Position numbers and translations under genes: made by a program. The notes beneath the pieces are model-generated. The model saw only the letters and a program-made list of their open reading frames with translations. It was not told the origin of the DNA and did not search any database. From NCBI RefSeq assembly GCF_003367475.1, contig NZ_QRHA01000006.1:186001-250000 (forward strand): a stretch of DNA of 64,000 nucleotides. Reading direction: 5' to 3'. The stretch comes from Alteromonas aestuariivivens (GTDB taxonomy: Bacteria > Pseudomonadota > Gammaproteobacteria > Enterobacterales > Alteromonadaceae). Shown here one piece after another: positions 1 through 64,000 of the stretch (its first letter is position 1; each line of letters starts with the position of its first letter).

Positions 1-7
1 ATTATAA

Positions 8-829
8 ATGGTTAACCTGGTTGCGCTGCAAATGACTTCGGTGCCCGATGTGGAGTCTAACCTCAGCTGGGTATACGGGCAGTTGCGGCGACTGCCGGCA
101 GAGCAAACGAATCTGGTGGTATTGCCCGAGTGTTTTGCTTTTTTTGGCGGTAGGGACGGTGATCAGCTCGCACTCGCAGAGGCCCGTTATGAGGGGCCCA
201 TTTCCCGCCGTTTGAAACAGATGGCAGCGGAGTTTGGCTGTTATTTAGTGAGCGGTACCTTTCCACTAGAGGGCGAGGATGCGGGGCATTTTACCGCATC
301 CAGCCTGTTGATTTCACCTGCTGGTGAAGTGATGGCCGAATATCAGAAAATCCATCTTTTTGATGTGTCGGTCAACGACAGCACCGGCAGCTATCGTGAA
401 TCTAAGTATACCCAGGCTGGTAACGAGGTGGTGGTGGTTGATACGCCAATAGGCCGTATCGGCATGGCAGTGTGTTATGATGTGCGCTTCGGCGGGCTGT
501 TTAACGCGATGGGTGACATAGATATTCTGGTCTTGCCCGCAGCCTTTACACGCTATACTGGTGAGGCACACTGGCATACCCTGTTACGCGCCAGGGCAAT
601 CGAAAAACAGTGTTTTGTGGTGGCCGCCGGGCAAACCGGGGAGCATGCCAACAATCGCCAGACGTACGGGCACAGCATCATTTATTCTCCCTGGGGAGAA
701 GTTCTGGCGGAGCTTCCTCACAACCGGGGATCCATTCAGGCTGTTGTGGACGTATTACAGCGCCATAGCCACAAAGCGAATATGCCGGTTGGAGAACATA
801 ACCGGTTCAGGAGTGAAATTGTCAAATAA
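8..829 (+). CDS. Carbon-nitrogen hydrolase (nitrilase superfamily, Nit-like)
   Basis: 273-residue cytoplasmic nitrilase-fold hydrolase, probably an omega-amidase or deaminated-glutathione amidase of the Nit1/Nit2 branch that removes damaged metabolites. The Glu-Lys-Cys catalytic triad is visible: E41 in VVLPECF, K114 in YQKIHLFD and C156 in MAVCYDVRF. The length is normal for the single-domain family. An in-frame TAA lies just upstream of the ATG. The 3' end overlaps the start of tldD, so the two are probably co-transcribed and translationally coupled. The amide substrate cannot be read from sequence. Confidence 0.9.
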
Positions 830-2261
830 CGTAGAACGCCACTTGCTGGCAGAGTCCGGCCTGGACCTGGATTCACTGAACAAGGCCCTGGGGCAAATCC
901 ATCATCATGACAACGATTATGCCGATTTGTATTTTCAGTCCAGCCAGCATGAAAGCTGGGTGCTGGAAGACGGTATTATCAAGGAAGGCAGCTACAACAT
1001 CGAACGGGGTGTTGGTGTTCGCGCGATCAGCGGTGAGAAAACCGGTTTTGCCTACTCCGACGACATCAGTGAAGAATCGCTGATCAAAGCTTGCCACGCA
1101 GCCAGAAGTATTGCGCCTGACGGTGGCAAGGTTCAGATCAGTGGTTTTCAGGCCCAGCCTTATCAGTCTCGCTATGACAACGACAATCCGTTGCTGGGTA
1201 TGGCCGATGCGGAAAAGATAGCCTTGCTGAAATCGGCAGACGCCTACATTCGTCAGCAGGAGCCGGGCATCAGTCAGGTGGTGGTGAGTCTCAGCGGAGT
1301 GTATGAACAGATTTTGGTAGCCGCCACTGATGGTACGCTGGCAACCGACATTCGCCCCTTGGTGCGTTTGAACTGCTCAGTGTTGCTGGAGCAGGGGGAT
1401 CGCCGGGAAAGAGGCAGCGCCGGAGCCGGCGGCCGCCATACCTACAGCTTTTTCAGCTCGGACGACGATGGCCGCCCCTATTACGAAAAGCTGGCCGACG
1501 AGGCCCTGCATATGGCCAGGGTAAACATGCAGGCGGTGGCTTCACCAGCTGGTACCATGCCGGTTGTTTTGGGTAACGGATGGCCGGGAGTGTTGCTGCA
1601 TGAAGCGGTTGGTCATGGTCTGGAAGGCGATTTTAACCGTAAAGGCGCTTCTACATTCAGTGGCCGCATTGGTGAGCGGGTAGCCGCCAAAGGCGTTACT
1701 GTAGTGGATGATGGTACCTTAAGTGGTCGCAGAGGGTCTTTGTCTGTTGATGACGAAGGCACGCCTTCACAACACAACGTGCTCATTGAAGACGGCATCC
1801 TGAAAGGATACATGCAGGACAAAATGAACGCCCGCCTCATGGGGGTTGCCCCAACCGGCAACGGGCGCCGTGAATCCTTTGCTCACTTGCCTATGCCGCG
1901 TATGACTAACACCTATATGCTGGCCGGAAAATATGACCCCAGCGAGATCATTGCCACTATCGACAAGGGTATCTATGCGCCCAATTTCGCCGGTGGTCAG
2001 GTGGACATTACGTCTGGCAAGTTCGTGTTTTCCAGCGCTGAGGCCTATCTGATTGAAAATGGTAAGATCACTGCTCCCGTGAAGGGGGCAACCCTGATAG
2101 GTAATGGCCCTGAAGTGATGCAGAAAATTTCCATGATTGGCAATGATCTGGCGCTGGATAAAGGCGTTGGCGTGTGCGGTAAGGATGGCCAGAGTGTGCC
2201 TGTGGGTGTAGGGCAACCCACGCTTAAAATCGATGAACTTACAGTGGGTGGTACAGCCTGA
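819..2261 (+). CDS. tldD: TldD metalloprotease subunit
   Basis: 480-residue TldD, the catalytic half of the TldD/TldE (PmbA) heterodimeric zinc protease, which acts on unfolded peptides (microcin B17 maturation, CcdA degradation in E. coli). The zinc motif HEAVGH is at residues 261-266. The C-terminal half, with NARLMG, GNGRRES and PVKGATLIG, is close to the E. coli protein as I remember it. The reading frame is open further upstream, but I place the start at TTG 819: AGGAG lies 5 bases before it and the resulting [10 protein letters not shown] matches the family N-terminus and length (E. coli 481 aa). The start lies inside the nitrilase gene, an 11-base overlap. Its partner pmbA is downstream, beyond the oppositely oriented darP. 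Confidence 0.95.
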
Positions 2262-2307
2262 TAAGTATCAGGCTGGTCACCCAGTAATTCTTATCAATCC
2301 AGTCTGT

Positions 2308-2856
2308 TTAAGGCTGGATTATTTCCTTCAGGTACTGAAAAAGCTCTCTGAACGCTTTGGGCGGGGCACTTTTCTCACGTTCTTTTTTCACCTGGCGGTG
2401 AAACTGACGCAGTTTTTGGCGATCGAGTTCAGGGTATTGTTCAATCAGCGTTTGAATGGCTGAATCCCCTTTCTGAATAACTGCCTCGCGGGCTTTTTCC
2501 AACTCATGGAAGGCTGCATTGGCTGCCTGGTGCTGGTGAGTCAGGCTGGCTAATGCCTGTTCAATCTCATCGGTTTCACGCTGGCGCATCAGCTTGCCGA
2601 TAAACTGCAACTGGCGTCTGTAGCCATCTTTTTTACGGTTGATGTTTCTCGCAAGGTTTACCGCATCAGCCAGTTCGTCATCCATTGGGATGGTCGCCAG
2701 GTGCGCGGCAGAGAGGTTTACCAACTCTTCGCCGAGTTTTTGCAGCCGTTCAGACTGACGTTTCAGCTCAGTTTTACTGAGCGGTTCGTCATAGTCGTAG
2801 CCGGCCTCTTCTTCAAAAAAAGATTCTTGTTCAGAATGGTGTTTATGGTCACTCAT
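2308..2856 (-). CDS. darP: Ribosome-associated protein YjgA/DarP (DUF615)
   Basis: 182-residue DUF615 protein (YjgA, DarP), a late 50S-subunit assembly factor in E. coli. The sequence is almost entirely charged helix: an acidic N-terminus (DEPLSKTELKRQSERLQKLG), then a long coiled-coil-like middle and a basic C-terminus with RQFHRQVKKEREK. The length agrees with the family. It sits between tldD and pmbA on the opposite strand and is divergent from pmbA across 70 bp. The yjgA-pmbA pairing is conserved in many gammaproteobacteria. No strong ribosome-binding site is visible before the ATG. Confidence 0.92.
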   Translation of the reverse strand: MSDHKHHSEQESFFEEEAGYDYDEPLSKTELKRQSERLQKLGEELVNLSAAHLATIPMDDELADAVNLARNINRKKDGYRRQLQFIGKLMRQRETDEIEQALASLTHQHQAANAAFHELEKAREAVIQKGDSAIQTLIEQYPELDRQKLRQFHRQVKKEREKSAPPKAFRELFQYLKEIIQP

Positions 2857-2926
2857 TTGCTACTCATAAGTGTTACACTTCGATTACCGTAATTGTGACA
2901 TACAGACGTAAATAGCGAAACTTACT

Positions 2927-4258
2927 ATGCAGATTGAGCAGCAAATAGCAGAAATCCAGAACATTGTTGATGATGTGCTAAAAATGGCCCTCAGCAAGGG
3001 GGCAACCCAGGCTGAAGCCAGTATGTCCAAAGTCCAGGGTATTGCTGTTTCGTCCCGCATGCGTGAGGTAGAAAACGTTGAGTTCACTAATGACGGTGGT
3101 CTTGGAATCAGCGTTTACGTTGGCAAGCACAAGGGGAGTGCATCAACGGCGGACTTGAGCCCGCAGGCGCTGGCCCTGACGGTGGAAAAAGCCGTTGATA
3201 TTGCCCGATATACCAGTGAAGACCCCTGTACCGGACTGGCCGACAAGGAACTGATTGCCACCGAGTTTCCCGATTTGGATCTCTATCATCCCGAAAGCCT
3301 GGATACGGAAAAAGCAATACAGATAGCCATTGAGGCGGAATCTGCCGCGCTTGAGTTCGACCCGCGTATCGTTAATACCGACGGGGCCTCGTACAACGCC
3401 AATCTTGGCATGCGGGTTTACGGAAATACCCATGGCATCAATGCCGGATACCCCAGCAGTCGGTACAGCCTGAGCTGTATGGTAATTGGCGCCGAAGGCG
3501 AGGACATGCAGCGTGATTACGCTTATACCGTCAGCCGCAGAGCCAATGAGTTGCGCCCGGCACATGAAATAGGGCAGGAAGCGGCAAGGGAGACTGTATC
3601 GCGTTTGGGGGCCCGTAAGCTTAAAACAGCCAATATCCCCGTTTTGCTGCACAAAGACATCGCCAGTGGTTTATTTGGTCACTACGTTGGTGCGATAAGT
3701 GGTGGCAGCCTGTATCGCCGCTCCAGTTTTTTACTCGACAAGCTGGGCCAGCAGATATTTCCTGAGTGGCTGACCATAGAAGAGCGCCCGCATCTTAAGC
3801 AGGGGCTGGCGTCCAGTAATTTCGACCATGAAGGGGTGGCTACCCACGACAGGACCATTGTCGAAAATGGTTTGCTGGCTACCTATCTGTATACAACCTA
3901 TTCGGCACGTAAGCTTAATACCAAATCGACTGGCCACGCCGGAGGCATTCACAACTGGCTGGTGGGTGATACCGGAGACTCTGATCAGGCTATGCTAAAC
4001 AAGCTGGGTACCGGGTTACTGGTAACCGAGCTGATGGGGCAGGGCGTAAATGGCGTGACCGGTGATTATTCCCGAGGGGCGGCAGGATTCTGGGTAGAAA
4101 ACGGTGTTATTCAGTATCCGGTGCATGAAGTGACGATTGCCGGAAATCTGTTGGATATGTTTGCCAATATTCAGGCCGTCGGAGCTAACCGTGATACCCG
4201 GGGCAGTATTCAGACTGGCTCAGTGTTACTGGATAATATGCGCATTGCAGGCAGCTAG
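2927..4258 (+). CDS. pmbA: PmbA/TldE, partner subunit of the TldD protease
   Basis: 443-residue PmbA (TldE), the non-catalytic partner of TldD (E. coli about 450 aa). Family signatures are GLFGHYVGAISGGSLYRRSSFL in the middle and TGDYSRGAAGFWVENG near the C-terminus. As expected for this subunit, it has no HExxxH. The pair forms a heterodimeric cytoplasmic metalloprotease. Transcription ends at the strong hairpin at 4286-4307. Confidence 0.94.
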   Translation: MQIEQQIAEIQNIVDDVLKMALSKGATQAEASMSKVQGIAVSSRMREVENVEFTNDGGLGISVYVGKHKGSASTADLSPQALALTVEKAVDIARYTSEDPCTGLADKELIATEFPDLDLYHPESLDTEKAIQIAIEAESAALEFDPRIVNTDGASYNANLGMRVYGNTHGINAGYPSSRYSLSCMVIGAEGEDMQRDYAYTVSRRANELRPAHEIGQEAARETVSRLGARKLKTANIPVLLHKDIASGLFGHYVGAISGGSLYRRSSFLLDKLGQQIFPEWLTIEERPHLKQGLASSNFDHEGVATHDRTIVENGLLATYLYTTYSARKLNTKSTGHAGGIHNWLVGDTGDSDQAMLNKLGTGLLVTELMGQGVNGVTGDYSRGAAGFWVENGVIQYPVHEVTIAGNLLDMFANIQAVGANRDTRGSIQTGSVLLDNMRIAGS

Positions 4259-4285
4259 GCTGCACTAAAGGCAGTAATAAAAAAC

Positions 4286-4313
4286 AACGCAGCCAGAAGG
4301 CTGCGTTTTAATT
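4286..4313. terminator. Bidirectional intrinsic terminator between pmbA and arcA
   Basis: Perfect 9-bp stem AACGCAGCC/GGCTGCGTT (4286-4294 with 4299-4307) around an AGAA loop. A T-rich run follows on the plus strand and an A-rich run precedes it, so it can terminate convergent pmbA and arcA transcripts. Confidence 0.85.
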
Positions 4314-4337
4314 TAGATTGCTTCGGTTTTTAGTAAC

Positions 4338-5045
4338 TTAGCTGTCTACGCTTCCGCAGAAACGATAACCTTCACCGTGAATGGTTACGATCAACTCTGC
4401 ATCATTCGGCTCAGATTCAAAGTGTTTACGAATACGGCGAATGGTAACGTCTACGGTACGGTCATTCGGGCGCAACTCGCGTCCGGTCATTTCCATGATC
4501 AGCTGTTCACGGGTCAGAATCTTGCCCGGGTTACTTAGGAACAGATGCAACGCTCTGAATTCACTGCGTGGTAAACGGAATTCTTTATTGCTTGGAGAAA
4601 TCAGTGAACGGCTGTCACCGTCCAGAGTCCAGCCGTTAAAGCTTACACGGCTAGGCAAATCATCATCTTCAGCGGCGCTGGTGGTGCGGGCCAGTAGGTT
4701 ACGCGCACGAATGGTAAGTTCACGCGGGTTGAACGGTTTGGTCAGATAGTCGTCAGCGCCAATTTCCAGACCCAAAATACGATCAACATCGTTGTCGCGG
4801 CCGGTCAGGAAAATCAGACCAACGTTTTTGCGATCACGAACTTCCCGTGCCAGGATCAAACCGTTCTTGCCGGGCAGGTTAATGTCCATAATCACCAGGT
4901 TAATGGTGTGATTAGCAAAAAAATCATGCATTTGTTCGCCATTCTCGGCTTCAAATACGCTATATCCTTCTGCCTCGAATAAGCTTTTTAACGTGGTACG
5001 GGTGACCACTTCGTCTTCTACTATTAATATATTTGGCGTCTGCAT
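4338..5045 (-). CDS. arcA: Aerobic respiration control response regulator ArcA
   Basis: 235-residue OmpR/PhoB-family regulator. The receiver domain covers residues 1-120 with phospho-acceptor D54 (MDINLPG) and conserved K in TKPFNPREL. The winged-helix domain covers about 130-232 with [15 protein letters not shown] and [10 protein letters not shown], which is essentially the E. coli ArcA sequence. ArcA represses aerobic respiratory genes under oxygen limitation. Its usual kinase ArcB is not in the window; the kinase 134 bp upstream is a different type. In many Alteromonadales, ArcB is replaced by other partners such as HptA. Confidence 0.95.
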
Positions 5046-5179
5046 GGTGTTTCACACTCTTGTTACAATCGAAAAAGCAATCTACTGGTTAAATTTTAAT
5101 GTTCGTAACCTTGTTTGCAAGTTATTATCCAATAACTTTGCTTCTACGGTATAAGGGTTTATATCCAAAATACAAGGAT

Positions 5180-6832
5180 TTAGTGATTTAATTTTAATTG
5201 CGCCCTGTTTTCAGTAGACGCAACCGGGAAGACAATCACAAACTCTACCCCATTTCCTTCCTCACTGGTCAGCGCAATTGTGCCGTTCAGTGCCTGCGTA
5301 ACCAGGTTATACACCAGGTGCATTCCCAGTCCGGAGCCTCCCTGCCCGCGTTTGGTGGTTACAAACGGATCAAACACCCGCTTGCGAATATGGTTCGGTA
5401 TTCCACGGCCGTTGTCCCGATAAACCAGCTTTAGCTTGTCTGACGGCAACAGTTCGGCGGTGATGTTGATCTCCCCGTTTTCCATGCCTTCAAAACCGTG
5501 CAAAATCGAATTCATAATCAGATTTATGAGGATCTGATTGATTGGGCCCGCTTTGGTATTAACTGTCAGGGTAGGGTCACAATCAACATGGATGGTGTGC
5601 GGAAGTTTTTTAAGCCGGGGCCTCAGTGACAATAATATTTCGTTTACCAGTTGAGCGAAACAAAAAGAACGGCTGCTTTCACTGGTCTGATCTACCGCTA
5701 CCTGTTTGAAGCTGGAAATTAACTCCGCAGCGCGGTTAAGGTTTCGGTAGATTATATTCAGGTTCTCCTGACTTTCGGTCAGAAACTTGCGCATGGTGCT
5801 GGCTTTGAGGGTTTTGCTTTCAAACTCCTTTTCAATATCCACCAAGCGGTCGAGCATCATGGTAGAAGCGGTTACCCCTAGTCCAATCGGGGTGTTAACT
5901 TCGTGGGCCACCCCAGCAACCATGTCTCCCAAGGAGGCCATTTTTTCATTTTGTACAATTTGGCGCTGAAACTGATGAAGTTTCTCAAGCGTCTGAATCA
6001 GCTCCTGGTTGGCGTCCTTGAGCGCCAAAGTGCGCTGGTTGACCATATCTTCCAGGCTGGCATTGAGCTTTCGGTGCCTTTCTTCCGCAATCTGCTGTTT
6101 CTGCATGTACTCCTGAATGCGAGACAGCATGACATTGATGGCTTCGGATAAAATACTGAACTCGCGGATATTCGGTGACTGGGAGCGGGCCGAGTAATCC
6201 CGGTGCCTTGATGTACGGCGCAAGAATTCGGAAAGGTGCTCAATCGGGTCTGTGATAATGCGTTTGAGGCGCAGAGCGAGCAAAAAACTCACAACCATCA
6301 TTATGAACATCACCGACAAATTCAGCAGGATCGACTGCCCTACCAGCTGGTTGAAACTGTCTGCTGAAGCCCGAAGGTAAACGTAGCCAACCCGGTTTTT
6401 ATTGTCGTCAGTAACTTCCCGGGCGATCTCAATGACCGCATCGCTGATTTTGGGACTGAGGTAATTTAGAAGCTGTGTGGATTTGCTTTCTACCTGAGGG
6501 TGCCCCTCACGCTGATACCTCGTAAACAGCGCAAGCTCTCCAAATTCCGGATTGCGGCGATATATATGCACATTCAAAACTATCGGGGCTGCGGAGAGGC
6601 TTTTTAATCGTTTGTCGGCCGAATCCCTGTCTCCGTCAATCAGATAACCTGCTGCATTAAAGCTGATCAGTTCAGCCAGCATCTCGACCTGGGCCGTCAA
6701 TTCTTCACGATAGGTTTTAATTTGGGTATACATCGACAGACTGGAAGATATTACCAGTGTGATGGTGGCAATAGCCATTACCACCCACAGGAATAAACTC
6801 CTTATTGAGAGCCTTACTGTCGAGTCTGTCAT
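5180..6832 (-). CDS. Membrane sensor histidine kinase, orphan
   Basis: 550-residue kinase. TM1 is at about residues 12-36, a periplasmic sensor region of about 130 residues follows, TM2 is at about 166-188 and HAMP at about 188-240. A coiled coil runs from about 245 to 295. The H-box is MVAGVAHEVNTPIG with H310, followed by HATPase N (LIMNSILHGFEG), G1 (YRDNGRGIP) and G2 (GSGLGMHLVYNLV) boxes. There is no receiver or Hpt domain, so it is not ArcB. The HEVNTP H-box belongs to kinases that often act in multi-component phosphorelays. It lies in the same direction upstream of arcA (134 bp) and downstream of glgA (81 bp). Whether it phosphorylates ArcA is unknown. Confidence 0.85.
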   Translation of the reverse strand: MTDSTVRLSIRSLFLWVVMAIATITLVISSSLSMYTQIKTYREELTAQVEMLAELISFNAAGYLIDGDRDSADKRLKSLSAAPIVLNVHIYRRNPEFGELALFTRYQREGHPQVESKSTQLLNYLSPKISDAVIEIAREVTDDNKNRVGYVYLRASADSFNQLVGQSILLNLSVMFIMMVVSFLLALRLKRIITDPIEHLSEFLRRTSRHRDYSARSQSPNIREFSILSEAINVMLSRIQEYMQKQQIAEERHRKLNASLEDMVNQRTLALKDANQELIQTLEKLHQFQRQIVQNEKMASLGDMVAGVAHEVNTPIGLGVTASTMMLDRLVDIEKEFESKTLKASTMRKFLTESQENLNIIYRNLNRAAELISSFKQVAVDQTSESSRSFCFAQLVNEILLSLRPRLKKLPHTIHVDCDPTLTVNTKAGPINQILINLIMNSILHGFEGMENGEINITAELLPSDKLKLVYRDNGRGIPNHIRKRVFDPFVTTKRGQGGSGLGMHLVYNLVTQALNGTIALTSEEGNGVEFVIVFPVASTENRAQLKLNH

Positions 6833-6913
6833 CGTATCTTTATAGCTTCGTTCAAAAAACGCACATCTTGCCTTATAGTGGCTTAATCGGCCACAAAAGG
6901 AAAGCGCGTACTA

Positions 6914-8353
6914 CTATGCCCGGTACTCTCCTGACATCGACTGATACAAGGTTGCATAGGAATCTGCTGCTGCCTGCCATGTAAATCTTGTGGCCATTCC
7001 ACGCAACTGCATTTCCCTGAAAGCAACCGGGTGTTCATAGTAGAACAGCAGCGCACGGCGAATGCAGGACAAAAGCGCCGAGGAACTGGGCGCAGAAAAT
7101 ACAAAGCCGGTCGCACCATTTGCGTCGTCCTTGAGGTCAATTACGGTGTCTTTCAGGCCTCCGACAGCACGAACAATTGGAATGGTTCCATAGGCCAGGC
7201 TGTACATCTGGTTCAGTCCGCACGGCTCAAACTGGGATGGCATCAAAAAGAAATCCGCACCGGCTTCTACCAGATGTGCGTGTTCGGTACTGAACCCATT
7301 GATAAAGGCAAACTGAGCGGGGTGACTTTGGGCGAACTCGCCCAAATCCATGCATACTTTTGGGTCGCCGGTTCCTACGATCACAATTTGCAGGTTGTGT
7401 GACATCAGGTCATCGAGAATGGGAATAAGATAGCCGAAGCCCTTTTGTTCTGTCAGGCGACACACCATACCAATCAGTGGAACGTCGGCATTTTGTGGAA
7501 GGCCACTTTTTTCCTGCAGAGTGAGCTTGCAGGTTTTTTTTGCAAGCAGGTTATCGGCACTGTAGTTCTCCGGCAGATATGGGTCAGTCGCCGGGTCCCA
7601 CTGGCTGTAGTCACAACCGTTCAGAATACCAGACATATCACTTCGCCGGGAAACCAGACGGTCATGCAGGCCATGGCTGCCCAGGTCTGTGAGTAACTCC
7701 TGCGCATAGTTGGGGCTGACGGTGGTAACCTTATGGGCGAACTCAATGCCGCTCTGCAGCATGTTGATGTAGCCGCCATGAACCTGAGATAAAATTCCGG
7801 GGTGGTGCCGCAGAAACGGAATGTCTTCGAGCTTGTTCACGCCCTGAAACGCCGCATTGTGGATGGTGAAAACAGTTTTACTGTCAGAGAAAAAACCTGA
7901 GCGATCGTAGGCCATCAGGTAAGGCAGCATGGCAGTGTGCCAGTCGTGGCAGTGGATCACATCCGGCTGCCAGCTGATTGCCTGCAGAGCACTGAGTACC
8001 GCACCGCAGAAAAAGCTGAAGCGTTCACCATTGTCTTTGTACGCCTCATAAGCATTGCTATACAAGCCATCGCGGTCGAAATATTCAGGGTAATCTACAA
8101 AATATACCTGTATTCCATGCCAGTGAAGTTCTTTTAGACGATAGTGATAAACCTGGCTTTCGGCGAACAGGGTTTGCGGAGGGCAGGCGTCGGCGAGTTG
8201 GTATTCGCGGGCAATGGCCTGATAGTAGGGTAATACAATGACTACCTCATGACCCATTTCAGACAGGGCTAAAGGCAAAGCTTTTCCCACGTCCGCGAGG
8301 CCACCGGTTTTTACCAAATCCTCGACTTCAGATATAGCAAAGACAATTTTCAC
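6914..8353 (-). CDS. glgA: Glycogen synthase GlgA (GT5)
   Basis: 479-residue ADP-glucose:alpha-1,4-glucan glucosyltransferase of family GT5. The N-terminal ADP-glucose-binding loop KTGGLADVGKALP starts at K15. The C-terminal half has FFLMPSQFEPCGLNQMYSLA, the conserved E-x7-E-type active-site segment. The start is GTG 8353 with a good GAGGTGA site 4 bases upstream. No glgB, glgC or glgP is adjacent here, so the gene stands alone among RNA-modification genes. Confidence 0.93.
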   Translation of the reverse strand: MKIVFAISEVEDLVKTGGLADVGKALPLALSEMGHEVVIVLPYYQAIAREYQLADACPPQTLFAESQVYHYRLKELHWHGIQVYFVDYPEYFDRDGLYSNAYEAYKDNGERFSFFCGAVLSALQAISWQPDVIHCHDWHTAMLPYLMAYDRSGFFSDSKTVFTIHNAAFQGVNKLEDIPFLRHHPGILSQVHGGYINMLQSGIEFAHKVTTVSPNYAQELLTDLGSHGLHDRLVSRRSDMSGILNGCDYSQWDPATDPYLPENYSADNLLAKKTCKLTLQEKSGLPQNADVPLIGMVCRLTEQKGFGYLIPILDDLMSHNLQIVIVGTGDPKVCMDLGEFAQSHPAQFAFINGFSTEHAHLVEAGADFFLMPSQFEPCGLNQMYSLAYGTIPIVRAVGGLKDTVIDLKDDANGATGFVFSAPSSSALLSCIRRALLFYYEHPVAFREMQLRGMATRFTWQAAADSYATLYQSMSGEYRA

Positions 8354-8521
8354 AACATCACCTCGATTGTTGGTGCCACCCCTGGCTGAAACGAATGTTC
8401 ATTGCGATCATTCAGCAACGAGGACAAAATTCCTTTTCAGCTCAGGCGAGTTGCTGGTCAACTAGCATGGAAGTATCCCAAATAAATGAACTCTACGGTA
8501 GCACAGCGGGAGATTGTCGCG

Positions 8522-9613
8522 CTATCCACTTATGGCTAAATAAATGGAAAACTTTGAATTTTGTGCAACGGTACGGACCTGGGGAAAACTTTCCTGCAAT
8601 AATCCGGGATAAGGCAAAAACCGGTTGGCGACCATAGTCAGAGTGCCGGAACCTTTCAGCAGCCTGCGTGCGTCGCTGATAAATCGCTTGGTAATGCTGT
8701 AATCCGTTTTAATACCGGTGTGGAAAGGCGGGTTGGTAACAATGTGGTTGAACTTTTCGTCCACGCCATGAAGCCCATTGGCGGCAATCAGGGTGGCCGC
8801 CTGGTTGTTTTCAGACAGGGTTCTGGCGGCGCTGTAAAGGGCCGGGGCACTCACGTCAGACATGACCATGCCCAGGTGTGGGTATTGTTTGAGCAGATAA
8901 CTGCCTACTACTCCTGAGCCGCAGGCGAAATCGAGAACGGTTCCGCTTAAATTAGCTGCCACTTTCTGCAGCAACAATTCGGTACCATCGTCCAGTTGGG
9001 TGTGGCTGAATACTCCGGGTAGGGAGGCTACATGCCATGAGACATCAAGCGTTTCGTATTCCCTGTACTCAAGCCATTTCTCGGGATCAAACAGGCCGGC
9101 AGGCTGTTCCACGCTGGTGGTAAGCAGGCTGCAATGCCTTGCTGAATCAACCTTGATGGTGGTGCCATAGTGATTGGACAGCTTGGCCGCGCTTTTTATG
9201 CCGCCTTTGTTTTCACCAACCAAATGAATATTTCCACCGGGTTTTACGCAACTGGCCGCCATTTGAAGAAGCATTTGCAGGTGTGCTTTGGCCTTGGGTA
9301 AATAAATAAGTACGTCTGTGTAACGCCCTTGAGTCAGGCTGAATGGGCTAAAGGTGTGCAGATGATTGCCAACTTGCTGCTCTACAGAGAAACCCTGCGG
9401 GGAGTTGCTGATGTCCCGGCTGTCCAGGGTAATGGAAGGGACTACCCGTACGCTCTCACTGAACACGTCGAAATACTGATGCAGCACGTGCAGCTCACGA
9501 TGGCTGAGTAAGTCGGTAAAGTAGGCGTCCGCCGGGTTTACCAGCAGCCATTCACCCATTTCAAACATTTCAAGATTGCGTTCCAGCAGTTGGCTCTGGG
9601 GGCTCAGCATCAT
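8522..9613 (-). CDS. rsmC: 16S rRNA m2G1207 methyltransferase RsmC
   Basis: 363-residue RsmC with the duplicated methyltransferase layout: a degenerate N-terminal half (LIYLPKAKAHLQ, HLVGENKGGIKS, VDSARHCSL) and a catalytic C-terminal half with the SAM motif VLDFACGSGVVG and the NPPF catalytic motif of N2-guanine methyltransferases. It methylates G1207 of 16S rRNA. It is slightly longer than E. coli RsmC (343 aa), mostly at the N-terminus. The ATG overlaps the trmB stop in TAATG, so the two are translationally coupled. Confidence 0.9.
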   Translation of the reverse strand: MMLSPQSQLLERNLEMFEMGEWLLVNPADAYFTDLLSHRELHVLHQYFDVFSESVRVVPSITLDSRDISNSPQGFSVEQQVGNHLHTFSPFSLTQGRYTDVLIYLPKAKAHLQMLLQMAASCVKPGGNIHLVGENKGGIKSAAKLSNHYGTTIKVDSARHCSLLTTSVEQPAGLFDPEKWLEYREYETLDVSWHVASLPGVFSHTQLDDGTELLLQKVAANLSGTVLDFACGSGVVGSYLLKQYPHLGMVMSDVSAPALYSAARTLSENNQAATLIAANGLHGVDEKFNHIVTNPPFHTGIKTDYSITKRFISDARRLLKGSGTLTMVANRFLPYPGLLQESFPQVRTVAQNSKFSIYLAISG

Positions 9614-10344
9614 TATTCAGTACGCTCGTAGATAAGGTCCCAAACTCCGTGGCCGAGTTTCTGGCCCCGTACTTCAAATTTGGTAATTGGGCGATAATCC
9701 GGCCGGGGCACATAGTTGCCCTGTTCGGCTGTATTTTTAAAGCCAGGCGCTGAATTCATGATTTCTGCCATATGTTCGGCGTAGTTTTCCCAGTCGGTTG
9801 CCATGTGAAAATGGCCACCCATTTTTAGTTTGACGCGCACCATCTCAGCAAATTCGGGTTGCACAATCCGGCGCTTGTGGTGGCGTTTTTTATGCCATGG
9901 GTCGGGAAAATACAATTGCACCCGGTCCAGGCTGCTGTCGGGGATCATTTTTTTGAACACTTCAACGGCATCGTATTCCATGGCGCGAAGGTTGGTCAGG
10001 CCCAACTCGCCAGCCAGAGACAAACAGGCACCTACGCCGGGGCGGTGTACTTCAATACCAATAAAGTTTTTGTCGGGGGCGTTGCTGGCCATTTCGACCA
10101 GCGACTTACCCATCCCAAAGCCTATTTCCAGTACGGTGGGGGCCTCGCGCTGGAATACCTCAGAAAACTTCAGCATGGAGTCGTCAAATTCGATGCCCAT
10201 GGTGGGCCAGAACTGCTCCAGTGCCCGGGCCTGTCCTTTGGTTAACCGGCCTTCCCGCTTCACAAAGCTTTTCACTTTGCTGATGTAAACGCCAGCTGCT
10301 TCGGCTTCTGCCTGATTTTTAAATTGCCCCATTGCGATGCCCAA
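9613..10344 (-). CDS. trmB: tRNA (guanine-46-N7)-methyltransferase TrmB
   Basis: 243-residue TrmB that makes m7G46 in the variable loop of tRNAs. It has the SAM motif [16 protein letters not shown], the catalytic-region motif [16 protein letters not shown] and the C-terminal T-x-F-E-like [17 protein letters not shown]. Two ATGs are possible at the N-terminus (residues 1 and 5); either gives a normal length. It is first in the trmB-rsmC operon. Confidence 0.95.
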
Positions 10345-10430
10345 ATTAGCGGATTTTTGACTGGAGCGGCATTATCCAGCCTGATGAATCGATTGCAATG
10401 TTTTAGATGAAAATTGCCTCAATTACCACC

Positions 10431-11144
10431 TCATTTGCAGGGGGGGTAGGGTTTAAATCCCGCCAGCAGGGCCTGGGTTGTTTCAGCAGGGCGCTCAAGT
10501 ATGACCATATGGCCACTACCAAGGATCACCGTCAGAGTAGCCGAAGGCAGAGTAGCTGCCATGGACTGCATACCCGCTAACGGTGTAACCTGATCCTGCT
10601 CTGCCGCAACGACATGAATGGGAAAGGGTGATTTTGCCAGCCCTGCAAGAGTGCTGCTTCTTGGCGTTGTGGCCTGGGTATGGGCCAGTAACGTGCTCGC
10701 GCCCAAATCTGATCCCATGGCTCGAACTGTATCGGCAACCTGTGAATTCAGAAAGTCCAGGTGAATAAAACGTTCGAGGTAGTTCGGGTTATCCGGCTTA
10801 AACTGCCCTTTGCGCAGAGAACCGATTAATTGCTTGCGGCGCATTTCTTCTGCATGTTCGAAACCGTTTGCGTTGTATCCCACTAACGTCAGAGAGGCTA
10901 TACGCTTGGGGTTCGCACAGGCATACAAGCTGGCGATATAGCCACCCATAGAAAAACCAACCAGATGGACTTTCTCATCATTCATGATTCTGTCGGCGGT
11001 CAGGGTCAGCATTTCTTCTTTGCTGGAAGCCCACTGCAATGGCACGTAGCGGCGCTGCGCCAAAGAAAGCTGACGCCATACAGGTAACCAGACTCGTTCG
11101 TCACAAAGGGTGCCGGGAAGAAAAACGACAGGTTGTTCGATCAC
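10431..11144 (-). CDS. Alpha/beta-hydrolase, carboxylesterase-like
   Basis: 237-residue alpha/beta-hydrolase. It has the nucleophile elbow GFSMGG, the oxyanion-region motif [12 protein letters not shown] near the N-terminus, a likely catalytic Asp in [12 protein letters not shown] and His in [12 protein letters not shown]. No signal peptide is seen, so it should be cytoplasmic. The start is GTG 11144 with GAGG upstream. It is divergent from mutY across about 80 bp. Substrate unknown. Confidence 0.82.
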
Positions 11145-11227
11145 TTAAAACCTCAGTTTGGGTGGTTAAACCGAATGCATGGTATCATACGCGCCCTTTG
11201 ATATTAGCATTTGGATGGTGCGGCAGT

Positions 11228-12256
11228 ATGGCTGACACTTTCGCCACCCGGGTACTGGCGTGGTTTGATAAAAATGGGCGTAAACATCTGCCGTGGCAAC
11301 AAAACATTAGCGCCTACGGAGTTTGGGTTTCGGAAATTATGTTGCAGCAAACCCAGGTGACGACGGTCATTCCGTATTATCAGCGTTTCATGCAGCGTTT
11401 CCCGGCCATAGATAGCCTCGCAAGTGCCCCCCAGGATGAAGTGCTTCATTTGTGGACGGGGCTGGGCTACTACGCCAGGGCAAGGAATCTGCACAAAGCC
11501 GCACAGCAGATTGTGCAACAGTATGGTGGGCAGTTTCCGCAGACGCTTGAAGAGGTTATGGCGCTGCCGGGTATTGGTCGTTCTACGGCTGGTGCCATTT
11601 TGTCGCTGGCTTGTCAGCAACAGCACCCGATTCTGGATGGTAACGTTAAGCGTGTGCTTGCCCGTTATTACGCCATTGATGGTTGGCCAGGACAAAAAGC
11701 CGTTGAAAACCAGTTGTGGAATTTGGCAGGGAAAAACACGCCTGCCAAGCGCTGTAACCATTATACCCAGGCGATGATGGACCTGGGTGCCATGGTGTGC
11801 ACCCGTAGCAAGCCAGATTGCGACATGTGCCCATTGCAAGCAGATTGTCTGGCTTACGCCCAGGGCCGACAAAGTGAATTTCCGGGCAAAAAACCAAAAG
11901 CCCAAAAGCCGCAAAAGTCGGCTACCATGCTGGTGTGGCTGTATCAGCGCCAGGTGTATATGGAACAGCGCCCTGCCAGTGGCATCTGGGGCGGTTTGTT
12001 TGGTTTCCCTGAAACAGAGCAAAGTGCGAATTTGATTGGGGCACAAGAGTGGCAAACTGAGGCATTGCCCGAATTCAGGCATACCTTCAGCCACTTTCAT
12101 TTAGACATAACGCCACAAATCCGGCTACTCTCTGCTCCGCCAGGGAATGTAATTCAGGGAGGTTCAGGACGCTGGTTTGATATAGACGATGCCATAGAAG
12201 TTGGGCTTGCTGCACCAACCCAAAAGATAATTAATCAACTTAAACATATGCTGTAA
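11228..12256 (+). CDS. mutY: A/G-specific adenine DNA glycosylase MutY
   Basis: 342-residue MutY, which removes adenine mispaired with 8-oxoguanine. Catalytic Glu is E36 ([11 protein letters not shown]). The helix-hairpin-helix is [13 protein letters not shown], followed by catalytic Asp in [13 protein letters not shown]. The [4Fe-4S] cluster motif C-x6-C-x2-C-x5-C is intact ([17 protein letters not shown]). A C-terminal Nudix-like 8-oxoG recognition domain ends the protein. The frame is open further upstream, but ATG 11228 gives the family N-terminus (E. coli 350 aa). It is followed by yggX, the usual gammaproteobacterial order. Confidence 0.95.
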
Positions 12257-12286
12257 GCAACCAGCTTGACGCAGAGGACCTTAAAC

Positions 12287-12559
12287 ATGAGCCGAAACGT
12301 GTACTGCCAACATCTCAAACAGGATGCCGAAGGGTTGGATTTCCAGCTTTACCCCGGGGAATTGGGCAAACGTATTTTTGACAACATTTCCAAACAGGCC
12401 TGGGCTGAATGGCAAAAGAAGCAAACCATGCTTATCAACGAACACAAGCTGAATATGATGGACCCGGCGGCGCGCAAATTCCTCGAAGAAAAAATGGAAG
12501 CTTATTTGTTTGAAGGTGTAGAACCTACCATAGAAGGCTATGTTCCGCCGAAAAAATAA
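12287..12559 (+). CDS. yggX: Fe(II)-trafficking/oxidative damage protein YggX
   Basis: 90-residue YggX, implicated in protecting and repairing iron-sulfur clusters; functionally linked to the cluster-bearing MutY encoded just upstream. Conserved segments are [14 protein letters not shown] and [14 protein letters not shown], with the single conserved Cys near the N-terminus (VYCQ). The start is ATG 12287 with AGAGGA 8 bases upstream; the frame stays open 21 bases further but the family begins MSR. Confidence 0.95.
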
Positions 12560-12618
12560 CCATTAAACACCAAATTGTGCAAACAACGTGCAAACGAAAA
12601 AAATTCCGCTAAAAACGG

Positions 12619-12647
12619 TTGACTTGCGAAGCGGAAATACGTTTAAT
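12619..12647 (+). promoter_or_regulatory. Sigma-70 promoter of tRNA-Phe
   Basis: TTGACT (12619-12624), a 17-bp spacer and TTTAAT (12642-12647), followed by a GC-rich discriminator (ACGCACCC) typical of stringently controlled stable-RNA promoters. The predicted start is about 50 bases before the mature tRNA. Confidence 0.75.
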
Positions 12648-12701
12648 ACGCACCCACGACGCGACAGGCTTTAAAAGAAAAGCCCAAGCGCAAACAGTTT
12701 C

Positions 12702-12777
12702 GCCCAGATAGCTCAGTTGGTAGAGCAGCGGATTGAAAATCCGCGTGTCGGTGGTTCGATCCCGCCTCTGGGCACCA
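12702..12777 (+). tRNA. tRNA-Phe (GAA)
   Basis: 76-nt cloverleaf with acceptor GCCCAGA pairing TCTGGGC, discriminator A and encoded CCA. The D arm is GCTCAGTTGGTAGAGC. The anticodon stem is GCGGA/TCCGC, with GAA at 12735-12737. The T loop is GTTCGATC. It has its own promoter upstream and a terminator directly downstream. Confidence 0.97.
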
Positions 12778-12785
12778 TTCCTAGA

Positions 12786-12812
12786 AGCCTCGCAGTATTG
12801 CGGGGCTTTTTT
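12786..12812 (+). terminator. Intrinsic terminator of tRNA-Phe
   Basis: Stem AGCCTCGCA/TGCGGGGCT (one G-T pair) with a GTAT loop, followed by six T residues, 8 bases after the tRNA CCA end. Confidence 0.85.
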
Positions 12813-12840
12813 GATCTTGAAATGTGAAAACACTACCGCC

Positions 12841-12893
12841 CGTGTCGGTGTTGTTGCTCAGCGCGTTACGATCCCGCATCTGGGCACCTTTCC
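12841..12893 (+). repeat. Degenerate partial copy of the tRNA-Phe 3' half
   Basis: CGTGTCGGTG, then about 14 unrelated bases, then GTTACGATCCCGCATCTGGGCACC. This repeats the anticodon-stem to CCA part of the tRNA-Phe gene with substitutions, about 110 bp downstream of it. It is not a functional tRNA. It looks like an old attachment-site duplication or tandem tRNA decay. Confidence 0.7.
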
Positions 12894-13217
12894 TCTTGGC
12901 GTCTCACCGAATCGTCATTAATAAATAAAAAACTTTGCATGAAATGTTGAGTTGCTGTCTTTCTTTTTGGACATCTATTTCACTACGAATTCATCATTTA
13001 CAAGACAAATCATCAGCGTAACAAAATCAAACAGTTTGATTGCTGCTGCGGTGAGTTGTGAAGGTCATTTAAGTGCGAATCTTGCGTGCACTTCCAATAA
13101 TCATTCGCTGAAAAAAGGAACAGCGTGACATTTGCAGCTGTATTGTATATTTTGGATACTTAAAATTGGAACATATTAAGGTTCTGAAATTTGTTGCTGA
13201 TGTTTAAGGATAGACAC
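12894..13217. other. AT-rich non-coding stretch
   Basis: About 320 bp with no credible gene on either strand. It is visibly richer in A and T than the flanking chromosome, consistent with a remnant of transferred DNA. It ends with the Shine-Dalgarno sequence TAAGGA of the next gene. Confidence 0.5.
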
Positions 13218-14006
13218 ATGACAATAAAACCAGTTGCTCCAGGCATATTGGAGCCTTCATTATCAGCGTCCACTGATGCTGCAATGCAATATAATGAAGT
13301 CACTATAAGCGCTTTTCCAAAGAGAATCTTAAAATTTAGCCTGATCATCATTGGCCTTTTGTTCTCGTTTCATATTACGGCTCTTGTGATGAAATTTGGC
13401 TTCGGCGCTGTTACCGGTTATGGGTTTATTACGCTTTTTGACCTGAACAAAGAAGCCAATATACCTACCTATTTCTCATCCTTTCTGATGGCATCTTGTG
13501 CAGTATTCATGGTCTTATTGTGTCATGCTCACAAGTCTCTGGCGACACCCTGGCATCGTCACTGGGCATTTCTTGGATTGGTTTTTATATCGATGTCCAT
13601 AGATGAAATTTCCCAGATACACGAAAAAAGCATCGAACCATTAAAGCACTTTTTTGGCATTCAGCCAGGTGATTATTTAACTAATGCCTGGGTAATACTG
13701 GCATTTATTTTTCTACCCGTCATGGCGCTGTTGTATTTTCGGTTTCTGATGGCAATGGAGCGTCGTTCGGCAATTTTATTTATCACCTCAGGTGCGGTAT
13801 ACATTTCTGGCGTCGCGGGTGTGGAAATGGTGTCCGGTGTCATGAAAGGTTTATACAGCACGCAATCGCTTGCCTTTGCCATCTCCACCACTGTCGAAGA
13901 AACATTAGAGTTACTAGGCCTGGCCTTGTTCTCTTTTGCCTTAACGGATTATGCTGCTCGACAGAAATTCATCTGGCGGCTCGGCATGGGTGAACACACA
14001 CGTTAA
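13218..14006 (+). CDS. Polytopic membrane protein of unknown function
   Basis: 262-residue integral membrane protein I do not recognise by name. About six or seven hydrophobic helices can be seen after a 35-residue hydrophilic N-terminus. Two segments look conserved and possibly functional: SMSIDEISQIHEKSIEPL in the middle and TTVEETLELLGLALFSFAL near the C-terminus. Their membrane-adjacent Asp, Glu and His residues could form a metal or catalytic site (inference). The start is ATG 13218 with TAAGGA 7 bases upstream. Lower GC than its neighbours and a position between a tRNA scar and a transposase stump suggest horizontal acquisition. Confidence 0.7.
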   Translation: MTIKPVAPGILEPSLSASTDAAMQYNEVTISAFPKRILKFSLIIIGLLFSFHITALVMKFGFGAVTGYGFITLFDLNKEANIPTYFSSFLMASCAVFMVLLCHAHKSLATPWHRHWAFLGLVFISMSIDEISQIHEKSIEPLKHFFGIQPGDYLTNAWVILAFIFLPVMALLYFRFLMAMERRSAILFITSGAVYISGVAGVEMVSGVMKGLYSTQSLAFAISTTVEETLELLGLALFSFALTDYAARQKFIWRLGMGEHTR

Positions 14007-14019
14007 TTTGCTACTTTGC

Positions 14020-14277
14020 CATGCCAGAAGCATGATCTGGGCACAGCGACTCAAGCGGGTCTTTAACATCGACATCACACTGTGTGAAAGCTGCACCAAA
14101 CACAGTGTGAAGATCATTGCCTGCATTAGTGAACCTGTAGTTATCAAGAAGATCTTCGATCACCTCGATAAGATTGCCTCACCAATTACCTCACCATTGC
14201 CATCACTTCGCGCACCGCGGATGGATACCTTTGACGATAGCCAAACGATCCAGCGAGATTTCGACTGGGGAGCCTGA
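14020..14277 (+). pseudogene. C-terminal remnant of an IS91-family transposase
   Basis: The open stretch encodes a segment with WAQRLKRVFNIDI, LCESC and KIIACISEPVVIKKIFDHLD, which is the characteristic C-terminal tail of IS91/IS801-type Y2 (HUH) transposases. The catalytic HUH and two-tyrosine portions are absent, so only about 85 residues of a roughly 300-500 residue enzyme remain. It starts within 15 bases of the membrane protein stop, so the deletion junction lies there. It cannot be active. Confidence 0.8.
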
Positions 14278-14343
14278 AACATTTAATGTCAGCCGACAAT
14301 GTCGCAATTTGTATGGCACAGGCACAACTGCACCCTGAATCGC

Positions 14344-14811
14344 AAGGGAGTACCTATGGGAGGGGATTTGTACCAACCGGCAGATAAAGCTGCACTCGGC
14401 TTTTTAACATCGGTGATGAAGGATCCGGACGGTGCGAACTTGGATAGGGTGCAAGTGGTTAAAGGCTGGTTGAATGATGCCGGAGTTTCTGAGGAGAAAA
14501 TTTTTGATGTGGCGTTATCCGACGGCAGAACTGGCGGCAGCGTTAAAGTTGGTAACACCGTTGACCTTACCACCGGAAAATACACCAATACTATTGGCTT
14601 TCCCCAGTTAAGCGTATTTTGGGCCGACCCCGAATTTAATCCTTCGCAAAATGCGTTCTATTACGTTCGGGCACTGGAAATCCCAACCTCCAGATACTCA
14701 TTGCTGGACGCCATTGAGCTGGGTATCGATGTGGAGCAAACGGGGCGCCCTGCAACAATATAGGTGAGGATATATAGCTCTCCTATCTGGTACAACGCCG
14801 CTAAAAATTAG
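14344..14811 (+). pseudogene. DUF3604 protein C-terminal remnant with in-frame TAG
   Basis: The frame encodes the C-terminal part of a DUF3604 protein: KGVPMGGDL, MKDPDGANLDRVQVVKGWL, TNTIGFPQLSVFWADPEF, FYYVRALEIPTSRYSLLDAI. It lacks the N-terminal several hundred residues. At 14761 a TAG stands where the family has Gln (PATI-Q-ERAYTSPIWY). Translation beyond it in the same frame resumes the family C-terminus (SPIWYNAAKN, stop at 14809). This is a 5'-truncated and nonsense-mutated relic. The preceding 60 bases are not homologous, so the junction is near 14340. Confidence 0.82.
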
Positions 14812-15124
14812 CCTAATAAAAATGGTTGGAGGTGTTTTTCCTTTGCGCTCATTTGTGTCTTGGCAATCATTACCCATGAAAATTTGGGCTATGTCAGCGT
14901 ATTATAACCAGACCGCTCGTGCCCCGGCCTGTCCTAACGCTCTGTCACAGGCGTGGAAGTATTATGCGAAGTGCGATGAGTAAAAAAAGCCGCGCAAGAG
15001 CGCGGCTTTGAGTTGTCGTTGTATAAACACAGGCGGAGAACACAATTGTTTATTCAACGGTTGCTGCTTCTCAACAGCGCTCAATCTGAAACGGGGCCAG
15101 ACTGAACGCCAGTCATGGGAAGAC
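14812..15124. other. Intergenic region holding the TonB-receptor terminator
   Basis: About 310 bp without a credible gene. The only structure seen is the hairpin at 14986-15009. Confidence 0.5.
14981..15009 (-). terminator. Intrinsic terminator for the minus-strand TonB receptor gene
   Basis: Perfect 9-bp stem AAAGCCGCG (14986-14994)/CGCGGCTTT (15001-15009) with a 6-base loop. Read on the minus strand it is followed by seven T residues. It lies about 115 bases past the receptor stop codon. Confidence 0.8.
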
Positions 15125-17704
15125 TTAAAATGTGTAGGATGCTGTCAGTGAGAAGGTGCGCCCCTCCGAGGGTTTAACTATCACCGAGTCAAACAGGTCT
15201 GCCGAGGTGTAGTATTCTTCATCCAGCAGGTTGTTGAGTTTAAGCATGACGGACATCGGGCCGTAGGCATACCCTACGGAACCGTTCCAGACCGAATAGC
15301 TAGGCAGCATCACGGTTTTCAATACATCGGTATAGGTTGAGTCTACCCAGGTAACGCCTACGCTGGCTGACAGCTCACCGCTGGCAATAGGCTGAGCCCA
15401 GTTAGCGTAAACGCTGGCAATGTTGTCCGGCAAACCACCACGCTCAAGTTCCACACCCTGTCCGACAAATGCTGAACGGGAGCCGGCAATACGTCCTCCG
15501 TACACTTCCCAGGGCTCAAGGCCGTTTTGTTCGGCAAATTCTGCGCCGTTGATAACGGCCAGTGCACCGTCACTCACTTCGGTGGTGTCTGTGTGGGTTG
15601 CGGTGGCTAGAATGGAGAGGTTGTCGGTCAGCAGTGCTCTGAGTTCAAATTCATAGCCGTCACCAAATACTGCAACCAGCGCATTGGTCTGGCCATCGCG
15701 GAAGGTTTTGTCCTGGTCGTAATAGGAAACCGCAGCATAAAGCTTTCCGTCGTACAGATTGGCTTTGATACCGATTTCGCTGAGGTTGGACTCCTGCAGA
15801 TATTCGCTGTTGTCGATGGTATCCGGAATGATGCCACCCAACTGGTTCGTGCTTAAAGAGTTGGAAACCGCATGGGTTACGTAAGGAACAATGCCATCAA
15901 AATCATAGGAAACGCTGATGTTGTAGCTGAACGCATCGTCGCTGCCACTGTGTACACCGTCACCCTGGGGTTGGCCAAAGTAGCTTACCCAGGTGTTTTC
16001 TGAAGCTACGTCGAAGTAGTCATAGCGGGCGCCGAGCAATACGCTGAGGTCGCCAAATGCCACATCGGTAAGGAAGAACACACCGGTGTTTTTAGCTGTC
16101 GATTTGTGTCGCTCGTTGAAGTTACGTTCAAGAGTTCCGTCTATCCCGGTAGGGTTACCGTCTTCATCATAAAGGATGGTGGCATACTGGTAGGGGTCAA
16201 ACACGGCTGGTGAAATCCGGTCATTGGGGGTTGGCCCAACGGTCAGATCACGAAAGTCGAACGTCTCATCAAACCATGAGGCGTTGTTATAGAGGTCTTC
16301 GTAACGATAGTTTACGCCCACAATGCTCTCAGCGCTTACGCTGTCGAGCTCAGTGGTAAACGTCAGGCTGCTGCGCAGTTCGTACAGGTACGCATCGGGG
16401 TAGAACGCTGTGAAGCCCCAGCTTTGGTATTTTGTATGGTCCATGTAATCGTAAAAGGCTTCGTTTTTCCAAACCACACCGCTTTCAAATTCATGGGTGA
16501 CATCAAAGTACACAGTGACCGCAGTGGTGTCTGCGTAGTCTTCCTCATCAATGAAGGTGGTACGGTGATCCAGGTGTGCTTCACCAACGTTAGTCAGCGC
16601 AAACGGGTTGTTCAGGCTGCGATCAGCCAGAAAGTTGCCGAATCCGCCCGGGCAGGAAATTTCAAAGCCATTATAAACAGCGTTACCTTCACCTGGTGCA
16701 GCAGCGCCACAGAAGCTCCCCGTATTGGAAAACGCATTGTTCAAAAAGCCGGGAGCGAAAGGCGCGACAAATGCCGATTCCTGTGGAAGCAGGGTATTGG
16801 CGCCCAAGGTATTGGTTGAGTTTAGGTTCTGTGGTGCGCCGGTGATGTAGGTGCCGTGATCAATAAGATCCTGGGTAACCCGGTTCCAGCCAGGTACCTG
16901 AATGCTGTCAGATTTTTGAAACTGGACACCAAACTCAATGGTGGTACGGTCGCTCCAGTCAATGTCTACCGCAGCCTGGAACAATTCACTGCTGGGTTCA
17001 TAGCCGTGGAAGTAAGAGTCAGAATCTTCGGCTTCGGCAAAAAAGTTGATACCACCATAGCGCTTGCCCAGCTGAAACGGGATTGCGAGGCTGCCGGATA
17101 CGATTTGCTGGTCATAGGAACCAAAGGTGGCGGTTACATCGCCGGTTACCGAGTCAATGTATTTGCTGCCGTCTACCTTGGCCGATTTGGGGATGTAATT
17201 CAGCTGGCCGCCGACACTTCCGCTGCCGTACAGGGGAGATACAGGTCCGCGCATGATTTCAAGTTTTTCAGCACCACGAATAATGGTGTTGAAGGCTCCT
17301 GGGTTAGCGATTCGGCGGAAGCCGCGGAAGTAGTTGTCTGCCGCTTCGCCACGTATGTCCATGGCCCCCTTGATTCCAAAAAAGGAACTTGTGAATGCAC
17401 CGGGAGTAAGGCGAACCAGATCATCCACGCTGCGCAGGGCGAATTTCTCAACCAGGTCTTCACTCACTTCCGTGATTGAGCGCGGGGTTTCATAAAGGCT
17501 GCGGTCGAGGCCGAATGCGCTGCCACTGTCTTCCGTGGGCATAATGCCGTAACTGTCAACGCGCTTTCCGGTTACGCTGATAACTTCAGTCTGAGGTTCG
17601 GTTTGTTCGGCTTCCTGTGCCAGAGCATGATTTGCCATGATAGTGGAAACCGCCAGTGTGACCGCAGCGGTGACCCGGTTGAGTTTGCATTCCAAGTTCT
17701 TCAT
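15125..17704 (-). CDS. TonB-dependent siderophore-type outer-membrane receptor
   Basis: 859-residue TonB-dependent receptor. A signal peptide is cleaved near ANHALA-QE (about residue 29). A TonB box-like EVISVTGKR follows. The plug domain has ETPRSITEVSEDLVEKFALR and RGPVSPLYGSGSVGGQLNYIPK, the style of siderophore receptors (FhuA/FpvA class). The barrel ends in the expected aromatic SLTASYTF. It stands alone with a long upstream region carrying a 22-bp palindrome (17827-17848). No Fur box was convincingly seen, so iron regulation is not supported and the ligand is unknown. Confidence 0.85.
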   Translation of the reverse strand: MKNLECKLNRVTAAVTLAVSTIMANHALAQEAEQTEPQTEVISVTGKRVDSYGIMPTEDSGSAFGLDRSLYETPRSITEVSEDLVEKFALRSVDDLVRLTPGAFTSSFFGIKGAMDIRGEAADNYFRGFRRIANPGAFNTIIRGAEKLEIMRGPVSPLYGSGSVGGQLNYIPKSAKVDGSKYIDSVTGDVTATFGSYDQQIVSGSLAIPFQLGKRYGGINFFAEAEDSDSYFHGYEPSSELFQAAVDIDWSDRTTIEFGVQFQKSDSIQVPGWNRVTQDLIDHGTYITGAPQNLNSTNTLGANTLLPQESAFVAPFAPGFLNNAFSNTGSFCGAAAPGEGNAVYNGFEISCPGGFGNFLADRSLNNPFALTNVGEAHLDHRTTFIDEEDYADTTAVTVYFDVTHEFESGVVWKNEAFYDYMDHTKYQSWGFTAFYPDAYLYELRSSLTFTTELDSVSAESIVGVNYRYEDLYNNASWFDETFDFRDLTVGPTPNDRISPAVFDPYQYATILYDEDGNPTGIDGTLERNFNERHKSTAKNTGVFFLTDVAFGDLSVLLGARYDYFDVASENTWVSYFGQPQGDGVHSGSDDAFSYNISVSYDFDGIVPYVTHAVSNSLSTNQLGGIIPDTIDNSEYLQESNLSEIGIKANLYDGKLYAAVSYYDQDKTFRDGQTNALVAVFGDGYEFELRALLTDNLSILATATHTDTTEVSDGALAVINGAEFAEQNGLEPWEVYGGRIAGSRSAFVGQGVELERGGLPDNIASVYANWAQPIASGELSASVGVTWVDSTYTDVLKTVMLPSYSVWNGSVGYAYGPMSVMLKLNNLLDEEYYTSADLFDSVIVKPSEGRTFSLTASYTF

Positions 17705-18119
17705 TGTGTGTTTCCAGTTGGTAATGTGCTGTAGTTAATTTGTGCAATTCACTACAGAGCAGCTTTGATGCCAAAAAGCTGACCATTTGGTCTGTTTATT
17801 TTTGCAAGTGACTGGAAAATAGATAATTTTGCAATTTTCATTGCAAAAGCCTATTAAATTCAGTTGGTTGTGTGATTTTTGTACTCTATCTGTTTCATAG
17901 CATACCGGTTTCATAAATCTTAATGTTGCTGAAATGTAAAGATTTTGCGGCAAAAATCAGGGAAAGTGTCGGGATGTTGGTTGTTTCTTGCACCAAAATA
18001 AATCGGTAGTGCTCCGTTACTGTGAATCGAAAGCTGCACAACCGGCGCGCTCCGGCGGTAGCATTTTGTTGAATTTATGCCAGTCTAGTAATTCACCTCT
18101 TGTAAAAAGGAGTGCACGT
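17705..18119. other. Divergent promoter region with operator-like repeats
   Basis: 415 bp between the TonB receptor and the small-protein gene. It contains the palindrome listed at 17827-17848, an extra half-site TTTTTGCAA (17799-17807) and a weaker dyad GATTTTGCGGCAAAAATC (17941-17958). No gene was seen. Confidence 0.5.
17827..17848. promoter_or_regulatory. Operator-like palindrome upstream of the TonB receptor
   Basis: Perfect inverted repeat TTTTGCAA-N6-TTGCAAAA about 120 bp upstream of the receptor start. A third half-site lies at 17799-17807. The size and symmetry fit a dimeric repressor or activator site; the cognate protein is not identified. Confidence 0.5.
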
Positions 18120-18488
18120 ATGGCTGGCGAAACCAAGGCGCAGGGTTGGGAAGGCATTAAGGATTCCTTGCAAAACGCGGTGGGGGACCTGGCGACACTT
18201 TCGGTCGAAACCTATACCGGAGAGCTCAGTGTTGCGGTTAACAGTGACAACAAGTCATTAAAGTGGAGCGACCTGCTTAGCCTGACCCAGAGTGAGGACG
18301 CTACCATTAAAGGCAAGCTAAAACTGGTATTGGCGACCCAGGTCAACATTGATGGCGATGCGAAAAATTTTATTGCCTCCAGTGGGGTGACCGAAGCATT
18401 GATTGAGGCGCACTCTGCGGCGGTCAGGAACGGCTCAGAATTCAGGGCGAAGATCATCGGGTTAGCCGTCGGTAAATTAACCTCATAA
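18120..18488 (+). CDS. Uncharacterised 122-residue protein
   Basis: Not recognised. It is a hydrophilic 122-residue protein without signal peptide or membrane segment, with two possible halves: a helical N-terminus (WEGIKDSLQNAVGDLATLSVET) and a beta-rich middle (GELSVAV, TIKGKLKLVLATQVNIDGD) followed by a helix (TEALIEAHSAAVRNGSEFR). The start is ATG 18120, with AAAAAGGAG 6 bases before it. The next gene begins about 30 bases after the stop, so the two are probably one operon and may act together. Confidence 0.7.
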   Translation: MAGETKAQGWEGIKDSLQNAVGDLATLSVETYTGELSVAVNSDNKSLKWSDLLSLTQSEDATIKGKLKLVLATQVNIDGDAKNFIASSGVTEALIEAHSAAVRNGSEFRAKIIGLAVGKLTS

Positions 18489-18520
18489 CTTCGGCAGAAA
18501 TGCACAAGGCAGGAGGCAGC

Positions 18521-20050
18521 ATGGAAGTTACTGATCTTGGCAAACAGCCTTCGGGGTTTGATCAGCTCACTGCTTTTGATGAGTTAGTTGCTCAGCTGGA
18601 ACCGCAGCAAAAGGTTGTGGTGATCCCCGAAAACCAGGATCGATTTGAAGCTCTGGCACACGACCGTGCATTGTTCACCAATCTCTGGGATCGCCTTTAC
18701 CGGCTTGGGTATCTTCGCAGAAGTGCGCCTTCTGCAGGAACAGGAAAGCCGGGTATAAAGCGGCGGCAGCAAGCAAGGCGTAAAAATAGCCGGGAACTGA
18801 AACAGGCGCTGAAGGTGTTTCAGAGTGAAGCGGACATTCATAATGACGGCTGGTTGGGCATGCAAACCTGGAATGCATTGCAGCAACTGTATACGTTTGA
18901 AGAGCCGACGCATCTGGCCGAGTGGCTGGTGCCACGGCGAACAGCTGCGCTCAACAGGAGTATAGAGTTGCGTCTGCGGGTTTTTGGTGTGGTGTCTGAT
19001 GAACGTAATTCGGTCAGAACCCACGGAAGAAACCGCAAGTCTGGTGTGATGGTATGGCAGGCGTTTCTCAGTGCTTTAGTGCGTATGCCTGCGACAGGGC
19101 AGAATGCTGTGGCGCTAACCTACCTGTACGACCTTGACAAGCTCACTCCTTTACTGAGTGCGCAGTTCGATATGCTGACAAGCCCGGATTTTATCCGCGC
19201 CCATCCATTTGTCGAAGACCTGCTCTACAATCTGCTGACCATTGAGTTATGGCTGTACGGATTTTCCGGTGTAAAACCCGGTGCCCACCAATCTAGGCTG
19301 CCGCTGGATGATCCCAGGCATAACGCATTGGCAAAGGCCGTTGCTGAATTGTGTGAATCGGAGCAGTTGGGCAGTGATTCCGGGCAATCAAACCTGCAAA
19401 TTATCCGCCGTTGCCTGGCGTATTTTGCGCTTAACGAGATAAATGGCGAGGAGCGCGATTCGGGCGCCGAGGCCGTCGTTCAGGCTATTGAGGATATGTC
19501 GGCTGACCGTCAGCATGCGCATATGTTATCCACCGAAATCAAGCGTGAATCTTGGGGCAGCTGGCTGTTTGATGGCCTGAAGCGTTCTTTTCGATGGCTG
19601 ATTCGGCAGCTTAAGAAGGGAGTGGACTGGATACAGGAAAAAATCCGCTCGCTGGCGACCGCGGTCAAGAAGATGTCGGTGCATGTCTTAAGCTTTTATC
19701 GCCGCATGGTGAGGGTGCTCTCAGACGGCTTGTCTGTATTTACACAACGTGTATTTAGTGGCTCAACCTTGGACGTTGCTATTTGTCGTGACTGTGATTT
19801 TGATTTTAAGGTGTTTGTTTCCTCATCTGCTGGCACGCAGGAGGTCTCGGCGTTTCTCTTACGCTTCAATACGCTTTGGCGGCGCGTCCATCAGTTGCTG
19901 GATTTGTGTCTGCTGTTGATTAATATTATTCAGTACGCCGTTTTGCTTGCTTCTGCAAACGTTGTCGGGCTGCCTTACATCATCGCAAGATTTTATAAGT
20001 TCACGCGTTCGCCGCGATACCAATTCATAACTGAGGCGTTCGTTGAATAA
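18521..20050 (+). CDS. Protein with N-terminal peptidoglycan-binding-like domain
   Basis: 509-residue protein of unknown function. Residues about 51-127 resemble a PG_binding_1-type helical domain (LWDRLYRLGYL, LKQALKVFQSEADIHNDGWLGMQTWNAL). The middle is helical. Residues about 350-400 are rich in Trp, Lys and Arg (WGSWLFDGLKRSFRWLIRQLKKGVDW) and could lie on a membrane surface. A hydrophobic stretch near 460-493 (LLLINIIQYAVLLASANVVGLPYII) could be a membrane anchor. There is no N-terminal signal peptide. The start is ATG 18521 with AGGAGG directly upstream. The last 26 bases overlap the convergent tolC-like gene. Confidence 0.7.
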   Translation: MEVTDLGKQPSGFDQLTAFDELVAQLEPQQKVVVIPENQDRFEALAHDRALFTNLWDRLYRLGYLRRSAPSAGTGKPGIKRRQQARRKNSRELKQALKVFQSEADIHNDGWLGMQTWNALQQLYTFEEPTHLAEWLVPRRTAALNRSIELRLRVFGVVSDERNSVRTHGRNRKSGVMVWQAFLSALVRMPATGQNAVALTYLYDLDKLTPLLSAQFDMLTSPDFIRAHPFVEDLLYNLLTIELWLYGFSGVKPGAHQSRLPLDDPRHNALAKAVAELCESEQLGSDSGQSNLQIIRRCLAYFALNEINGEERDSGAEAVVQAIEDMSADRQHAHMLSTEIKRESWGSWLFDGLKRSFRWLIRQLKKGVDWIQEKIRSLATAVKKMSVHVLSFYRRMVRVLSDGLSVFTQRVFSGSTLDVAICRDCDFDFKVFVSSSAGTQEVSAFLLRFNTLWRRVHQLLDLCLLLINIIQYAVLLASANVVGLPYIIARFYKFTRSPRYQFITEAFVE

Positions 20051-21467
20051 TGACCTCATTACCCCAGGTTTGCGTAGCTGCTGTACTCACTACGAACTCG
20101 TGATCCAGTGATGCCTGAATTTTCAAAATGCGCAGTTGTTGTCGGTAGATATTGAACTCTGCGCGAATGGACTTGAGCTTTGCTTTGAACGCATCGACTT
20201 CCCGGCTGTTTAGCATAAAAAAGTCACTGGCACCCAGTTCAAACTGGCGTTGCTCCTGGAGCAACAAGCGGTTGTTCAGGCTTACCTGCTGGTGGTTCAT
20301 CTCGAAGAGTCGGGTGGCGTAATTCAGGTTTACCCTGGCTTCTTCAAGTTGTGTGGTAATGGCTTGTTTCAGCGCATCCAGTTCCGCGTTAAGTTGCTGC
20401 AGTTCAAGTTGTACCTTCGACTTTTCTGCCTTTGCCTGATTGCGTTGAAGGGGCAGAGAAAAATACAGCCCAATTTTGGTTTCAGCCTGTTCCAAAGGTG
20501 CAGGCCCGGCGCCGAAATCTTTGGCGATAGCCGCTTCCAAATCCAGTTTGGGAAGCAGTTTGGTGTCAGCCAGGCGCAGCTTTTGCTGATAAACGCTCAG
20601 TTCCAATAGCTTGGTGGCAACGGCCGGGTGAGTATTGATGTCCTTCCTTGTTTGTTCTGCCAGTGCGAAAAGCGTCTGCCATCCTCTGCTTTGTTCGGTA
20701 AATAGACTGCTCTGGGATTGATAGAAGTTCCCCTTCCACCCACCCATAAAGTAGCTGAGTTTCTGAAGGCTGGTCTGGACTTTGCCTTCCGCTTCGAGCA
20801 GGGAGAGTTCCCGCTCCAACAGGCGCGTTGCAAATTCGGTCAGGGCGAGGTCAGCTAGATCTCCGGAATCTACCCTTTGCTGAATCGCGTTTTGTTGCGC
20901 TCTTGTGGTTTCAACCAGTTGTTGTGCGGCAGCCTGGTAGTTTTTTGCCTCGGCCCAGTTGAGGTAGGCCTGTATGGCTTCAAAGTAAAATTCACTTTGT
21001 GCAATTCTCACTTGTTGCCGCCATTTTTGAGTGTCTACGCTGGCCTGGCGAATGCCGAATCGGTTGTCATCAATGTCACGGTTTTGCAGAAGTGACAAAC
21101 GTACGCCCACAGACGCTTCACCACCCGATAAGGTTTGATTTTCCTGCTCATACACCGGAAAGTCCTGATCGGAAATCCGGTACTCGGTAAAGAACTGGGC
21201 ATTAAATGTTTCTATGGGCTGAACATAGCGCTGGCGGGCATAAATCCCGTCATAATAGCCGCTCAGACGTGCAGCACTTTTGTGGATCAGCGTACTATCA
21301 TAAGCCCCTTCAGCTTTTTGCAGGCTGGCCTCATACTGCCCCCCGCGAGCAGCCATAGCACGCAATTCCGGGTGCCCCTGAGAGACTGCCGACAGATATT
21401 CGGCCAGCGACATGGCTGCGCTACCAAAGGGAAGTAGAAGTAGGAATATTAAAAGTGACTGTTTCAC
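20025..21467 (-). CDS. TolC-family outer-membrane channel protein
   Basis: 480-residue outer-membrane efflux protein with a signal peptide (MKQSLLIFLLLLPFGSAAMS), then the TolC-like duplicated alpha-helical hairpins rich in Gln and Glu (VQLELQQLNAELDALKQAI, LNNRLLLQEQRQFELGAS). It is the third gene of the ABC-HlyD-TolC operon. It starts at GTG 21467 in a GTGA overlap with the hlyD-like stop. The 3' end overlaps the convergent 18521-20050 gene. Confidence 0.85.
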   Translation of the reverse strand: MKQSLLIFLLLLPFGSAAMSLAEYLSAVSQGHPELRAMAARGGQYEASLQKAEGAYDSTLIHKSAARLSGYYDGIYARQRYVQPIETFNAQFFTEYRISDQDFPVYEQENQTLSGGEASVGVRLSLLQNRDIDDNRFGIRQASVDTQKWRQQVRIAQSEFYFEAIQAYLNWAEAKNYQAAAQQLVETTRAQQNAIQQRVDSGDLADLALTEFATRLLERELSLLEAEGKVQTSLQKLSYFMGGWKGNFYQSQSSLFTEQSRGWQTLFALAEQTRKDINTHPAVATKLLELSVYQQKLRLADTKLLPKLDLEAAIAKDFGAGPAPLEQAETKIGLYFSLPLQRNQAKAEKSKVQLELQQLNAELDALKQAITTQLEEARVNLNYATRLFEMNHQQVSLNNRLLLQEQRQFELGASDFFMLNSREVDAFKAKLKSIRAEFNIYRQQLRILKIQASLDHEFVVSTAATQTWGNEVIIQRTPQL

Positions 21468-22486
21468 TGTGGCTCACGATTTGTCGTTTGAAGCGGTGGA
21501 AAATTGTTGAGCTGACGCCATAATTCGTAGCCCAATTGTACTTCCTCCAGCAGGATCCAGGCCCGAACCCGGCTGCCAAGTCGGGCGCTGTCATGCTCAG
21601 GCCAGGGATCGGCGCTCGGGTCAGGAGATACCCAAACGGTAAACTCGCCGTTTTGATCGGCTACCGGCTCCACAAACGTGACAATACCTGCAAAGGTTCC
21701 CACTGAAATGCCAGGCCAGCCGCTGAACTGAAATGCTGGCCAGCCTTCGAATTGAATTCTGACTGCCCGGCCTTTGCTCACCAGTGCTGCGTCCAGACCG
21801 TTTACCTTTATGCTTACCTGGCGTTCAATATTGTCCGGCACAAACGAACCAAGTTGCTCTCCCGCTTTGATGTAGGTAGCCGCGCCAATGGAGCGAAGGC
21901 GCACAACCGTACCATCCATGGGAGCGACTTTGGTTCGGGTTTCCTGGCGTGCAAGGGTCATTCGGATGCTGTTTAGATCCTCCTCCGTTTTTGCCAGTTC
22001 TGCTTTCAGTTTTTCCAGCTCAATCTCAACTTGTTCAACCGCTTTGGGTGAAACCAGGCCCTCCAGCAACAAAGTCTGTTGCCGCGAGAGGTTTGACTGG
22101 GCATTTTTTACCGCCTGTTGATTAGCGACAAAGCGCTGGGTTGCGGCTGCCTGCTGCGAGCGAATTTTTTCCAGCCTGTCTGCGTCCACGTCAACGAGTG
22201 TGACAATGGGTTGGCCCTGTCGGACTCTTTCCCCTTCACTTACATGCCACTGCTCAATTTGACCATCCAGCAGAGCTGAGATGGGCTGAATACGCAGTAG
22301 CGGGTTCAGTGAGTTTACACTGCCAGTGCCATAGGCGGTTTGCACCCACGGAGTGAGGGTCAGAAGCGCAACTGCTGCAAGCACAAAGGTGATGATAATC
22401 CAAATAGCTATTCGGTGGATGCTCGGCAAAGACAATTGGTTGAGCGTTTTCATTGCAGCCATAAAGTCAGCACGTGCCAGGCTCAT
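21464..22486 (-). CDS. HlyD-family membrane fusion protein
   Basis: 340-residue periplasmic adaptor. There is one N-terminal transmembrane helix at about residues 27-48 (IWIIITFVLAAVALLTL). Split lipoyl halves follow (ISALLDGQIEQWHVSEGERVRQGQPI and VAPMDGTVVRLRSIG) around a coiled-coil hairpin (about 105-180), then a beta-barrel domain. It links the inner-membrane ABC protein to TolC. A strong GAGGAGG site precedes the ATG, which overlaps the ABC stop codon (ATGA). Confidence 0.87.
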   Translation of the reverse strand: MSLARADFMAAMKTLNQLSLPSIHRIAIWIIITFVLAAVALLTLTPWVQTAYGTGSVNSLNPLLRIQPISALLDGQIEQWHVSEGERVRQGQPIVTLVDVDADRLEKIRSQQAAATQRFVANQQAVKNAQSNLSRQQTLLLEGLVSPKAVEQVEIELEKLKAELAKTEEDLNSIRMTLARQETRTKVAPMDGTVVRLRSIGAATYIKAGEQLGSFVPDNIERQVSIKVNGLDAALVSKGRAVRIQFEGWPAFQFSGWPGISVGTFAGIVTFVEPVADQNGEFTVWVSPDPSADPWPEHDSARLGSRVRAWILLEEVQLGYELWRQLNNFPPLQTTNREPQ

Positions 22487-24153
22487 CGTTTTGCCTCCTC
22501 GCGGGTGTTTTCAGCCTGGCCGGTGCCAACCTGTATGTCTATGGTCTGCGAAAAGCTGGTGGAGTTGGGGGCGTTGGTAAAGTACAACACAGTGCAGTCC
22601 AATTGTTCGAGAATGCGCAATAAAGCTTCACGCCGAGCGCTGGGAATGGCATCAAAATGCTGGTTGAGAATTATGATTCTCGGTGTGTTGAGCATGACCA
22701 CGGCCAGTTTCAGCAGGATCAGTTCCAACGGTTGCAGTGGTGAACCGGCAGCCGACAGAGGGGTCTGCATTTTGAGCGGTAATTTATTAATGCCCTCCAG
22801 TAACCCAACGTTTTCGAGTGCTGAGTTGATTTGGCTGCTTGTAGCGCAAGGTGCCGACAGCTGAATAAATTCGGCAATGGTGCATTCCACGATCAACGAC
22901 CGGTCGAGTATGGAAACCGCCTGCCTGAGTTCATAGGTATCCAGATCTGTGAGCTCATGATCGCCCATATTTATCCAGCCTGATTCCGGTAGGCTATAGC
23001 GCTTTAGCAAATTTACAATGTGTTTTTGTACCCAGTTGGAGTGAGTGACGATAAAGCACTTTGCCCTGTCAGGCAGGCTAAAGTGCAGCTCGCACTTCTC
23101 ACTGTTATGGCTCAGCGTTACATGGTGAAAGGTCAGAGACGCACTTAGAGGGCTCGGTTTGCTTGAGTGCTCGAGAGATTCCTGGGGCATATTGAATATG
23201 CCGCCAAGTTTGTCTGCACTGCCGTACAGTTCGTAATAGAGTTTTAGGTAATGGCTGAAACGGGCAATGCCAAAAAATACAGCCGACATAATCAGCTCCG
23301 CGGCAACAAGTTGTCCAATTGAGAGCTGGCCGGCGATAACCAGCCATCCACCCAGGCCCAGTAAAGCAGCGCTTGCTGAAGCATAAAGCACCAGAAACAT
23401 AATCACCTGGCGAAATGTGAATGAGAAATGCCGGGAGTGAGCGCGAACATATTCATTCACGCAGTGCTCCGTCTTTTTGCCTACGTACTCGAATTGGGTG
23501 GCTGATTTTACAAAGGTATGGGCTGAGGCCAGATTGTTCAGCCATTTAGCTGTGGTGTATTTAGATTCTGACAGGATGACCGCAGTTTCTTTTGCTCGAG
23601 TGGACCAGATCTTCCAGATCAGATACATGGCGAACAGTACACACAGGTTAAACGCCAGTAAAAACGGGTGGTAAAAGGCTACCAGGGTAAAACCTACCAG
23701 CATTTGAAGTACCAGCGCGATACCGTCAACCATCAGGCTGGGGATATTTTTCTGCAACGTCATTATGTCGAAGTAGCGGTGCGTGATACTGGTATTCTTG
23801 CGCCCTTCGAAATAGCTGTGCGGGGCAAGCACTGTGCGAAGGCTCAACTCCGCCACCAGGCGGGCGTATACGCGTCGCTCGTAATACTCCATCACCCGCA
23901 TTCTCAGGGCACTGAAGCACCCGGAGAGCAACAGCGTGCAAAACAGCACGACAGCCAAAACGGTAACGGCCCGGGAGGAGGCAATATTGACGATGGTGTT
24001 GATCAGAGTTTGTACGGCGATAGGTACAGCCAGTGTCAGCAGTCCAATGGCGACACTGTAGGCAATCACTACCCAAAAGAAATCTCGCTCTGGTGCTAAC
24101 AAAGAGACAAGTAATTTTCGGGTCTTTTCGAGGTCTATTGTTTTCTCGGCCAT
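22483..24153 (-). CDS. ABC-exporter-like protein with ATPase-dead nucleotide-binding domain
   Basis: 556-residue type-1-exporter-like protein. The N-terminal ABC transmembrane domain has six helices (about residues 28-300) with normal features (YFEGRKNTSITHRYFDI, GQLSIGQLVAAELIMSAVF). The C-terminal 220 residues follow the nucleotide-binding-domain plan, but every catalytic motif is lost. Walker A is replaced by VTHSNWVQKHIVNLL (about 369-383), the Q-loop Gln by Asp in VSILDRS, LSGGQ by AAGSPLQP (about 468-475), Walker B/Glu by IIILNQ (about 493-498) and the H-loop His by Asn (YFTNA). The frame is intact and overlaps hlyD, so it is not an ordinary pseudogene. Start ATG 24153 is preferred over TTG 24159; neither has a clear Shine-Dalgarno sequence. 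Confidence 0.82.
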   Translation of the reverse strand: MAEKTIDLEKTRKLLVSLLAPERDFFWVVIAYSVAIGLLTLAVPIAVQTLINTIVNIASSRAVTVLAVVLFCTLLLSGCFSALRMRVMEYYERRVYARLVAELSLRTVLAPHSYFEGRKNTSITHRYFDIMTLQKNIPSLMVDGIALVLQMLVGFTLVAFYHPFLLAFNLCVLFAMYLIWKIWSTRAKETAVILSESKYTTAKWLNNLASAHTFVKSATQFEYVGKKTEHCVNEYVRAHSRHFSFTFRQVIMFLVLYASASAALLGLGGWLVIAGQLSIGQLVAAELIMSAVFFGIARFSHYLKLYYELYGSADKLGGIFNMPQESLEHSSKPSPLSASLTFHHVTLSHNSEKCELHFSLPDRAKCFIVTHSNWVQKHIVNLLKRYSLPESGWINMGDHELTDLDTYELRQAVSILDRSLIVECTIAEFIQLSAPCATSSQINSALENVGLLEGINKLPLKMQTPLSAAGSPLQPLELILLKLAVVMLNTPRIIILNQHFDAIPSARREALLRILEQLDCTVLYFTNAPNSTSFSQTIDIQVGTGQAENTREEAKR

Positions 24154-24250
24154 AATCAAGAAATTTTTGCGGGGTTAGTTCGTAATATACGGCCTGTTAT
24201 GTTAAAAGTTAAGTTGATAATAATTGAGTTTGATTCAGTTTAAATTTGAT

Positions 24251-25141
24251 ATGAGCCATCTTAACTACCATCATCTCAAGTACTTTTACTTAACCGCCAA
24301 GCACGGCACCATCATTGAGGCCAGTAAACTTTTGCACGTTACGCCGCAAACGGTGAGCAGCCAGATTGCCGCATTGGAAACCCAACTGCAAAAGAAGGTC
24401 TTTGAGAGACAGGGGAAACGACTGAAACTGAATGCCGTTGGGGAAACGGTTTTTCATTATGCGAAAAGCATATTTGCCACCGGAGATGATCTGCTGCTGG
24501 CGGTAGCCGCCATGGAACAGGCTAAGAAGCAAACGTTTGTTATTGGTTCGACTGATGCAGTGCCTAAGATGTTGGTATATAAGCTTTTCTCCCCAATGAT
24601 AGAAGATGTTTCAAATGCCCATTTTGTGTTCAGGGAGGGCGGATTCGATGTTTTGCTCACAGAGTTGGCATTGGGGCGGGTAGATTTGATCCTGGCAGAC
24701 AAAGCGGTAATGGCCGGAGCTAAGGTAAAGGCCCGCAGTATTCTGTTAGGGGAGTCTTCATTGGGCTTTTTTGCCTCTCCCCAGCGTGTTACGCAAATTC
24801 GCAGTGACTTTCCCCGCTCTCTAAACAATGTGCCAATGTTACTGCCCGGCGACCGCAACTCATTAAGGCCGTTGCTGATGGAGTGGTTGCAGGAACACAA
24901 TGTGGTGCCCAATGTAATAGCTGAGTTCGATGACAGCGCAACACTCAAACTGTTCGGTCTGCATGACAGCGGCATATTTTGCGCACCCTTATGCATTCGC
25001 GATGAACTGGAACAACAGTATAACGTTGCACTAGTGAAACAGATTGATCTGCAGGAAAGCTTTTATGTGACAACAACCGGAAACCAGGACAAGTCGGCCA
25101 TGGATAAGCTGAAGCGTCTGGCCGCTGCTATTTTAGGCTAA
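24251..25141 (+). CDS. LysR-family regulator, NhaR-like
   Basis: 296-residue LysR-type regulator close in plan to NhaR (MSHLNYHHLKYFYLTAKHG compared with E. coli MSMSHINYNHLYYFW). The winged HTH is at residues 4-62 (TPQTVSSQIAALETQL) and the effector domain has FVIGSTDAVPKMLVYKL and LLPGDRNSLRPLLMEWL. The frame extends 27 bases upstream, but ATG 24251 gives the family N-terminus. It is divergent from the ABC operon across about 97 bp, so control of that operon or response to Na+/stress is plausible. No nhaA is nearby. Confidence 0.85.
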   Translation: MSHLNYHHLKYFYLTAKHGTIIEASKLLHVTPQTVSSQIAALETQLQKKVFERQGKRLKLNAVGETVFHYAKSIFATGDDLLLAVAAMEQAKKQTFVIGSTDAVPKMLVYKLFSPMIEDVSNAHFVFREGGFDVLLTELALGRVDLILADKAVMAGAKVKARSILLGESSLGFFASPQRVTQIRSDFPRSLNNVPMLLPGDRNSLRPLLMEWLQEHNVVPNVIAEFDDSATLKLFGLHDSGIFCAPLCIRDELEQQYNVALVKQIDLQESFYVTTTGNQDKSAMDKLKRLAAAILG

Positions 25142-25245
25142 ATCGGGCAGAAATATGGTTTTTGTCTCTCTTCAGTTTGTTGTTACGTGACAATCCGTCA
25201 GAATTCTGAACAATATCGTCGAACCTAACGAGTGGAAGAAATGCA

Positions 25246-27120
25246 ATGAAAATAACCACAATCGCATTGACGGTGGGGCTAACCGGCATCCTAATGGCAT
25301 GCAGCCAGCCACAAACATCGGCAGCGTATTCTGCACAGTTGTCATCAGTCTCCGAATCAGCAGGTAAGCAGGCTTTGAAGGAGAAGGAACAGTACCATAC
25401 CCAGATCTTTTTAAAGCAGCAGCCAACCCTTGCTACCATGCTGGCCCTTTCCGCAGAGCAGGCCGGTGGCAGCTACAACGATCGGTTGCCCGATTACCGT
25501 GTTGCCGGTATGCAGGCAATGCAAACGGCAATGGCGGCCGCGGCTGCGGAACTGCGCAGTATCGATACCGATGAGCTGGGCGCGCCGCAGCGTTACCACC
25601 AACAGATTCTGGCTAATATTTTTGAGTATTTTACCGGAGATACGAATTTTCCGGCCGGGTACATCGATACCTGGGGCGGGCATCTGCCTTATATCATCAA
25701 TCAAATCTCCGGCCCGCTTATTGACGTGCCCAAACTGATGCAGGTGCAGCAATCCGTGGCGAGCCCGGATGAAGCACAAGCGTACCTGACCCGACTGGGT
25801 AAGATGGATGAATTTGTTCAGGGCGTGCTCGGTAAGTATCGGGCTGATATGCAAAAGGGCATCATTTTGCCGAAAAATTTGCACCCTAAAACCCTGGCGT
25901 TTTTCGATGCATTTTTGGCTGCCCCAGCGCAGGAGCACGAACTGGTGCGCAGTTTCGCTGAGAAGTTAACTCAGATGGACGGTTTGTCCTCCGATGAACA
26001 GCAAGCTTTGACTGCTCGCGCAGCTTCGCTGGTGGAAGACGTGGTGTACCCGGCTTACCAACAGGCTCGTCAACTGATGGTTGAAAGTGCGAAAATCGCC
26101 AGGGACGAGGACGGCATCTGGTCCCAACCTGGCGGCGATGAGTTCTATCAGCACGAAATTCGCTTTTTGGGTGATTCCTCTCTCACTGCCGATCAGATTC
26201 ACCAGATTGGGCTGGATGAAGTGGCGCGTATTTCTGCAGAAATGGACACCATCCTCAAAGCCAACGGCCTTGAAAATGGTTCTGTCGGTGAGCGTATGAT
26301 GGAGTTGGCTACTTTGCCAGGCCAGGTTTTCGAAGAAAGTGATGCGGGCCGCCAGGCACTGATTCAGTACCTGAACCAAGAGATCAGTGCCATCATGGCT
26401 CGCGCTCCCCAGTTCTATGGCACTCTGCCTGAGCAGGCGGTTGAGGTCAGACGCATTCCGCCCGTATCGGAAGCAGGTGAAGCCGGAGGCTTTTACTCGC
26501 CGCCGTCACTGGACGGCAAGCGCCCAGGCATATACTGGATAAACTTGCGGGACATGGCAGCTGTTCCTAAGTATGGCCTGAAAACGCTCACCTACCACGA
26601 GGCTGTACCCGGACATCACTTCCAAATTGCACTGAATATGGCGCAGGACATTGGTCTGATGCGCCAGAATGCGCCTTACAATGCGTATGTTGAAGGCTGG
26701 GCGCTGTACTCCGAATATGTGGCAAGTACGATGATGGGCATGTACCAGGATGATCCGCTGGGTGATCTGGGGCGTTTGCAGGCTGAACTGTATCGTGCCG
26801 TGCGTCTGGTTGTGGATACCGGGCTGCATCGTAAAAAGTGGACTCGCCAGCAGGCCATCGATTATTTTCACGCGACCACAGGTACGTCCCTTTCTGATGT
26901 GGTTCCAGAGGTAGAGCGCTATATGGCCTGGCCCGGTCAGGCGCTGGGATACAAGCTGGGTATGCTGATGTTTGTAGAGCTGCAAAAGCAGGCTGAGCAG
27001 GCTCTGGGTGATAAATTCGACCTGCGTGAATTTCACGACCTGATCCTGTTGTCGGGCGCAAGACCGATGGCCATGGTCAAGCAGGACGTTGAAAACTGGA
27101 TCAAACAACAAAAATTATAA
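25246..27120 (+). CDS. DUF885 lipoprotein, metallopeptidase-like
   Basis: 624-residue DUF885 protein. It is a lipoprotein: MKITTIALTVGLTGILMAC ends in the lipobox LMAC at residue 19. The HExxxGHH-like site YHEAVPGHHFQIAL and the downstream Glu segment YVEGWALYSEY match the zinc-peptidase arrangement seen in this family. It probably acts on peptides in the periplasm, anchored to the outer membrane. A GGAAGAA site precedes the ATG. It is unlinked in direction or spacing to the LysR gene (104 bp). Confidence 0.87.
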   Translation: MKITTIALTVGLTGILMACSQPQTSAAYSAQLSSVSESAGKQALKEKEQYHTQIFLKQQPTLATMLALSAEQAGGSYNDRLPDYRVAGMQAMQTAMAAAAAELRSIDTDELGAPQRYHQQILANIFEYFTGDTNFPAGYIDTWGGHLPYIINQISGPLIDVPKLMQVQQSVASPDEAQAYLTRLGKMDEFVQGVLGKYRADMQKGIILPKNLHPKTLAFFDAFLAAPAQEHELVRSFAEKLTQMDGLSSDEQQALTARAASLVEDVVYPAYQQARQLMVESAKIARDEDGIWSQPGGDEFYQHEIRFLGDSSLTADQIHQIGLDEVARISAEMDTILKANGLENGSVGERMMELATLPGQVFEESDAGRQALIQYLNQEISAIMARAPQFYGTLPEQAVEVRRIPPVSEAGEAGGFYSPPSLDGKRPGIYWINLRDMAAVPKYGLKTLTYHEAVPGHHFQIALNMAQDIGLMRQNAPYNAYVEGWALYSEYVASTMMGMYQDDPLGDLGRLQAELYRAVRLVVDTGLHRKKWTRQQAIDYFHATTGTSLSDVVPEVERYMAWPGQALGYKLGMLMFVELQKQAEQALGDKFDLREFHDLILLSGARPMAMVKQDVENWIKQQKL

Positions 27121-27428
27121 TGGTCTGAGCACTCCTTCCGGAATGAGGGAGGAGTGTTACCGAACGAGTGCCTTTATCTAAAGAGTAAAGGCACTTACCT
27201 TTCTTTAGGTTCATACGAACCGCGCTGAAATCCGCATAACAAAACAGGTCACATTACCTAAATTCATTAAAAATCATTCTTAGGTATGGTTTTTCAACCC
27301 CAACACTTTGGGATCTGCTGCTATATTTTTGAACAACGACTTGCCATTGTTCTTCGTTTTGCTCAGGAACCGGGCCGCCATTGGCAAGATAGGATGATAA
27401 TAATTTAGTGGTATATTGAGAGGTACCT
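27121..27428. other. Intergenic region with two hairpins
   Basis: 308 bp without a gene. It contains an imperfect hairpin CACTCCTTCC/GGGAGGAGTG just after the DUF885 stop and the perfect 10-bp hairpin at 27167-27195. The rest presumably carries the promoter of the small exported protein downstream. Confidence 0.5.
27167..27195 (+). terminator. Hairpin after the DUF885 gene
   Basis: Perfect 10-bp stem AGTGCCTTTA/TAAAGGCACT with a 9-base loop, followed by a mixed T/C stretch (TACCTTTCTTT). Probably the terminator of the DUF885 transcript. Confidence 0.6.
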
Positions 27429-27665
27429 ATGAGAACTCGTGTAATTCCTTTGTTGGTGTTGTCCATGATGGCCCCTTCACTTATGGCCGCTGACTTTCAG
27501 CCTAGCCAGGGTGCATGTAAAGGCGTAGATAAAGAAATTGAGCGTGTGACTAGAGAGATGGAAGAAACCACTTCCAACATCAAAGGTGAATGGCTTAAGC
27601 GTCAAAAGCGCGCGCTGGAAACCAAAAAGTCGTCCTGCTCAGACAACGGCTATACTGTCGACTGA
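27429..27665 (+). CDS. Small exported protein, uncharacterised
   Basis: 78-residue protein with a signal peptide (MRTRVIPLLVLSMMAPSLMAA, cleavage near residue 20) and a 57-residue mature part. The mature part has two cysteines (GACKG near its N-terminus, SSCSD near its C-terminus) flanking a charged helix (DKEIERVTREMEETTSN). It vaguely recalls DUF1090 helical periplasmic proteins, but the match is weak. A GAGAGGT site precedes the ATG. Confidence 0.72.
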   Translation: MRTRVIPLLVLSMMAPSLMAADFQPSQGACKGVDKEIERVTREMEETTSNIKGEWLKRQKRALETKKSSCSDNGYTVD

Positions 27666-27690
27666 TTTGTTTGCCAAAACAAGTAAGCGC

Positions 27691-27728
27691 CAGGCTCCGG
27701 GTCGATTCGGCCCGGAGCCTGTCTGTTT
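27691..27728. terminator. Bidirectional terminator between two small exported-protein genes
   Basis: Perfect 11-bp stem CAGGCTCCGGG (27691-27701)/CCCGGAGCCTG (27711-27721) with a 9-base loop, followed by TCTGTTTTC on the plus strand and preceded on the other side by AAAAC, between convergent genes. Confidence 0.75.
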
Positions 27729-28109
27729 TCAGTCGCAGAGTTTTTCACCCCACCAGTCACCATCAGCAACAAACTTAATCACTTTTCCGTTATTGATCAT
27801 CAGCGCATCGGTAGTATAGCCCTTGTAACCGCCAAACAGGTTTTTGGTATTCAGCGTGGCACACACCAGATAGCCGTAATACACATTATCCATTTCATTA
27901 CCTATCCAGTATCGCTTGGGCTCAGCAATACCACGCCATAGCGTGGCGTCGGGATCTCGCAGTTCTTTGTCGTAGTACGCTTCAACGATGGCTTTGTAAT
28001 TTTCCGGGTAGGGGCCATAGTTCGCGTTGTCAATTTGCTGGTCTGTGGGCAAATCTGCGCAACCAGCCGTTAGCACAGTACAGGTTATGGCAATGAGTGC
28101 TTTGCGCAT
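27729..28109 (-). CDS. Uncharacterised small lipoprotein
   Basis: 126-residue lipoprotein with lipobox LTAGC (Cys17). The mature part is acidic and rich in Tyr, Asn and Gly (NYGPYPENYKAIVEAYY, GGYKGYTTDALMINNGKV) with a conserved-looking end GDWWGEKLCD. The family is not recognised. GAGG lies 8 bases before the ATG. Confidence 0.78.
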   Translation of the reverse strand: MRKALIAITCTVLTAGCADLPTDQQIDNANYGPYPENYKAIVEAYYDKELRDPDATLWRGIAEPKRYWIGNEMDNVYYGYLVCATLNTKNLFGGYKGYTTDALMINNGKVIKFVADGDWWGEKLCD

Positions 28110-28264
28110 CGGTGTTCCTCTAAAACATCAAAAACAGAAGTTAACGGGGAGACACTATAGAGATTTGCCGGAAAATTCCCAGTCGGTTTGACGCCCGCCC
28201 TGCAGAGTTTACCGAAAAAACGCAAAACTTTGGTTATGCAACGCCTGATCACAACCGATTCGGA

Positions 28265-29755
28265 TCAACTGCGCTTGCAGTATTGGTTTATAAACGTCTG
28301 GTGGTCTGGCAGTCTGTTTACCAGTTGAAGTATTTGCTCACGGTGTTGGCTGAGCGCCTGGCTCAGTTGCTGGTCGGTCATTAGTGCCGGGGCAGGATGA
28401 TGGTGTTTTGGTAGTAATCGTTGCCCAAGCATTACCTGAGTCCAGGAATCTACCCGGAACAATTCATTGTGTTTCTGAAACGCGTGCCCCTGAGTGGCGA
28501 AGAGGTTGATACGATGCAGCAGAGTTTCGGGAATCTCCATTCTTCTACAATAGTCCCAAAACGGACTGTCGTTGCGTTCGGTGACATGGTAGTGCAACAC
28601 AATAAAGTCACGGATCCGCTCCAGTTCTTCAATGGTTTGCTGGTTATACTCGTCGATCAGGGCGCTGTCCCACCCATTAAAAGGAAACAGCTGCATCAGG
28701 CGGGTGATACCCATAATGATCAGGTGAATGCTGGTGGACTCCAGTGGCTCGACAAAGCCGCTTGCCAGGCCCAGGGCGACACAGTTTTTGTTCCAGGCTT
28801 TGAGACGGCGCCCGGTACGGTAGTGAATGACTCTCGGTTCAGTAATTGGCGTTCCTTCTACGTGACTGAGTAAATATTCGCGGGCCTCGTCGTCGCTCAT
28901 GTGCTGCCGGCTGTATACCAGCCCGTTTCCGACCCGGTGCTGCAGTGGGATTTGCCATTGCCAGCCGGCGTGGTGCGCAATGGAGCGCGTAAAGGGTTGG
29001 GCGGGTGCTACCGATTCAGTTTGTATCGCCACGGCGCTGTCGCAGGGCAACCAGTGGGACCAGTCTTCATATCCGGTATGCAAGGTTTGTTCGATCAGCA
29101 GCCCGCGAAAACCCGTGCAGTCAATAAACAGATCACCTTCAATTCGGGTACCGTCGGTCAGAACCAGGGCGCTGATGAAATCGTTTTCGTGCTGCTCCAC
29201 CTGTTCGATTTTGCCTTCAATACGCTTGACGCCCAAAGCCTGACAAAAGTTGGCCAAAAATCGTGCGTAGTCTCCCGCATCCAGATGGTAAGCGTAGTTG
29301 ATGTCTGATTGAGGGGAGGTGGCAAATTTGCCCTGAAGCGCCGCTTCCAGTTCCAGGCAGTAGTCGCCGTAGTTGCCGGCTAAGCCCCGCTTTCTGGCTT
29401 CCAGCCAGAAGTGTACGAATTCAGCCAGCCAGCTTTGCTGGCCGGTTTGACCAAATGAGTGAATGTAGCTGTCTCCCACCTGCCCCCAGTTTTCAAACTG
29501 GATCCCGAGTTTGAAGGTGGCCGAGGTGGCTTGCATAAAAGCTTGTTCGTCAATGCGCAGTAACTTGTGAAATACCCGCAGCGGTGGAATGGTTGCTTCG
29601 CCCACCCCCACCGTGCCAATTTCAGCCGATTCCACCAGTGTAATGTCCAGCAGTGGCCCCATTTTCTTTGCCAGCGCCGCCGCGGCTATCCAGCCAGCTG
29701 TTCCGCCACCGGCAATAACAATCCGGGAATTTGTGCTTGGGTTTTCTTTGGTCAT
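28265..29755 (-). CDS. Flavin-dependent (tryptophan-type) halogenase homologue
   Basis: 496-residue flavoprotein of the tryptophan-halogenase family. It has GGGTAG at residues 16-21 for FAD, the family Lys K82 (FKLGIQFENW), WxWxIP as WQWQIP (265-270) and the EPLEST motif that carries the catalytic Glu. All hallmark residues are present. It is last in the operon TonB receptor > SapC > JmjC cupin > halogenase, a combination recurrent in Alteromonadales, Xanthomonads and Caulobacter carbohydrate loci. Free tryptophan as substrate is therefore doubtful; the real substrate is unknown. Confidence 0.85.
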   Translation of the reverse strand: MTKENPSTNSRIVIAGGGTAGWIAAAALAKKMGPLLDITLVESAEIGTVGVGEATIPPLRVFHKLLRIDEQAFMQATSATFKLGIQFENWGQVGDSYIHSFGQTGQQSWLAEFVHFWLEARKRGLAGNYGDYCLELEAALQGKFATSPQSDINYAYHLDAGDYARFLANFCQALGVKRIEGKIEQVEQHENDFISALVLTDGTRIEGDLFIDCTGFRGLLIEQTLHTGYEDWSHWLPCDSAVAIQTESVAPAQPFTRSIAHHAGWQWQIPLQHRVGNGLVYSRQHMSDDEAREYLLSHVEGTPITEPRVIHYRTGRRLKAWNKNCVALGLASGFVEPLESTSIHLIIMGITRLMQLFPFNGWDSALIDEYNQQTIEELERIRDFIVLHYHVTERNDSPFWDYCRRMEIPETLLHRINLFATQGHAFQKHNELFRVDSWTQVMLGQRLLPKHHHPAPALMTDQQLSQALSQHREQILQLVNRLPDHQTFINQYCKRS

Positions 29756-29775
29756 GGTTTATGCCACCAAGTGGG

Positions 29776-30810
29776 TTATCGGTTTAATTGGTTGAGCAGC
29801 AGTGACCGCAGTCGACGGGCCTTCAATTCATCCATTGGCCCCAGTATGCCCTGCGATTCAGGCGGCAAGTGTTTAGCGGCTGTAGCTGAGTCACCAAATA
29901 CGTAGTAATCAAACAAGGTTTTCCATGCGGCTTTTTCCGCTGCAGATTTATCTCTTATTCCTAACATTGCGTGCAGTAGAGCGCCCATCCCGGCTGGCAA
30001 ATACGCGGCAGAGGGAGACCACCAGTAGTTGATCAGAATGTTGAAGTCATTCAGCCCTTCTACCTGATGCCACCACATGGTGGGAATGTAAATGGCGTCT
30101 CCTGGCTTCAGCTCGGCCACCTGGCCAACGCTGAGTGCCTGCCGGAAGTTGGGGTAACGGGCGAAATCAGGGTTGTAAAAATCAACCATACTGATGGCTT
30201 GCCCCCCCGGGGTCATTTCCAGAGGGCCGGGATAAAGATTGGCGATTTGACCCGGTGGGAACAGCACAAATCGCCTTCGCCCGGCTACGCAGCAGGCAAT
30301 GTTCTCCAGAGAATCAAAATGGCATGAGGCCAAAGAGCGATTGCCTATCCAGATACTCGCCAATGGAGGTGTGATGGGAATGTCCGGGTTTTCAATCGGA
30401 ACCGTCAGGTCATTTTCTGCCCGCATGGCCGGAAAATGACTGTCTACCGCATTGGAGGCAACATACAGACTGGGCGCGTCATCACAGCCCAGGGTGGCAA
30501 GAATGCTGTCCAGCATTCCGTCAATCTGGCCCATGTGACTTTCGTAGTTGAGTTTGCTGACCTGCTCGTTATAAAAATAACGCCCGCGGATCTCGCTTGG
30601 GCCCTGATAAATCATGCTGCGCTTGCCATTGTAAAAGCGCTTGAGATAGGTCACGGCCGATTCAGGCCCAGCCCTGGACGCTTCAACCAGTGGCCAGCCC
30701 GACACCAATCCTCGAAGAATAACGGGTTGTTGTTCTTTCACCAGCATCTGCGAAAGCGCATCTTTGTCAGCGCCGCAGATTTCCTTTACCCGGGTATCAA
30801 TTCCAAACAT
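29776..30810 (-). CDS. Cupin-like (JmjC-type) Fe(II)/2-oxoglutarate protein
   Basis: 344-residue JmjC/cupin_8-like protein. The metal-site pattern HFDSLENIACCVAGRRRFVLF provides His and Asp, and DAIYIPTMWWHQVE provides the distal His. Relatives hydroxylate proteins or small molecules. It is separated by 17-20 bp from both SapC and halogenase genes, so they form one operon. The pairing of a JmjC oxygenase with a halogenase suggests both modify the same target (inference). Confidence 0.83.
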   Translation of the reverse strand: MFGIDTRVKEICGADKDALSQMLVKEQQPVILRGLVSGWPLVEASRAGPESAVTYLKRFYNGKRSMIYQGPSEIRGRYFYNEQVSKLNYESHMGQIDGMLDSILATLGCDDAPSLYVASNAVDSHFPAMRAENDLTVPIENPDIPITPPLASIWIGNRSLASCHFDSLENIACCVAGRRRFVLFPPGQIANLYPGPLEMTPGGQAISMVDFYNPDFARYPNFRQALSVGQVAELKPGDAIYIPTMWWHQVEGLNDFNILINYWWSPSAAYLPAGMGALLHAMLGIRDKSAAEKAAWKTLFDYYVFGDSATAAKHLPPESQGILGPMDELKARRLRSLLLNQLNR

Positions 30811-30827
30811 AGTAACAACCGACTCAG

Positions 30828-31580
30828 CTAGTAATTTGCATTCTGTAACCGGGCATTCTTCATATCGATGAGTTTCCGCATGTTGGTTAATGAAGCCACA
30901 ATCAGAAATGCACCCTGCAGGAAACCATTCTGGTTGAGCTCGAATAACGCGTGTGCGGGAAGTTGGGCGAGCTTTTCCTCACTAATGGTGTAATGCCCGC
31001 CAATGCGAACTGCGTCGCCGTTGATAAGGGTGATATCAATGCTCAGAGGTTCAATCAGGTCATATTTTTCAAACGCAGCATACATTGCAGCGCTGGATTG
31101 CATGCCATCGTGAATGGTGCCGAGTAAACGGCTTACGTGATTCAGGTAATCGCTGTTACCGCCGTGGGGCAGAAATACCGCTTTGCCTTCCGACTGGTTG
31201 ATACGCGGGCTGTCCATGTCGATGTGGATCATGGCATTTGGCTGCCCATTACCATTGTTGTGCATCCCAATTACAAACGGCCCTTTGGCAATCATGGCGG
31301 GAACATAACTGGCCTGCCAGCTTCCGCAATGATTGGTCAACGGGGAGGATTCACTTAAAAAAAGGTTTTCTCCCCGCTCCAGGCCAAACAGTGCAACAGC
31401 CTGAAATTGGGAAGATTGGGGGCTTTTGTGCAATAAGATTGGGTATTCTTTTTCAACATTGGCAAATTCGGTGGGAAAGGTAAGAGTGCTTGCAATATTG
31501 TCACCGAAATCGGCGCTGTAGCGGGTGACAACCCGAAGATCTTTATGGGTCAGATTATCCAGCAATACGAGATCTGTCAT
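30828..31580 (-). CDS. SapC-family protein
   Basis: 250-residue SapC-like protein. Typical segments are FPTEFANVEKEYPILLHKS near the N-terminus and YVPAMIAKGPFVIGM in the middle. The biochemical role of the family is unclear; it is repeatedly found between TonB receptors and flavin halogenases in glycan loci. AGGAT lies 6 bases before the ATG. It is separated from the upstream receptor gene by 125 bp containing two hairpins. Confidence 0.83.
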   Translation of the reverse strand: MTDLVLLDNLTHKDLRVVTRYSADFGDNIASTLTFPTEFANVEKEYPILLHKSPQSSQFQAVALFGLERGENLFLSESSPLTNHCGSWQASYVPAMIAKGPFVIGMHNNGNGQPNAMIHIDMDSPRINQSEGKAVFLPHGGNSDYLNHVSRLLGTIHDGMQSSAAMYAAFEKYDLIEPLSIDITLINGDAVRIGGHYTISEEKLAQLPAHALFELNQNGFLQGAFLIVASLTNMRKLIDMKNARLQNANY

Positions 31581-31641
31581 AATTTATCCTGAAGATTCAG
31601 TGCACTGAGTGGACTCCGGTCTGTGACTTCCACTATACGCA

Positions 31642-31670
31642 TAAATGGCCACAATGTAAGTGGCCATTTA
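31642..31670. promoter_or_regulatory. Strong hairpin between TonB receptor and sapC
   Basis: Perfect 11-bp stem TAAATGGCCAC/GTGGCCATTTA with a 7-base loop. It has no T tract, so it may stabilise or process the receptor mRNA rather than terminate it. Confidence 0.6.
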
Positions 31671-31679
31671 GGAATTTAG

Positions 31680-31698
31680 GCGCCCCTGTGAGGGGCGC
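31680..31698. terminator. Second hairpin directly after the TonB receptor
   Basis: Perfect 8-bp GC-rich stem GCGCCCCT/AGGGGCGC with a 3-base loop, about 8 bases past the receptor stop on the minus strand. It is probably a partial terminator or 3'-end stabiliser that lowers expression of sapC-cupin-halogenase relative to the receptor. Confidence 0.55.
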
Positions 31699-31705
31699 TC
31701 CCATC

Positions 31706-34700
31706 TCAGTAAAACGCGTACCGCATGCCCAGACTATAACGAGGGCCGAGATCTTCCAGGTACCACATCTGATTGTAGGTCCTGCCGTGCTCTCGGTTGT
31801 CTTCGCCAGTCAGGTTGATCACCTCGAACGACACTGTCCAGTCTTCGGTAATGTTGTAACTCACATTAGCGTCAATCTGGCTGTGAGCTTCAACATAGGT
31901 GGGGTTGTTTGAGCCCCTATAGTTGATGCGATTCAGATAGTCATCCCGCCAGTTGTAAGCCACCCGGGCGGTTAGGCCATCCTTGTCGTAAATCAGTACC
32001 AGGTTAGCGGTGTCACTCAGGCCGGTAAGAGCGAACTGGGACACGTCCGGGCTGCCTTCGTTGTCGAAGCCGATGTCGCCACGAACCAGGGTGTAGTTGG
32101 CCTGCACACCAAAACCGCTGTCACCAAAGAAGTGCTGTACCGCCAGTTCTGCACCGTAGAGCTTCGCTTCCTTGTTGTTTTGCGGCAGGCTGGTTCGGAA
32201 CACCATTTCCGGGTCGCCATTTTCAGGGGTGATGTCCCATCCGGGAGTTTCACCCAGCTCCAAAATTTGCTCCGCCGAGCCGGTGTAATCGTCAGCACCG
32301 TTCGGGAACGCCTGGGGTTGTTCAAGTAATACCATCATGGCAAACAGCGAGGTGTCGTCCACTGCAAACCCGCGCTCACGCAGCGCCGCAGCAGCAGCTT
32401 CAGCCCGTGGGCCGGCTGTCTGGTCGAGGATGCCGAAGAATGAACGGTTTTCCTGGCCGGTACCGATGAAATTGGCAACCCGTTTTTCAAAAAAGCCGAT
32501 TGAAGCGTAGCTGGTGTCGCTGTAATACCACTCCAGTGACAGGTCCAGATTATCTGACTCAAGCGGCAGTAGTGAAGGGTTGGCAGACTGCGCTGTGGGG
32601 CGGGCACCGTTCAGCGTTGAGCCGTTGGTGGCGTAGCCACTTGGCGCTACCCGCAGATTACCGTAGCCTGCACGGGCAATGGTTTTGCTGTACGAAAAGC
32701 GGCCTTTGAGGTCGTCGGTGAAAAGTATGTCAAAGTCCAGGCTTGGCAGCAGGTTATCGTAGCTGGCTTCTTCAGAAAGCGGTTGAGCCGCTGTAGATGG
32801 ATCCGTATAGACGCTGAAGTCGTTATTGTTCTCCCAGAGTAGATAGCTGGGCGGGGTGACCAGCGACGTAGAGGTAACGTCAGTGGTTTCGTAGCGCAAA
32901 CCTGCCAGGATATTTACCGGGCGCCCACCGAGCTCGGCTTCAATGTGAACCTGGGCGTAAGCCGCCAGCGTGTCTTCTTCCACTTTATCGTTGTTGGAGA
33001 ATATGGGGCTGACACCAAAGAAGTTGGAGTCACCGGGATACAGATTAATACCTTCCGTTGCCAGCGCTACCGGATCTCCGATAAAACCAATTCCCTGGCT
33101 GACACCAATGTCGAAGTCGTCAAAGCGACTGCCAATATCAATGGTTTCAAGCAGACCTTCGGAGAATTCGCCCGGGTTTGCGATACCCCAGTTACCCAGT
33201 GTCATATTGTCGTTAGCGGTTTCTCGAGCCGTCATCTCCATGGCCCGGCTTTCCACCCCAAAATCAAACTCGCCATTGTCAAACAGCAGCTTGCCATCCA
33301 GTTTGAACTGAGTAATGTCGGTAACCTGGGAGGCATGGCGGAATCGTAAAATGGATGAACCCACGTCGCCCGCATCCAGCACGCCATTGCCATTGCCGCG
33401 AGCGCTGTCGTCGTAAACGTTTCGGTAGCTGGGCAGTTCGCGGTCATACCACCATTCCCGTGAGGTAACGGTCGGCGAGCCAATACCGACTGCAATTTCT
33501 CCGCTAGCCAGATTTTCACTCGGGCCGCTGGGCATGCTTTCCATTGAAGAATCGTGAGCATCGAAGGTCAGAATCAGGCTGTCATTAACCATATATTCAA
33601 AGTTGAACCCCAAAGAGTCCAGAGTATTGGTCTGTTCACGCCATTGCTGTTCGTAACCTTCGTCCACCGTGCCATTGTAGCTTTCGGCCATGTAGATAGG
33701 TGTGGCAACCGGGCTGTCATCAAAGGTTACATGGGTAATATTGGAACCATTTTGTACCCAGTTACCAATTTCACCACGGTGCTCCTGAATTTCGTTTTCC
33801 GCGTACAGGTAATCCAGGGTGGCAGTCATGTTGTCGTTGGGCGCGTACTGGAACGTGATTTGTGCGTTAGTCCGGGTTCTGGAGGTATCCGAAAACGCAT
33901 AACGAAGGTCGTTGGGGCGGGCATACAGCTGCCCATCGTCCGGAGTGTTTTCAAATACGGCATTGGCGTTATTGAACAGGGTGTCCGGGTCGTTTGGGTC
34001 GCCCCAGGTTCCAATGTTCCAGTCGTTTACTGTGGCTCCTGTGTAGCCAGAATCCCGTTTTTGAACAATTGCGGCAACATTAACTCCAAAGGTGGCGTCA
34101 TCATCAGTCCAGTTAATGATACCGGAAACTTCAGGGGTAACGTCGTTGCCGGCTTCATTGGTGGTGTCGTGGAGGGCTTTGGCGCCCACATTGGCTCTGA
34201 AGCCCGGATTCGCCAGTGGTTTGGCGGTTATGATATTTACGGTCGCACCAATGCCTCCCGTCGCAATATTGGCCTTGCTGGTTTTGTAGACTTCTACTGC
34301 TCTGACGCCCTCGGAAGCCAGGTTGCCAAAATCAAACGCCCTGGAGCTGCCGCCCTTGGTGGTGCCATCAGCCCCGCTGCCTCCGCCATAGGTTTGGGCG
34401 GCAGGCATCATACGGCCATTGAGGGTGATCATGTTGTTTTCACCCCCAAAGCCCCGCACAGTGATCTCGTTACCTTCCCCATTGGAACGGCTTATTGAAA
34501 CACCCGTTATGCGTTGCAGGGATTCAGCCAGGTTGGTGTCAGGGAATTTACCGATGTCTTCTGCCGATATGGCGTCAACGACACCGACGGATTCGCGTTT
34601 AATGGAAGCAGACTCCGCCAGACTGGAACGTAAGCCCCTTACTTCAATTACCTCTAATGGTTCATCGCTAGCAGCATTTTGTTGGGCGGCGACCGGAAGT

Positions 34701-34774
34701 ATGACGCTCGTTCCAAGCAGTAACGAGATACTTTGCGTTAACAGCTTTTTGTTAAAGTGTCTCTGAAGGTTCAT
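31706..34774 (-). CDS. Large TonB-dependent receptor (Xanthomonas-Caulobacter type)
   Basis: 1022-residue TonB-dependent receptor. The signal peptide ends near VAAQQ. The TonB-box-like EVIEVRGLRSSL and the plug signature AEDIGKFPDTNLAESLQRITGVSISR are diagnostic of the Xanthomonas-Caulobacter receptor class that imports carbohydrates. The barrel C-terminus is aromatic (YSLGMRYAFY). It heads the sapC-cupin-halogenase operon and lies downstream of the GH3 glucosidase in the same direction. An operator-like palindrome (34983-34996) shared with the GH3 gene lies about 210 bp upstream of its start. A beta-glucan oligosaccharide ligand is inferred from the neighbour. Confidence 0.9.
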   Translation of the reverse strand: MNLQRHFNKKLLTQSISLLLGTSVILPVAAQQNAASDEPLEVIEVRGLRSSLAESASIKRESVGVVDAISAEDIGKFPDTNLAESLQRITGVSISRSNGEGNEITVRGFGGENNMITLNGRMMPAAQTYGGGSGADGTTKGGSSRAFDFGNLASEGVRAVEVYKTSKANIATGGIGATVNIITAKPLANPGFRANVGAKALHDTTNEAGNDVTPEVSGIINWTDDDATFGVNVAAIVQKRDSGYTGATVNDWNIGTWGDPNDPDTLFNNANAVFENTPDDGQLYARPNDLRYAFSDTSRTRTNAQITFQYAPNDNMTATLDYLYAENEIQEHRGEIGNWVQNGSNITHVTFDDSPVATPIYMAESYNGTVDEGYEQQWREQTNTLDSLGFNFEYMVNDSLILTFDAHDSSMESMPSGPSENLASGEIAVGIGSPTVTSREWWYDRELPSYRNVYDDSARGNGNGVLDAGDVGSSILRFRHASQVTDITQFKLDGKLLFDNGEFDFGVESRAMEMTARETANDNMTLGNWGIANPGEFSEGLLETIDIGSRFDDFDIGVSQGIGFIGDPVALATEGINLYPGDSNFFGVSPIFSNNDKVEEDTLAAYAQVHIEAELGGRPVNILAGLRYETTDVTSTSLVTPPSYLLWENNNDFSVYTDPSTAAQPLSEEASYDNLLPSLDFDILFTDDLKGRFSYSKTIARAGYGNLRVAPSGYATNGSTLNGARPTAQSANPSLLPLESDNLDLSLEWYYSDTSYASIGFFEKRVANFIGTGQENRSFFGILDQTAGPRAEAAAAALRERGFAVDDTSLFAMMVLLEQPQAFPNGADDYTGSAEQILELGETPGWDITPENGDPEMVFRTSLPQNNKEAKLYGAELAVQHFFGDSGFGVQANYTLVRGDIGFDNEGSPDVSQFALTGLSDTANLVLIYDKDGLTARVAYNWRDDYLNRINYRGSNNPTYVEAHSQIDANVSYNITEDWTVSFEVINLTGEDNREHGRTYNQMWYLEDLGPRYSLGMRYAFY

Positions 34775-35135
34775 TGTGTTTATCCCCAGTGTTAGGTTTA
34801 TGTACTTTCGCTCAGGTTACCTTCCTTGCCTTAACCGAGCGGTAACTTAGGGAGTTCGCTCTGACAAGATTAGATTGCCTGTGAATCTGGCCGCCGTATA
34901 CAAGCCGTTAACAAATGTTAGCCAAGCGGCCTGACCCGACCATTACTTTTTTTTGCTTCATCGTGAAAATATCGTTTTTTGGAAAAAGCGCTTTCTCGAA
35001 TCAGCGGTTTTACCCGGCGATGGTGCCCGGGAGCCACGTACTGCGGTGTTTTCGCTGTCCGCTGGTTTTGGCGGGCGGAGTTGACAACCGCTAAGTGTCA
35101 ACGGATTTCGCAATACTTCCGCCCGGTTTACGTCA
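34775..35135. other. Promoter region of the TonB receptor operon
   Basis: 361 bp. It contains the 34983-34996 palindrome, an inverted repeat GGCCGC/GCGGCC (34889-34894, 34926-34931) enclosing a GTTAAC-AAAT-GTTAGC stretch, and a dyad GTTGACA/TGTCAAC (35080-35102) just past the GH3 stop. No gene was seen. Confidence 0.5.
34983..34996. promoter_or_regulatory. Operator-like palindrome upstream of the receptor operon
   Basis: AAAAAGCGCTTTCT, 13 of 14 bases identical to the perfect palindrome AGAAAGCGCTTTCT at 37677-37690 in the GH3 gene start. The central CG dyad is typical of LacI-family operators. Confidence 0.6.
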
Positions 35136-37700
35136 TTACAAAGAGCAGGATGCCTGCCCCTGGTTGGCCACCAGATGCGCCTCAGCTATCTGCAACTGCA
35201 GGCCTGAGGTTGATTCGATCACCAGCGGCCGGGTAATCTGGTTCATATCGGCGCCCATCTGTTCGAAACAACTCAGCTTAATGGCGCTGCGTTGCCACCC
35301 TTGGCCGGTAAGCTTATTGAGCTGTGCAGTCAAATCCAGATTCCCCGCGCAGCCCGGGCCTGTGCAATACATACCCAGTGATATGTTGCCGGAAGCGGGT
35401 TTAAGAACCTGATAAACCAGCTCCAGCGCCATGTCGCCGTTGCTCTGGCGGGCAATGTCGATGGTCTCACCCTGTATGCTCAGGCTTCCAGCCCCGGCCC
35501 ATGTGACAATCACAGTATCTTCCTGGGCGTTGTGATCAGTGGCCACTACCTCAAGCGCTCCATTCACCGAACTCATTCTCGGCTGATTGATAACTGTGCT
35601 GCCACCACCGTCGGCAGCAACCAGTTGCCAGGGGGGGACTGCATCGCCGGCATACAGGTAACGCTTGCTGAAATCTGTCGCCAGGGCACTTTCTACCTGT
35701 TCATTGAGTGTCATTACCGGTGAGTCGTCATGAATGCTCAGGCCGTACCCAACCGGAAACAGCGGGCTGTAGTTCTCGTCCTGAATGTTGAGCAATGCCT
35801 GTGACGGGTCGGCTGGCCATGAAAAGCTTAATCGCCCACTGAAATCATAACGGGGTTGCCCGTCTGCTGTGGCAAACAGCATATCTGCCACCCCACCTCC
35901 CTCTGAACCTGGCAGCCAGGCGGCAACAAAGGCATCACTGAGGTTTAGCTCTGGGTTTACCCAAAGCGGCCGTCCGGACAGAAAGACTGAAACGGTTGGA
36001 ATACCTGCCTGGCGGAAAGCCGCCAGAAGCTCTAAGCCATGCTCATCAGCGAAGTCGACGTTAGCAATATCTCCCTGAAACTCCGCATAGGGCTGTTCGC
36101 CAAATACCACAATGGCAACGTCGGGTTGGCCGCTGAAAGTACCGTTGGCAGTAAATTCAATCTGGCCGCCGTTGGCTTCCACATACTCTGCGATGCCTGC
36201 GTAAATTGACTGGCCATTGGGAAAATGGGCGTTAGTGTTGCCACTGCCCTGCCAGGTCAGTGTCCAGCCACCCGCTGCCTGGGCAATATCGTCAGCACCA
36301 GACCCTGCAACAACCACCTTGGAGCTGGGTAAGAGTGGTAGTAGTTGGTTGTTATTCTTGATTAATACCAATGACTTGCGCACTGCTTCACGGGCCAGTG
36401 CGCGATGCTCTGCGCTGCCTAGAACGCTCCAGTCGCCAGCGTAAGGCCGTTCAGAAGGAAGGCCTGCCTCAAAAATTCCAGCCCGCATTTTGACTCGCAA
36501 TATACGGCTCACTGCCTGATCAAGGCGTGATTCGCTGATGATGCCGGTGCGAACCTGCTCAAGAACATTCGAATACAGGGCTTTCCAGGAGTCCGGAGCC
36601 ATAAACATATCCAGCCCGGCATTAAATGCCTGCGCGCAGGACTGAGGTGTGCATCCTGCAACCTGGCCGTGACCATTCCAATCGCCAACCACAAAGCCGT
36701 CGAAACCCATGCGATCAACCAGTACATCGCTGAGCATAGGTTTGAAACCATGCATCTTCTGGCCGTGCCAGCTGTTGTATGAAGCCATGGCAACCTGAAC
36801 GCCCGCCTGTATGGCAGAGGGATAGCCAGCGGCATGTATGTCCCTGAGTTCTTCTTCGGTTACCTGGCTGTCACCCTGATCCACTCCATCCACGGTGCTG
36901 CCGTCACCGACGAAGTGTTTGACCGTTGAAATAACGTGATGCTGGTCAAGGAACACATCACTGTTCACTTTACCCTGGAGCCCTTCAACCATTGCAGCTG
37001 AGTATTTGCTCACTATGCTGGGGATCTCCGCATAGCTTTCGTAAGTGCGACCCCAGCGGTCATTTTGAGCAACCGCAACAGTTGGTGCGAACGTCCAGTC
37101 GTTGCCGGTAACCCGTATTTCAGTTGCGGTGGCGGCGCCGATGCGACGAATGAGGTCTGCATCATTTGCGGCACCCAGGCCAATATTGTGGGGAAACAGA
37201 GTAGCGCCCACAATGTTGTTGTGGCCGTGCACTGCGTCCACGCCCCAGATTACCGGAATGCCAACCCCGCCGTCACTGCGGTCAGTCGACGCTGTCCAGA
37301 AGGCATCGGCCAGGTCCAGCCAGTTTTCCGGAGCGGTGTGATTGTCGTTAAACGGGGCTGAGTTTCCACCATTGAGCACTGAGCCCAGGTTGTACTCGGC
37401 GACTTCCTCTGGCGTAACCGAGGCGATGTCGGCTTGGATCACCTGGCCGACTTTTTCTTCAAGCGTCATCTGCCCCAATAATGCTGATATTCTGGCTTCA
37501 ATTCCAGGGTCCCGGGATAGCGGGGAAGACTGCTGAGGCCAGATTTCCGGGTGGATGGTTGCCAGCGTTTCAACGTTTTCGCTGATGGTAGAGTCTTGCT
37601 GCGTGCTGCAGCCAACTGACAGCAAAAGCGGACCTGCTGCCAGTGCCAGGGTAAAAGAGGGGAATCGCAATCGCTCAGAAAGCGCTTTCTCAATTTTCAC
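35136..37700 (-). CDS. GH3 exo-beta-glucan glucohydrolase, probable lipoprotein
   Basis: 854-residue GH3 glucosidase like marine exo-1,3/1,4-beta-glucanases (ExoP of Pseudoalteromonas, about 840 aa). An N-terminal hydrophobic segment ends at Cys31 (LLLSVGC), a slightly atypical lipobox. The (beta/alpha)8 domain covers about 60-410 with nucleophile D340 in VVGDWNGHG. The second domain covers about 440-660 with acid/base E535 in VVFGEQPYAE. A C-terminal beta-sandwich of about 170 residues, as in ExoP, ends the protein. The start is GTG 37700. Secreted and surface-anchored, it would release glucose from beta-glucans for the TonB receptor downstream. Confidence 0.9.
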   Translation of the reverse strand: MKIEKALSERLRFPSFTLALAAGPLLLSVGCSTQQDSTISENVETLATIHPEIWPQQSSPLSRDPGIEARISALLGQMTLEEKVGQVIQADIASVTPEEVAEYNLGSVLNGGNSAPFNDNHTAPENWLDLADAFWTASTDRSDGGVGIPVIWGVDAVHGHNNIVGATLFPHNIGLGAANDADLIRRIGAATATEIRVTGNDWTFAPTVAVAQNDRWGRTYESYAEIPSIVSKYSAAMVEGLQGKVNSDVFLDQHHVISTVKHFVGDGSTVDGVDQGDSQVTEEELRDIHAAGYPSAIQAGVQVAMASYNSWHGQKMHGFKPMLSDVLVDRMGFDGFVVGDWNGHGQVAGCTPQSCAQAFNAGLDMFMAPDSWKALYSNVLEQVRTGIISESRLDQAVSRILRVKMRAGIFEAGLPSERPYAGDWSVLGSAEHRALAREAVRKSLVLIKNNNQLLPLLPSSKVVVAGSGADDIAQAAGGWTLTWQGSGNTNAHFPNGQSIYAGIAEYVEANGGQIEFTANGTFSGQPDVAIVVFGEQPYAEFQGDIANVDFADEHGLELLAAFRQAGIPTVSVFLSGRPLWVNPELNLSDAFVAAWLPGSEGGGVADMLFATADGQPRYDFSGRLSFSWPADPSQALLNIQDENYSPLFPVGYGLSIHDDSPVMTLNEQVESALATDFSKRYLYAGDAVPPWQLVAADGGGSTVINQPRMSSVNGALEVVATDHNAQEDTVIVTWAGAGSLSIQGETIDIARQSNGDMALELVYQVLKPASGNISLGMYCTGPGCAGNLDLTAQLNKLTGQGWQRSAIKLSCFEQMGADMNQITRPLVIESTSGLQLQIAEAHLVANQGQASCSL
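37677..37690. promoter_or_regulatory. LacI-type palindrome inside the 5' end of the GH3 gene
   Basis: Perfect 14-bp palindrome AGAAAGCGCTTTCT covering codons 4-8 of the GH3 gene. An operator placed at the translation start can act as a roadblock. Compare 34983-34996. Confidence 0.6.
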
Positions 37701-37842
37701 GAGTTGAACCCTTGTGTGATGAAATGTGCTTAGGGATAACTCTCGTGAATTGTTGCGGAACTGTAAATACAGCGAAAAGAAATCAGAACGACGAAAGAAG
37801 ATATCGCAAGCTAGCAGGTTAAGTGTTTAAGGCAATAAAAAA

Positions 37843-37872
37843 GGCCTCAATGAACGCTTGCTCATTGAGGCC
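37843..37872 (-). terminator. Intrinsic terminator of xylBA
   Basis: Perfect 11-bp stem GGCCTCAATGA/TCATTGAGGCC with an 8-base loop; on the minus strand a T6 tract follows, 24 bases past the xylA stop. Confidence 0.9.
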
Positions 37873-37895
37873 AGATGGGAAGCTGTGAACCGGGG

Positions 37896-39215
37896 TTAGC
37901 GGAACAGCACCTGGTTCACCAGATTTTCAAGTTGTTCCTGTTTACCGGAAACATGTTTCGGGTCCAGTTTCTTGTCCAGGGTATAACCGGCGAGGGCTTC
38001 CAGTGAGTAATCACCACTCAGGATGGCTTTACCCAAATCGCTGTCCCAGCCTGCATAGCGTTTGGACTTGTGCGCGGCAATAAAGTCGCTTTCCAGTATG
38101 GCTGCCGCTTTCTTCAGGCCCAGGGCACAGGTGTCCATGCCACCAATATGGCCTATGAACAGGTCTTCGGCATCAATACTCTGACGGCGCAGCTTGGTGT
38201 CAAAGTTGAAGCCACCACTGGTGTAACCCCCGTTTTTGAGGATTTCATAACAAATCAGTGTCATTTCTTCTACGCTGTTGGGGAACTGGTCCGTATCCCA
38301 GCCCAACTGCGCATCGCCGCGGTTGGCGTCGATGGAGCCGAAAATACCCAGCGCGAAGGCAGTGGCAATTTCATGGTGGAAAGAGTGACCCGACAGGGTT
38401 GCGTGGTTGGCTTCGATGTTGACTGCAAACTCTTTCTCCAGACCAAACTCCTTGAGGAATCCGTATACAGTCGCAGTATCGTAATCGTACTGGTGCTTGG
38501 TGGGCTCCTGAGGTTTGGGCTCGATCAGCAGAAGGCCATCGAAACCGATCTTGTACTTGTGTTCAACAACCATCGACATAAACCGGCCCATTTGGTCACG
38601 TTCACGCTTCAGTTCGGTGTTCAGCAAGGTTTCATAGCCTTCACGGCCGCCCCACAGTACGTAGTTGGCACCGCCCAGTTTTTTGGTTGCGTTCATGGCG
38701 TGAAACACCTGGGTCGCCGCACGGGCAAATACTTCCGGGTCTGGATTGGTGGAAGCGCCTGACATGAAACGTGGGTTGCTGAATACGTTGGCAGTACCCC
38801 ACAACAGTTTCATTCCGGTTTCTTCCTGTTTTTGCGCCAGCACATCGGTCATTACAGCGAAATTGGACACGTACTCTTCTACGCTGTTGCCTTCCGGTGC
38901 CACATCGATGTCATGAAAACAATAATAGGGGGCACCAAGCTTACTGAAAAACTCAAATGCCACATTGGCCTTCTCCTTGGCTTTTTCCATTGGATCGCCA
39001 GCGGCCAGCCACGGGCGTCCAAAGGTGCCGCCACCAAATACGTCCGCACCGTCCCAGCAGAAGTTGTGCCAGTAGCAGGAAGCAAAACGAAGGTGTTCTT
39101 CCATGGTTTTACCCAGGATAACTTCACTTGGGTTGTAATGTTTGAATGCCAATGGATTGGTGGAGTCGGCGCCTTCGTATTTGATTGGGCCGATGTTTTT
39201 AAAGAATTCTGCCAT
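37896..39215 (-). CDS. xylA: Xylose isomerase
   Basis: 439-residue class II xylose isomerase converting D-xylose to D-xylulose. Family motifs are [12 protein letters not shown] (catalytic His-Asp), [12 protein letters not shown] (metal site), [16 protein letters not shown] and [17 protein letters not shown]. The length is the usual 439-440. GGGAG lies 6 bases before the ATG. It is second in the xylB-xylA operon, reversed relative to the E. coli xylAB order. Confidence 0.97.
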
Positions 39216-39270
39216 GACTAACTCCCAGTTCGAGCAATTGGCTCTGATAAAAAAGTAACGCTAAGTCTCA

Positions 39271-39311
39271 GTAAACTGGCTATCCGGCACAATTATGTAA
39301 ACTGGATAGCC
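39271..39311. repeat. Compound repeat between xylB and xylA
   Basis: GTAAACTGG occurs twice as a direct repeat (39271-39279 and 39297-39305), each continuing into one arm of the inverted repeat GGCTATCC/GGATAGCC (39278-39285, 39304-39311). It could fold in the xylBA mRNA or bind a regulator. Confidence 0.55.
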
Positions 39312-39331
39312 TCTTGTGATTTTTCTTCAGC

Positions 39332-40789
39332 TCAAAATTGCGGCTCAATCGCGTAATACAACTCGCGAAACTTTTGCCGCTTTTGTAAAAAGAATTCGTT
39401 AATGTCTGAGTTCGGTGTGTAACTCTGCTCCAGTTCCGGTACCGGACAGATGTTTGAAATAGATTCTTTCGGATACATTGCTGCCTGTGCCAGCCTTGCT
39501 GCGCCAAGGGCTGGGCCGACATCGCCTCCTCTGCGGTAATTCATAGGGATCCCGCTCACATCGGCAAGCAATTGTCTCCAGTAGGTACTTTTCACACCGC
39601 CACCGATCAGGGAGATGCCATCCACTTCCACACCGCACTGATGAACCGCGTCAATACCGTCAGCCAGTGCCATGGAAACTCCCTGAACAACAGCCTGGGC
39701 CATATGGGCGCGTGTGGTGGCGGCGGTTATTCCCACAAAGCCCGCTTTCGCGTTGGGGTTATTGTGAGGGGTGCGCTCTCCAGTGAGATAAGGCATAAAC
39801 AGCGGGATTGCGGGGTCGTCAAAACGGGTATTGGCTTCCAGGTCGGCGAACAGTTCGCCCACATCGCGGTAACCACTGTTGTCGGCGTACCACTGAAGAC
39901 AGCTGGCTGCACTGAGCATCACTGACATCAGATGCCAGCGGTTGGGCAGGGCGTGACAGAAGCTGTGTACCGCCGTTTCTGGATCGGCTTTGAATTCCCG
40001 GGTTACCGCGAAATACACACCGGAAGTGCCCAGCGACAGCATCGCCTGCCCCGGATTCACAATGCCACAGCCAATGGCCCCCGCTGCATTGTCGCCGGCG
40101 CCAGCCACAATCGGAACTTGCTTCAGGCCCCAGCGGTTCGCCAGGTCCGCACTCAGATAACCGGTAACCTCATTGCCTTCATAGAGTTTTGGCATGTGAC
40201 TTATAGACAATCCACAGGCATCCAGCAGGGGCGCATTCCAGTTGCGCTCAGCAGTATTCAGCCAGGCTGTACCTGCCGAGTCGGACATGTCGGAAGCAAA
40301 CTCACCACACAGTCGAAAGCGCAGATAGTCCTTGGGTAACAACACTTTGTCGACTCTCGCAAACACATCGGGTTCATTTTGCTTTACCCACAGAAGCTTG
40401 GGTGCGGTGAATCCTGGCATCACCAGGTTTCCGGTCACTTCCCTGGCATTAGGCACCTGGGCTTCAATTTGCTGGCACTGGGATTCGCTGCGGCCATCAT
40501 TCCACAGAATGGCCGGGCGGAGCACCTTGTGCTGCTTGTCCAGCAGTGTGGCTCCGTGCATCTGACCAGCCAGGCCAATAGCCTGAACGCTGCCCAGATT
40601 GTGTGTAGAGGCCAGTTCATCCAGGGATTTCAGTGTAGCCTGCCACCAGTCTTCAGGGTTTTGCTCTGACCAGAGTGGCCTGGGGATGCTGACGTCCAGT
40701 GGCGCCTTGGCGGAAGCGACAACCGCACCGGTGGCATCCGTAATAATGGTTTTGACGCCTGAGGTGCCTAAATCGATACCAATAAACAT
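39332..40789 (-). CDS. xylB: Xylulokinase
   Basis: 485-residue FGGY-family kinase phosphorylating D-xylulose to xylulose-5-phosphate. N-terminal phosphate loop FIGIDLGTSGVKT, then QMHGATLLD, the FGGY-type segments SDSAGTAWLN and AGAGDNAAGAIGCG, and SLIGGGVKSTYWRQLLAD near the C-terminus. E. coli XylB is 484 aa. It is first in the operon and divergent from xylR. Confidence 0.95.
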   Translation of the reverse strand: MFIGIDLGTSGVKTIITDATGAVVASAKAPLDVSIPRPLWSEQNPEDWWQATLKSLDELASTHNLGSVQAIGLAGQMHGATLLDKQHKVLRPAILWNDGRSESQCQQIEAQVPNAREVTGNLVMPGFTAPKLLWVKQNEPDVFARVDKVLLPKDYLRFRLCGEFASDMSDSAGTAWLNTAERNWNAPLLDACGLSISHMPKLYEGNEVTGYLSADLANRWGLKQVPIVAGAGDNAAGAIGCGIVNPGQAMLSLGTSGVYFAVTREFKADPETAVHSFCHALPNRWHLMSVMLSAASCLQWYADNSGYRDVGELFADLEANTRFDDPAIPLFMPYLTGERTPHNNPNAKAGFVGITAATTRAHMAQAVVQGVSMALADGIDAVHQCGVEVDGISLIGGGVKSTYWRQLLADVSGIPMNYRRGGDVGPALGAARLAQAAMYPKESISNICPVPELEQSYTPNSDINEFFLQKRQKFRELYYAIEPQF

Positions 40790-40975
40790 AAATATAGTTT
40801 CTTAATGTGGTTTTTAGAGAGATGGCTGTATGTTGAAGTTGGGTTGGTAAAAGGACAATTATGAAATCTTGTAGTTTTTTTGTTAATTCCGTTTGAATGT
40901 ATTAGGATGCTGTCAATGAGGTAAATAACATAACAAAGTTTATCTAATTTTGTTTTCAATGTTTTGGAGTGGGAT

Positions 40976-42184
40976 ATGTTTGAAAACAAACACAGCATTA
41001 CAATGCTTTTTAATGCCAGTAAAGTTTACGATCGTCAGATAATTGAAGGGATTGGCAGCTATTTGCAGACCTCCAAAGTTGACTGGGATCTGTATCTCGA
41101 AGAGGACTTTATGGCCCGCCTTGATCACCTCGATGAATGGAGTGGTGATGGCATTATTGCCGATTACGACAACCCAAAAATTCAGGCGGCGTTGCAAAAA
41201 GCACAGGTGCCTGTGGTGGGTATTGGTGGTTCTTACAAGAACCCGGAAGATTACCCCGATGTCCCTTATGTCGCCACGGATAACTATGAGCTGGTAAACG
41301 CCGCATTCCAGCACTTGCGCCAGAAGGGCATTCAGCGTTTTGCGTTTTACGGCGCACCGCTGGATGAGCACCAGCGCTGGGCCGTGGAGAGGGAAAATGC
41401 AATGATAGACATTACCTCGAAGGAAGGCTATGAGTGCTATGTTTACCGGGGCCACCCTGTGCGCCCGGAAACCTGGCAATACACCATAAAACGTCTGTCT
41501 GACTGGTTACGCAGTTTGCCCACACCGATTGGCATTGTTGCGGTAACCGATGCCCGTGCCCGACATCTGTTACAGGTGTGTGATCATATCGGTATGCTCA
41601 TTCCGGAAAAAATGGCCGTGATCGGCATCGATGACGACGAAATTGCGCGCTTCCTCAGCCGGGTGAGTCTGAGTTCCGTCAAACAGGGCTGCTTTGAAAT
41701 GGGTTATCAGGCTGCCAAGTTTCTGCATAAGATTCTGCAGGGCTATCAGGGGCCCAAAAAACCTATTTTGGTTCCGCCAGAGCGGGTTGCAGAACGACAG
41801 AGTACAGATTTCAAAGCCATAGCGGATCCCCACGTTATGCAGGCCATGCATTTTATTCGGCAGAATGCGTGCAGGGGGATCAAGGTCGACCAGGTACTGG
41901 ACTATGTAGGCATATCCCGTTCCAATCTTGAAAACCGCTTCAAGGAAGAGCGCGGTCACAGCATTCATACAGAAATTCACAACGAAAAACTGACCAGGGC
42001 GTGCAAAATGCTGAAAGAATCCGACGAATCCACGGCCGATATTGCCAGAATTTGCGGCTACCCCTCTTTGCAGTATATGTACGCCGTTTTTAAGAAACAT
42101 TACGCCAAAACACCCATCGAATTCCGGGAGGCGTCCCGGCCAACCACCGTTGAGCTGGACTTGGAGTGGGAGCAGGATGAATAA
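40976..42184 (+). CDS. xylR: Xylose operon activator XylR (AraC family)
   Basis: 402-residue XylR. The N-terminal periplasmic-binding-protein-like xylose sensor has LLFNASKVYDRQIIEGIGSYL and VTDARARHLLQVCDHIG. The C-terminal AraC double HTH has CRGIKVDQVLDYVGISRSNL and ICGYPSLQYMYAVFKK. It matches the E. coli protein along its length. Start ATG 40976 with GGAG 6 bases upstream is chosen over an upstream TTG. It is divergent from xylBA across 186 bp, where its binding sites should lie; I could not delimit them with confidence. Confidence 0.95.
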   Translation: MFENKHSITMLFNASKVYDRQIIEGIGSYLQTSKVDWDLYLEEDFMARLDHLDEWSGDGIIADYDNPKIQAALQKAQVPVVGIGGSYKNPEDYPDVPYVATDNYELVNAAFQHLRQKGIQRFAFYGAPLDEHQRWAVERENAMIDITSKEGYECYVYRGHPVRPETWQYTIKRLSDWLRSLPTPIGIVAVTDARARHLLQVCDHIGMLIPEKMAVIGIDDDEIARFLSRVSLSSVKQGCFEMGYQAAKFLHKILQGYQGPKKPILVPPERVAERQSTDFKAIADPHVMQAMHFIRQNACRGIKVDQVLDYVGISRSNLENRFKEERGHSIHTEIHNEKLTRACKMLKESDESTADIARICGYPSLQYMYAVFKKHYAKTPIEFREASRPTTVELDLEWEQDE

Positions 42185-42670
42185 CTGAGTTTAATTCAAA
42201 AAACCACAAATCGCCCGGTTTAGGCTGAAATTTGGGCAGTCGGCCTGACCGGTTCTGCTGTATCCCTGGTGGTGTCGAAGGATACAAAGAGAGATATGGC
42301 TAACTGTAAACATTATGTTATTCTGCAACCTCATGGTGTTATTTTGTTTCACAATCCGTTGATATTGCGTGCCGATGGTTGAGGTTGCATTATGCTGGAG
42401 GAGAAACAGTTTTGGCGTGAACAGGGAGCTTTACGGCAGTACTGCGCAGGATTTGCCAGTTTCCCGGCACAACACAGTGCTATCTGCCTGACGCTTCTCG
42501 GTTATGGGCAAAGGGCATCATTTCCGTGCATTTTGCAACGTTACCGAATAGCTCATTTCCCTTACATCGCTCGAGAAATTGAACGTGGACTGACACCGCT
42601 GTAGAGGCTGGCAGGCTGCAAAGTACAACATAAATACAATAGTGTTATCTTTTTTAAAAGGAGTAAGTCA
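42185..42670. other. Intergenic region upstream of the sugar porter
   Basis: 486 bp. It should carry the xylR end and the XylR-controlled porter promoter. A short frame at 42392-42604 (70 codons) has no Shine-Dalgarno sequence and no recognisable protein features, so I do not call it a gene. Confidence 0.5.
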
Positions 42671-44107
42671 ATGGACTCAGCTGCTCAGGCGTCCGCCGAA
42701 TCCTTCGCGGACCAGGACGCGCACAATACCGGTTTTATTCTGTTTATCAGCGTGGTCGCTACCATTGGCGGTTTTCTGTTTGGTTTTGACAGTGGTGTAA
42801 TCAACGGTACAGTTGATGGCCTGCAGACTGCATTTCAGTCAGAGAGTGTGGGTACTGGCTTTAACGTATCCAGTATGTTGCTGGGGTGTGCTGTTGGGGC
42901 GCTGCTAGCCGGCAGACTGGCCGATTTGTACGGCCGCCGTGCGCTTCTGATGGTCGCAGCGGTGTTTTTCATAGTCAGTGCCTGGGGTTCTGGGGTGGCA
43001 ACCGGTTCTGTGGAATTTGTCATTTATCGTGTGCTGGGCGGCCTTGCTGTGGGTGCCGCTTCTGTTATGGCACCAGCGTACATTGCTGAGGTTTCACCGG
43101 CCCGCTATCGCGGCATGCTGACTTCCATTCAGCAAATTGCGATCATCAGCGGATTGTTTGCCGCATTTTTGAGTAATTATTTGTTGGCCGATTCAGCCCA
43201 GGGTTCCGTGCAACCTTTCTGGCTTGATTATGAAGCCTGGAGGTGGATGTTCTGGATGGAACTGATCCCGGCATTTTTGTTCTTTGTTATGCTGTTTTTT
43301 ATCCCCGAGAGTCCGCGTTTTCTTATGGTGAAAGGGCTTGAGAGCAAGGCCCGGGGCGTTCTGACCAGCCTGTACGGTGAGCAGGTGGCGGTACAGAAAA
43401 TCCGCGAAATCAGCCAGTCACTTGCCAAGGACCACCATCGTCCGCAGTTTTCAGATTTGATCAATAAGACCAGTGGCAAAATTCGTCCCATCGTATGGGT
43501 GGGAATTGGTCTGGCGTCCTTCCAGCAGCTGGTGGGGATTAACGTGGTATTTTACTACGGTGCGGTGCTGTGGCAGGCGGTGGGCTTCTCTGAGTCTGAC
43601 GCATTGCTGATTAACGTAATGAGTGGTGCCCTGAGCATTGCCGCATGTGTAATTACCCTGATGATCATTGACAAAGTGGGGCGTAAACCACTCCTTAAGT
43701 GGGGCTCAGTCGGCATGACGATTACTCTGGGCCTGATGGTTGTTGCATTTATGAACGCAGATCAGGACCCGGATGGGAAGCTGATTCTGGGTGAGTTCGG
43801 CCCACTGGCACTGATTGCTGCCAATGCCTATGTGTTTTTCTTCAACATGTCCTGGGGGCCGGTAATGTGGGTGATGCTGGGAGAAATGTTCCCGAATCAG
43901 ATCCGTGGCTCTGGTCTGGCCGTAAGTGGATTATTCCAGTGGGGCACTAATTTTGCGATCACCTGGTCATTCCCAATGCTGTTAGCCGGAGTAGGCCTTG
44001 CTGGTGCATACGGGTTCTACAGTCTTTGCGCCTTAATTTCGGTGTTTTTCGTGGCTTATGCGGTGCATGAAACCAAAGGTACCGAATTGGAAGACATGCA
44101 GGGCTGA
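42671..44107 (+). CDS. Sugar porter (MFS), probable D-xylose:H+ symporter
   Basis: 478-residue 12-helix sugar porter of the XylE/GLUT family. Hallmarks are GGFLFGFDSGVINGT in helix 1, DLYGRR and DKVGRKP loops, PESPRFL at the end of the N-domain, QQLVGINVVFYYG in helix 7 and the C-terminal ETKGTELEDMQ. AAGGAG precedes the ATG. The position after xylR makes D-xylose the likely substrate. A strong terminator follows. Confidence 0.9.
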   Translation: MDSAAQASAESFADQDAHNTGFILFISVVATIGGFLFGFDSGVINGTVDGLQTAFQSESVGTGFNVSSMLLGCAVGALLAGRLADLYGRRALLMVAAVFFIVSAWGSGVATGSVEFVIYRVLGGLAVGAASVMAPAYIAEVSPARYRGMLTSIQQIAIISGLFAAFLSNYLLADSAQGSVQPFWLDYEAWRWMFWMELIPAFLFFVMLFFIPESPRFLMVKGLESKARGVLTSLYGEQVAVQKIREISQSLAKDHHRPQFSDLINKTSGKIRPIVWVGIGLASFQQLVGINVVFYYGAVLWQAVGFSESDALLINVMSGALSIAACVITLMIIDKVGRKPLLKWGSVGMTITLGLMVVAFMNADQDPDGKLILGEFGPLALIAANAYVFFFNMSWGPVMWVMLGEMFPNQIRGSGLAVSGLFQWGTNFAITWSFPMLLAGVGLAGAYGFYSLCALISVFFVAYAVHETKGTELEDMQG

Positions 44108-44138
44108 TCTTTATACAAGGTAGTATATAAACTTTCGG

Positions 44139-44165
44139 CGGGCCCCTTTTCTGGGGCCCGTTTTT
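44139..44165 (+). terminator. Intrinsic terminator of the sugar porter gene
   Basis: Perfect 8-bp GC stem CGGGCCCC/GGGGCCCG, 6-base loop, then TTTTTG. Confidence 0.92.
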
Positions 44166-44306
44166 GTTTTCCCGTCGTACTGTCGGGCAGTGCGTGTTGG
44201 TGAAAACTAACCAAACACGGCCAGGTTTCTTATACTTGACGTATCAGAATTTGGCGAGACAGGCTTAACGCCTGAGTTTTGTCGCCCAGTAACCCGGTAT
44301 AGTGTT

Positions 44307-47300
44307 ATGCCCCTTCGTTCCAGTCGGTACCGAGGTGTGGTTGTTATCTTTATAAGTCTGCTGGTTAGTTTTGGCCTGTGCGGTCTTTATTACTATCTGC
44401 AAATCGAAAAAAACAAATCATTTCTCAACCAGTTACATTTTCGTGAACTGGAATTTCTTGCCAACACCATTGATCGCAATGTTGACCAGTTGCTGAGTGC
44501 AGCGAATGGCAGCCTCGGCAAAACCAATCTGAGCGGTGTGCTTAGCGAAAGCCTCAAACAGGCCCAGGTGCTGGAAAATAGTGGAAGATGTGGTGAACTT
44601 CAGCGGGTGTATATCGGTGAGCCGGTTAAAGCATTTGGCAATAAACCCATTGCGTATACTGTGGTAAGTCCGATATCAACCGCTTCAAATACCGGCTGGG
44701 AGACAAAAGTCTCTGCTGCTTCCGGCACAGGTTGTCAGGCAGAGGGAGGAACCGGTGCGAGTGAAGTTGTGGCTTTGCCATTTGTTGATCTGCTTGGCGG
44801 TACAGTTAAGCAGCACCCAATGGTACTGGTGGTTAACCGGCAAAATGACGTTCTGGCCCGCATAACCAGTACACACGCCGACGCCAATCTTACCGCTATA
44901 TCCTTTGAAAGCCTGGAGCGGCTGTTTCTCTCGCCAGACACCAGTAGGGGGGCTGAGAAACCGCAAGGTGGCGCAACCGGGTTGGAAAATTATGCGCCCG
45001 GTATCAGTGGCTTCCAGGACGTGGTTATTGCGGGTGAACGCTATCGCGTGTATTTCAGGCCCTATTCCAATCCCAAACTTGTCGATGTGAAGAGCACAAG
45101 CGACGACTGGCTGTATCTGGTTGGGGTCAGAAGCCAAAAAGATATTGTGGCTGAGAAACTCAAGGTGCCACAGAGTTATCTGGCTTACCTGATCATCCTG
45201 TTTATGATGTGTCTGGTGGTATTTCCATTGCTGAAAGTACGGTTTATTGCTCCAGGGCAGGCGCTGACGAAAACCGACATCAATTGCTCAGTGTTTGGTT
45301 TGTTACTGTTCTTCAACATGCTGGTTATGCTGGTAACCAATCTGTATTTTTATCTCAATCAACAGGGCGCAATTCGTCAGCAGGCCCAAAATATCAGCAA
45401 CCAGATAAACGCCGAGTTCGAAACGGAAATCGGCCAGCTGTTTGCAGGCATGTCTGAATTGATGAAGGAGTATCATGGGCAATTGTCCGATACCGACTGC
45501 GGCGAGGATTTCAGCACCTGCGTGTTTGACCAGCCCCCTTCGCTTGAAGGCGGGCCTTACTGGCTGGAAAACCTGTTCTTCGTCAAGCGGACGCAGGTGG
45601 ATACTGATCCAAAAGGCCAGTTGGACAAAGTGTTGTGGGCCAGCAGATTCTTCTTGCGGGTTGAAAAGAAAAATCAGATGACGCAGATGATGCCAGTGAA
45701 TGTCGCAAAGCGTAATTATTTCAGGCAGGCGTATTACTGCAATCTGTGGGAGTTGCCGGAGCGAATCTACCGGAATGCCTCTGAGGAGTTTGAATTTGAT
45801 AATCCGGGCTGCCCTGGCGTGTTTTTTGAGCGTATTTACAATTACCGTGATAATCGGCTTACCACCCAGATATCGTTTAATAGCCAGTCCTTCATAGGGC
45901 CAGAGGAAAATACTGGTCCACCGTACTCTGGGGTGTTCAGCTTCGGTACCAAATTTCATTCCCTGTTCGAACCTGTATTGCCGCCAGGTTTTCGCTTTCT
46001 GATCTTCGACAATGCCTCCGGCAGTGTGCTTTATCACAGCGACAGTAGCCGGGTGTTGAGCGAGAACCTGTTCCATGAAACCGACAACAATCCTGAAATT
46101 CTGCTACGGATAGGCAGAAAGAATGAAAATATTCCGATTTTTCCTACCTACTATCAGGGCAAAAAGCATCTGTTTGCAATGCAACCAGTACTGGATGGAA
46201 GTATTCCGTGGTCACTGGTGGTTGCCTACGATCTGTCTTTTCATCAGTCATATACGCTGGTGTTTAATGCGGAAGTGATGACTTACTTTTGGCTTGCGGT
46301 GCTGATCTTGTGGTTGTGTTTGTCGCTGATTCAGATGTCAAAGGGAAAAATCAAAGACGTATTTATAATGTCGTTCTGGGCGCGCCAGGAGTGCTCAGAG
46401 AAAATGACCTATTTTTATGCTGTGGGGTTTATCGTGATCGGTCTGGCAAGCAGCGTGTTTACCCTAACGCTGGTGGAGTGGGTCAGTGCCCGGCAAGGAG
46501 ACATGCTGGCAGCCATCAATCTGGAAAAATATAACGATGACTTGCTGAGTGGCTACCAGAAAATAGCGACCTACCGTGAGCGTGTGCTGGCCAATGAGAA
46601 GTACAATGACTTCAACAGGCCGGCAGATTCTGAGCTGGTCAGTGAGTATTTCCCGATGGTGTATTTTGGTAACCCAGATCATCAGGAAAAGCGGTGTGCC
46701 GGGAAAAGCGCGGCCTTTCTGTGTGAGTTTGAAAGGCAACAGCGGCAAAGCGGTCTGGATTTCCTGGGGCTTCTACGCGCCAGCTTTTTTGATGAATTCG
46801 GGGATTACGGTTTTTATTCCTCTCGAAAAATGCCGGGTATGGAAAGCGGGGAGCTGTTCAAATCGCAAAATTCGTTTATTACCCAATGGGAGCAGCAGAG
46901 GCACCTGCAGGCGTATGCAGCAAGCTTTCTGTTTTCCGCTCTGGTGATATTGTGTTTATTTCCAATGGTACGCAGCTGGCTGATTAAACGCGCATTGGGC
47001 ATGCATATCACAGATTATTTTCGCACGGATACGCAGCAGGACCATTCTCTTATCAACGCCAACCATATATTGCTGATTCGCCCGACGGAGGAGTTCATTC
47101 ACACTCAGGTGATCAAGCAGGCAACACAGCAGGGCTACGAGGTAATTGGAGACGGAGTGCTGGATTTGAGTAAGGAGTTTCTTGACGAGTCCACCGATGC
47201 AGTTACCCGCGTACGCGAGCGTCTGGAAGAGCATGTGCTGACGGCTTCCGGGCCAGGGCATGCCTTTATAACGCCCCATCGGCTTATACTCAGCGGTGTT

Positions 47301-48227
47301 GAATTGTTTGTGTTCAACCGCAGTGTCAGGCTGGTTATTCTCAGGGCGATGCAGGATTTGATGAATATCGGGAAGCTTCAGATTGTGCTGGTGTGCCAGG
47401 TTTCGCCCCTGTACCGCCTGACCCGGCAGCACGCCTATCCCAGTACCCACGATGAAACGGAATTTGCAGACACCGACGAGCAGTTTGCCTGGTGTGAGTT
47501 GCTTAATCGGTTTGAAAAGCAGTATGTCTGGAACCCACGGCATAAACCCGCATTGCTGCGTCCCCATGATCCTTTCTACGCATTTCTGCATGAATCAAAA
47601 GGCTGGCCGGAAATGCCGGAGATGGCTGCACAGTTCTGGCATTTTCACTTTAGCTTCAAACAACCGCTAAACGACCAGATTCGTATAGAGGCAGAGGTGA
47701 GTAAAGCATTGCGCATTTACCCAAAAGTGTGTGAAAAGCATGTTGAAGGGCTGCGCCGGCATTGGAATGCGCAACAGGTTGTGGAGTATTTCGCGGGTGC
47801 TGCGGCCCCGCTATACCGCATGCGATGGGAACTCTGTACCAAACAGGAACGGCTTCTGCTGTTTCAGATGGCCAACGGGCTTTGCCCCAACCCAGCTAAC
47901 ACAGTGCCTTTGGTTCATTTGGTGCGTCGGGGCTACATATACCGTTGTGGCGGGTGGTTTATCGTCAACGAAAGTTTCCGGCAGTTCGTACAGTCAGCCG
48001 AAGAGCCGGAGGTGTTTAACCGCTGGATAGCCGAATCCCGGGAAAGCGTGTGGCGTTATTTCCGTTTGCCCCTGATGGCATTTGTACTCGCGGCTTTGGC
48101 ACTGGTGCTCTATTCCATGACCGAGGCCATCGAAACCGTGATTGCGGTTTTGACCGGAATACTCGGATTAATACCGCTGGCTGTTTCCAGCATGAACCTG
48201 ATAAAGGGGCACGGGAACAGTTCCTGA
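44307..48227 (+). CDS. Giant 8-helix membrane protein of unknown function
   Basis: 1306 residues in a single frame; not recognised. Hydrophobic helices lie at about 10-32, 290-312, 327-350, 657-677, 702-726, 870-890, 1253-1271 and 1276-1297. This predicts N-in topology with three large extracytoplasmic loops (33-289, 351-656, 727-869) and one large cytoplasmic domain (891-1252). The first two loops look like Cache-type sensor folds (inference: FLANTIDRNVDQLLSA after TM1, YFRQAYYCN and GSIPWSLVVAYDLSF in loop 2). The cytoplasmic part has alternating hydrophobic strands (HILLIRP, LQIVLVCQVSP) like a P-loop NTPase core without a Walker A, then a winged-helix-like LLLFQMANGL to NESFRQFV. It is monocistronic, with a hairpin after the stop. 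Confidence 0.75.
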   Translation: MPLRSSRYRGVVVIFISLLVSFGLCGLYYYLQIEKNKSFLNQLHFRELEFLANTIDRNVDQLLSAANGSLGKTNLSGVLSESLKQAQVLENSGRCGELQRVYIGEPVKAFGNKPIAYTVVSPISTASNTGWETKVSAASGTGCQAEGGTGASEVVALPFVDLLGGTVKQHPMVLVVNRQNDVLARITSTHADANLTAISFESLERLFLSPDTSRGAEKPQGGATGLENYAPGISGFQDVVIAGERYRVYFRPYSNPKLVDVKSTSDDWLYLVGVRSQKDIVAEKLKVPQSYLAYLIILFMMCLVVFPLLKVRFIAPGQALTKTDINCSVFGLLLFFNMLVMLVTNLYFYLNQQGAIRQQAQNISNQINAEFETEIGQLFAGMSELMKEYHGQLSDTDCGEDFSTCVFDQPPSLEGGPYWLENLFFVKRTQVDTDPKGQLDKVLWASRFFLRVEKKNQMTQMMPVNVAKRNYFRQAYYCNLWELPERIYRNASEEFEFDNPGCPGVFFERIYNYRDNRLTTQISFNSQSFIGPEENTGPPYSGVFSFGTKFHSLFEPVLPPGFRFLIFDNASGSVLYHSDSSRVLSENLFHETDNNPEILLRIGRKNENIPIFPTYYQGKKHLFAMQPVLDGSIPWSLVVAYDLSFHQSYTLVFNAEVMTYFWLAVLILWLCLSLIQMSKGKIKDVFIMSFWARQECSEKMTYFYAVGFIVIGLASSVFTLTLVEWVSARQGDMLAAINLEKYNDDLLSGYQKIATYRERVLANEKYNDFNRPADSELVSEYFPMVYFGNPDHQEKRCAGKSAAFLCEFERQQRQSGLDFLGLLRASFFDEFGDYGFYSSRKMPGMESGELFKSQNSFITQWEQQRHLQAYAASFLFSALVILCLFPMVRSWLIKRALGMHITDYFRTDTQQDHSLINANHILLIRPTEEFIHTQVIKQATQQGYEVIGDGVLDLSKEFLDESTDAVTRVRERLEEHVLTASGPGHAFITPHRLILSGVELFVFNRSVRLVILRAMQDLMNIGKLQIVLVCQVSPLYRLTRQHAYPSTHDETEFADTDEQFAWCELLNRFEKQYVWNPRHKPALLRPHDPFYAFLHESKGWPEMPEMAAQFWHFHFSFKQPLNDQIRIEAEVSKALRIYPKVCEKHVEGLRRHWNAQQVVEYFAGAAAPLYRMRWELCTKQERLLLFQMANGLCPNPANTVPLVHLVRRGYIYRCGGWFIVNESFRQFVQSAEEPEVFNRWIAESRESVWRYFRLPLMAFVLAALALVLYSMTEAIETVIAVLTGILGLIPLAVSSMNLIKGHGNSS

Positions 48228-48255
48228 GCCCGGTTTGATCGTGGTTAAACCGGGC
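48228..48255. terminator. Hairpin between convergent genes
   Basis: 9-bp stem GCCCGGTTT/AAACCGGGC directly after the giant-protein stop and just past the convergent DUF3392 stop. Its T tract is weak. Confidence 0.5.
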
Positions 48256-48259
48256 CGGG

Positions 48260-48583
48260 TTAAATATAGCGGCGCCGTTCCGCCAGGATCCCGATTAGTA
48301 CAAAGGCACCAATAAATCCCACACCCTGCAAATACCACGGCAGGTATTTAATGATGTGCAATAAAAACGGAGCGCCGTATAAGGTCAGGGCACCATAGCC
48401 GAATGCACACAACAGAATGAACAGGCTGGTGCGAATGATAAAATGGTACGACGAGAGCAACTGCTTCACGTGCTTGTTAATGATGTCTCCGTATACCACC
48501 AGAATGGTGGCCATCAACATCAGACTCATTTCGGTGTAATACCCTGATAACCATTGGCTTATCTGGCCAAGTACTTCAACCAT
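48260..48583 (-). CDS. DUF3392-family membrane protein
   Basis: 107-residue inner-membrane protein with three or four helices (MSLMLMATILVVYGDIINKHV, TSLFILLCAFGYGALTLYG, GFIGAFVLIGILAERRRYI); resembles DUF3392. The start is ATG 48583 (MVEVLGQISQWL) with AAGGA 9 bases upstream; the frame is open 27 codons further but lacks a site and would exceed the family length. Function unknown. Confidence 0.75.
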   Translation of the reverse strand: MVEVLGQISQWLSGYYTEMSLMLMATILVVYGDIINKHVKQLLSSYHFIIRTSLFILLCAFGYGALTLYGAPFLLHIIKYLPWYLQGVGFIGAFVLIGILAERRRYI

Positions 48584-48753
48584 CGGGAATGTCCTTGTGT
48601 CCTGTTGCCGTGCTGCATGTGGCTGGCGACTGAAAAAAGCGTCATTGTAGCGATAACCCGTCATGTCGCCAGCTTTTGTCGGTAATTTAGGTGTTGAAGA
48701 TTATACCCGGGGAAGGTGCCGGGTGTGCCCCGGCGGGTAACTTTCCAGCAGGG

Positions 48754-49647
48754 TTATCCAAGCAGTTGAGACACTCCAAGGAAGCCTTGCTGAATGGTTT
48801 GCAGTTTATTGTCTGTGCGGTCGCGTTCAACGTAAAAGTGCTCAACCCCGGCCTTTTCGGCCTGGGCGAAGATGGCTTCGAAATTGATGTTACCGGTTCC
48901 TACGTCGGCAAATTCCCCGTTGGCGTCCATGTCTTTTACATGCCAGAGCTTGAATCGGCCCGGGTGCAGGTTGAAATAGGTCATCGGGTCCTGGCCTGCC
49001 TTTACTGTCCAGTAAAGGTCGAGTTCCATACAAACCAGGCCGGGCTCGGTTTCGTCCAGAAGGACATCAAAGGGGAGTTGGTCCTGGCGACGTTCAAATT
49101 CAAAGTCGTGGTTGTGGTAGGCAAGCTGTATACCCGCTTTCTTGCAGGCCTCACCAATTTCATTCAGTTGTTGCGCAAGTTTTTTGTAGTCATCGATATG
49201 GGTTCCCCGTTGCTCCTTGGACAGGTAGGGGATCACAATATACTGATGGCCCACTTCCTGCGCGGCGTCAAGAATCGCGCTGGTGTCGCTGATCATTTTG
49301 TCGAGCGCGAAATGAGCAGAAGGAGAACGCAGGCCTTCCCCATTCAGGATGGCGCGTATTTCGCTGGCGGAGTGGTCAAAATAACCGGCAAATTCCACTT
49401 CAGAATATCCAACAGCAGACACCATTTTAAGGGTTGCCGGAACGCTCGCCGCCATCCAGTCTCTTAGGGTGTAGAGTTGCAGGCCCACCTGGGGAGAGGA
49501 GGTTGCACTGGCAAAGGAGGCAAAGTTGGGCAGCATGCCTGCGCTCAGCACAGTTGCGCCGAGCTTAAGAAACTGACGCCTTTCAAAGGGGCTTGCTACC
49601 GGCGTGAGATTGCATTCGGCAACATAGGGTTGTTGGGTACCAGGCAT
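48754..49647 (-). CDS. Tat-exported sugar isomerase/epimerase (TIM barrel)
   Basis: 297-residue xylose-isomerase-like TIM barrel. A twin-arginine signal ERRQFLKLGATVLSAGMLP follows a 21-residue N-region, so it is probably exported folded to the periplasm. The barrel has VGLQLYTLRDWM, the metal Glu region VGYSEVEFAGYF, the metal/catalytic segment LAYHNHDFEF, CMELDLYWTVKAG and KLWHVKDMD. It lies downstream of the LacI gene in the same direction (59 bp). It may epimerise, isomerise or lyse 3-keto sugars made by the GMC enzyme of the divergent operon. Confidence 0.85.
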   Translation of the reverse strand: MPGTQQPYVAECNLTPVASPFERRQFLKLGATVLSAGMLPNFASFASATSSPQVGLQLYTLRDWMAASVPATLKMVSAVGYSEVEFAGYFDHSASEIRAILNGEGLRSPSAHFALDKMISDTSAILDAAQEVGHQYIVIPYLSKEQRGTHIDDYKKLAQQLNEIGEACKKAGIQLAYHNHDFEFERRQDQLPFDVLLDETEPGLVCMELDLYWTVKAGQDPMTYFNLHPGRFKLWHVKDMDANGEFADVGTGNINFEAIFAQAEKAGVEHFYVERDRTDNKLQTIQQGFLGVSQLLG

Positions 49648-49706
49648 GGTTATTCTCCGTGTTGTCGGTTGTAGTTTTGAAGGGCCAAATGACTATTCGC
49701 ACCCCG

Positions 49707-50720
49707 TCAGCCCTGGAAACCGGGGGCAGGCCCGGTACTCTCTCTGACAATCAGTTCATACGGCATGATCACCGTGGGCGCTTTGGTTAGCTTTTGTTCA
49801 ATTAAATCGATAAGTAAAGTCACCGCAGTGCGCCCAAACTCCTCGGCTGGCTGCGCAATTGTGGTCAGCGGAGGATCGCAAAACCGGGCAAAGGCAATGT
49901 CGTCGAAGCCTGCAACAGACATATCGTGCGGAATTTTCATACCGGCTTGTTTGAAGGCCTGTATCGCACCGATGGCGGTTTCATCGTTCTCGCAAAACAC
50001 CGCAGTGGGGCGATGCTGTTGATTCAAAATTTGTTGTGCCGCCGTATGCCCGGATTGCAGGGTGAAGTCTCCGGCAAACAACAGGCGCTCGTCGAAGTCT
50101 ATGCCCGCCTGGGCAAGCGCATCCTGATACCCGGCAAGGCGCTGGCGGGTCAGCGGACTGTCTTTCGGGCCTTTGATCAGGGCTATCCGCCGGTGACCCA
50201 GTGACAACAGGTGCTCGGTCATGGCTTTGGCCGCCCGACGGTTGTCCAGGGTCACGACTGGGCATGCAATCTGCTCAAGGGTTTCGCAGGCATTCACCAT
50301 TGGGTAAAGGCCGTGGCCGTTAACCACAGACGAATCGAAAGGGTTGAACGCTCTAAGCTGGATCAATCCGTCTGCCTGTGAGGTTTGCACCATTTTTGCG
50401 TAGTCAGTTTCGATAGTGGCGTTGCCAAGCGTATTGGCCAGTAATATTGCGTAACCGTGTTCAGCAGCGGTTTGCTGCATTCCGCTGATCACCCTGGCGA
50501 AAAATACGTTCGCCACAGTCGGAACCAAAACCACCAAATTGTGAGTTTTACCTGAGCGAAACTTGACCGCCATCAGATTCGGCTTGTACCCCACCTCCGC
50601 TACCGCAGACATAACTTTCTGGCGGGTTTTGGGAGATACCCGCTCAGGTTGCTGCAATGTTCTGGACACGGTTGCCACCGAAACTCCAGCCAGTAGGGCA
50701 ACTTCGCGAATAGTAGGCAT
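49707..50720 (-). CDS. LacI-family repressor of the keto-glycoside cluster
   Basis: 337-residue LacI/GalR regulator. The HTH at residues 3-24 is TIREVALLAGVSVATVSRTL, with hinge YKPNLMAVKFRSG. The sugar-binding domain follows (LVVLVPTVANVFFARVISGM, MTEHLLSLGHRRIALIKG, VAGFDDIAFARFCDPPLTTI). It is divergent from the dehydrogenase operon. Two palindromes in the shared upstream region (50761-50774, 50920-50939) fit LacI-type sites, one near its own start, implying autoregulation and repression of the operon. Confidence 0.92.
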   Translation of the reverse strand: MPTIREVALLAGVSVATVSRTLQQPERVSPKTRQKVMSAVAEVGYKPNLMAVKFRSGKTHNLVVLVPTVANVFFARVISGMQQTAAEHGYAILLANTLGNATIETDYAKMVQTSQADGLIQLRAFNPFDSSVVNGHGLYPMVNACETLEQIACPVVTLDNRRAAKAMTEHLLSLGHRRIALIKGPKDSPLTRQRLAGYQDALAQAGIDFDERLLFAGDFTLQSGHTAAQQILNQQHRPTAVFCENDETAIGAIQAFKQAGMKIPHDMSVAGFDDIAFARFCDPPLTTIAQPAEEFGRTAVTLLIDLIEQKLTKAPTVIMPYELIVRESTGPAPGFQG

Positions 50721-50760
50721 GCTGTTGTTTTTTCTCCAGATAATCGTGTTTTTTAAGAAA

Positions 50761-50774
50761 TGTAACCGGTATCA
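50761..50774. promoter_or_regulatory. LacI-type operator near the repressor gene
   Basis: TGTAACCGGTATCA, 12 of 14 bases matching the ideal dyad TGTAACCGGTTACA, 40 bp upstream of the lacI-type start codon. Confidence 0.55.
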
Positions 50775-50908
50775 AAATATAAGCAATAATTATCGATAAA
50801 ATAAGAAAGATCCAGTTTTTATAACAAAAAACATACAGCATATGGGAAGGCTCCTGGCATAACACAGCCTCTTGATGCGTATTGAGCGATATTTGAGCAA
50901 TTTGAAAG

Positions 50909-50938
50909 TTGACAGCTTGAAATGTAATCCGTTACATT
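50909..50938 (+). promoter_or_regulatory. Promoter of the catabolic operon
   Basis: TTGACA (50909-50914), 18-bp spacer and TACATT (50933-50938). The -10 lies within the right arm of the operator at 50920-50939, so bound repressor would block RNA polymerase. Confidence 0.6.
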
Positions 50939-50939
50939 T
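50920..50939. promoter_or_regulatory. LacI-type operator of the catabolic operon
   Basis: AAATGTAA-TCCG-TTACATTT, perfect 8-bp arms, overlapping the spacer and -10 element of the promoter. Confidence 0.68.
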
Positions 50940-51007
50940 TAACTTTAATTACATCTCAGTAACAACCCGTGAGATTGACGGGCCAAAGAGAGTACAAGGA
51001 AGCGGCC

Positions 51008-52180
51008 ATGAGTAAGCAAGCAAAAATCCGGATTGGTATGATTGGCGGGGGCGCGGGGGCGTTTATTGGTGCGGTGCATCGTCATGCATATGGCCTGGAC
51101 GGTGACTTTGAGCTGGTATGCGGTGCCTTTAGCCGGGATGCCGCTAACAATCTTCAGACCGGCGAGTCACTGGGGCTGGATAATGAAAGAATTTATGCTT
51201 CCTGGCAGCAAATGCTGGAGCAGGAAGCGAAACTTCCTAAAAGCGTGCAAATGCAGGCTGTGGTTATCGTGACGCCGAACCATCTGCACGTACCTGTGTC
51301 GGTTGCCGCAATCGAGGCGGGCTTTCATGTGTTTTGCGAGAAACCGGCAGCGGTTTCGCTGGCAGAAGCACAGGCTCTGGCGGATGTTCTGGAAAAATCG
51401 GACCGACTTTACGGCCTTGCACACACCTATCTTGGCTACCCTCTGGTCTGGCAGGCTCGTCACATGGTGCAGGAAGGCCTGTTGGGCAGCATTCGAAAAG
51501 TTTACGTCGAATATCCTCAGGGCTGGCTGTCTCAGGAAGAAGAACTTCACAATAAGCAGGCGTCTTGGCGTACCGATCCGAATCTTGCGGGGGGCAGTGG
51601 TTGCATGGGCGATATTGGTACCCATGCATTCGGGCTCGCTGAGTTTGTATTGACTGATCGGATAACCGAATTGTGTGCCGAGCTGAAAACGCATGTAGAC
51701 GGCCGACGCCTTGATGATGACGGAGCTGCGCTGATACGCACCGGTAAAGGCGCGAGCGGTGTGTTGCTTGCCAGCCAGGTGTGCGCCGGTGAGGAAAACG
51801 CTCTCAAAATTCGGGTCTATGGTGAAAAAGGCGGGCTGGAATGGCGACAGATGGAGCCCAACTCGCTCATTCACAGTCCAGCCGGTGAGCCTTTTAGAGT
51901 ACTCAGGGCCGGGCTCGGCCAGCCCGGTTTGTGCCAAGACGCATTGGCTCGTTGCCGCACACCGGGTGGGCACCCTGAGGGATATCTTGAAGCCATGGCG
52001 AATCTTTACACCGACTTTGCCCGGGCTGTTCGAAGCAAACAGAGTGGCAAAGCCGAAGGTGTCCCGGGCATCGGCTCAGGCTTAAGGGGAATGGCCTTTA
52101 TCGATGCCATGCTTGCAAGCAGCAACAGCAATGAGAAGTGGCACAAGGTTGCCGACACCCGCTGTGTTTCTAAAGCGTAA
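51008..52180 (+). CDS. Gfo/Idh/MocA-family sugar dehydrogenase
   Basis: 390-residue NAD(P)-dependent oxidoreductase. The Rossmann motif is IGMIGGGAGAFIGAVHRHA. The family EKP motif is FHVFCEKPAAVS, and the C-terminal domain has GGSGCMGDIGTHAFGLAEFV with catalytic-region Asp and His. The start is ATG 51008 with AAGGA 7 bases upstream. It is the first gene of the operon, and cytoplasmic. Its likely role is to reduce an imported keto-sugar at the expense of NAD(P)H. Confidence 0.88.
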   Translation: MSKQAKIRIGMIGGGAGAFIGAVHRHAYGLDGDFELVCGAFSRDAANNLQTGESLGLDNERIYASWQQMLEQEAKLPKSVQMQAVVIVTPNHLHVPVSVAAIEAGFHVFCEKPAAVSLAEAQALADVLEKSDRLYGLAHTYLGYPLVWQARHMVQEGLLGSIRKVYVEYPQGWLSQEEELHNKQASWRTDPNLAGGSGCMGDIGTHAFGLAEFVLTDRITELCAELKTHVDGRRLDDDGAALIRTGKGASGVLLASQVCAGEENALKIRVYGEKGGLEWRQMEPNSLIHSPAGEPFRVLRAGLGQPGLCQDALARCRTPGGHPEGYLEAMANLYTDFARAVRSKQSGKAEGVPGIGSGLRGMAFIDAMLASSNSNEKWHKVADTRCVSKA

Positions 52181-52198
52181 ACGGAAGGAGAATACGCG

Positions 52199-53254
52199 AT
52201 GAATTCAATGAAAGGTCCGGCAATTTTTCTCGCCCAGTTTGCGGGTCATCAGACCCCATTTGACAGCCTGGCAGGGATGGCAAAATGGGCCGGGGATCTT
52301 GGCTACAAAGGGATCCAGGTGCCCACCAACGATGCCGGCATCTTTGATTTGGAACTGGCTGCCAGTAGCCAGGACTACTGTGACGAAGTGGCGGGCCTAT
52401 GCAGGCAGGGCGGGGTAGAAATTACTGAACTTTCCACTCACCTCCAGGGGCAGCTTGTGGCTGTGCACCCTGCCTACGACGAACTTTTCGACAACTTTGC
52501 CCCCGCCGCCTTGCACGGCAATCCAAAAGCCCGCACAGAGTGGGCAGTGAATCAAATGACGCTGGCGGCTAAGGCAAGCCAGCGCCTCGGCCTCAAGGCC
52601 CATGCCACATTTTCTGGCGCACTGCTCTGGCATCTGGTTTACCCCTGGCCACAGCGACCTGCTGGTCTGGTGGAGCAGGGCTTCAAGGAACTGGCAAATC
52701 GCTGGTTGCCAATTCTCGATGCGTTTGATGAGGCCGGCGTAGATGTTTGCTATGAAATCCATCCGGGCGAAGATCTTCATGATGGTGCAACCTTTGAGCG
52801 CTTTCTCGCTGCAGTTAACCAGCACCCCAGAGCTAACATTTTGTTCGACCCTAGCCACTTTGTACTCCAGCAACTGGACTACCTGGACTTTATCGATCGT
52901 TATCATGACCGCATCAAAATGTTCCACGTTAAAGATGCCGAATTCAATCCAACTGGCCGTGCCGGAGTCTACGGCGGGTATGAAGACTGGGTGGACCGCC
53001 CGGGCCGTTTCCGCTCGCTGGGAGACGGGCAGGTCGATTTCAAAAGCATTTTCAGCAAATTAACTCAGTACGGTTTTGACGGGTGGGCGGTGCTGGAATG
53101 GGAATGCTGTCTGAAAGACTCAGCACAGGGCGCAGCGGAAGGGGCTCCTTTCATTGCTTCGCATATGATAAATCGGGCACAGCATGCCTTCGATGACTTT
53201 GCCGGAGCCGTAAGCAGTGAAGCGCGCAACCGCAGAATATTGGGTTTGGAATAA
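52199..53254 (+). CDS. Cytoplasmic sugar isomerase/epimerase (TIM barrel)
   Basis: 351-residue xylose-isomerase-like TIM barrel without a signal peptide. Metal-site segments are VCYEIHPGEDLHDG (Glu and His), ILFDPSHFVLQQLDYLDFI (Asp, His) and KMFHVKDAEFN, with a final Glu in WAVLEWECCLKD. GGAAGGAG lies 8 bases before the ATG, 18 bp after the dehydrogenase stop. Genes of this pair type recur together in keto-sugar clusters. It probably epimerises or isomerises the dehydrogenase product. Confidence 0.86.
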   Translation: MNSMKGPAIFLAQFAGHQTPFDSLAGMAKWAGDLGYKGIQVPTNDAGIFDLELAASSQDYCDEVAGLCRQGGVEITELSTHLQGQLVAVHPAYDELFDNFAPAALHGNPKARTEWAVNQMTLAAKASQRLGLKAHATFSGALLWHLVYPWPQRPAGLVEQGFKELANRWLPILDAFDEAGVDVCYEIHPGEDLHDGATFERFLAAVNQHPRANILFDPSHFVLQQLDYLDFIDRYHDRIKMFHVKDAEFNPTGRAGVYGGYEDWVDRPGRFRSLGDGQVDFKSIFSKLTQYGFDGWAVLEWECCLKDSAQGAAEGAPFIASHMINRAQHAFDDFAGAVSSEARNRRILGLE

Positions 53255-53306
53255 GAATAAATCGTCGTGCAATGGCCTGCAAAACGGTGGATAAAGGAGA
53301 AAGTCA

Positions 53307-54527
53307 ATGAGTAGCGTCACCCTGCGCTTGAGCGTAATGATGTTTTTGCAGTTTTTTATCTGGGGGGGCTGGTTTGTTACCTTGGGTACTTTTCTGGGCA
53401 ACAGCCTGGGTGCCACCGGCAGTGAAATTGGCATGGCCTTTTCCACTCAGTCCTGGGGGGCCATAATTGCGCCATTTGTTGTTGGCCTTATAGCTGACCG
53501 CTATTTCAACGCAGAGCGGGTTCTGGGTGTGTTGCATCTGATAGGTGCATTACTTATGTATCAGATGTATCAGGCGCAAAATTTTGGCAACTTCTACCCT
53601 TATGTTCTGGGTTACATGACAGCCTACATGCCAACGCTTGCACTGGTAAATTCAGTGTCTTTCGGGCAAATGCAGGATCCTTCCAAAGAGTTTGGCAAAG
53701 TGCGTGTATGGGGTACCGTTGGCTGGATAGTTGCTGGCCTGGTTATTAGCTATGGATTCTCATGGGATTCCACTGAGGCTATCGCAGGAGGCATGTTGCG
53801 CAATACCTTCCTGCTTTGTTCTTTAGTTTCGTTGCTTATGGGGCTGTTCAGCTTTACCTTGCCAGCCACACCTCCAAAGGTGGCTGGTGAAAGCACAGGG
53901 CTGCGTGAAATCCTCGGAATTGATGCGCTTTCCATGCTCCGGGAGCGTAACTTTTTGATATTTTTTCTGTCCTCAATACTGATTTGCATCCCACTGGCTT
54001 TCTATTATCAGAATGCCAATCCCTTCCTGACTGACATTGGCGTTGAAAACGCAACCGGAAAAATGACCATAGGTCAGATGTCGGAAGTTCTGTTTATGTT
54101 GGCGTTACCGGTGTTCCTCAACCGCTTCGGGATCAAAATCACCTTGTTGCTTGGTATGTTTGCCTGGGCGCTGCGCTATGTTCTGTTTGCCTATGGCAAT
54201 GCAGACAGTGGTGTATTGCTGCTGCTCACAGGCATTGCTCTGCATGGTATTTGCTATGACTTTTTCTTTGTATCCGGGCAGATATACACCAACGCAAAAG
54301 CCACAGAGCATTCCCGTAGTGCGGCGCAGGGCTTAATTACGCTGGCAACTTATGGTGTGGGCATGCTCATCGGTTTTGCCGTTGCAGGACAAATTACTGA
54401 CATGTACACCCAGCAGGATGAACGCATCTGGGCCAGCATCTGGTTATTCCCAGCGGGCTTTGCATTTGTGGTGCTGGTTCTTTTTGGGTTTATTTTTAAA
54501 ACAGAGAAGGTATCAGCCAATGCATGA
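53307..54527 (+). CDS. MFS permease, nucleoside:H+ symporter family
   Basis: 406-residue, 12-helix major facilitator of the NupG/XapB-like family (MFFLQFFIWGGWFVTLG-type first helix: MMFLQFFIWGGWFVTLGTFL; FGKVRVWGTVGWI after helix 4; GICYDFFFVSGQIYTNAKA in the C-domain). Members placed in sugar clusters transport sugars or polyols rather than nucleosides, so uptake of the keto-sugar or monosaccharide released in the periplasm is likely. The AAAGGAG site is good. The stop overlaps the next start by 8 bases. Confidence 0.85.
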   Translation: MSSVTLRLSVMMFLQFFIWGGWFVTLGTFLGNSLGATGSEIGMAFSTQSWGAIIAPFVVGLIADRYFNAERVLGVLHLIGALLMYQMYQAQNFGNFYPYVLGYMTAYMPTLALVNSVSFGQMQDPSKEFGKVRVWGTVGWIVAGLVISYGFSWDSTEAIAGGMLRNTFLLCSLVSLLMGLFSFTLPATPPKVAGESTGLREILGIDALSMLRERNFLIFFLSSILICIPLAFYYQNANPFLTDIGVENATGKMTIGQMSEVLFMLALPVFLNRFGIKITLLLGMFAWALRYVLFAYGNADSGVLLLLTGIALHGICYDFFFVSGQIYTNAKATEHSRSAAQGLITLATYGVGMLIGFAVAGQITDMYTQQDERIWASIWLFPAGFAFVVLVLFGFIFKTEKVSANA

Positions 54528-55401
54528 GTCTCGAAGAAGGTTACTGAAAGGGATGGCTTTGAGCGGAGTGGGGCTCGCCTCGGCGCTGCCAGTGCGGGCC
54601 CTGGCGAATCAATCTTCAGCGTTACCTTTGAAAGGCAACGTAAACCATTCGGTCAGCCGCTGGACCTATAAACACCTAAGCATTGAGGAATTGTGCATAG
54701 TGGTACGTCAGTTGGGGTTTTCTGCTATTGACCTTGTGGGCCCCGAAGACTGGCCGGTACTCAAGCAGCATGGAGTGGATTCTTCGATGTGTAACGGAGC
54801 TGAGCTCAACCTTAAGGATGGTTGGGCTGACAGCCGCTTCCATGAAGCCCTGATTCCCCGGTATCTGGAGCACATCGATAAAGTTGCTGAGGCTGGCTAT
54901 AAAAACCTGATTTGTTTCAGCGGTAACACACGTGACTTAACGCCTGAACAGGGCCTCGAAAATGCGGTCATAGGCTTAAGCCAGATTCTGCCTAAAGCTG
55001 AACAAAAAGGTGTGGTAATTCAAATGGAATTGCTTAACAGCAAAATCAATCACCCGGATTACATGGCAGATAACACTCCTTGGGGAGTGGAATTGTGTAA
55101 ACGGCTGGAGTCACCGAACTTCAAGCTTTTATACGATATATACCACATGCAAATTGATGAAGGTGACGTGATACGGACCATTCAGCAAAATCACGCCTAC
55201 ATCGGGCATTACCATACTGCTGGGGTACCGGGGCGGCATGAAATTGATGACAACCAGGAATTGAATTATCCCGCTATTGTACGAGCCATTCAGAAAACCG
55301 GGTTTGATGGCTACCTGGCGCAGGAATTTGTGCCCACCCCCAAAGACCGGGCGGGCAAGATTGAATCGCTGCGCAGTGCGATTCAGATTTGTGATGTGTA
55401 A
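54520..55401 (+). CDS. Tat-exported hydroxypyruvate-isomerase-like TIM barrel
   Basis: 293-residue TIM-barrel isomerase of the hydroxypyruvate isomerase type. An N-terminal twin-arginine signal, SRRRLLKGMALSGVGLASALP, ends near VRALA. Active-site segments are VIQMELLNSKINH (Glu), KLLYDIYHMQIDEGD (Asp, His) and IGHYHTAGVPGRHEID, with the final Glu in YLAQEFVP. ATG 54520 overlaps the permease stop. It is the second Tat-exported isomerase of the cluster, placed beside the GMC oxidoreductase, so it may process the periplasmic keto-glycoside. Confidence 0.87.
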   Translation: MHESRRRLLKGMALSGVGLASALPVRALANQSSALPLKGNVNHSVSRWTYKHLSIEELCIVVRQLGFSAIDLVGPEDWPVLKQHGVDSSMCNGAELNLKDGWADSRFHEALIPRYLEHIDKVAEAGYKNLICFSGNTRDLTPEQGLENAVIGLSQILPKAEQKGVVIQMELLNSKINHPDYMADNTPWGVELCKRLESPNFKLLYDIYHMQIDEGDVIRTIQQNHAYIGHYHTAGVPGRHEIDDNQELNYPAIVRAIQKTGFDGYLAQEFVPTPKDRAGKIESLRSAIQICDV

Positions 55402-55445
55402 CCTCGTTGACAGCCCCGGGCACTTTTTGAGTATAAGGACAAGGC

Positions 55446-57131
55446 ATGGCTAATAATGACTATGATGCAATCGTAATCGGTTCCGGGATCAGTGGCGGCT
55501 GGGCCGCCAAAGAACTTGCGGAAAAAGGGCTTAAAGTGCTGATGCTGGAGCGTGGGCGCAACATCGAACATGTCAAAGATTATGTCAACGCGCACAAGGA
55601 AGCCTGGGACTACCCACACCGAGATGTGCCCACCCAGCAGATGCATTTGGATTACCCGGTATTGTCAAGGGGGTACCAGCTTAATGAGTCTACGTTTGGA
55701 ATGTGGGCAAACGAACAGGAATCTCCCTATGTCGAAAAGCAGCCATTCACCTGGATCCGCGGATATCATGTAGGCGGGCGCTCACTGTTGTGGGGGCGGC
55801 ATAGCTATCGCTGGAACGAAGAGGATTTTCTCGCCAACGCCAAAGAAGGTGTAGCGGTAGACTGGCCCATTCGCTACGAAGATCTTGCACCCTGGTATGA
55901 CTATGTTGAGCGTTTTGCCGGCATCAGCGGAAACCGGGATGGCCTGGATGTATTGCCCGACGGCCAGTTTCTGCCTGCCATGGAACTCAATTGTGTGGAA
56001 AAAGATGTGGCGGCCAGGGTCAAAAAGGCATTTAAGGGTACCCGTCATATTCTCAATGCCCGTATGGCCAACATTACCAAAGCGATGCCGGAACAAAACC
56101 GGGTGAACTGTCAGTACCGGCGAAAATGCTGGTTGGGTTGTCCGTTCGGGGCCTATTTCAGTACTCAGTCCTCTACGCTGCCAGCCGCCATGAAAACGGG
56201 CAACCTTACAGTCCGCCCATTTTCAATTGTGACTCGTCTGCTGTACGACAAGGACAAAAAGCGTGCGACAGGTGTGGAAATCATCGACGCGGAAAACAAC
56301 CAGACTTACGAATACAAAAGTAAAATTGTGTTTGTGAATGCCTCGGCGTTTAACTCCAGCTGGATCCTGATGAATTCTGCCACCGATGTGTGGGAAGGTG
56401 GATTAGGCAGTGCCAGCGGTGAACTTGGGCACAATGTGATGGACCATCACTTCCAGGTTGGGGCTTCAGCCAGCGTTGAAGGCTTTGAGGATCGTTATTA
56501 TTTTGGTCGTCGTCCTACCGGGTTTTACATCCCTCGCTTCAGAAACTGGGGTGATGATAAACGGAATTACCTGAGAGGGTTCGGGTATCAGGGCGGAGCC
56601 TCACGAAGCGGTTGGCGAAAGAACATCGCTGAATTTGGCATAGGCGCTGAACTCAAGCAAGCCATGAGTGAACCCGGCGGATGGCAAATCGGCATGACCG
56701 GATTCGGTGAAATTCTGCCGGTGCACAAAAACCGCATTTATCTCAATCATGACGTTAAGGACAAATGGGGATTACCAGTACTTGAAATGGATGTGGCATT
56801 GACCGAAAACGAACTGAAGATGCGCAAGGACATGCAACAGGACGCCATGGAAATGCTTGAAGCGGCGGGGTTGAAGGAAATACGTGGTTTTGATGCCGAT
56901 TATAAGCCTGGTACGGGGATTCACGAGATGGGTACTGCCAGGATGGGACGGGACCCAAAAACATCGGTGCTTAACAGCCATAACCAGGTCTGGGATGCGC
57001 CCAATGTGTTTGTGACCGATGGAGCCTGCATGACCTCTGCGTCCTGTGTAAATCCTTCACTGACCTACATGGCGCTGACTGCCCGGGCTGCGTCCTATGC
57101 GGTTGAAGCGTTGAAACGGGGAGATATTTAA
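55446..57131 (+). CDS. GMC-family FAD oxidoreductase, probable glycoside 3-dehydrogenase
   Basis: 561-residue GMC oxidoreductase. The dinucleotide-binding motif IVIGSGISGGWAAKELAEKG is followed by VLMLERG. The substrate-domain Cys cluster is CQYRRKCWLGCPFGAYFS. The C-terminal end has GTGIHEMGTARMGRDPK and TDGACMTSASCVNPSLTYMALTA, with the His/Asn catalytic position in the last motif. It has no signal of its own and probably rides out with the Tat-signal-bearing small subunit encoded 2 bp downstream. Relatives oxidise C3 of glucosides to 3-keto sugars and pass electrons to a cytochrome, which is not in the window. Confidence 0.88.
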   Translation: MANNDYDAIVIGSGISGGWAAKELAEKGLKVLMLERGRNIEHVKDYVNAHKEAWDYPHRDVPTQQMHLDYPVLSRGYQLNESTFGMWANEQESPYVEKQPFTWIRGYHVGGRSLLWGRHSYRWNEEDFLANAKEGVAVDWPIRYEDLAPWYDYVERFAGISGNRDGLDVLPDGQFLPAMELNCVEKDVAARVKKAFKGTRHILNARMANITKAMPEQNRVNCQYRRKCWLGCPFGAYFSTQSSTLPAAMKTGNLTVRPFSIVTRLLYDKDKKRATGVEIIDAENNQTYEYKSKIVFVNASAFNSSWILMNSATDVWEGGLGSASGELGHNVMDHHFQVGASASVEGFEDRYYFGRRPTGFYIPRFRNWGDDKRNYLRGFGYQGGASRSGWRKNIAEFGIGAELKQAMSEPGGWQIGMTGFGEILPVHKNRIYLNHDVKDKWGLPVLEMDVALTENELKMRKDMQQDAMEMLEAAGLKEIRGFDADYKPGTGIHEMGTARMGRDPKTSVLNSHNQVWDAPNVFVTDGACMTSASCVNPSLTYMALTARAASYAVEALKRGDI

Positions 57132-57133
57132 TT

Positions 57134-57748
57134 ATGGAGCGCCGTGAATTACTTAAATTAATTGCTGCCGCTACAGGAACGGCTTTCGTCGGGGGCGCTG
57201 CGTTTGCCTATGAGCAGAGAGCGGCGGTGAACCTGCATGATACCGGCTTTTCTGAGCTGGATGTGGCCTTTTTAAATGAGGTGGGCGATGTCATTTTGCC
57301 AAAAACCGACACGCCAGGAGCTAAAGAGGCGAATGTGGGCGCAATGATGGTGGTGTTTGCCGCAGACTGTTACACCGCATCAGAGCGACAGGCGTTCAGG
57401 GATGGCCTGACACAGCTGAACAGCTACAGCAAGGAGAAGCTAAACAAAGATTTCCTGCTTTTAACGGCAGAGCAGAAGCTGCAACTGTTAACCGGACTGG
57501 ACACGGAAGCGCGCCGTTATAATGCCGAGCATGGCGTTTATCGCAATGAAACTGCACGCCCTGACAGTCAGAATAGGGCCTCCCCTGTGCCGGTGCCACA
57601 TTACTTTACCCTGTTTAAACAGCTTACTTTGTATAGCTTTTTTACTTCACAGATTGGAGCAACAAAAGTGCTTCGTTACTCAGCGATACCGGGGCGCTAC
57701 GATGGCGACATGCCATACCAAAAAGGCGATAGAGCTTGGGCTACCTGA
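57134..57748 (+). CDS. Gluconate 2-dehydrogenase subunit 3-like protein
   Basis: 204-residue protein of the PF13618 type, the small subunit of periplasmic GMC dehydrogenases. It has a twin-arginine-like signal, MERRELLKLIAAATGTAFVG. The mature part has LNEVGDVILPKTDTPGAKEA and the family C-terminus FFTSQIGATKVLRYSAIPGRYDG. It starts 2 bp after the GMC gene. It presumably carries the large subunit through the Tat system and completes the complex. Confidence 0.87.
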   Translation: MERRELLKLIAAATGTAFVGGAAFAYEQRAAVNLHDTGFSELDVAFLNEVGDVILPKTDTPGAKEANVGAMMVVFAADCYTASERQAFRDGLTQLNSYSKEKLNKDFLLLTAEQKLQLLTGLDTEARRYNAEHGVYRNETARPDSQNRASPVPVPHYFTLFKQLTLYSFFTSQIGATKVLRYSAIPGRYDGDMPYQKGDRAWAT

Positions 57749-57776
57749 GAACCTGCTAACAAGGAGATAGAATTCT

Positions 57777-58526
57777 ATGCGCGTATTACGACATTTGTCC
57801 GTGTGGGCGGCAACCCTGATGGTCAGTTCAGTTCTGGCTCAGGATGCCGAGCCAAAATGGAAGCAGGCTGAAAAAACCGAGGTGTGGGAGCCAGTTCCTT
57901 CTGTAGTAAACGCACCAGCCCAGCTACCGCCATCGGATGCCTTAGTATTACTTGGTAACGAGGGGTTGTCTGCGTGGCAAAAAACTGACGGCGACGCAGC
58001 GGAATGGCGTTTTGAAAATGGCGTGATGACAGTGGAGCCGGGTACCGGAGATATCCTTTCCAAAGCCAGTTTCTGTGACATTCAGTTGCATCTGGAGTGG
58101 CGCACGCCTGAGCCGGACGTGAAAATGAAAGGGCAGCAACGCAATAACAGCGGTGTGTTTCTGCAACAGCGTTATGAGGTGCAAATTCTCGACTCATACC
58201 AAAACCCGACTTATTCCAACGGACAGGCGGCCAGCGTTTATAAACAGCACATACCTTTGGTGAATGCGACCCGTCCACCTGGTGAGTGGCAAACTTACGA
58301 TATTATCTATCAAGCGCCCCGCTTTAATGGCGAAGCATTGACTGAGGCGGGGTACATAAGCGTGCTGCACAACGGGGTGTTGGTGCAAAACCATGTGGAA
58401 ATTCAGGGCACAACCGAGTGGATTGGCGCACCTTCCTATTCCACCCACGGATGCGCGCCGTTGAAGTTGCAGGATCACGGTAATGAAGTCAGTTTCCGCA
58501 ATATCTGGGTGCGTCAACTCGACTAG
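57777..58526 (+). CDS. DUF1080 (PF06439) secreted protein, probable 3-keto-glycoside hydrolase
   Basis: 249-residue secreted jelly-roll protein with a signal peptide ending near VLAQD. PF06439 features are LLGNEGLSAWQKTDG, AEWRFENGVMTVEPGTGDI, FCDIQLHLEWRTP, NNSGVFLQQRYEVQILDS and NHVEIQGTTEW. The domain is now linked to 3-keto-disaccharide/glycoside cleavage. It is last in the operon. Here it would split the keto-glycoside made by the GMC dehydrogenase. AAGGAG lies 10 bases before the ATG. Confidence 0.87.
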   Translation: MRVLRHLSVWAATLMVSSVLAQDAEPKWKQAEKTEVWEPVPSVVNAPAQLPPSDALVLLGNEGLSAWQKTDGDAAEWRFENGVMTVEPGTGDILSKASFCDIQLHLEWRTPEPDVKMKGQQRNNSGVFLQQRYEVQILDSYQNPTYSNGQAASVYKQHIPLVNATRPPGEWQTYDIIYQAPRFNGEALTEAGYISVLHNGVLVQNHVEIQGTTEWIGAPSYSTHGCAPLKLQDHGNEVSFRNIWVRQLD

Positions 58527-58567
58527 CATGACCGGGCTCGTTGGGCCGGCGCCTGCGGCTTCGCGGG

Positions 58568-58792
58568 TTACCGATCTATCTCGCACTGGTACTGGAATAG
58601 GGCGTCGAGTGGCTGGTTGAACACCTGGGCTATTTTAAATGCCACTTCCAAAGATGGTGAGTACTTACCTTTTTCAATTGCCATGATGGTTTGGCGGGTG
58701 ACGCCCACCCGCTCAGCCAGTTCCTGTTGGGTCATTTCATGGGCAAAAAAACGCATTTCCCGCACCCGGTTGGTGATCCGGTATTCTGACAT
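58568..58792 (-). CDS. XRE-type HTH regulator
   Basis: 74-residue Cro/CI-like regulator (family typified by small YozG-like proteins). The helix-turn-helix is TQQELAERVGVTRQTIMAIEKGKYSPSLEVAFKIA, covering most of the protein. ATG 58792 is chosen because GGTGA lies 5 bases upstream; GTG 58801 is possible. It begins 1 base after the stop of the membrane protein, so they are a coupled pair, and the regulator likely controls that operon. Confidence 0.88.
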   Translation of the reverse strand: MSEYRITNRVREMRFFAHEMTQQELAERVGVTRQTIMAIEKGKYSPSLEVAFKIAQVFNQPLDALFQYQCEIDR

Positions 58793-58793
58793 C

Positions 58794-59264
58794 TTATTCA
58801 CCCCACCGATGCATCAGGATTTGGGCACCAAAACGGGTCAGTTCTGAAAGCACAAAGCTGAACATCAGCATGTGCATGGTCAGCATGGGAATGGCCAGTG
58901 AGCTGCGAGCCTCATCAAAACCGGGAAATACCTCCAGCACGACCATCCGGCCAATCACAATGATCACGCCGGTAGACAGCACATAGTAGCCATACTGGTT
59001 GGCCTTTTGCTCGATATGCCGATCCCGTTCATCACCGTTCATTTGTGCTCCGCTGGGATTGGCCACTGCCAGCATGCCGTGAAACACGGACTCAACCACC
59101 ACCGACATAATCAGGATCTTTCCCAACAACCACAGTGCAGCAGTGCGTGTCTGGCCAGTATCCGATCCGGACAGGGCCATAAGCTCGACAAAATAATAAC
59201 CGAATATCCCTATGGTGCAGATAAAGGATATCCAGGCACTTTTTTCTTTAAACGTCAGTTCCAT
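58794..59264 (-). CDS. Four-helix membrane protein (DUF2178-like)
   Basis: 156-residue inner-membrane protein with helices at about 10-30, 46-66, 88-110 and 120-142 and a conserved cytoplasmic loop GDERDRHIEQKANQYGYYVL, the pattern seen in DUF2178-like partners of small XRE regulators. ATG 59264 with GGAG 8 bases upstream is preferred over an upstream start. A TTGACA-N17-TACATT promoter lies 31-59 bases before it. Confidence 0.78.
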   Translation of the reverse strand: MELTFKEKSAWISFICTIGIFGYYFVELMALSGSDTGQTRTAALWLLGKILIMSVVVESVFHGMLAVANPSGAQMNGDERDRHIEQKANQYGYYVLSTGVIIVIGRMVVLEVFPGFDEARSSLAIPMLTMHMLMFSFVLSELTRFGAQILMHRWGE

Positions 59265-59294
59265 GTTGGTTTCTCCAAAACCGATTGTGGAATT

Positions 59295-59323
59295 AATGTA
59301 CAATTATAATTACTTTATGTCAA
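59295..59323 (-). promoter_or_regulatory. Promoter of the membrane protein-XRE operon
   Basis: On the minus strand, TTGACA (59318-59323), a 17-bp spacer and TACATT (59295-59300), within a strongly AT-rich region. Confidence 0.65.
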
Positions 59324-59497
59324 AAATTATTAACTTTTAGTTATGTTTTTATTACTTTGCGTGGCTGTGATTGGGCTTTCTGTTGACCGGCTCTTAAGGT
59401 TTTTTCGGCGTACTTGCCTGAAGGCCATTATCTGCTACCCTGTGCGCCGTTTTGCCTGTAACGATACGCAGGCCGGGTAAATAAACAGGAAAGCTTG

Positions 59498-60391
59498 ATG
59501 ATCGGAGAAATTGCTGCGCTTTCAACAGCGCTGTGTTGGGCGGTTGCGGCCCGCATGTTTCGTGTACTGGGGCAATCATTTTCACCTTTGGCCCTGAATT
59601 TCTGGAAAGGGCTGGTGGCCATCGTGTTGCTGCTTGTCATTACCCAGTTTTTCGTACCTGCGGTGAACCTTCCTGCCAGTGCCTATGCTTGGTTACTCTT
59701 CAGTGGCGTAATCGGAATTGGCCTGGGTGATACCTTCTTTTTTCAGGCTCTCAACAAAATTGGCGACAGCCAGGCGATCCTGATCGCCGAAACCCTTGCA
59801 CCTATCTTCACCGCACTACTGGCGATGGCTTGGATTGGCGAATGGCTTACCTGGCAGCAATGGGTGGGGATAGCTGTGGTTATTTTCTCGGTAGATGTGA
59901 TTATCAAGGTGCAAAAGCGCACCGACATGCATTTGTTTGCGTTGTCGGGTTACGTATTTGCCGGCCTTGCTGCGCTGTGCCAGGCGGTGGGCGCGGTGGT
60001 CAGCCGGGATATGCTGACCAGCTATGAACTGGATGCCTTCAACGCCAGCCAGATCCGACTCATTGGCGGTATGGTTATGGTAACCCTCTTAATGGTGGTG
60101 TTGCGTCAGCGCTGGATCCCCAAAACCGAAAACAAGGCCAGAACCTGGCAGCTGTTTGCGGGTGCAACCGTTTTGGGCACGGCGGCGGCACTTTATCTGC
60201 AGATGGTGGCCTTTACCTATACCAAGGCCGCTATTGTACAAACCCTGTTTGCCACCAGTGTGGTGTTGTCACTTGGCGTAGCCTGGGTGCTGGGTGAACG
60301 GGTGAGTCGTAAAACCGCGGTTTGGTCAGTCACCGCACTATTGGGGGTGGCCATTCTGGTGGGGGCCGATCATCTGGGGATGGCACATTAG
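59498..60391 (+). CDS. EamA-family (DMT) transporter
   Basis: 297-residue, ten-helix drug/metabolite transporter with two EamA repeats: the first half contains SGVIGIGLGDTFFFQALNKIG and AETLAPIFTALLAMAWIGEWL, and the second half contains ATVLGTAAALYLQMVAFTYTKAAIVQTLFATS and WVLGERVSRK. The start is ATG 59498 with AGGA 9 bases upstream. It is an exporter of unknown metabolite. Confidence 0.87.
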   Translation: MIGEIAALSTALCWAVAARMFRVLGQSFSPLALNFWKGLVAIVLLLVITQFFVPAVNLPASAYAWLLFSGVIGIGLGDTFFFQALNKIGDSQAILIAETLAPIFTALLAMAWIGEWLTWQQWVGIAVVIFSVDVIIKVQKRTDMHLFALSGYVFAGLAALCQAVGAVVSRDMLTSYELDAFNASQIRLIGGMVMVTLLMVVLRQRWIPKTENKARTWQLFAGATVLGTAAALYLQMVAFTYTKAAIVQTLFATSVVLSLGVAWVLGERVSRKTAVWSVTALLGVAILVGADHLGMAH

Positions 60392-60476
60392 TCCATGGTA
60401 TCTGCTTTCGCCAAGGTTGGGCTTGACCACCAATCCGTGCTACTGCAACCCGATTGAATCCGCTGGCGATTAATCA

Positions 60477-60505
60477 TTGCGCAGATTTGCGAAGATCTAT
60501 ATAAT
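60477..60505 (+). promoter_or_regulatory. Promoter of the rpsF operon
   Basis: TTGCGC (60477-60482), 17-bp spacer and consensus TATAAT (60500-60505), followed by a GCGCGCCC discriminator as in growth-rate-regulated ribosomal promoters. It leaves a leader of about 80 bases, where r-protein autoregulation could act. Confidence 0.78.
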
Positions 60506-60592
60506 GCGCGCCCTTACAGCCAATCAAACCTAGTTCCTTGTCTCCATACAGTCTGGCTGTACTGTCGAGGCTACAACCGTAAGGAGCGTTTA

Positions 60593-60991
60593 ATGCGTCA
60601 TTACGAAATCGTATTTATGGTTCACCCTGACCAGAGTGAACAAGTACCTGGTATGATCGAGCGTTATACCACTATCCTGAAGCAAGACGGTGGCCAAATT
60701 CACCGTTTGGAAGACTGGGGCCGTCGTCAACTGGCTTACCCAATCGAAAAGCTTCACAAAGCACACTACGTTCTGATCAACGCAGAAGCCACTGCTGAAG
60801 CCGTTGACGAGCTGGAAAATGCTTTCCGCTTTAACGATGTTATCCTGCGTAACCTGGTAATGCGTACCAAAGGTGCGGTCACTGAAGCTTCTCCTATGAT
60901 GAAAGAAGAGCGTCGTGAGCGTCGTGAAGATTCTGCCCCTCGTGGTGAGCGTGCAGAGCGTAAAACCGAAACCACCGAAGATAACGCGTAA
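60593..60991 (+). CDS. rpsF: 30S ribosomal protein S6
   Basis: 132-residue S6 (E. coli 131 before tail processing). It starts [20 protein letters not shown] and has the core [20 protein letters not shown] and the RNA-binding [14 protein letters not shown]. The long charged C-terminal tail ([12 protein letters not shown]) ends without the poly-Glu extension of E. coli, so there is no obvious RimK tail. AAGGAG precedes the ATG. Confidence 0.97.
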
Positions 60992-61002
60992 GGAGAACAC
61001 CC

Positions 61003-61230
61003 ATGGCTCGTTTTTTCAGACGTCGTAAGTTCTGCCGTTTTTCTGCAGAAGGTGTGACCGAGATTGATTACAAAGACATCGCTACTTTGAAAAACTACAT
61101 CACTGAGAGCGGTAAAATTGTTCCTAGTCGTATCACTGGTACCAGTGCTAAATATCAGCGTCAGCTGTCTACTGCGATCAAGCGTGCCCGTTTCCTGGCA
61201 CTGCTGCCGTACACTGATTCACACAAGTAA
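61003..61230 (+). CDS. rpsR: 30S ribosomal protein S18
   Basis: 75-residue S18, standard length ([50 protein letters not shown]). It partners S6 on the platform. Only 11 bases separate it from rpsF; the priB gene that lies between these two in enterobacteria is absent here. Confidence 0.98.
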
Positions 61231-61257
61231 TTTGGCGATATACAAGGGGTAGCTTAG

Positions 61258-61710
61258 ATGGAAATCATTCTACTAGACAAAATCGCCAATCTTGGCGGAT
61301 TGGGTGACCAGGTTAATGTAAAAGCTGGTTTTGCTCGTAACTTCCTGTTCCCACAAGGTAAAGCAGTTCCTGCAACCAAAGAGAACGTGGAAAAATTTGA
61401 ACAGCGTCGCGCTGAACTGGAAGCAAAAATTGCTGACCAGCTGGCGGCTGCTCAGGCCAGTGCTGAGAAAATCAGTGCACTGGGCGAAGTGACCATTGCT
61501 GCTCCAGCGGGTGACGAAGGCAAGCTGTTCGGTTCTGTAGGTACTCGTGACATCGCTGATGCAATCACTGCAGCAGGCGTTGAAGTATCTAAAGCAGAAG
61601 TTAAACTGCCTACCGGCACTCTGCGTGAAACTGGCGAGTACGATGTTGACTTGCAGTTGCACTCTGACGTGATGGCTGTAGCTAAAGTGGTTATTATCGC
61701 TGAAGCTTAA
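61258..61710 (+). CDS. rplI: 50S ribosomal protein L9
   Basis: 150-residue L9 with N-terminal RNA-binding lobe ([29 protein letters not shown] pattern), a connecting helix and a C-terminal lobe ([16 protein letters not shown]). Last gene of rpsF-rpsR-rplI. The stop codon sits in an 18-bp palindrome (61709-61726) and is followed by the operon terminator. Confidence 0.98.
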
Positions 61711-61726
61711 TTGAGTTAACTCAATT
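61709..61726. repeat. 18-bp perfect palindrome at the rplI stop codon
   Basis: AATTGAGTT-AACTCAATT with no spacer, starting within the TAA stop of rplI. It could be a mRNA 3' structure or a protein site. Confidence 0.5.
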
Positions 61727-62173
61727 CTGAAAAAGCCGCCTGGGGTTACCCCTCGCGGCTTTTTTTGTATCTTTAACCGGGCGACAGAAAGCCTTTATGG
61801 CAGCGTGCAGAGCCTTTGGGTTACGATGGCTCATTTCGTCACCCAGTGGTTTCCTGCCTTTGCCATCGCGACGGGTGTACACCCAGGCGGTCTGAAATCG
61901 CCGCTTGCCAGTTTGAACCCGAACTCTTTCACGCCGATACTTTGGTACTTCTTCCCACAAATCCGCGCGCCTGAGTTGCGCCTGGTTCAGTCGCAACAGG
62001 CCCCCCTCTACCCACATTTTATTCGCTGGGCAAATGAAGCGATAACCGTCCTGGCCTAAACGAATCTGCCAGCCGTGAAGTGTGGCCCCAATGTGGGGCA
62101 GACAACCCAAGAACATCTGACGCTGCAGCTTAGCGTTCAGCAAGGTGCCATAGGCGAATAACCATTCACGCAT
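61721..62173 (-). CDS. Gamma-glutamylcyclotransferase-like protein
   Basis: 150-residue protein of the GGCT/AIG2-like fold. The N-terminus MREWLFAYGTLLNAKLQRQ carries the YGTL substrate-loop motif, and WEEVPKYRRERV holds the probable catalytic Glu. The C-terminal end (VKDTKKAARGNPRRLFQN) is encoded across the rplI terminator and may be a late extension. ATG 62173 overlaps the MOSC stop by 8 bases; the frame is open 37 codons upstream, but those are antisense to nothing conserved and overlap the MOSC gene. Substrate unknown. Confidence 0.78.
   Translation of the reverse strand: MREWLFAYGTLLNAKLQRQMFLGCLPHIGATLHGWQIRLGQDGYRFICPANKMWVEGGLLRLNQAQLRRADLWEEVPKYRRERVRVQTGKRRFQTAWVYTRRDGKGRKPLGDEMSHRNPKALHAAIKAFCRPVKDTKKAARGNPRRLFQN
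61731..61767 (+). terminator. Intrinsic terminator of rpsF-rpsR-rplI
   Basis: AAAAGCCGC/GCGGCTTTT outer stem (61731-61739, 61755-61763) with an inner GGGG-TTA-CCCC hairpin, then a T tract. It lies entirely within the 3' coding end of the convergent gene at 61721-62173. Confidence 0.9.
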
Positions 62174-62813
62174 CTTTGCTGCGGCGTTGCTTTTCAAGCT
62201 TATGCAGGCATTTATGACGCCATTCATCATCCAGGGTGGGCAACTGCGAGTAATAGTCGAGCTGACCGCAGGGGCTGTCATCATAGACAGCGCGCATAAG
62301 GTCCCCGATGCAGATGGATTCTTCAGGCCTGGACAGAATTGCTACCGGGTCGTCAACCCGAATCACACCAGGCTCAAGCACGCGGTAATACCAGCCAGTG
62401 ATTCCCCGTGCCCCGACGAAGCGATCAAGATTCTTAATGTCAAAGCGAAGGGAAATTTTGTTGCACGGTGCTCGTGGAGCACTTACCTGAAGGATCACAT
62501 CGCCGAACTGGTATACATCGCCTACCTGCACGTTACTGTCGTCCATGGTATCAACGGTGAGATTCTCTCCGATTGTTCCCGGACCAAAAAGGCCTTCGGG
62601 AAAATGGCTCTGAAGTAAACCGTATGCGGCCAAACTGAACTGGTGCAACACTTTTTCAGGGCCACCATGCAGTTTCCTGTTTGCCTGTTCATCTTCAAGG
62701 GTGCGCTCTTGCAGAACGGTGATTGATTCAACGGGTTGCTTGATAATGCTGCTTTTGGCCCCTCTGGGTCCAAAGGCCGTTGGCCTGCCGGCAAATAACG
62801 CGGTTACGTGCAT
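62166..62813 (-). CDS. MOSC-domain protein (YiiM-like)
   Basis: 215-residue MOSC protein, similar to YiiM, a molybdenum-cofactor-dependent N-hydroxylated-compound reductase. Conserved parts are EDEQANRKLHGGPEKVLHQF and FGPGTIGENLTVDTMDD, and the Cys proposed to bind cofactor is in SAPRAPCNKISLRF. It is first in a two-gene operon with the gamma-glutamylcyclotransferase-like gene. Confidence 0.88.
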   Translation of the reverse strand: MHVTALFAGRPTAFGPRGAKSSIIKQPVESITVLQERTLEDEQANRKLHGGPEKVLHQFSLAAYGLLQSHFPEGLFGPGTIGENLTVDTMDDSNVQVGDVYQFGDVILQVSAPRAPCNKISLRFDIKNLDRFVGARGITGWYYRVLEPGVIRVDDPVAILSRPEESICIGDLMRAVYDDSPCGQLDYYSQLPTLDDEWRHKCLHKLEKQRRSKDA

Positions 62814-62988
62814 CCCTGGTTCCTGTTTACTGTTGATGATCCATCATGCCACCGCTGCTCTTTGGTTGCCATGCCTACTCAAAGCCGCCACTAAAAAATG
62901 CAGAAAAAGATTTCGTTTCTGTTTAAACCTTTCTCAAGTAGGCTACGACTAACCTTCCAGACAATCAGAAACAAGTTGCAGAATCTCC

Positions 62989-63561
62989 ATGGAAAAATCG
63001 CAAGGCACAGTGGTGAATGCGCAGGATGCCTTTTGCCATGCTCGCGAAATGGCCGTGATCCAGGCTGCCAGCCAGGGTGATAAGTACGCTTATCATCAGC
63101 TTTATGAACAGCACGTTGGGCGGGTATATGCGCTTTGCTACCGGCTTACCGGTGAACGTGCAATGGCAGAAGACGCCACCCAGGAAGTGTTTATACAGTT
63201 ATGGCGCAAGCTGTCCAATTACAACGGGCAAAGCAAGTTTTCTACCTGGCTGCACAGTGTCACCGCGAATGTGACCGTTAGCTATATTCGTAAGCAACGG
63301 GGTTGGCTGAAGCGTATGTTTCAGGTTGATGAAAGCCTGGCTGAACAGCCAGCGGAGTTATCAGCAGATACGGTAGACCTGGAAAGTTACATTGTCCGAC
63401 TGCCGGAAAGGGCGCGTATGGTATTCGTGTTACACGCCATAGAAGGTTACCGGCATGAGGATATTGCCGTAATGCTGGGCATGGCAACGGGTTCCAGTAA
63501 GGCGCAGTTTCACCGGGCCAAGCAGTTATTGAAAGAGTGGATGGGTTATGAAGACAACTAA
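62989..63561 (+). CDS. ECF-type RNA polymerase sigma factor
   Basis: 190-residue ECF sigma factor. Region 2 is YHQLYEQHVGRVYALCYRL, AMAEDATQEVFIQLWRKL and KFSTWLHSVTANV; region 4 is LPERARMVFVLHAIEGYRHEDIAVMLGMATGSSKAQFHRAKQLL (helix-turn-helix). The ATG at 62989 has no strong site. The 3' end overlaps the next gene by 14 bases, so it is translated with its likely anti-sigma factor. Confidence 0.93.
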   Translation: MEKSQGTVVNAQDAFCHAREMAVIQAASQGDKYAYHQLYEQHVGRVYALCYRLTGERAMAEDATQEVFIQLWRKLSNYNGQSKFSTWLHSVTANVTVSYIRKQRGWLKRMFQVDESLAEQPAELSADTVDLESYIVRLPERARMVFVLHAIEGYRHEDIAVMLGMATGSSKAQFHRAKQLLKEWMGYEDN

Positions 63562-64000
63562 GCAAAACGTGTCATTTGAACAGCATTTGCAACAACAAAT
63601 ACACAAGCTGCCAAATGAGCGAATGCCAGAGCGGGACCTCTGGAGAGGTGTTGAGCTTGGTCTGGAGGCCAGTGAGTCAGGCTCGAAGCCGGTTGGCACA
63701 GTTCGCTCAAGCTGGTTTGCGATAGCTGCCAGTATAGCCTTTCTGGTCAGTGTTAGCTGGCTTGGCGTAAATCAACTGGCAACGGAAAAGGGGCTGGATG
63801 GCAATGCGCTGGTTCAGTCGCTCAGCAGCCAGCATGAAGCCCAAAAGCAGGCCCTGTTGGTGCAATACGATGGGCAGGCAGCGCTGACAGAAAACTGGCA
63901 ACAGCAACTGAGTGAACTTGATGCCGCCGCCGAAGCGATCAAATCCGCCTTGGCACAGGACCCGAATAACACCGCACTATTGCGTATGTTACAGAATGTC
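63548..64000 (+). CDS. Probable anti-sigma factor, 3' end beyond the window
   Basis: Open frame of 151 codons running off the window edge. It starts at ATG 63548 inside the sigma gene (MKTTKQNVSFEQHLQQQIHK). A cytoplasmic N-terminus of about 55 residues is followed by one transmembrane helix (WFAIAASIAFLVSVSWLGV, about 58-76) and a Gln/Ala-rich helical periplasmic part (QQQLSELDAAAEAIKSALAQ). The position and topology are those of an anti-sigma factor. No zinc HxxxCxxC is visible, so it is not a ZAS-type protein. Confidence 0.78.
   Translation, partial: MKTTKQNVSFEQHLQQQIHKLPNERMPERDLWRGVELGLEASESGSKPVGTVRSSWFAIAASIAFLVSVSWLGVNQLATEKGLDGNALVQSLSSQHEAQKQALLVQYDGQAALTENWQQQLSELDAAAEAIKSALAQDPNNTALLRMLQNV

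What the first reader, a model, noticed from the sequence alone, without database searches (positions are those of the whole stretch)
20025..24153. Type-1-secretion-like operon built on an ABC protein without any ATPase motif
The sequence shows an intact frame with ABC exporter transmembrane helices and an NBD-shaped C-terminus, but Walker A, Q-loop, LSGGQ, Walker B/catalytic Glu and H-loop positions are all substituted. The gene is still translationally coupled (ATGA, GTGA) to intact HlyD- and TolC-type genes. Inference: the complex either works with a separate active ATPase, is an energy-independent or PMF-driven conduit, or is a regulatory/sensor assembly. Retention of coupling and of the other two genes argues against simple decay.
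Basis: partly seen in the sequence, partly recalled or inferred. Interest (0 to 1): 0.82.

Follow-up and report, generated by a model that had tools for sequence, protein, structure and literature searches.

The report
ATPase-less exporter conserved across bacteria
Some marine and soil bacteria keep a three-part export pump whose "engine" domain has lost every residue needed to burn ATP but is still preserved by selection, so the pump probably runs on something else, most likely an ion gradient.

Summary
The minus-strand operon 24153-20025 encodes an ABC-exporter-like protein, a short HlyD-type adaptor and a TolC-type channel, overlapping as ATGA and GTGA. Residues 333-542 are predicted to have the ABC nucleotide-binding fold (2.4 A over 208 residues to the ComA NBD), yet Walker A, signature, Walker B Asp/Glu and H-loop His are all replaced.
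It is not decay. In 45 non-identical Alteromonadaceae-type homologues (window included) the catalytic columns carry fixed substitutes: K to Q 44/45, D to N 44/45, E to Q 45/45, H to N 41/45. dN/dS in this domain is 0-0.06 (17 computable pairs). Eighteen distant relatives (other Gammaproteobacteria, Sphingomonadales) also lack a Walker A, with other residues, in the same operon. A sister group of nine shows graded losses. All 72 family members share a glutamate inside transmembrane helix 6 (E286) that 0 of 22 canonical exporters has.
I commit to an ATP-independent tripartite exporter, probably ion-gradient driven, with the pseudo-NBD kept as a structural or gating part. Conserved ATPase-motif loss is shown; the energy source is inference (about 0.5). 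Substrate unknown. The paper searches listed did not turn up such a family.

The parts
22483..24153 (-). ABC-exporter-like protein, 556 aa: transmembrane domain about 20-320, pseudo-NBD 333-542 without ATPase motifs
   Evidence: (ABC_membrane only)
22528..23157 (-). pseudo-NBD (residues 333-542): ABC NBD fold; catalytic columns read Q376, Q474, N497, Q498, N527
23296..23298 (-). codon of E286, the only acidic residue conserved (72/72) inside a hydrophobic TM segment; candidate ion-coupling carboxylate (inferred)
   Evidence: position computed from the 24153 start
21464..22486 (-). HlyD-type periplasmic adaptor, 340 aa, ATGA overlap with the ABC-like gene
20025..21467 (-). TolC-type outer-membrane channel, 480 aa, GTGA overlap with the adaptor gene
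24224..25141 (+). divergent LysR regulator, NhaR-like by NCBIfam (187.3 bits, cut-off 219); same divergent neighbour in 33 of 39 loci

Best explanation
The operon encodes a tripartite export machine (inner-membrane transporter, periplasmic adaptor, outer-membrane channel). Shown by computation: the transporter descends from ABC exporters, keeps the NBD fold, has lost all ATPase motifs, and this state is old and under strong purifying selection. Inferred: it does not hydrolyse ATP; substrate movement is driven by an ion gradient (most likely protons, possibly sodium) acting on E286 in TM6, with H162 and E/D308 as further candidates; the pseudo-NBD dimer holds or gates the two transmembrane halves through the retained TMD-NBD connection instead of powering them. 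Substrate unknown; the short adaptor and the lack of an identified secreted-protein gene favour a small molecule or peptide over a large protein.
For: 0 of 63 non-identical main-clade members has GxxxxGK[ST] or LSGG[QE], against 5 of 5 canonical controls in the same alignment and 22 of 22 further-controlled canonical exporters. Fixed replacements in 45 near members: K->Q 44, signature S->Q 43, D->N 44, E->Q 45, H->N 41. Former motif sites are the most conserved part of the pseudo-NBD: near-invariant 23/52 against 7/157 elsewhere, Fisher p 9e-11. dN/dS of NBD 0-0.062 in 17 computable of 23 pairs, motif sites 0-0.025 in 12 computable. Operon ABC-HlyD-TolC in 39 of 39 near loci and 18 of 18 distant loci, TolC cut by the contig end in two. 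NBD fold kept. E286 72/72 in the family and 0/22 in canonical exporters; H162 71/72 and 0/22; Q150, W204, Y307 27/27 and 0/22. Precedents, passages read: SbmA/SLiPT, a proton-driven descendant of ABC exporters (PMC13316013); LmrA E314 in TM6 essential for proton-coupled transport (PMC6155054); MsbA without its NBD still shows delta-pH-dependent ethidium transport (PMC4979069).
Against: No transport, ATP-binding or ion-coupling experiment exists here. E286, H162 and Q150 are also present in sister proteins that keep a Walker A (L051, L075, L101), so they do not track the ATPase loss. Counting residues to the Walker A lysine puts LmrA E314 about 20 residues further along TM6 than E286, nearer E/D308, so E286 is not its equivalent; SbmA's glutamate ladder was not aligned. 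SLiPTs lost the NBD altogether, whereas here it is kept. The TMD model is poor (pLDDT 41-81 by block, overall rmsd 17-20 A in most full-length matches), so whether E286 faces the pathway is unknown. Exceptions: L087 has K at the Walker A Lys column, L047 and L093 an E at the catalytic Glu column, L089 and L048 an H at the H column.
Confidence: 0.5

Rival explanations
1. ATP-independent gated conduit or facilitator: the complex lets a substrate run down its own gradient across both membranes, opened by substrate or by a ligand in the former ATP pocket; no ion coupling.
For: No energy-coupling motif is proven; the former ATP pocket is strongly conserved with new residues, as expected of a ligand or gating site. 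A D-loop mutant of TAP turns it into a facilitator (PMC7756269 passage).
Against: A buried glutamate kept in 72 of 72 members is costly in a plain conduit and suggests ion binding.
Confidence: 0.2
2. ATP-driven in trans: a separate ATPase or ABC subunit encoded elsewhere energises the complex.
For: The window's genome has other ABC exporters with intact motifs (L002, L052, L053, L055) and free-standing ABC_tran proteins.
Against: 38 of 39 loci lack a canonical ABC ATPase frame nearby; the one found (L009) is a 558-aa frame that I take for an unrelated ABC protein. Both composite sites of a heterodimer would be defective (inference). No second family member in the own genome at E<=1e-60.
Confidence: 0.12
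3. Residual or unorthodox nucleotide use: the pseudo-NBD still binds a nucleotide or another ligand as a switch, or hydrolyses very slowly.
For: Fold kept; pocket residues fixed; sisters keep partial motifs.
Against: Walker A lysine and glycines, Walker B Asp, catalytic Glu and His all replaced in the window protein.
Confidence: 0.1
4. Sensor or regulatory assembly signalling to the LysR regulator rather than a transporter.
For: Divergent LysR gene in 33 of 39 loci.
Against: Adaptor and channel kept in 39 of 39 and 18 of 18 loci, and TMD the most conserved part: a transport machine is expected. Six near loci lack this LysR neighbour.
Confidence: 0.05
5. Decaying ABC exporter (pseudogene in progress).
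For: One relative, L099 on a Sphingopyxis plasmid, is cut short next to an IS3 transposase; distribution is patchy (13 of 147 genomes of the family).
Against: dN/dS near zero, fixed replacements, intact operons.
Confidence: 0.02

Closest known systems
Type 1 secretion ABC exporters (HlyB / LssB / PrtD families)
   Same: Exporter-type TMD (ABC_membrane), NBD fold, gene order ABC-HlyD-TolC; best NCBIfam profile is HlyB TIGR01846 (7.6e-36).
   Different: 123.6 bits against a cut-off of 725.55; no N-terminal C39-like domain; no ATPase motif; TMD hallmarks E286/Q150/W204/Y307 absent from 22 canonical rows; no RTX-type substrate gene recognised nearby.
Heterodimeric exporters with one degenerate site (TM287/288, TAP, TmrAB, MsRv1273c/72c)
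   Same: NBD with altered catalytic residues.
   Different: Those keep one working site and a partner gene; here every motif is gone and no partner gene is adjacent.
SbmA/BacA-like SLiPT transporters
   Same: Descend from ABC exporters and work without ATP, by proton coupling through TMD glutamates (PMC13316013 passages): the nearest functional analogue of the model proposed.
   Different: SLiPTs have no NBD and no coupling helices and import peptides; here the NBD fold is kept and conserved and the protein sits in a tripartite export operon.
LmrA and MsbA (ion-coupled ABC exporters)
   Same: Reported proton/ion coupling by the membrane domain, with an essential TM6 glutamate in LmrA.
   Different: Both are active ATPases; E286 is not at the LmrA E314 position by residue counting.
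Sister exporters found here (L062/G249, L086/G709, L096 Persicobacter, L101 Riemerella, L102 Aureibacter, L104, L110, L112, L113)
   Same: TMD hallmarks and HlyD neighbour (five of five checked).
   Different: Partly kept motifs: GK[ST] Walker A in 3 of 9; G249 also has LILDE; none has LSGG[QE].

Membership tests
ABC exporter superfamily (type IV fold) | ABC_membrane transmembrane domain | tested here: met
   PF00664 7.6e-16, 59 bits against cut-off 28
ABC exporter superfamily (type IV fold) | NBD fold | tested here: met
   residues 333-542 on ComA NBD 3vx4, 2.4 A, 208 aligned, Z 21.9
ABC ATPase | Walker A, LSGGQ, Walker B Asp/Glu, H-loop His | tested here: not met
   all five catalytic columns replaced in the window protein; Walker A and LSGG[QE] absent in 63 of 63 non-identical members
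Type 1 secretion system | operon of ABC, membrane fusion protein and TolC | tested here: met
   window plus 38 loci, 39 of 39
Type 1 secretion system | transporter scores above a curated T1SS model cut-off | tested here: not met
   TIGR01846 123.6 against 725.55, TIGR03375 73.9 against 693.1, TIGR01842 66.9 against 510.15
Type 1 secretion system | dedicated secreted substrate | tested here: inconclusive
   neighbouring frames read and a few scanned by Pfam; no RTX-type gene recognised, but there was no dedicated search
Heterodimeric exporter with one degenerate site | partner ABC gene beside it | tested here: not met
   no canonical ABC ATPase frame in 38 of 39 loci; a distant gene is not excluded
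SLiPT (SbmA/BacA-like) | no NBD | tested here: not met
   pseudo-NBD fold present
SLiPT (SbmA/BacA-like) | loss of coupling helices | tested here: inconclusive
   the region around residues 103-126 is modelled with pLDDT under 50
SLiPT (SbmA/BacA-like) | proton-driven transport | not testable with these tools
   only the conserved E286 and H162 are available as hints

The most novel reading that the evidence does not exclude
A family of tripartite exporters, spread over Alteromonadaceae, other Gammaproteobacteria, Sphingomonadales and, as partly degenerate sisters, Bacteroidota, has changed from ATP drive to ion-gradient drive while keeping the ABC nucleotide-binding domain as a catalytically dead, repurposed gate; losses of the ATPase motifs happened several times because a TM6 glutamate shared by the whole family had already made ATP dispensable.
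Probability: 0.42. Interest if true: 0.87.

Novelty: new variant of a known kind. Interest (0 to 1): 0.73.

Why it matters
ABC transporters are defined by their ATPase, and public records call several of these proteins 'ABC transporter ATP-binding protein'. A conserved family that keeps the NBD fold while replacing every catalytic residue makes an old question testable: can an ABC exporter's membrane domain be driven by an ion gradient, as claimed for LmrA and MsbA, and what does an NBD do apart from hydrolysis? The graded sisters give a natural series from near-intact to ATPase-less, and the operon predicts a third kind of energy supply for HlyD-TolC machines built on an ABC-type protein.

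Tried and rejected
Decay: rejected by dN/dS and fixed replacements. Anti-phage defence: PADLOC gave no hit for five proteins of the region. E286 as the equivalent of LmrA E314: not supported by residue spacing (90 from E286 to the Walker A column in the window, 94 for that column in MsbA-like L052, against 74 for E314-K388). Search with one sister protein (L086) at E<=1e-75 in 299 genomes gave nothing and shows nothing; the sister alignment A3 then found 10 of 219. Function from neighbours: UDP-glucose dehydrogenase (L017), HD-domain (L016), tricorn-type protease (L013), halogenase (L030, window) and DabA (L091) genes occur beside some loci but none is shared across genera, so no substrate is proposed.

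Rows dropped: L099 (truncated) and identical or repeat-fetched loci before the counts; L045, a repeat of the window, stayed (hence 64 there) and was removed; L129 gave a wrong reading frame as a canonical row and was left out; L120-L123 were not used as canonical rows. The tree used 18 of 45 near, 17 of 18 distant, all 9 sister and all 5 canonical rows. A loose pattern for 'DE' matched 2 of 45 near rows somewhere in the domain, although column 498 is Q in 45 of 45.

The genome collections are samples. Bacteroidota could not be surveyed apart from plasmid records. Papers: passages of PMC13316013, PMC7756269, PMC6155054, PMC4979069 and PMC8277102 were read; the rest were seen only in listings (two searches returned none).

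Full report
Observation. The three minus-strand genes and their ATGA and GTGA overlaps are as described. Pfam recognises only the transmembrane domain of the first protein, and a scan of its whole genome for ABC_tran finds 41 matches but not this gene. NCBIfam exporter models align through the NBD part, far below their cut-offs. AlphaFold2 on a 22-row alignment (mean pLDDT 69.3, 72-88 in the NBD blocks) gives the NBD secondary structure, and residues 333-542 match the ComA NBD at 2.4 A over 208 residues. The transmembrane half is poorly modelled and I draw nothing from its arrangement.

Conservation of the loss. A search of genome contigs gave 38 loci with relatives at 54-68% identity, by record title nearly all Alteromonadaceae-type genera (one is titled Endozoicomonas sp.); the cluster of three genes is present in 39 of 39 loci with the window, and the divergent LysR in 33 of 39. 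In the 45 non-identical near proteins, which include the window and members from the genome search, the catalytic columns are Q 44 (K 1), Q 43 (L 2), N 44 (T 1), Q 45 and N 41 in place of Walker A Lys, signature Ser, Walker B Asp, catalytic Glu and H-loop His. The former motif sites remain the most constrained part of the domain (near-invariant 23/52 against 7/157). For 23 close pairs, dN/dS of the pseudo-NBD is 0-0.062 (17 computable), of the TMD 0-0.022 (18 computable) and of motif sites 0-0.025 (12 computable); many synonymous distances are near or past saturation, so the values are rough.

Breadth. Class, phylum, family and second-class surveys found members in 9 of 369, 11 of 398, 13 of 147 and 3 of 337 genomes; these samples overlap, and one hit each (G249; G709) is a sister rather than an ATPase-less member. 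A genome of the window's own genus (G637) lacks it, so it is an accessory, patchily distributed system. Plasmid records gave 17 hits, 15 in Sphingomonadales and 2 in Persicobacter. Eighteen distant members have no Walker A, with residues unlike those of the near clade, and each has HlyD and TolC beside it (TolC cut by the contig end in two).

Sisters. Nine proteins (G249, G709, G063, G041, G188, G049, Persicobacter, Riemerella, Aureibacter) share the TMD hallmarks but show graded NBDs: GK[ST] Walker A in three, LILDE in G249, VDG in G709, LLKE in Riemerella, nothing recognisable in G041, G188 and G049. On a tree built from TMD columns only, the family is separate from canonical exporters (100/99) and the sisters are one side of a branch (94/100); Walker A presence needs three changes if regain is allowed, and about five losses if it is not, which is my inference. 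Long branches are flagged by the program, so the branching order is tentative.

Mechanism. Across 72 family proteins only two ionisable residues are conserved inside hydrophobic segments: E286 (72/72, TM6) and H162 (71/72, at the TM3/TM4 turn); E/D308 at the cytoplasmic end of TM6 is acidic in 69 of 72. In 22 canonical exporters with intact motifs E286 and H162 are absent, and so are Q150, W204 and Y307, each 27/27 in the family subset. An invariant carboxylate in a membrane helix is what ion coupling needs. LmrA's TM6 glutamate E314, which faces amides of TM3, is a published precedent (PMC6155054, passages), although spacing shows it is not the same position. SbmA shows that an ABC exporter can become proton-driven (PMC13316013, passages), and MsbA without its NBD shows delta-pH-dependent transport (PMC4979069, passages). 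Against this, E286 also occurs in sisters with a Walker A, so it came before the losses. I read that order as permissive (ion coupling first, ATPase lost repeatedly afterwards), but the data do not force it.

Role of the pseudo-NBD. Unlike SbmA, the domain is kept, folded and constrained. The neutral replacements (K to Q, D to N, E to Q, H to N) and the constraint on the former pocket suggest a dimer-holding or gating part, or a pocket for another ligand. That step is inference.

Context. A second ABC ATPase frame occurs in the flanks of 1 of 39 loci (L009). Neighbours vary: halogenase genes near the window and some relatives, DabA 44 bp upstream on Sphingobium pHAL16. No substrate can be named.

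Novelty. Full-text searches did not turn up a described family of this kind; the library is open-access PMC only and I saw mostly listings, so this is weak evidence of absence. Verdict: a real, conserved, ATPase-less variant of a tripartite ABC exporter.

Noticed in passing
window 28265-30810 (-): Tryptophan-halogenase gene (PF04820, 7.8e-194) next to a Cupin_8 gene; halogenase-cluster genes also lie downstream of the operon in L016, L030, L033 and L039 (L030 checked by Pfam).
   Followed up: partly
L091 1362-3914: A DabA inorganic-carbon transporter gene (PF10070) ends 44 bp upstream of the ATPase-less ABC gene, same strand, on Sphingobium plasmid pHAL16.
   Followed up: partly
L099 7001-9643: In Sphingopyxis sp. 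113P3 the ABC-like gene is cut short beside an IS3 transposase.
   Followed up: no
L112, L113 (G188, G049): Two related sister proteins (520-527 aa frames) have a still more reduced C-terminal domain with gaps at the former Walker A.
   Followed up: partly
many Alteromonas loci, e.g. L017, L019-L023: The contig ends within about 4-6 kb downstream of the ABC-like gene in many assemblies, as if a repeat (perhaps an rRNA operon) lay there.
   Followed up: no
window 18500-20050 (+): 516-aa protein with a weak peptidoglycan-binding domain (PF01471, 2.1e-05), convergent with and overlapping the end of the TolC gene by 26 bp.
   Followed up: no
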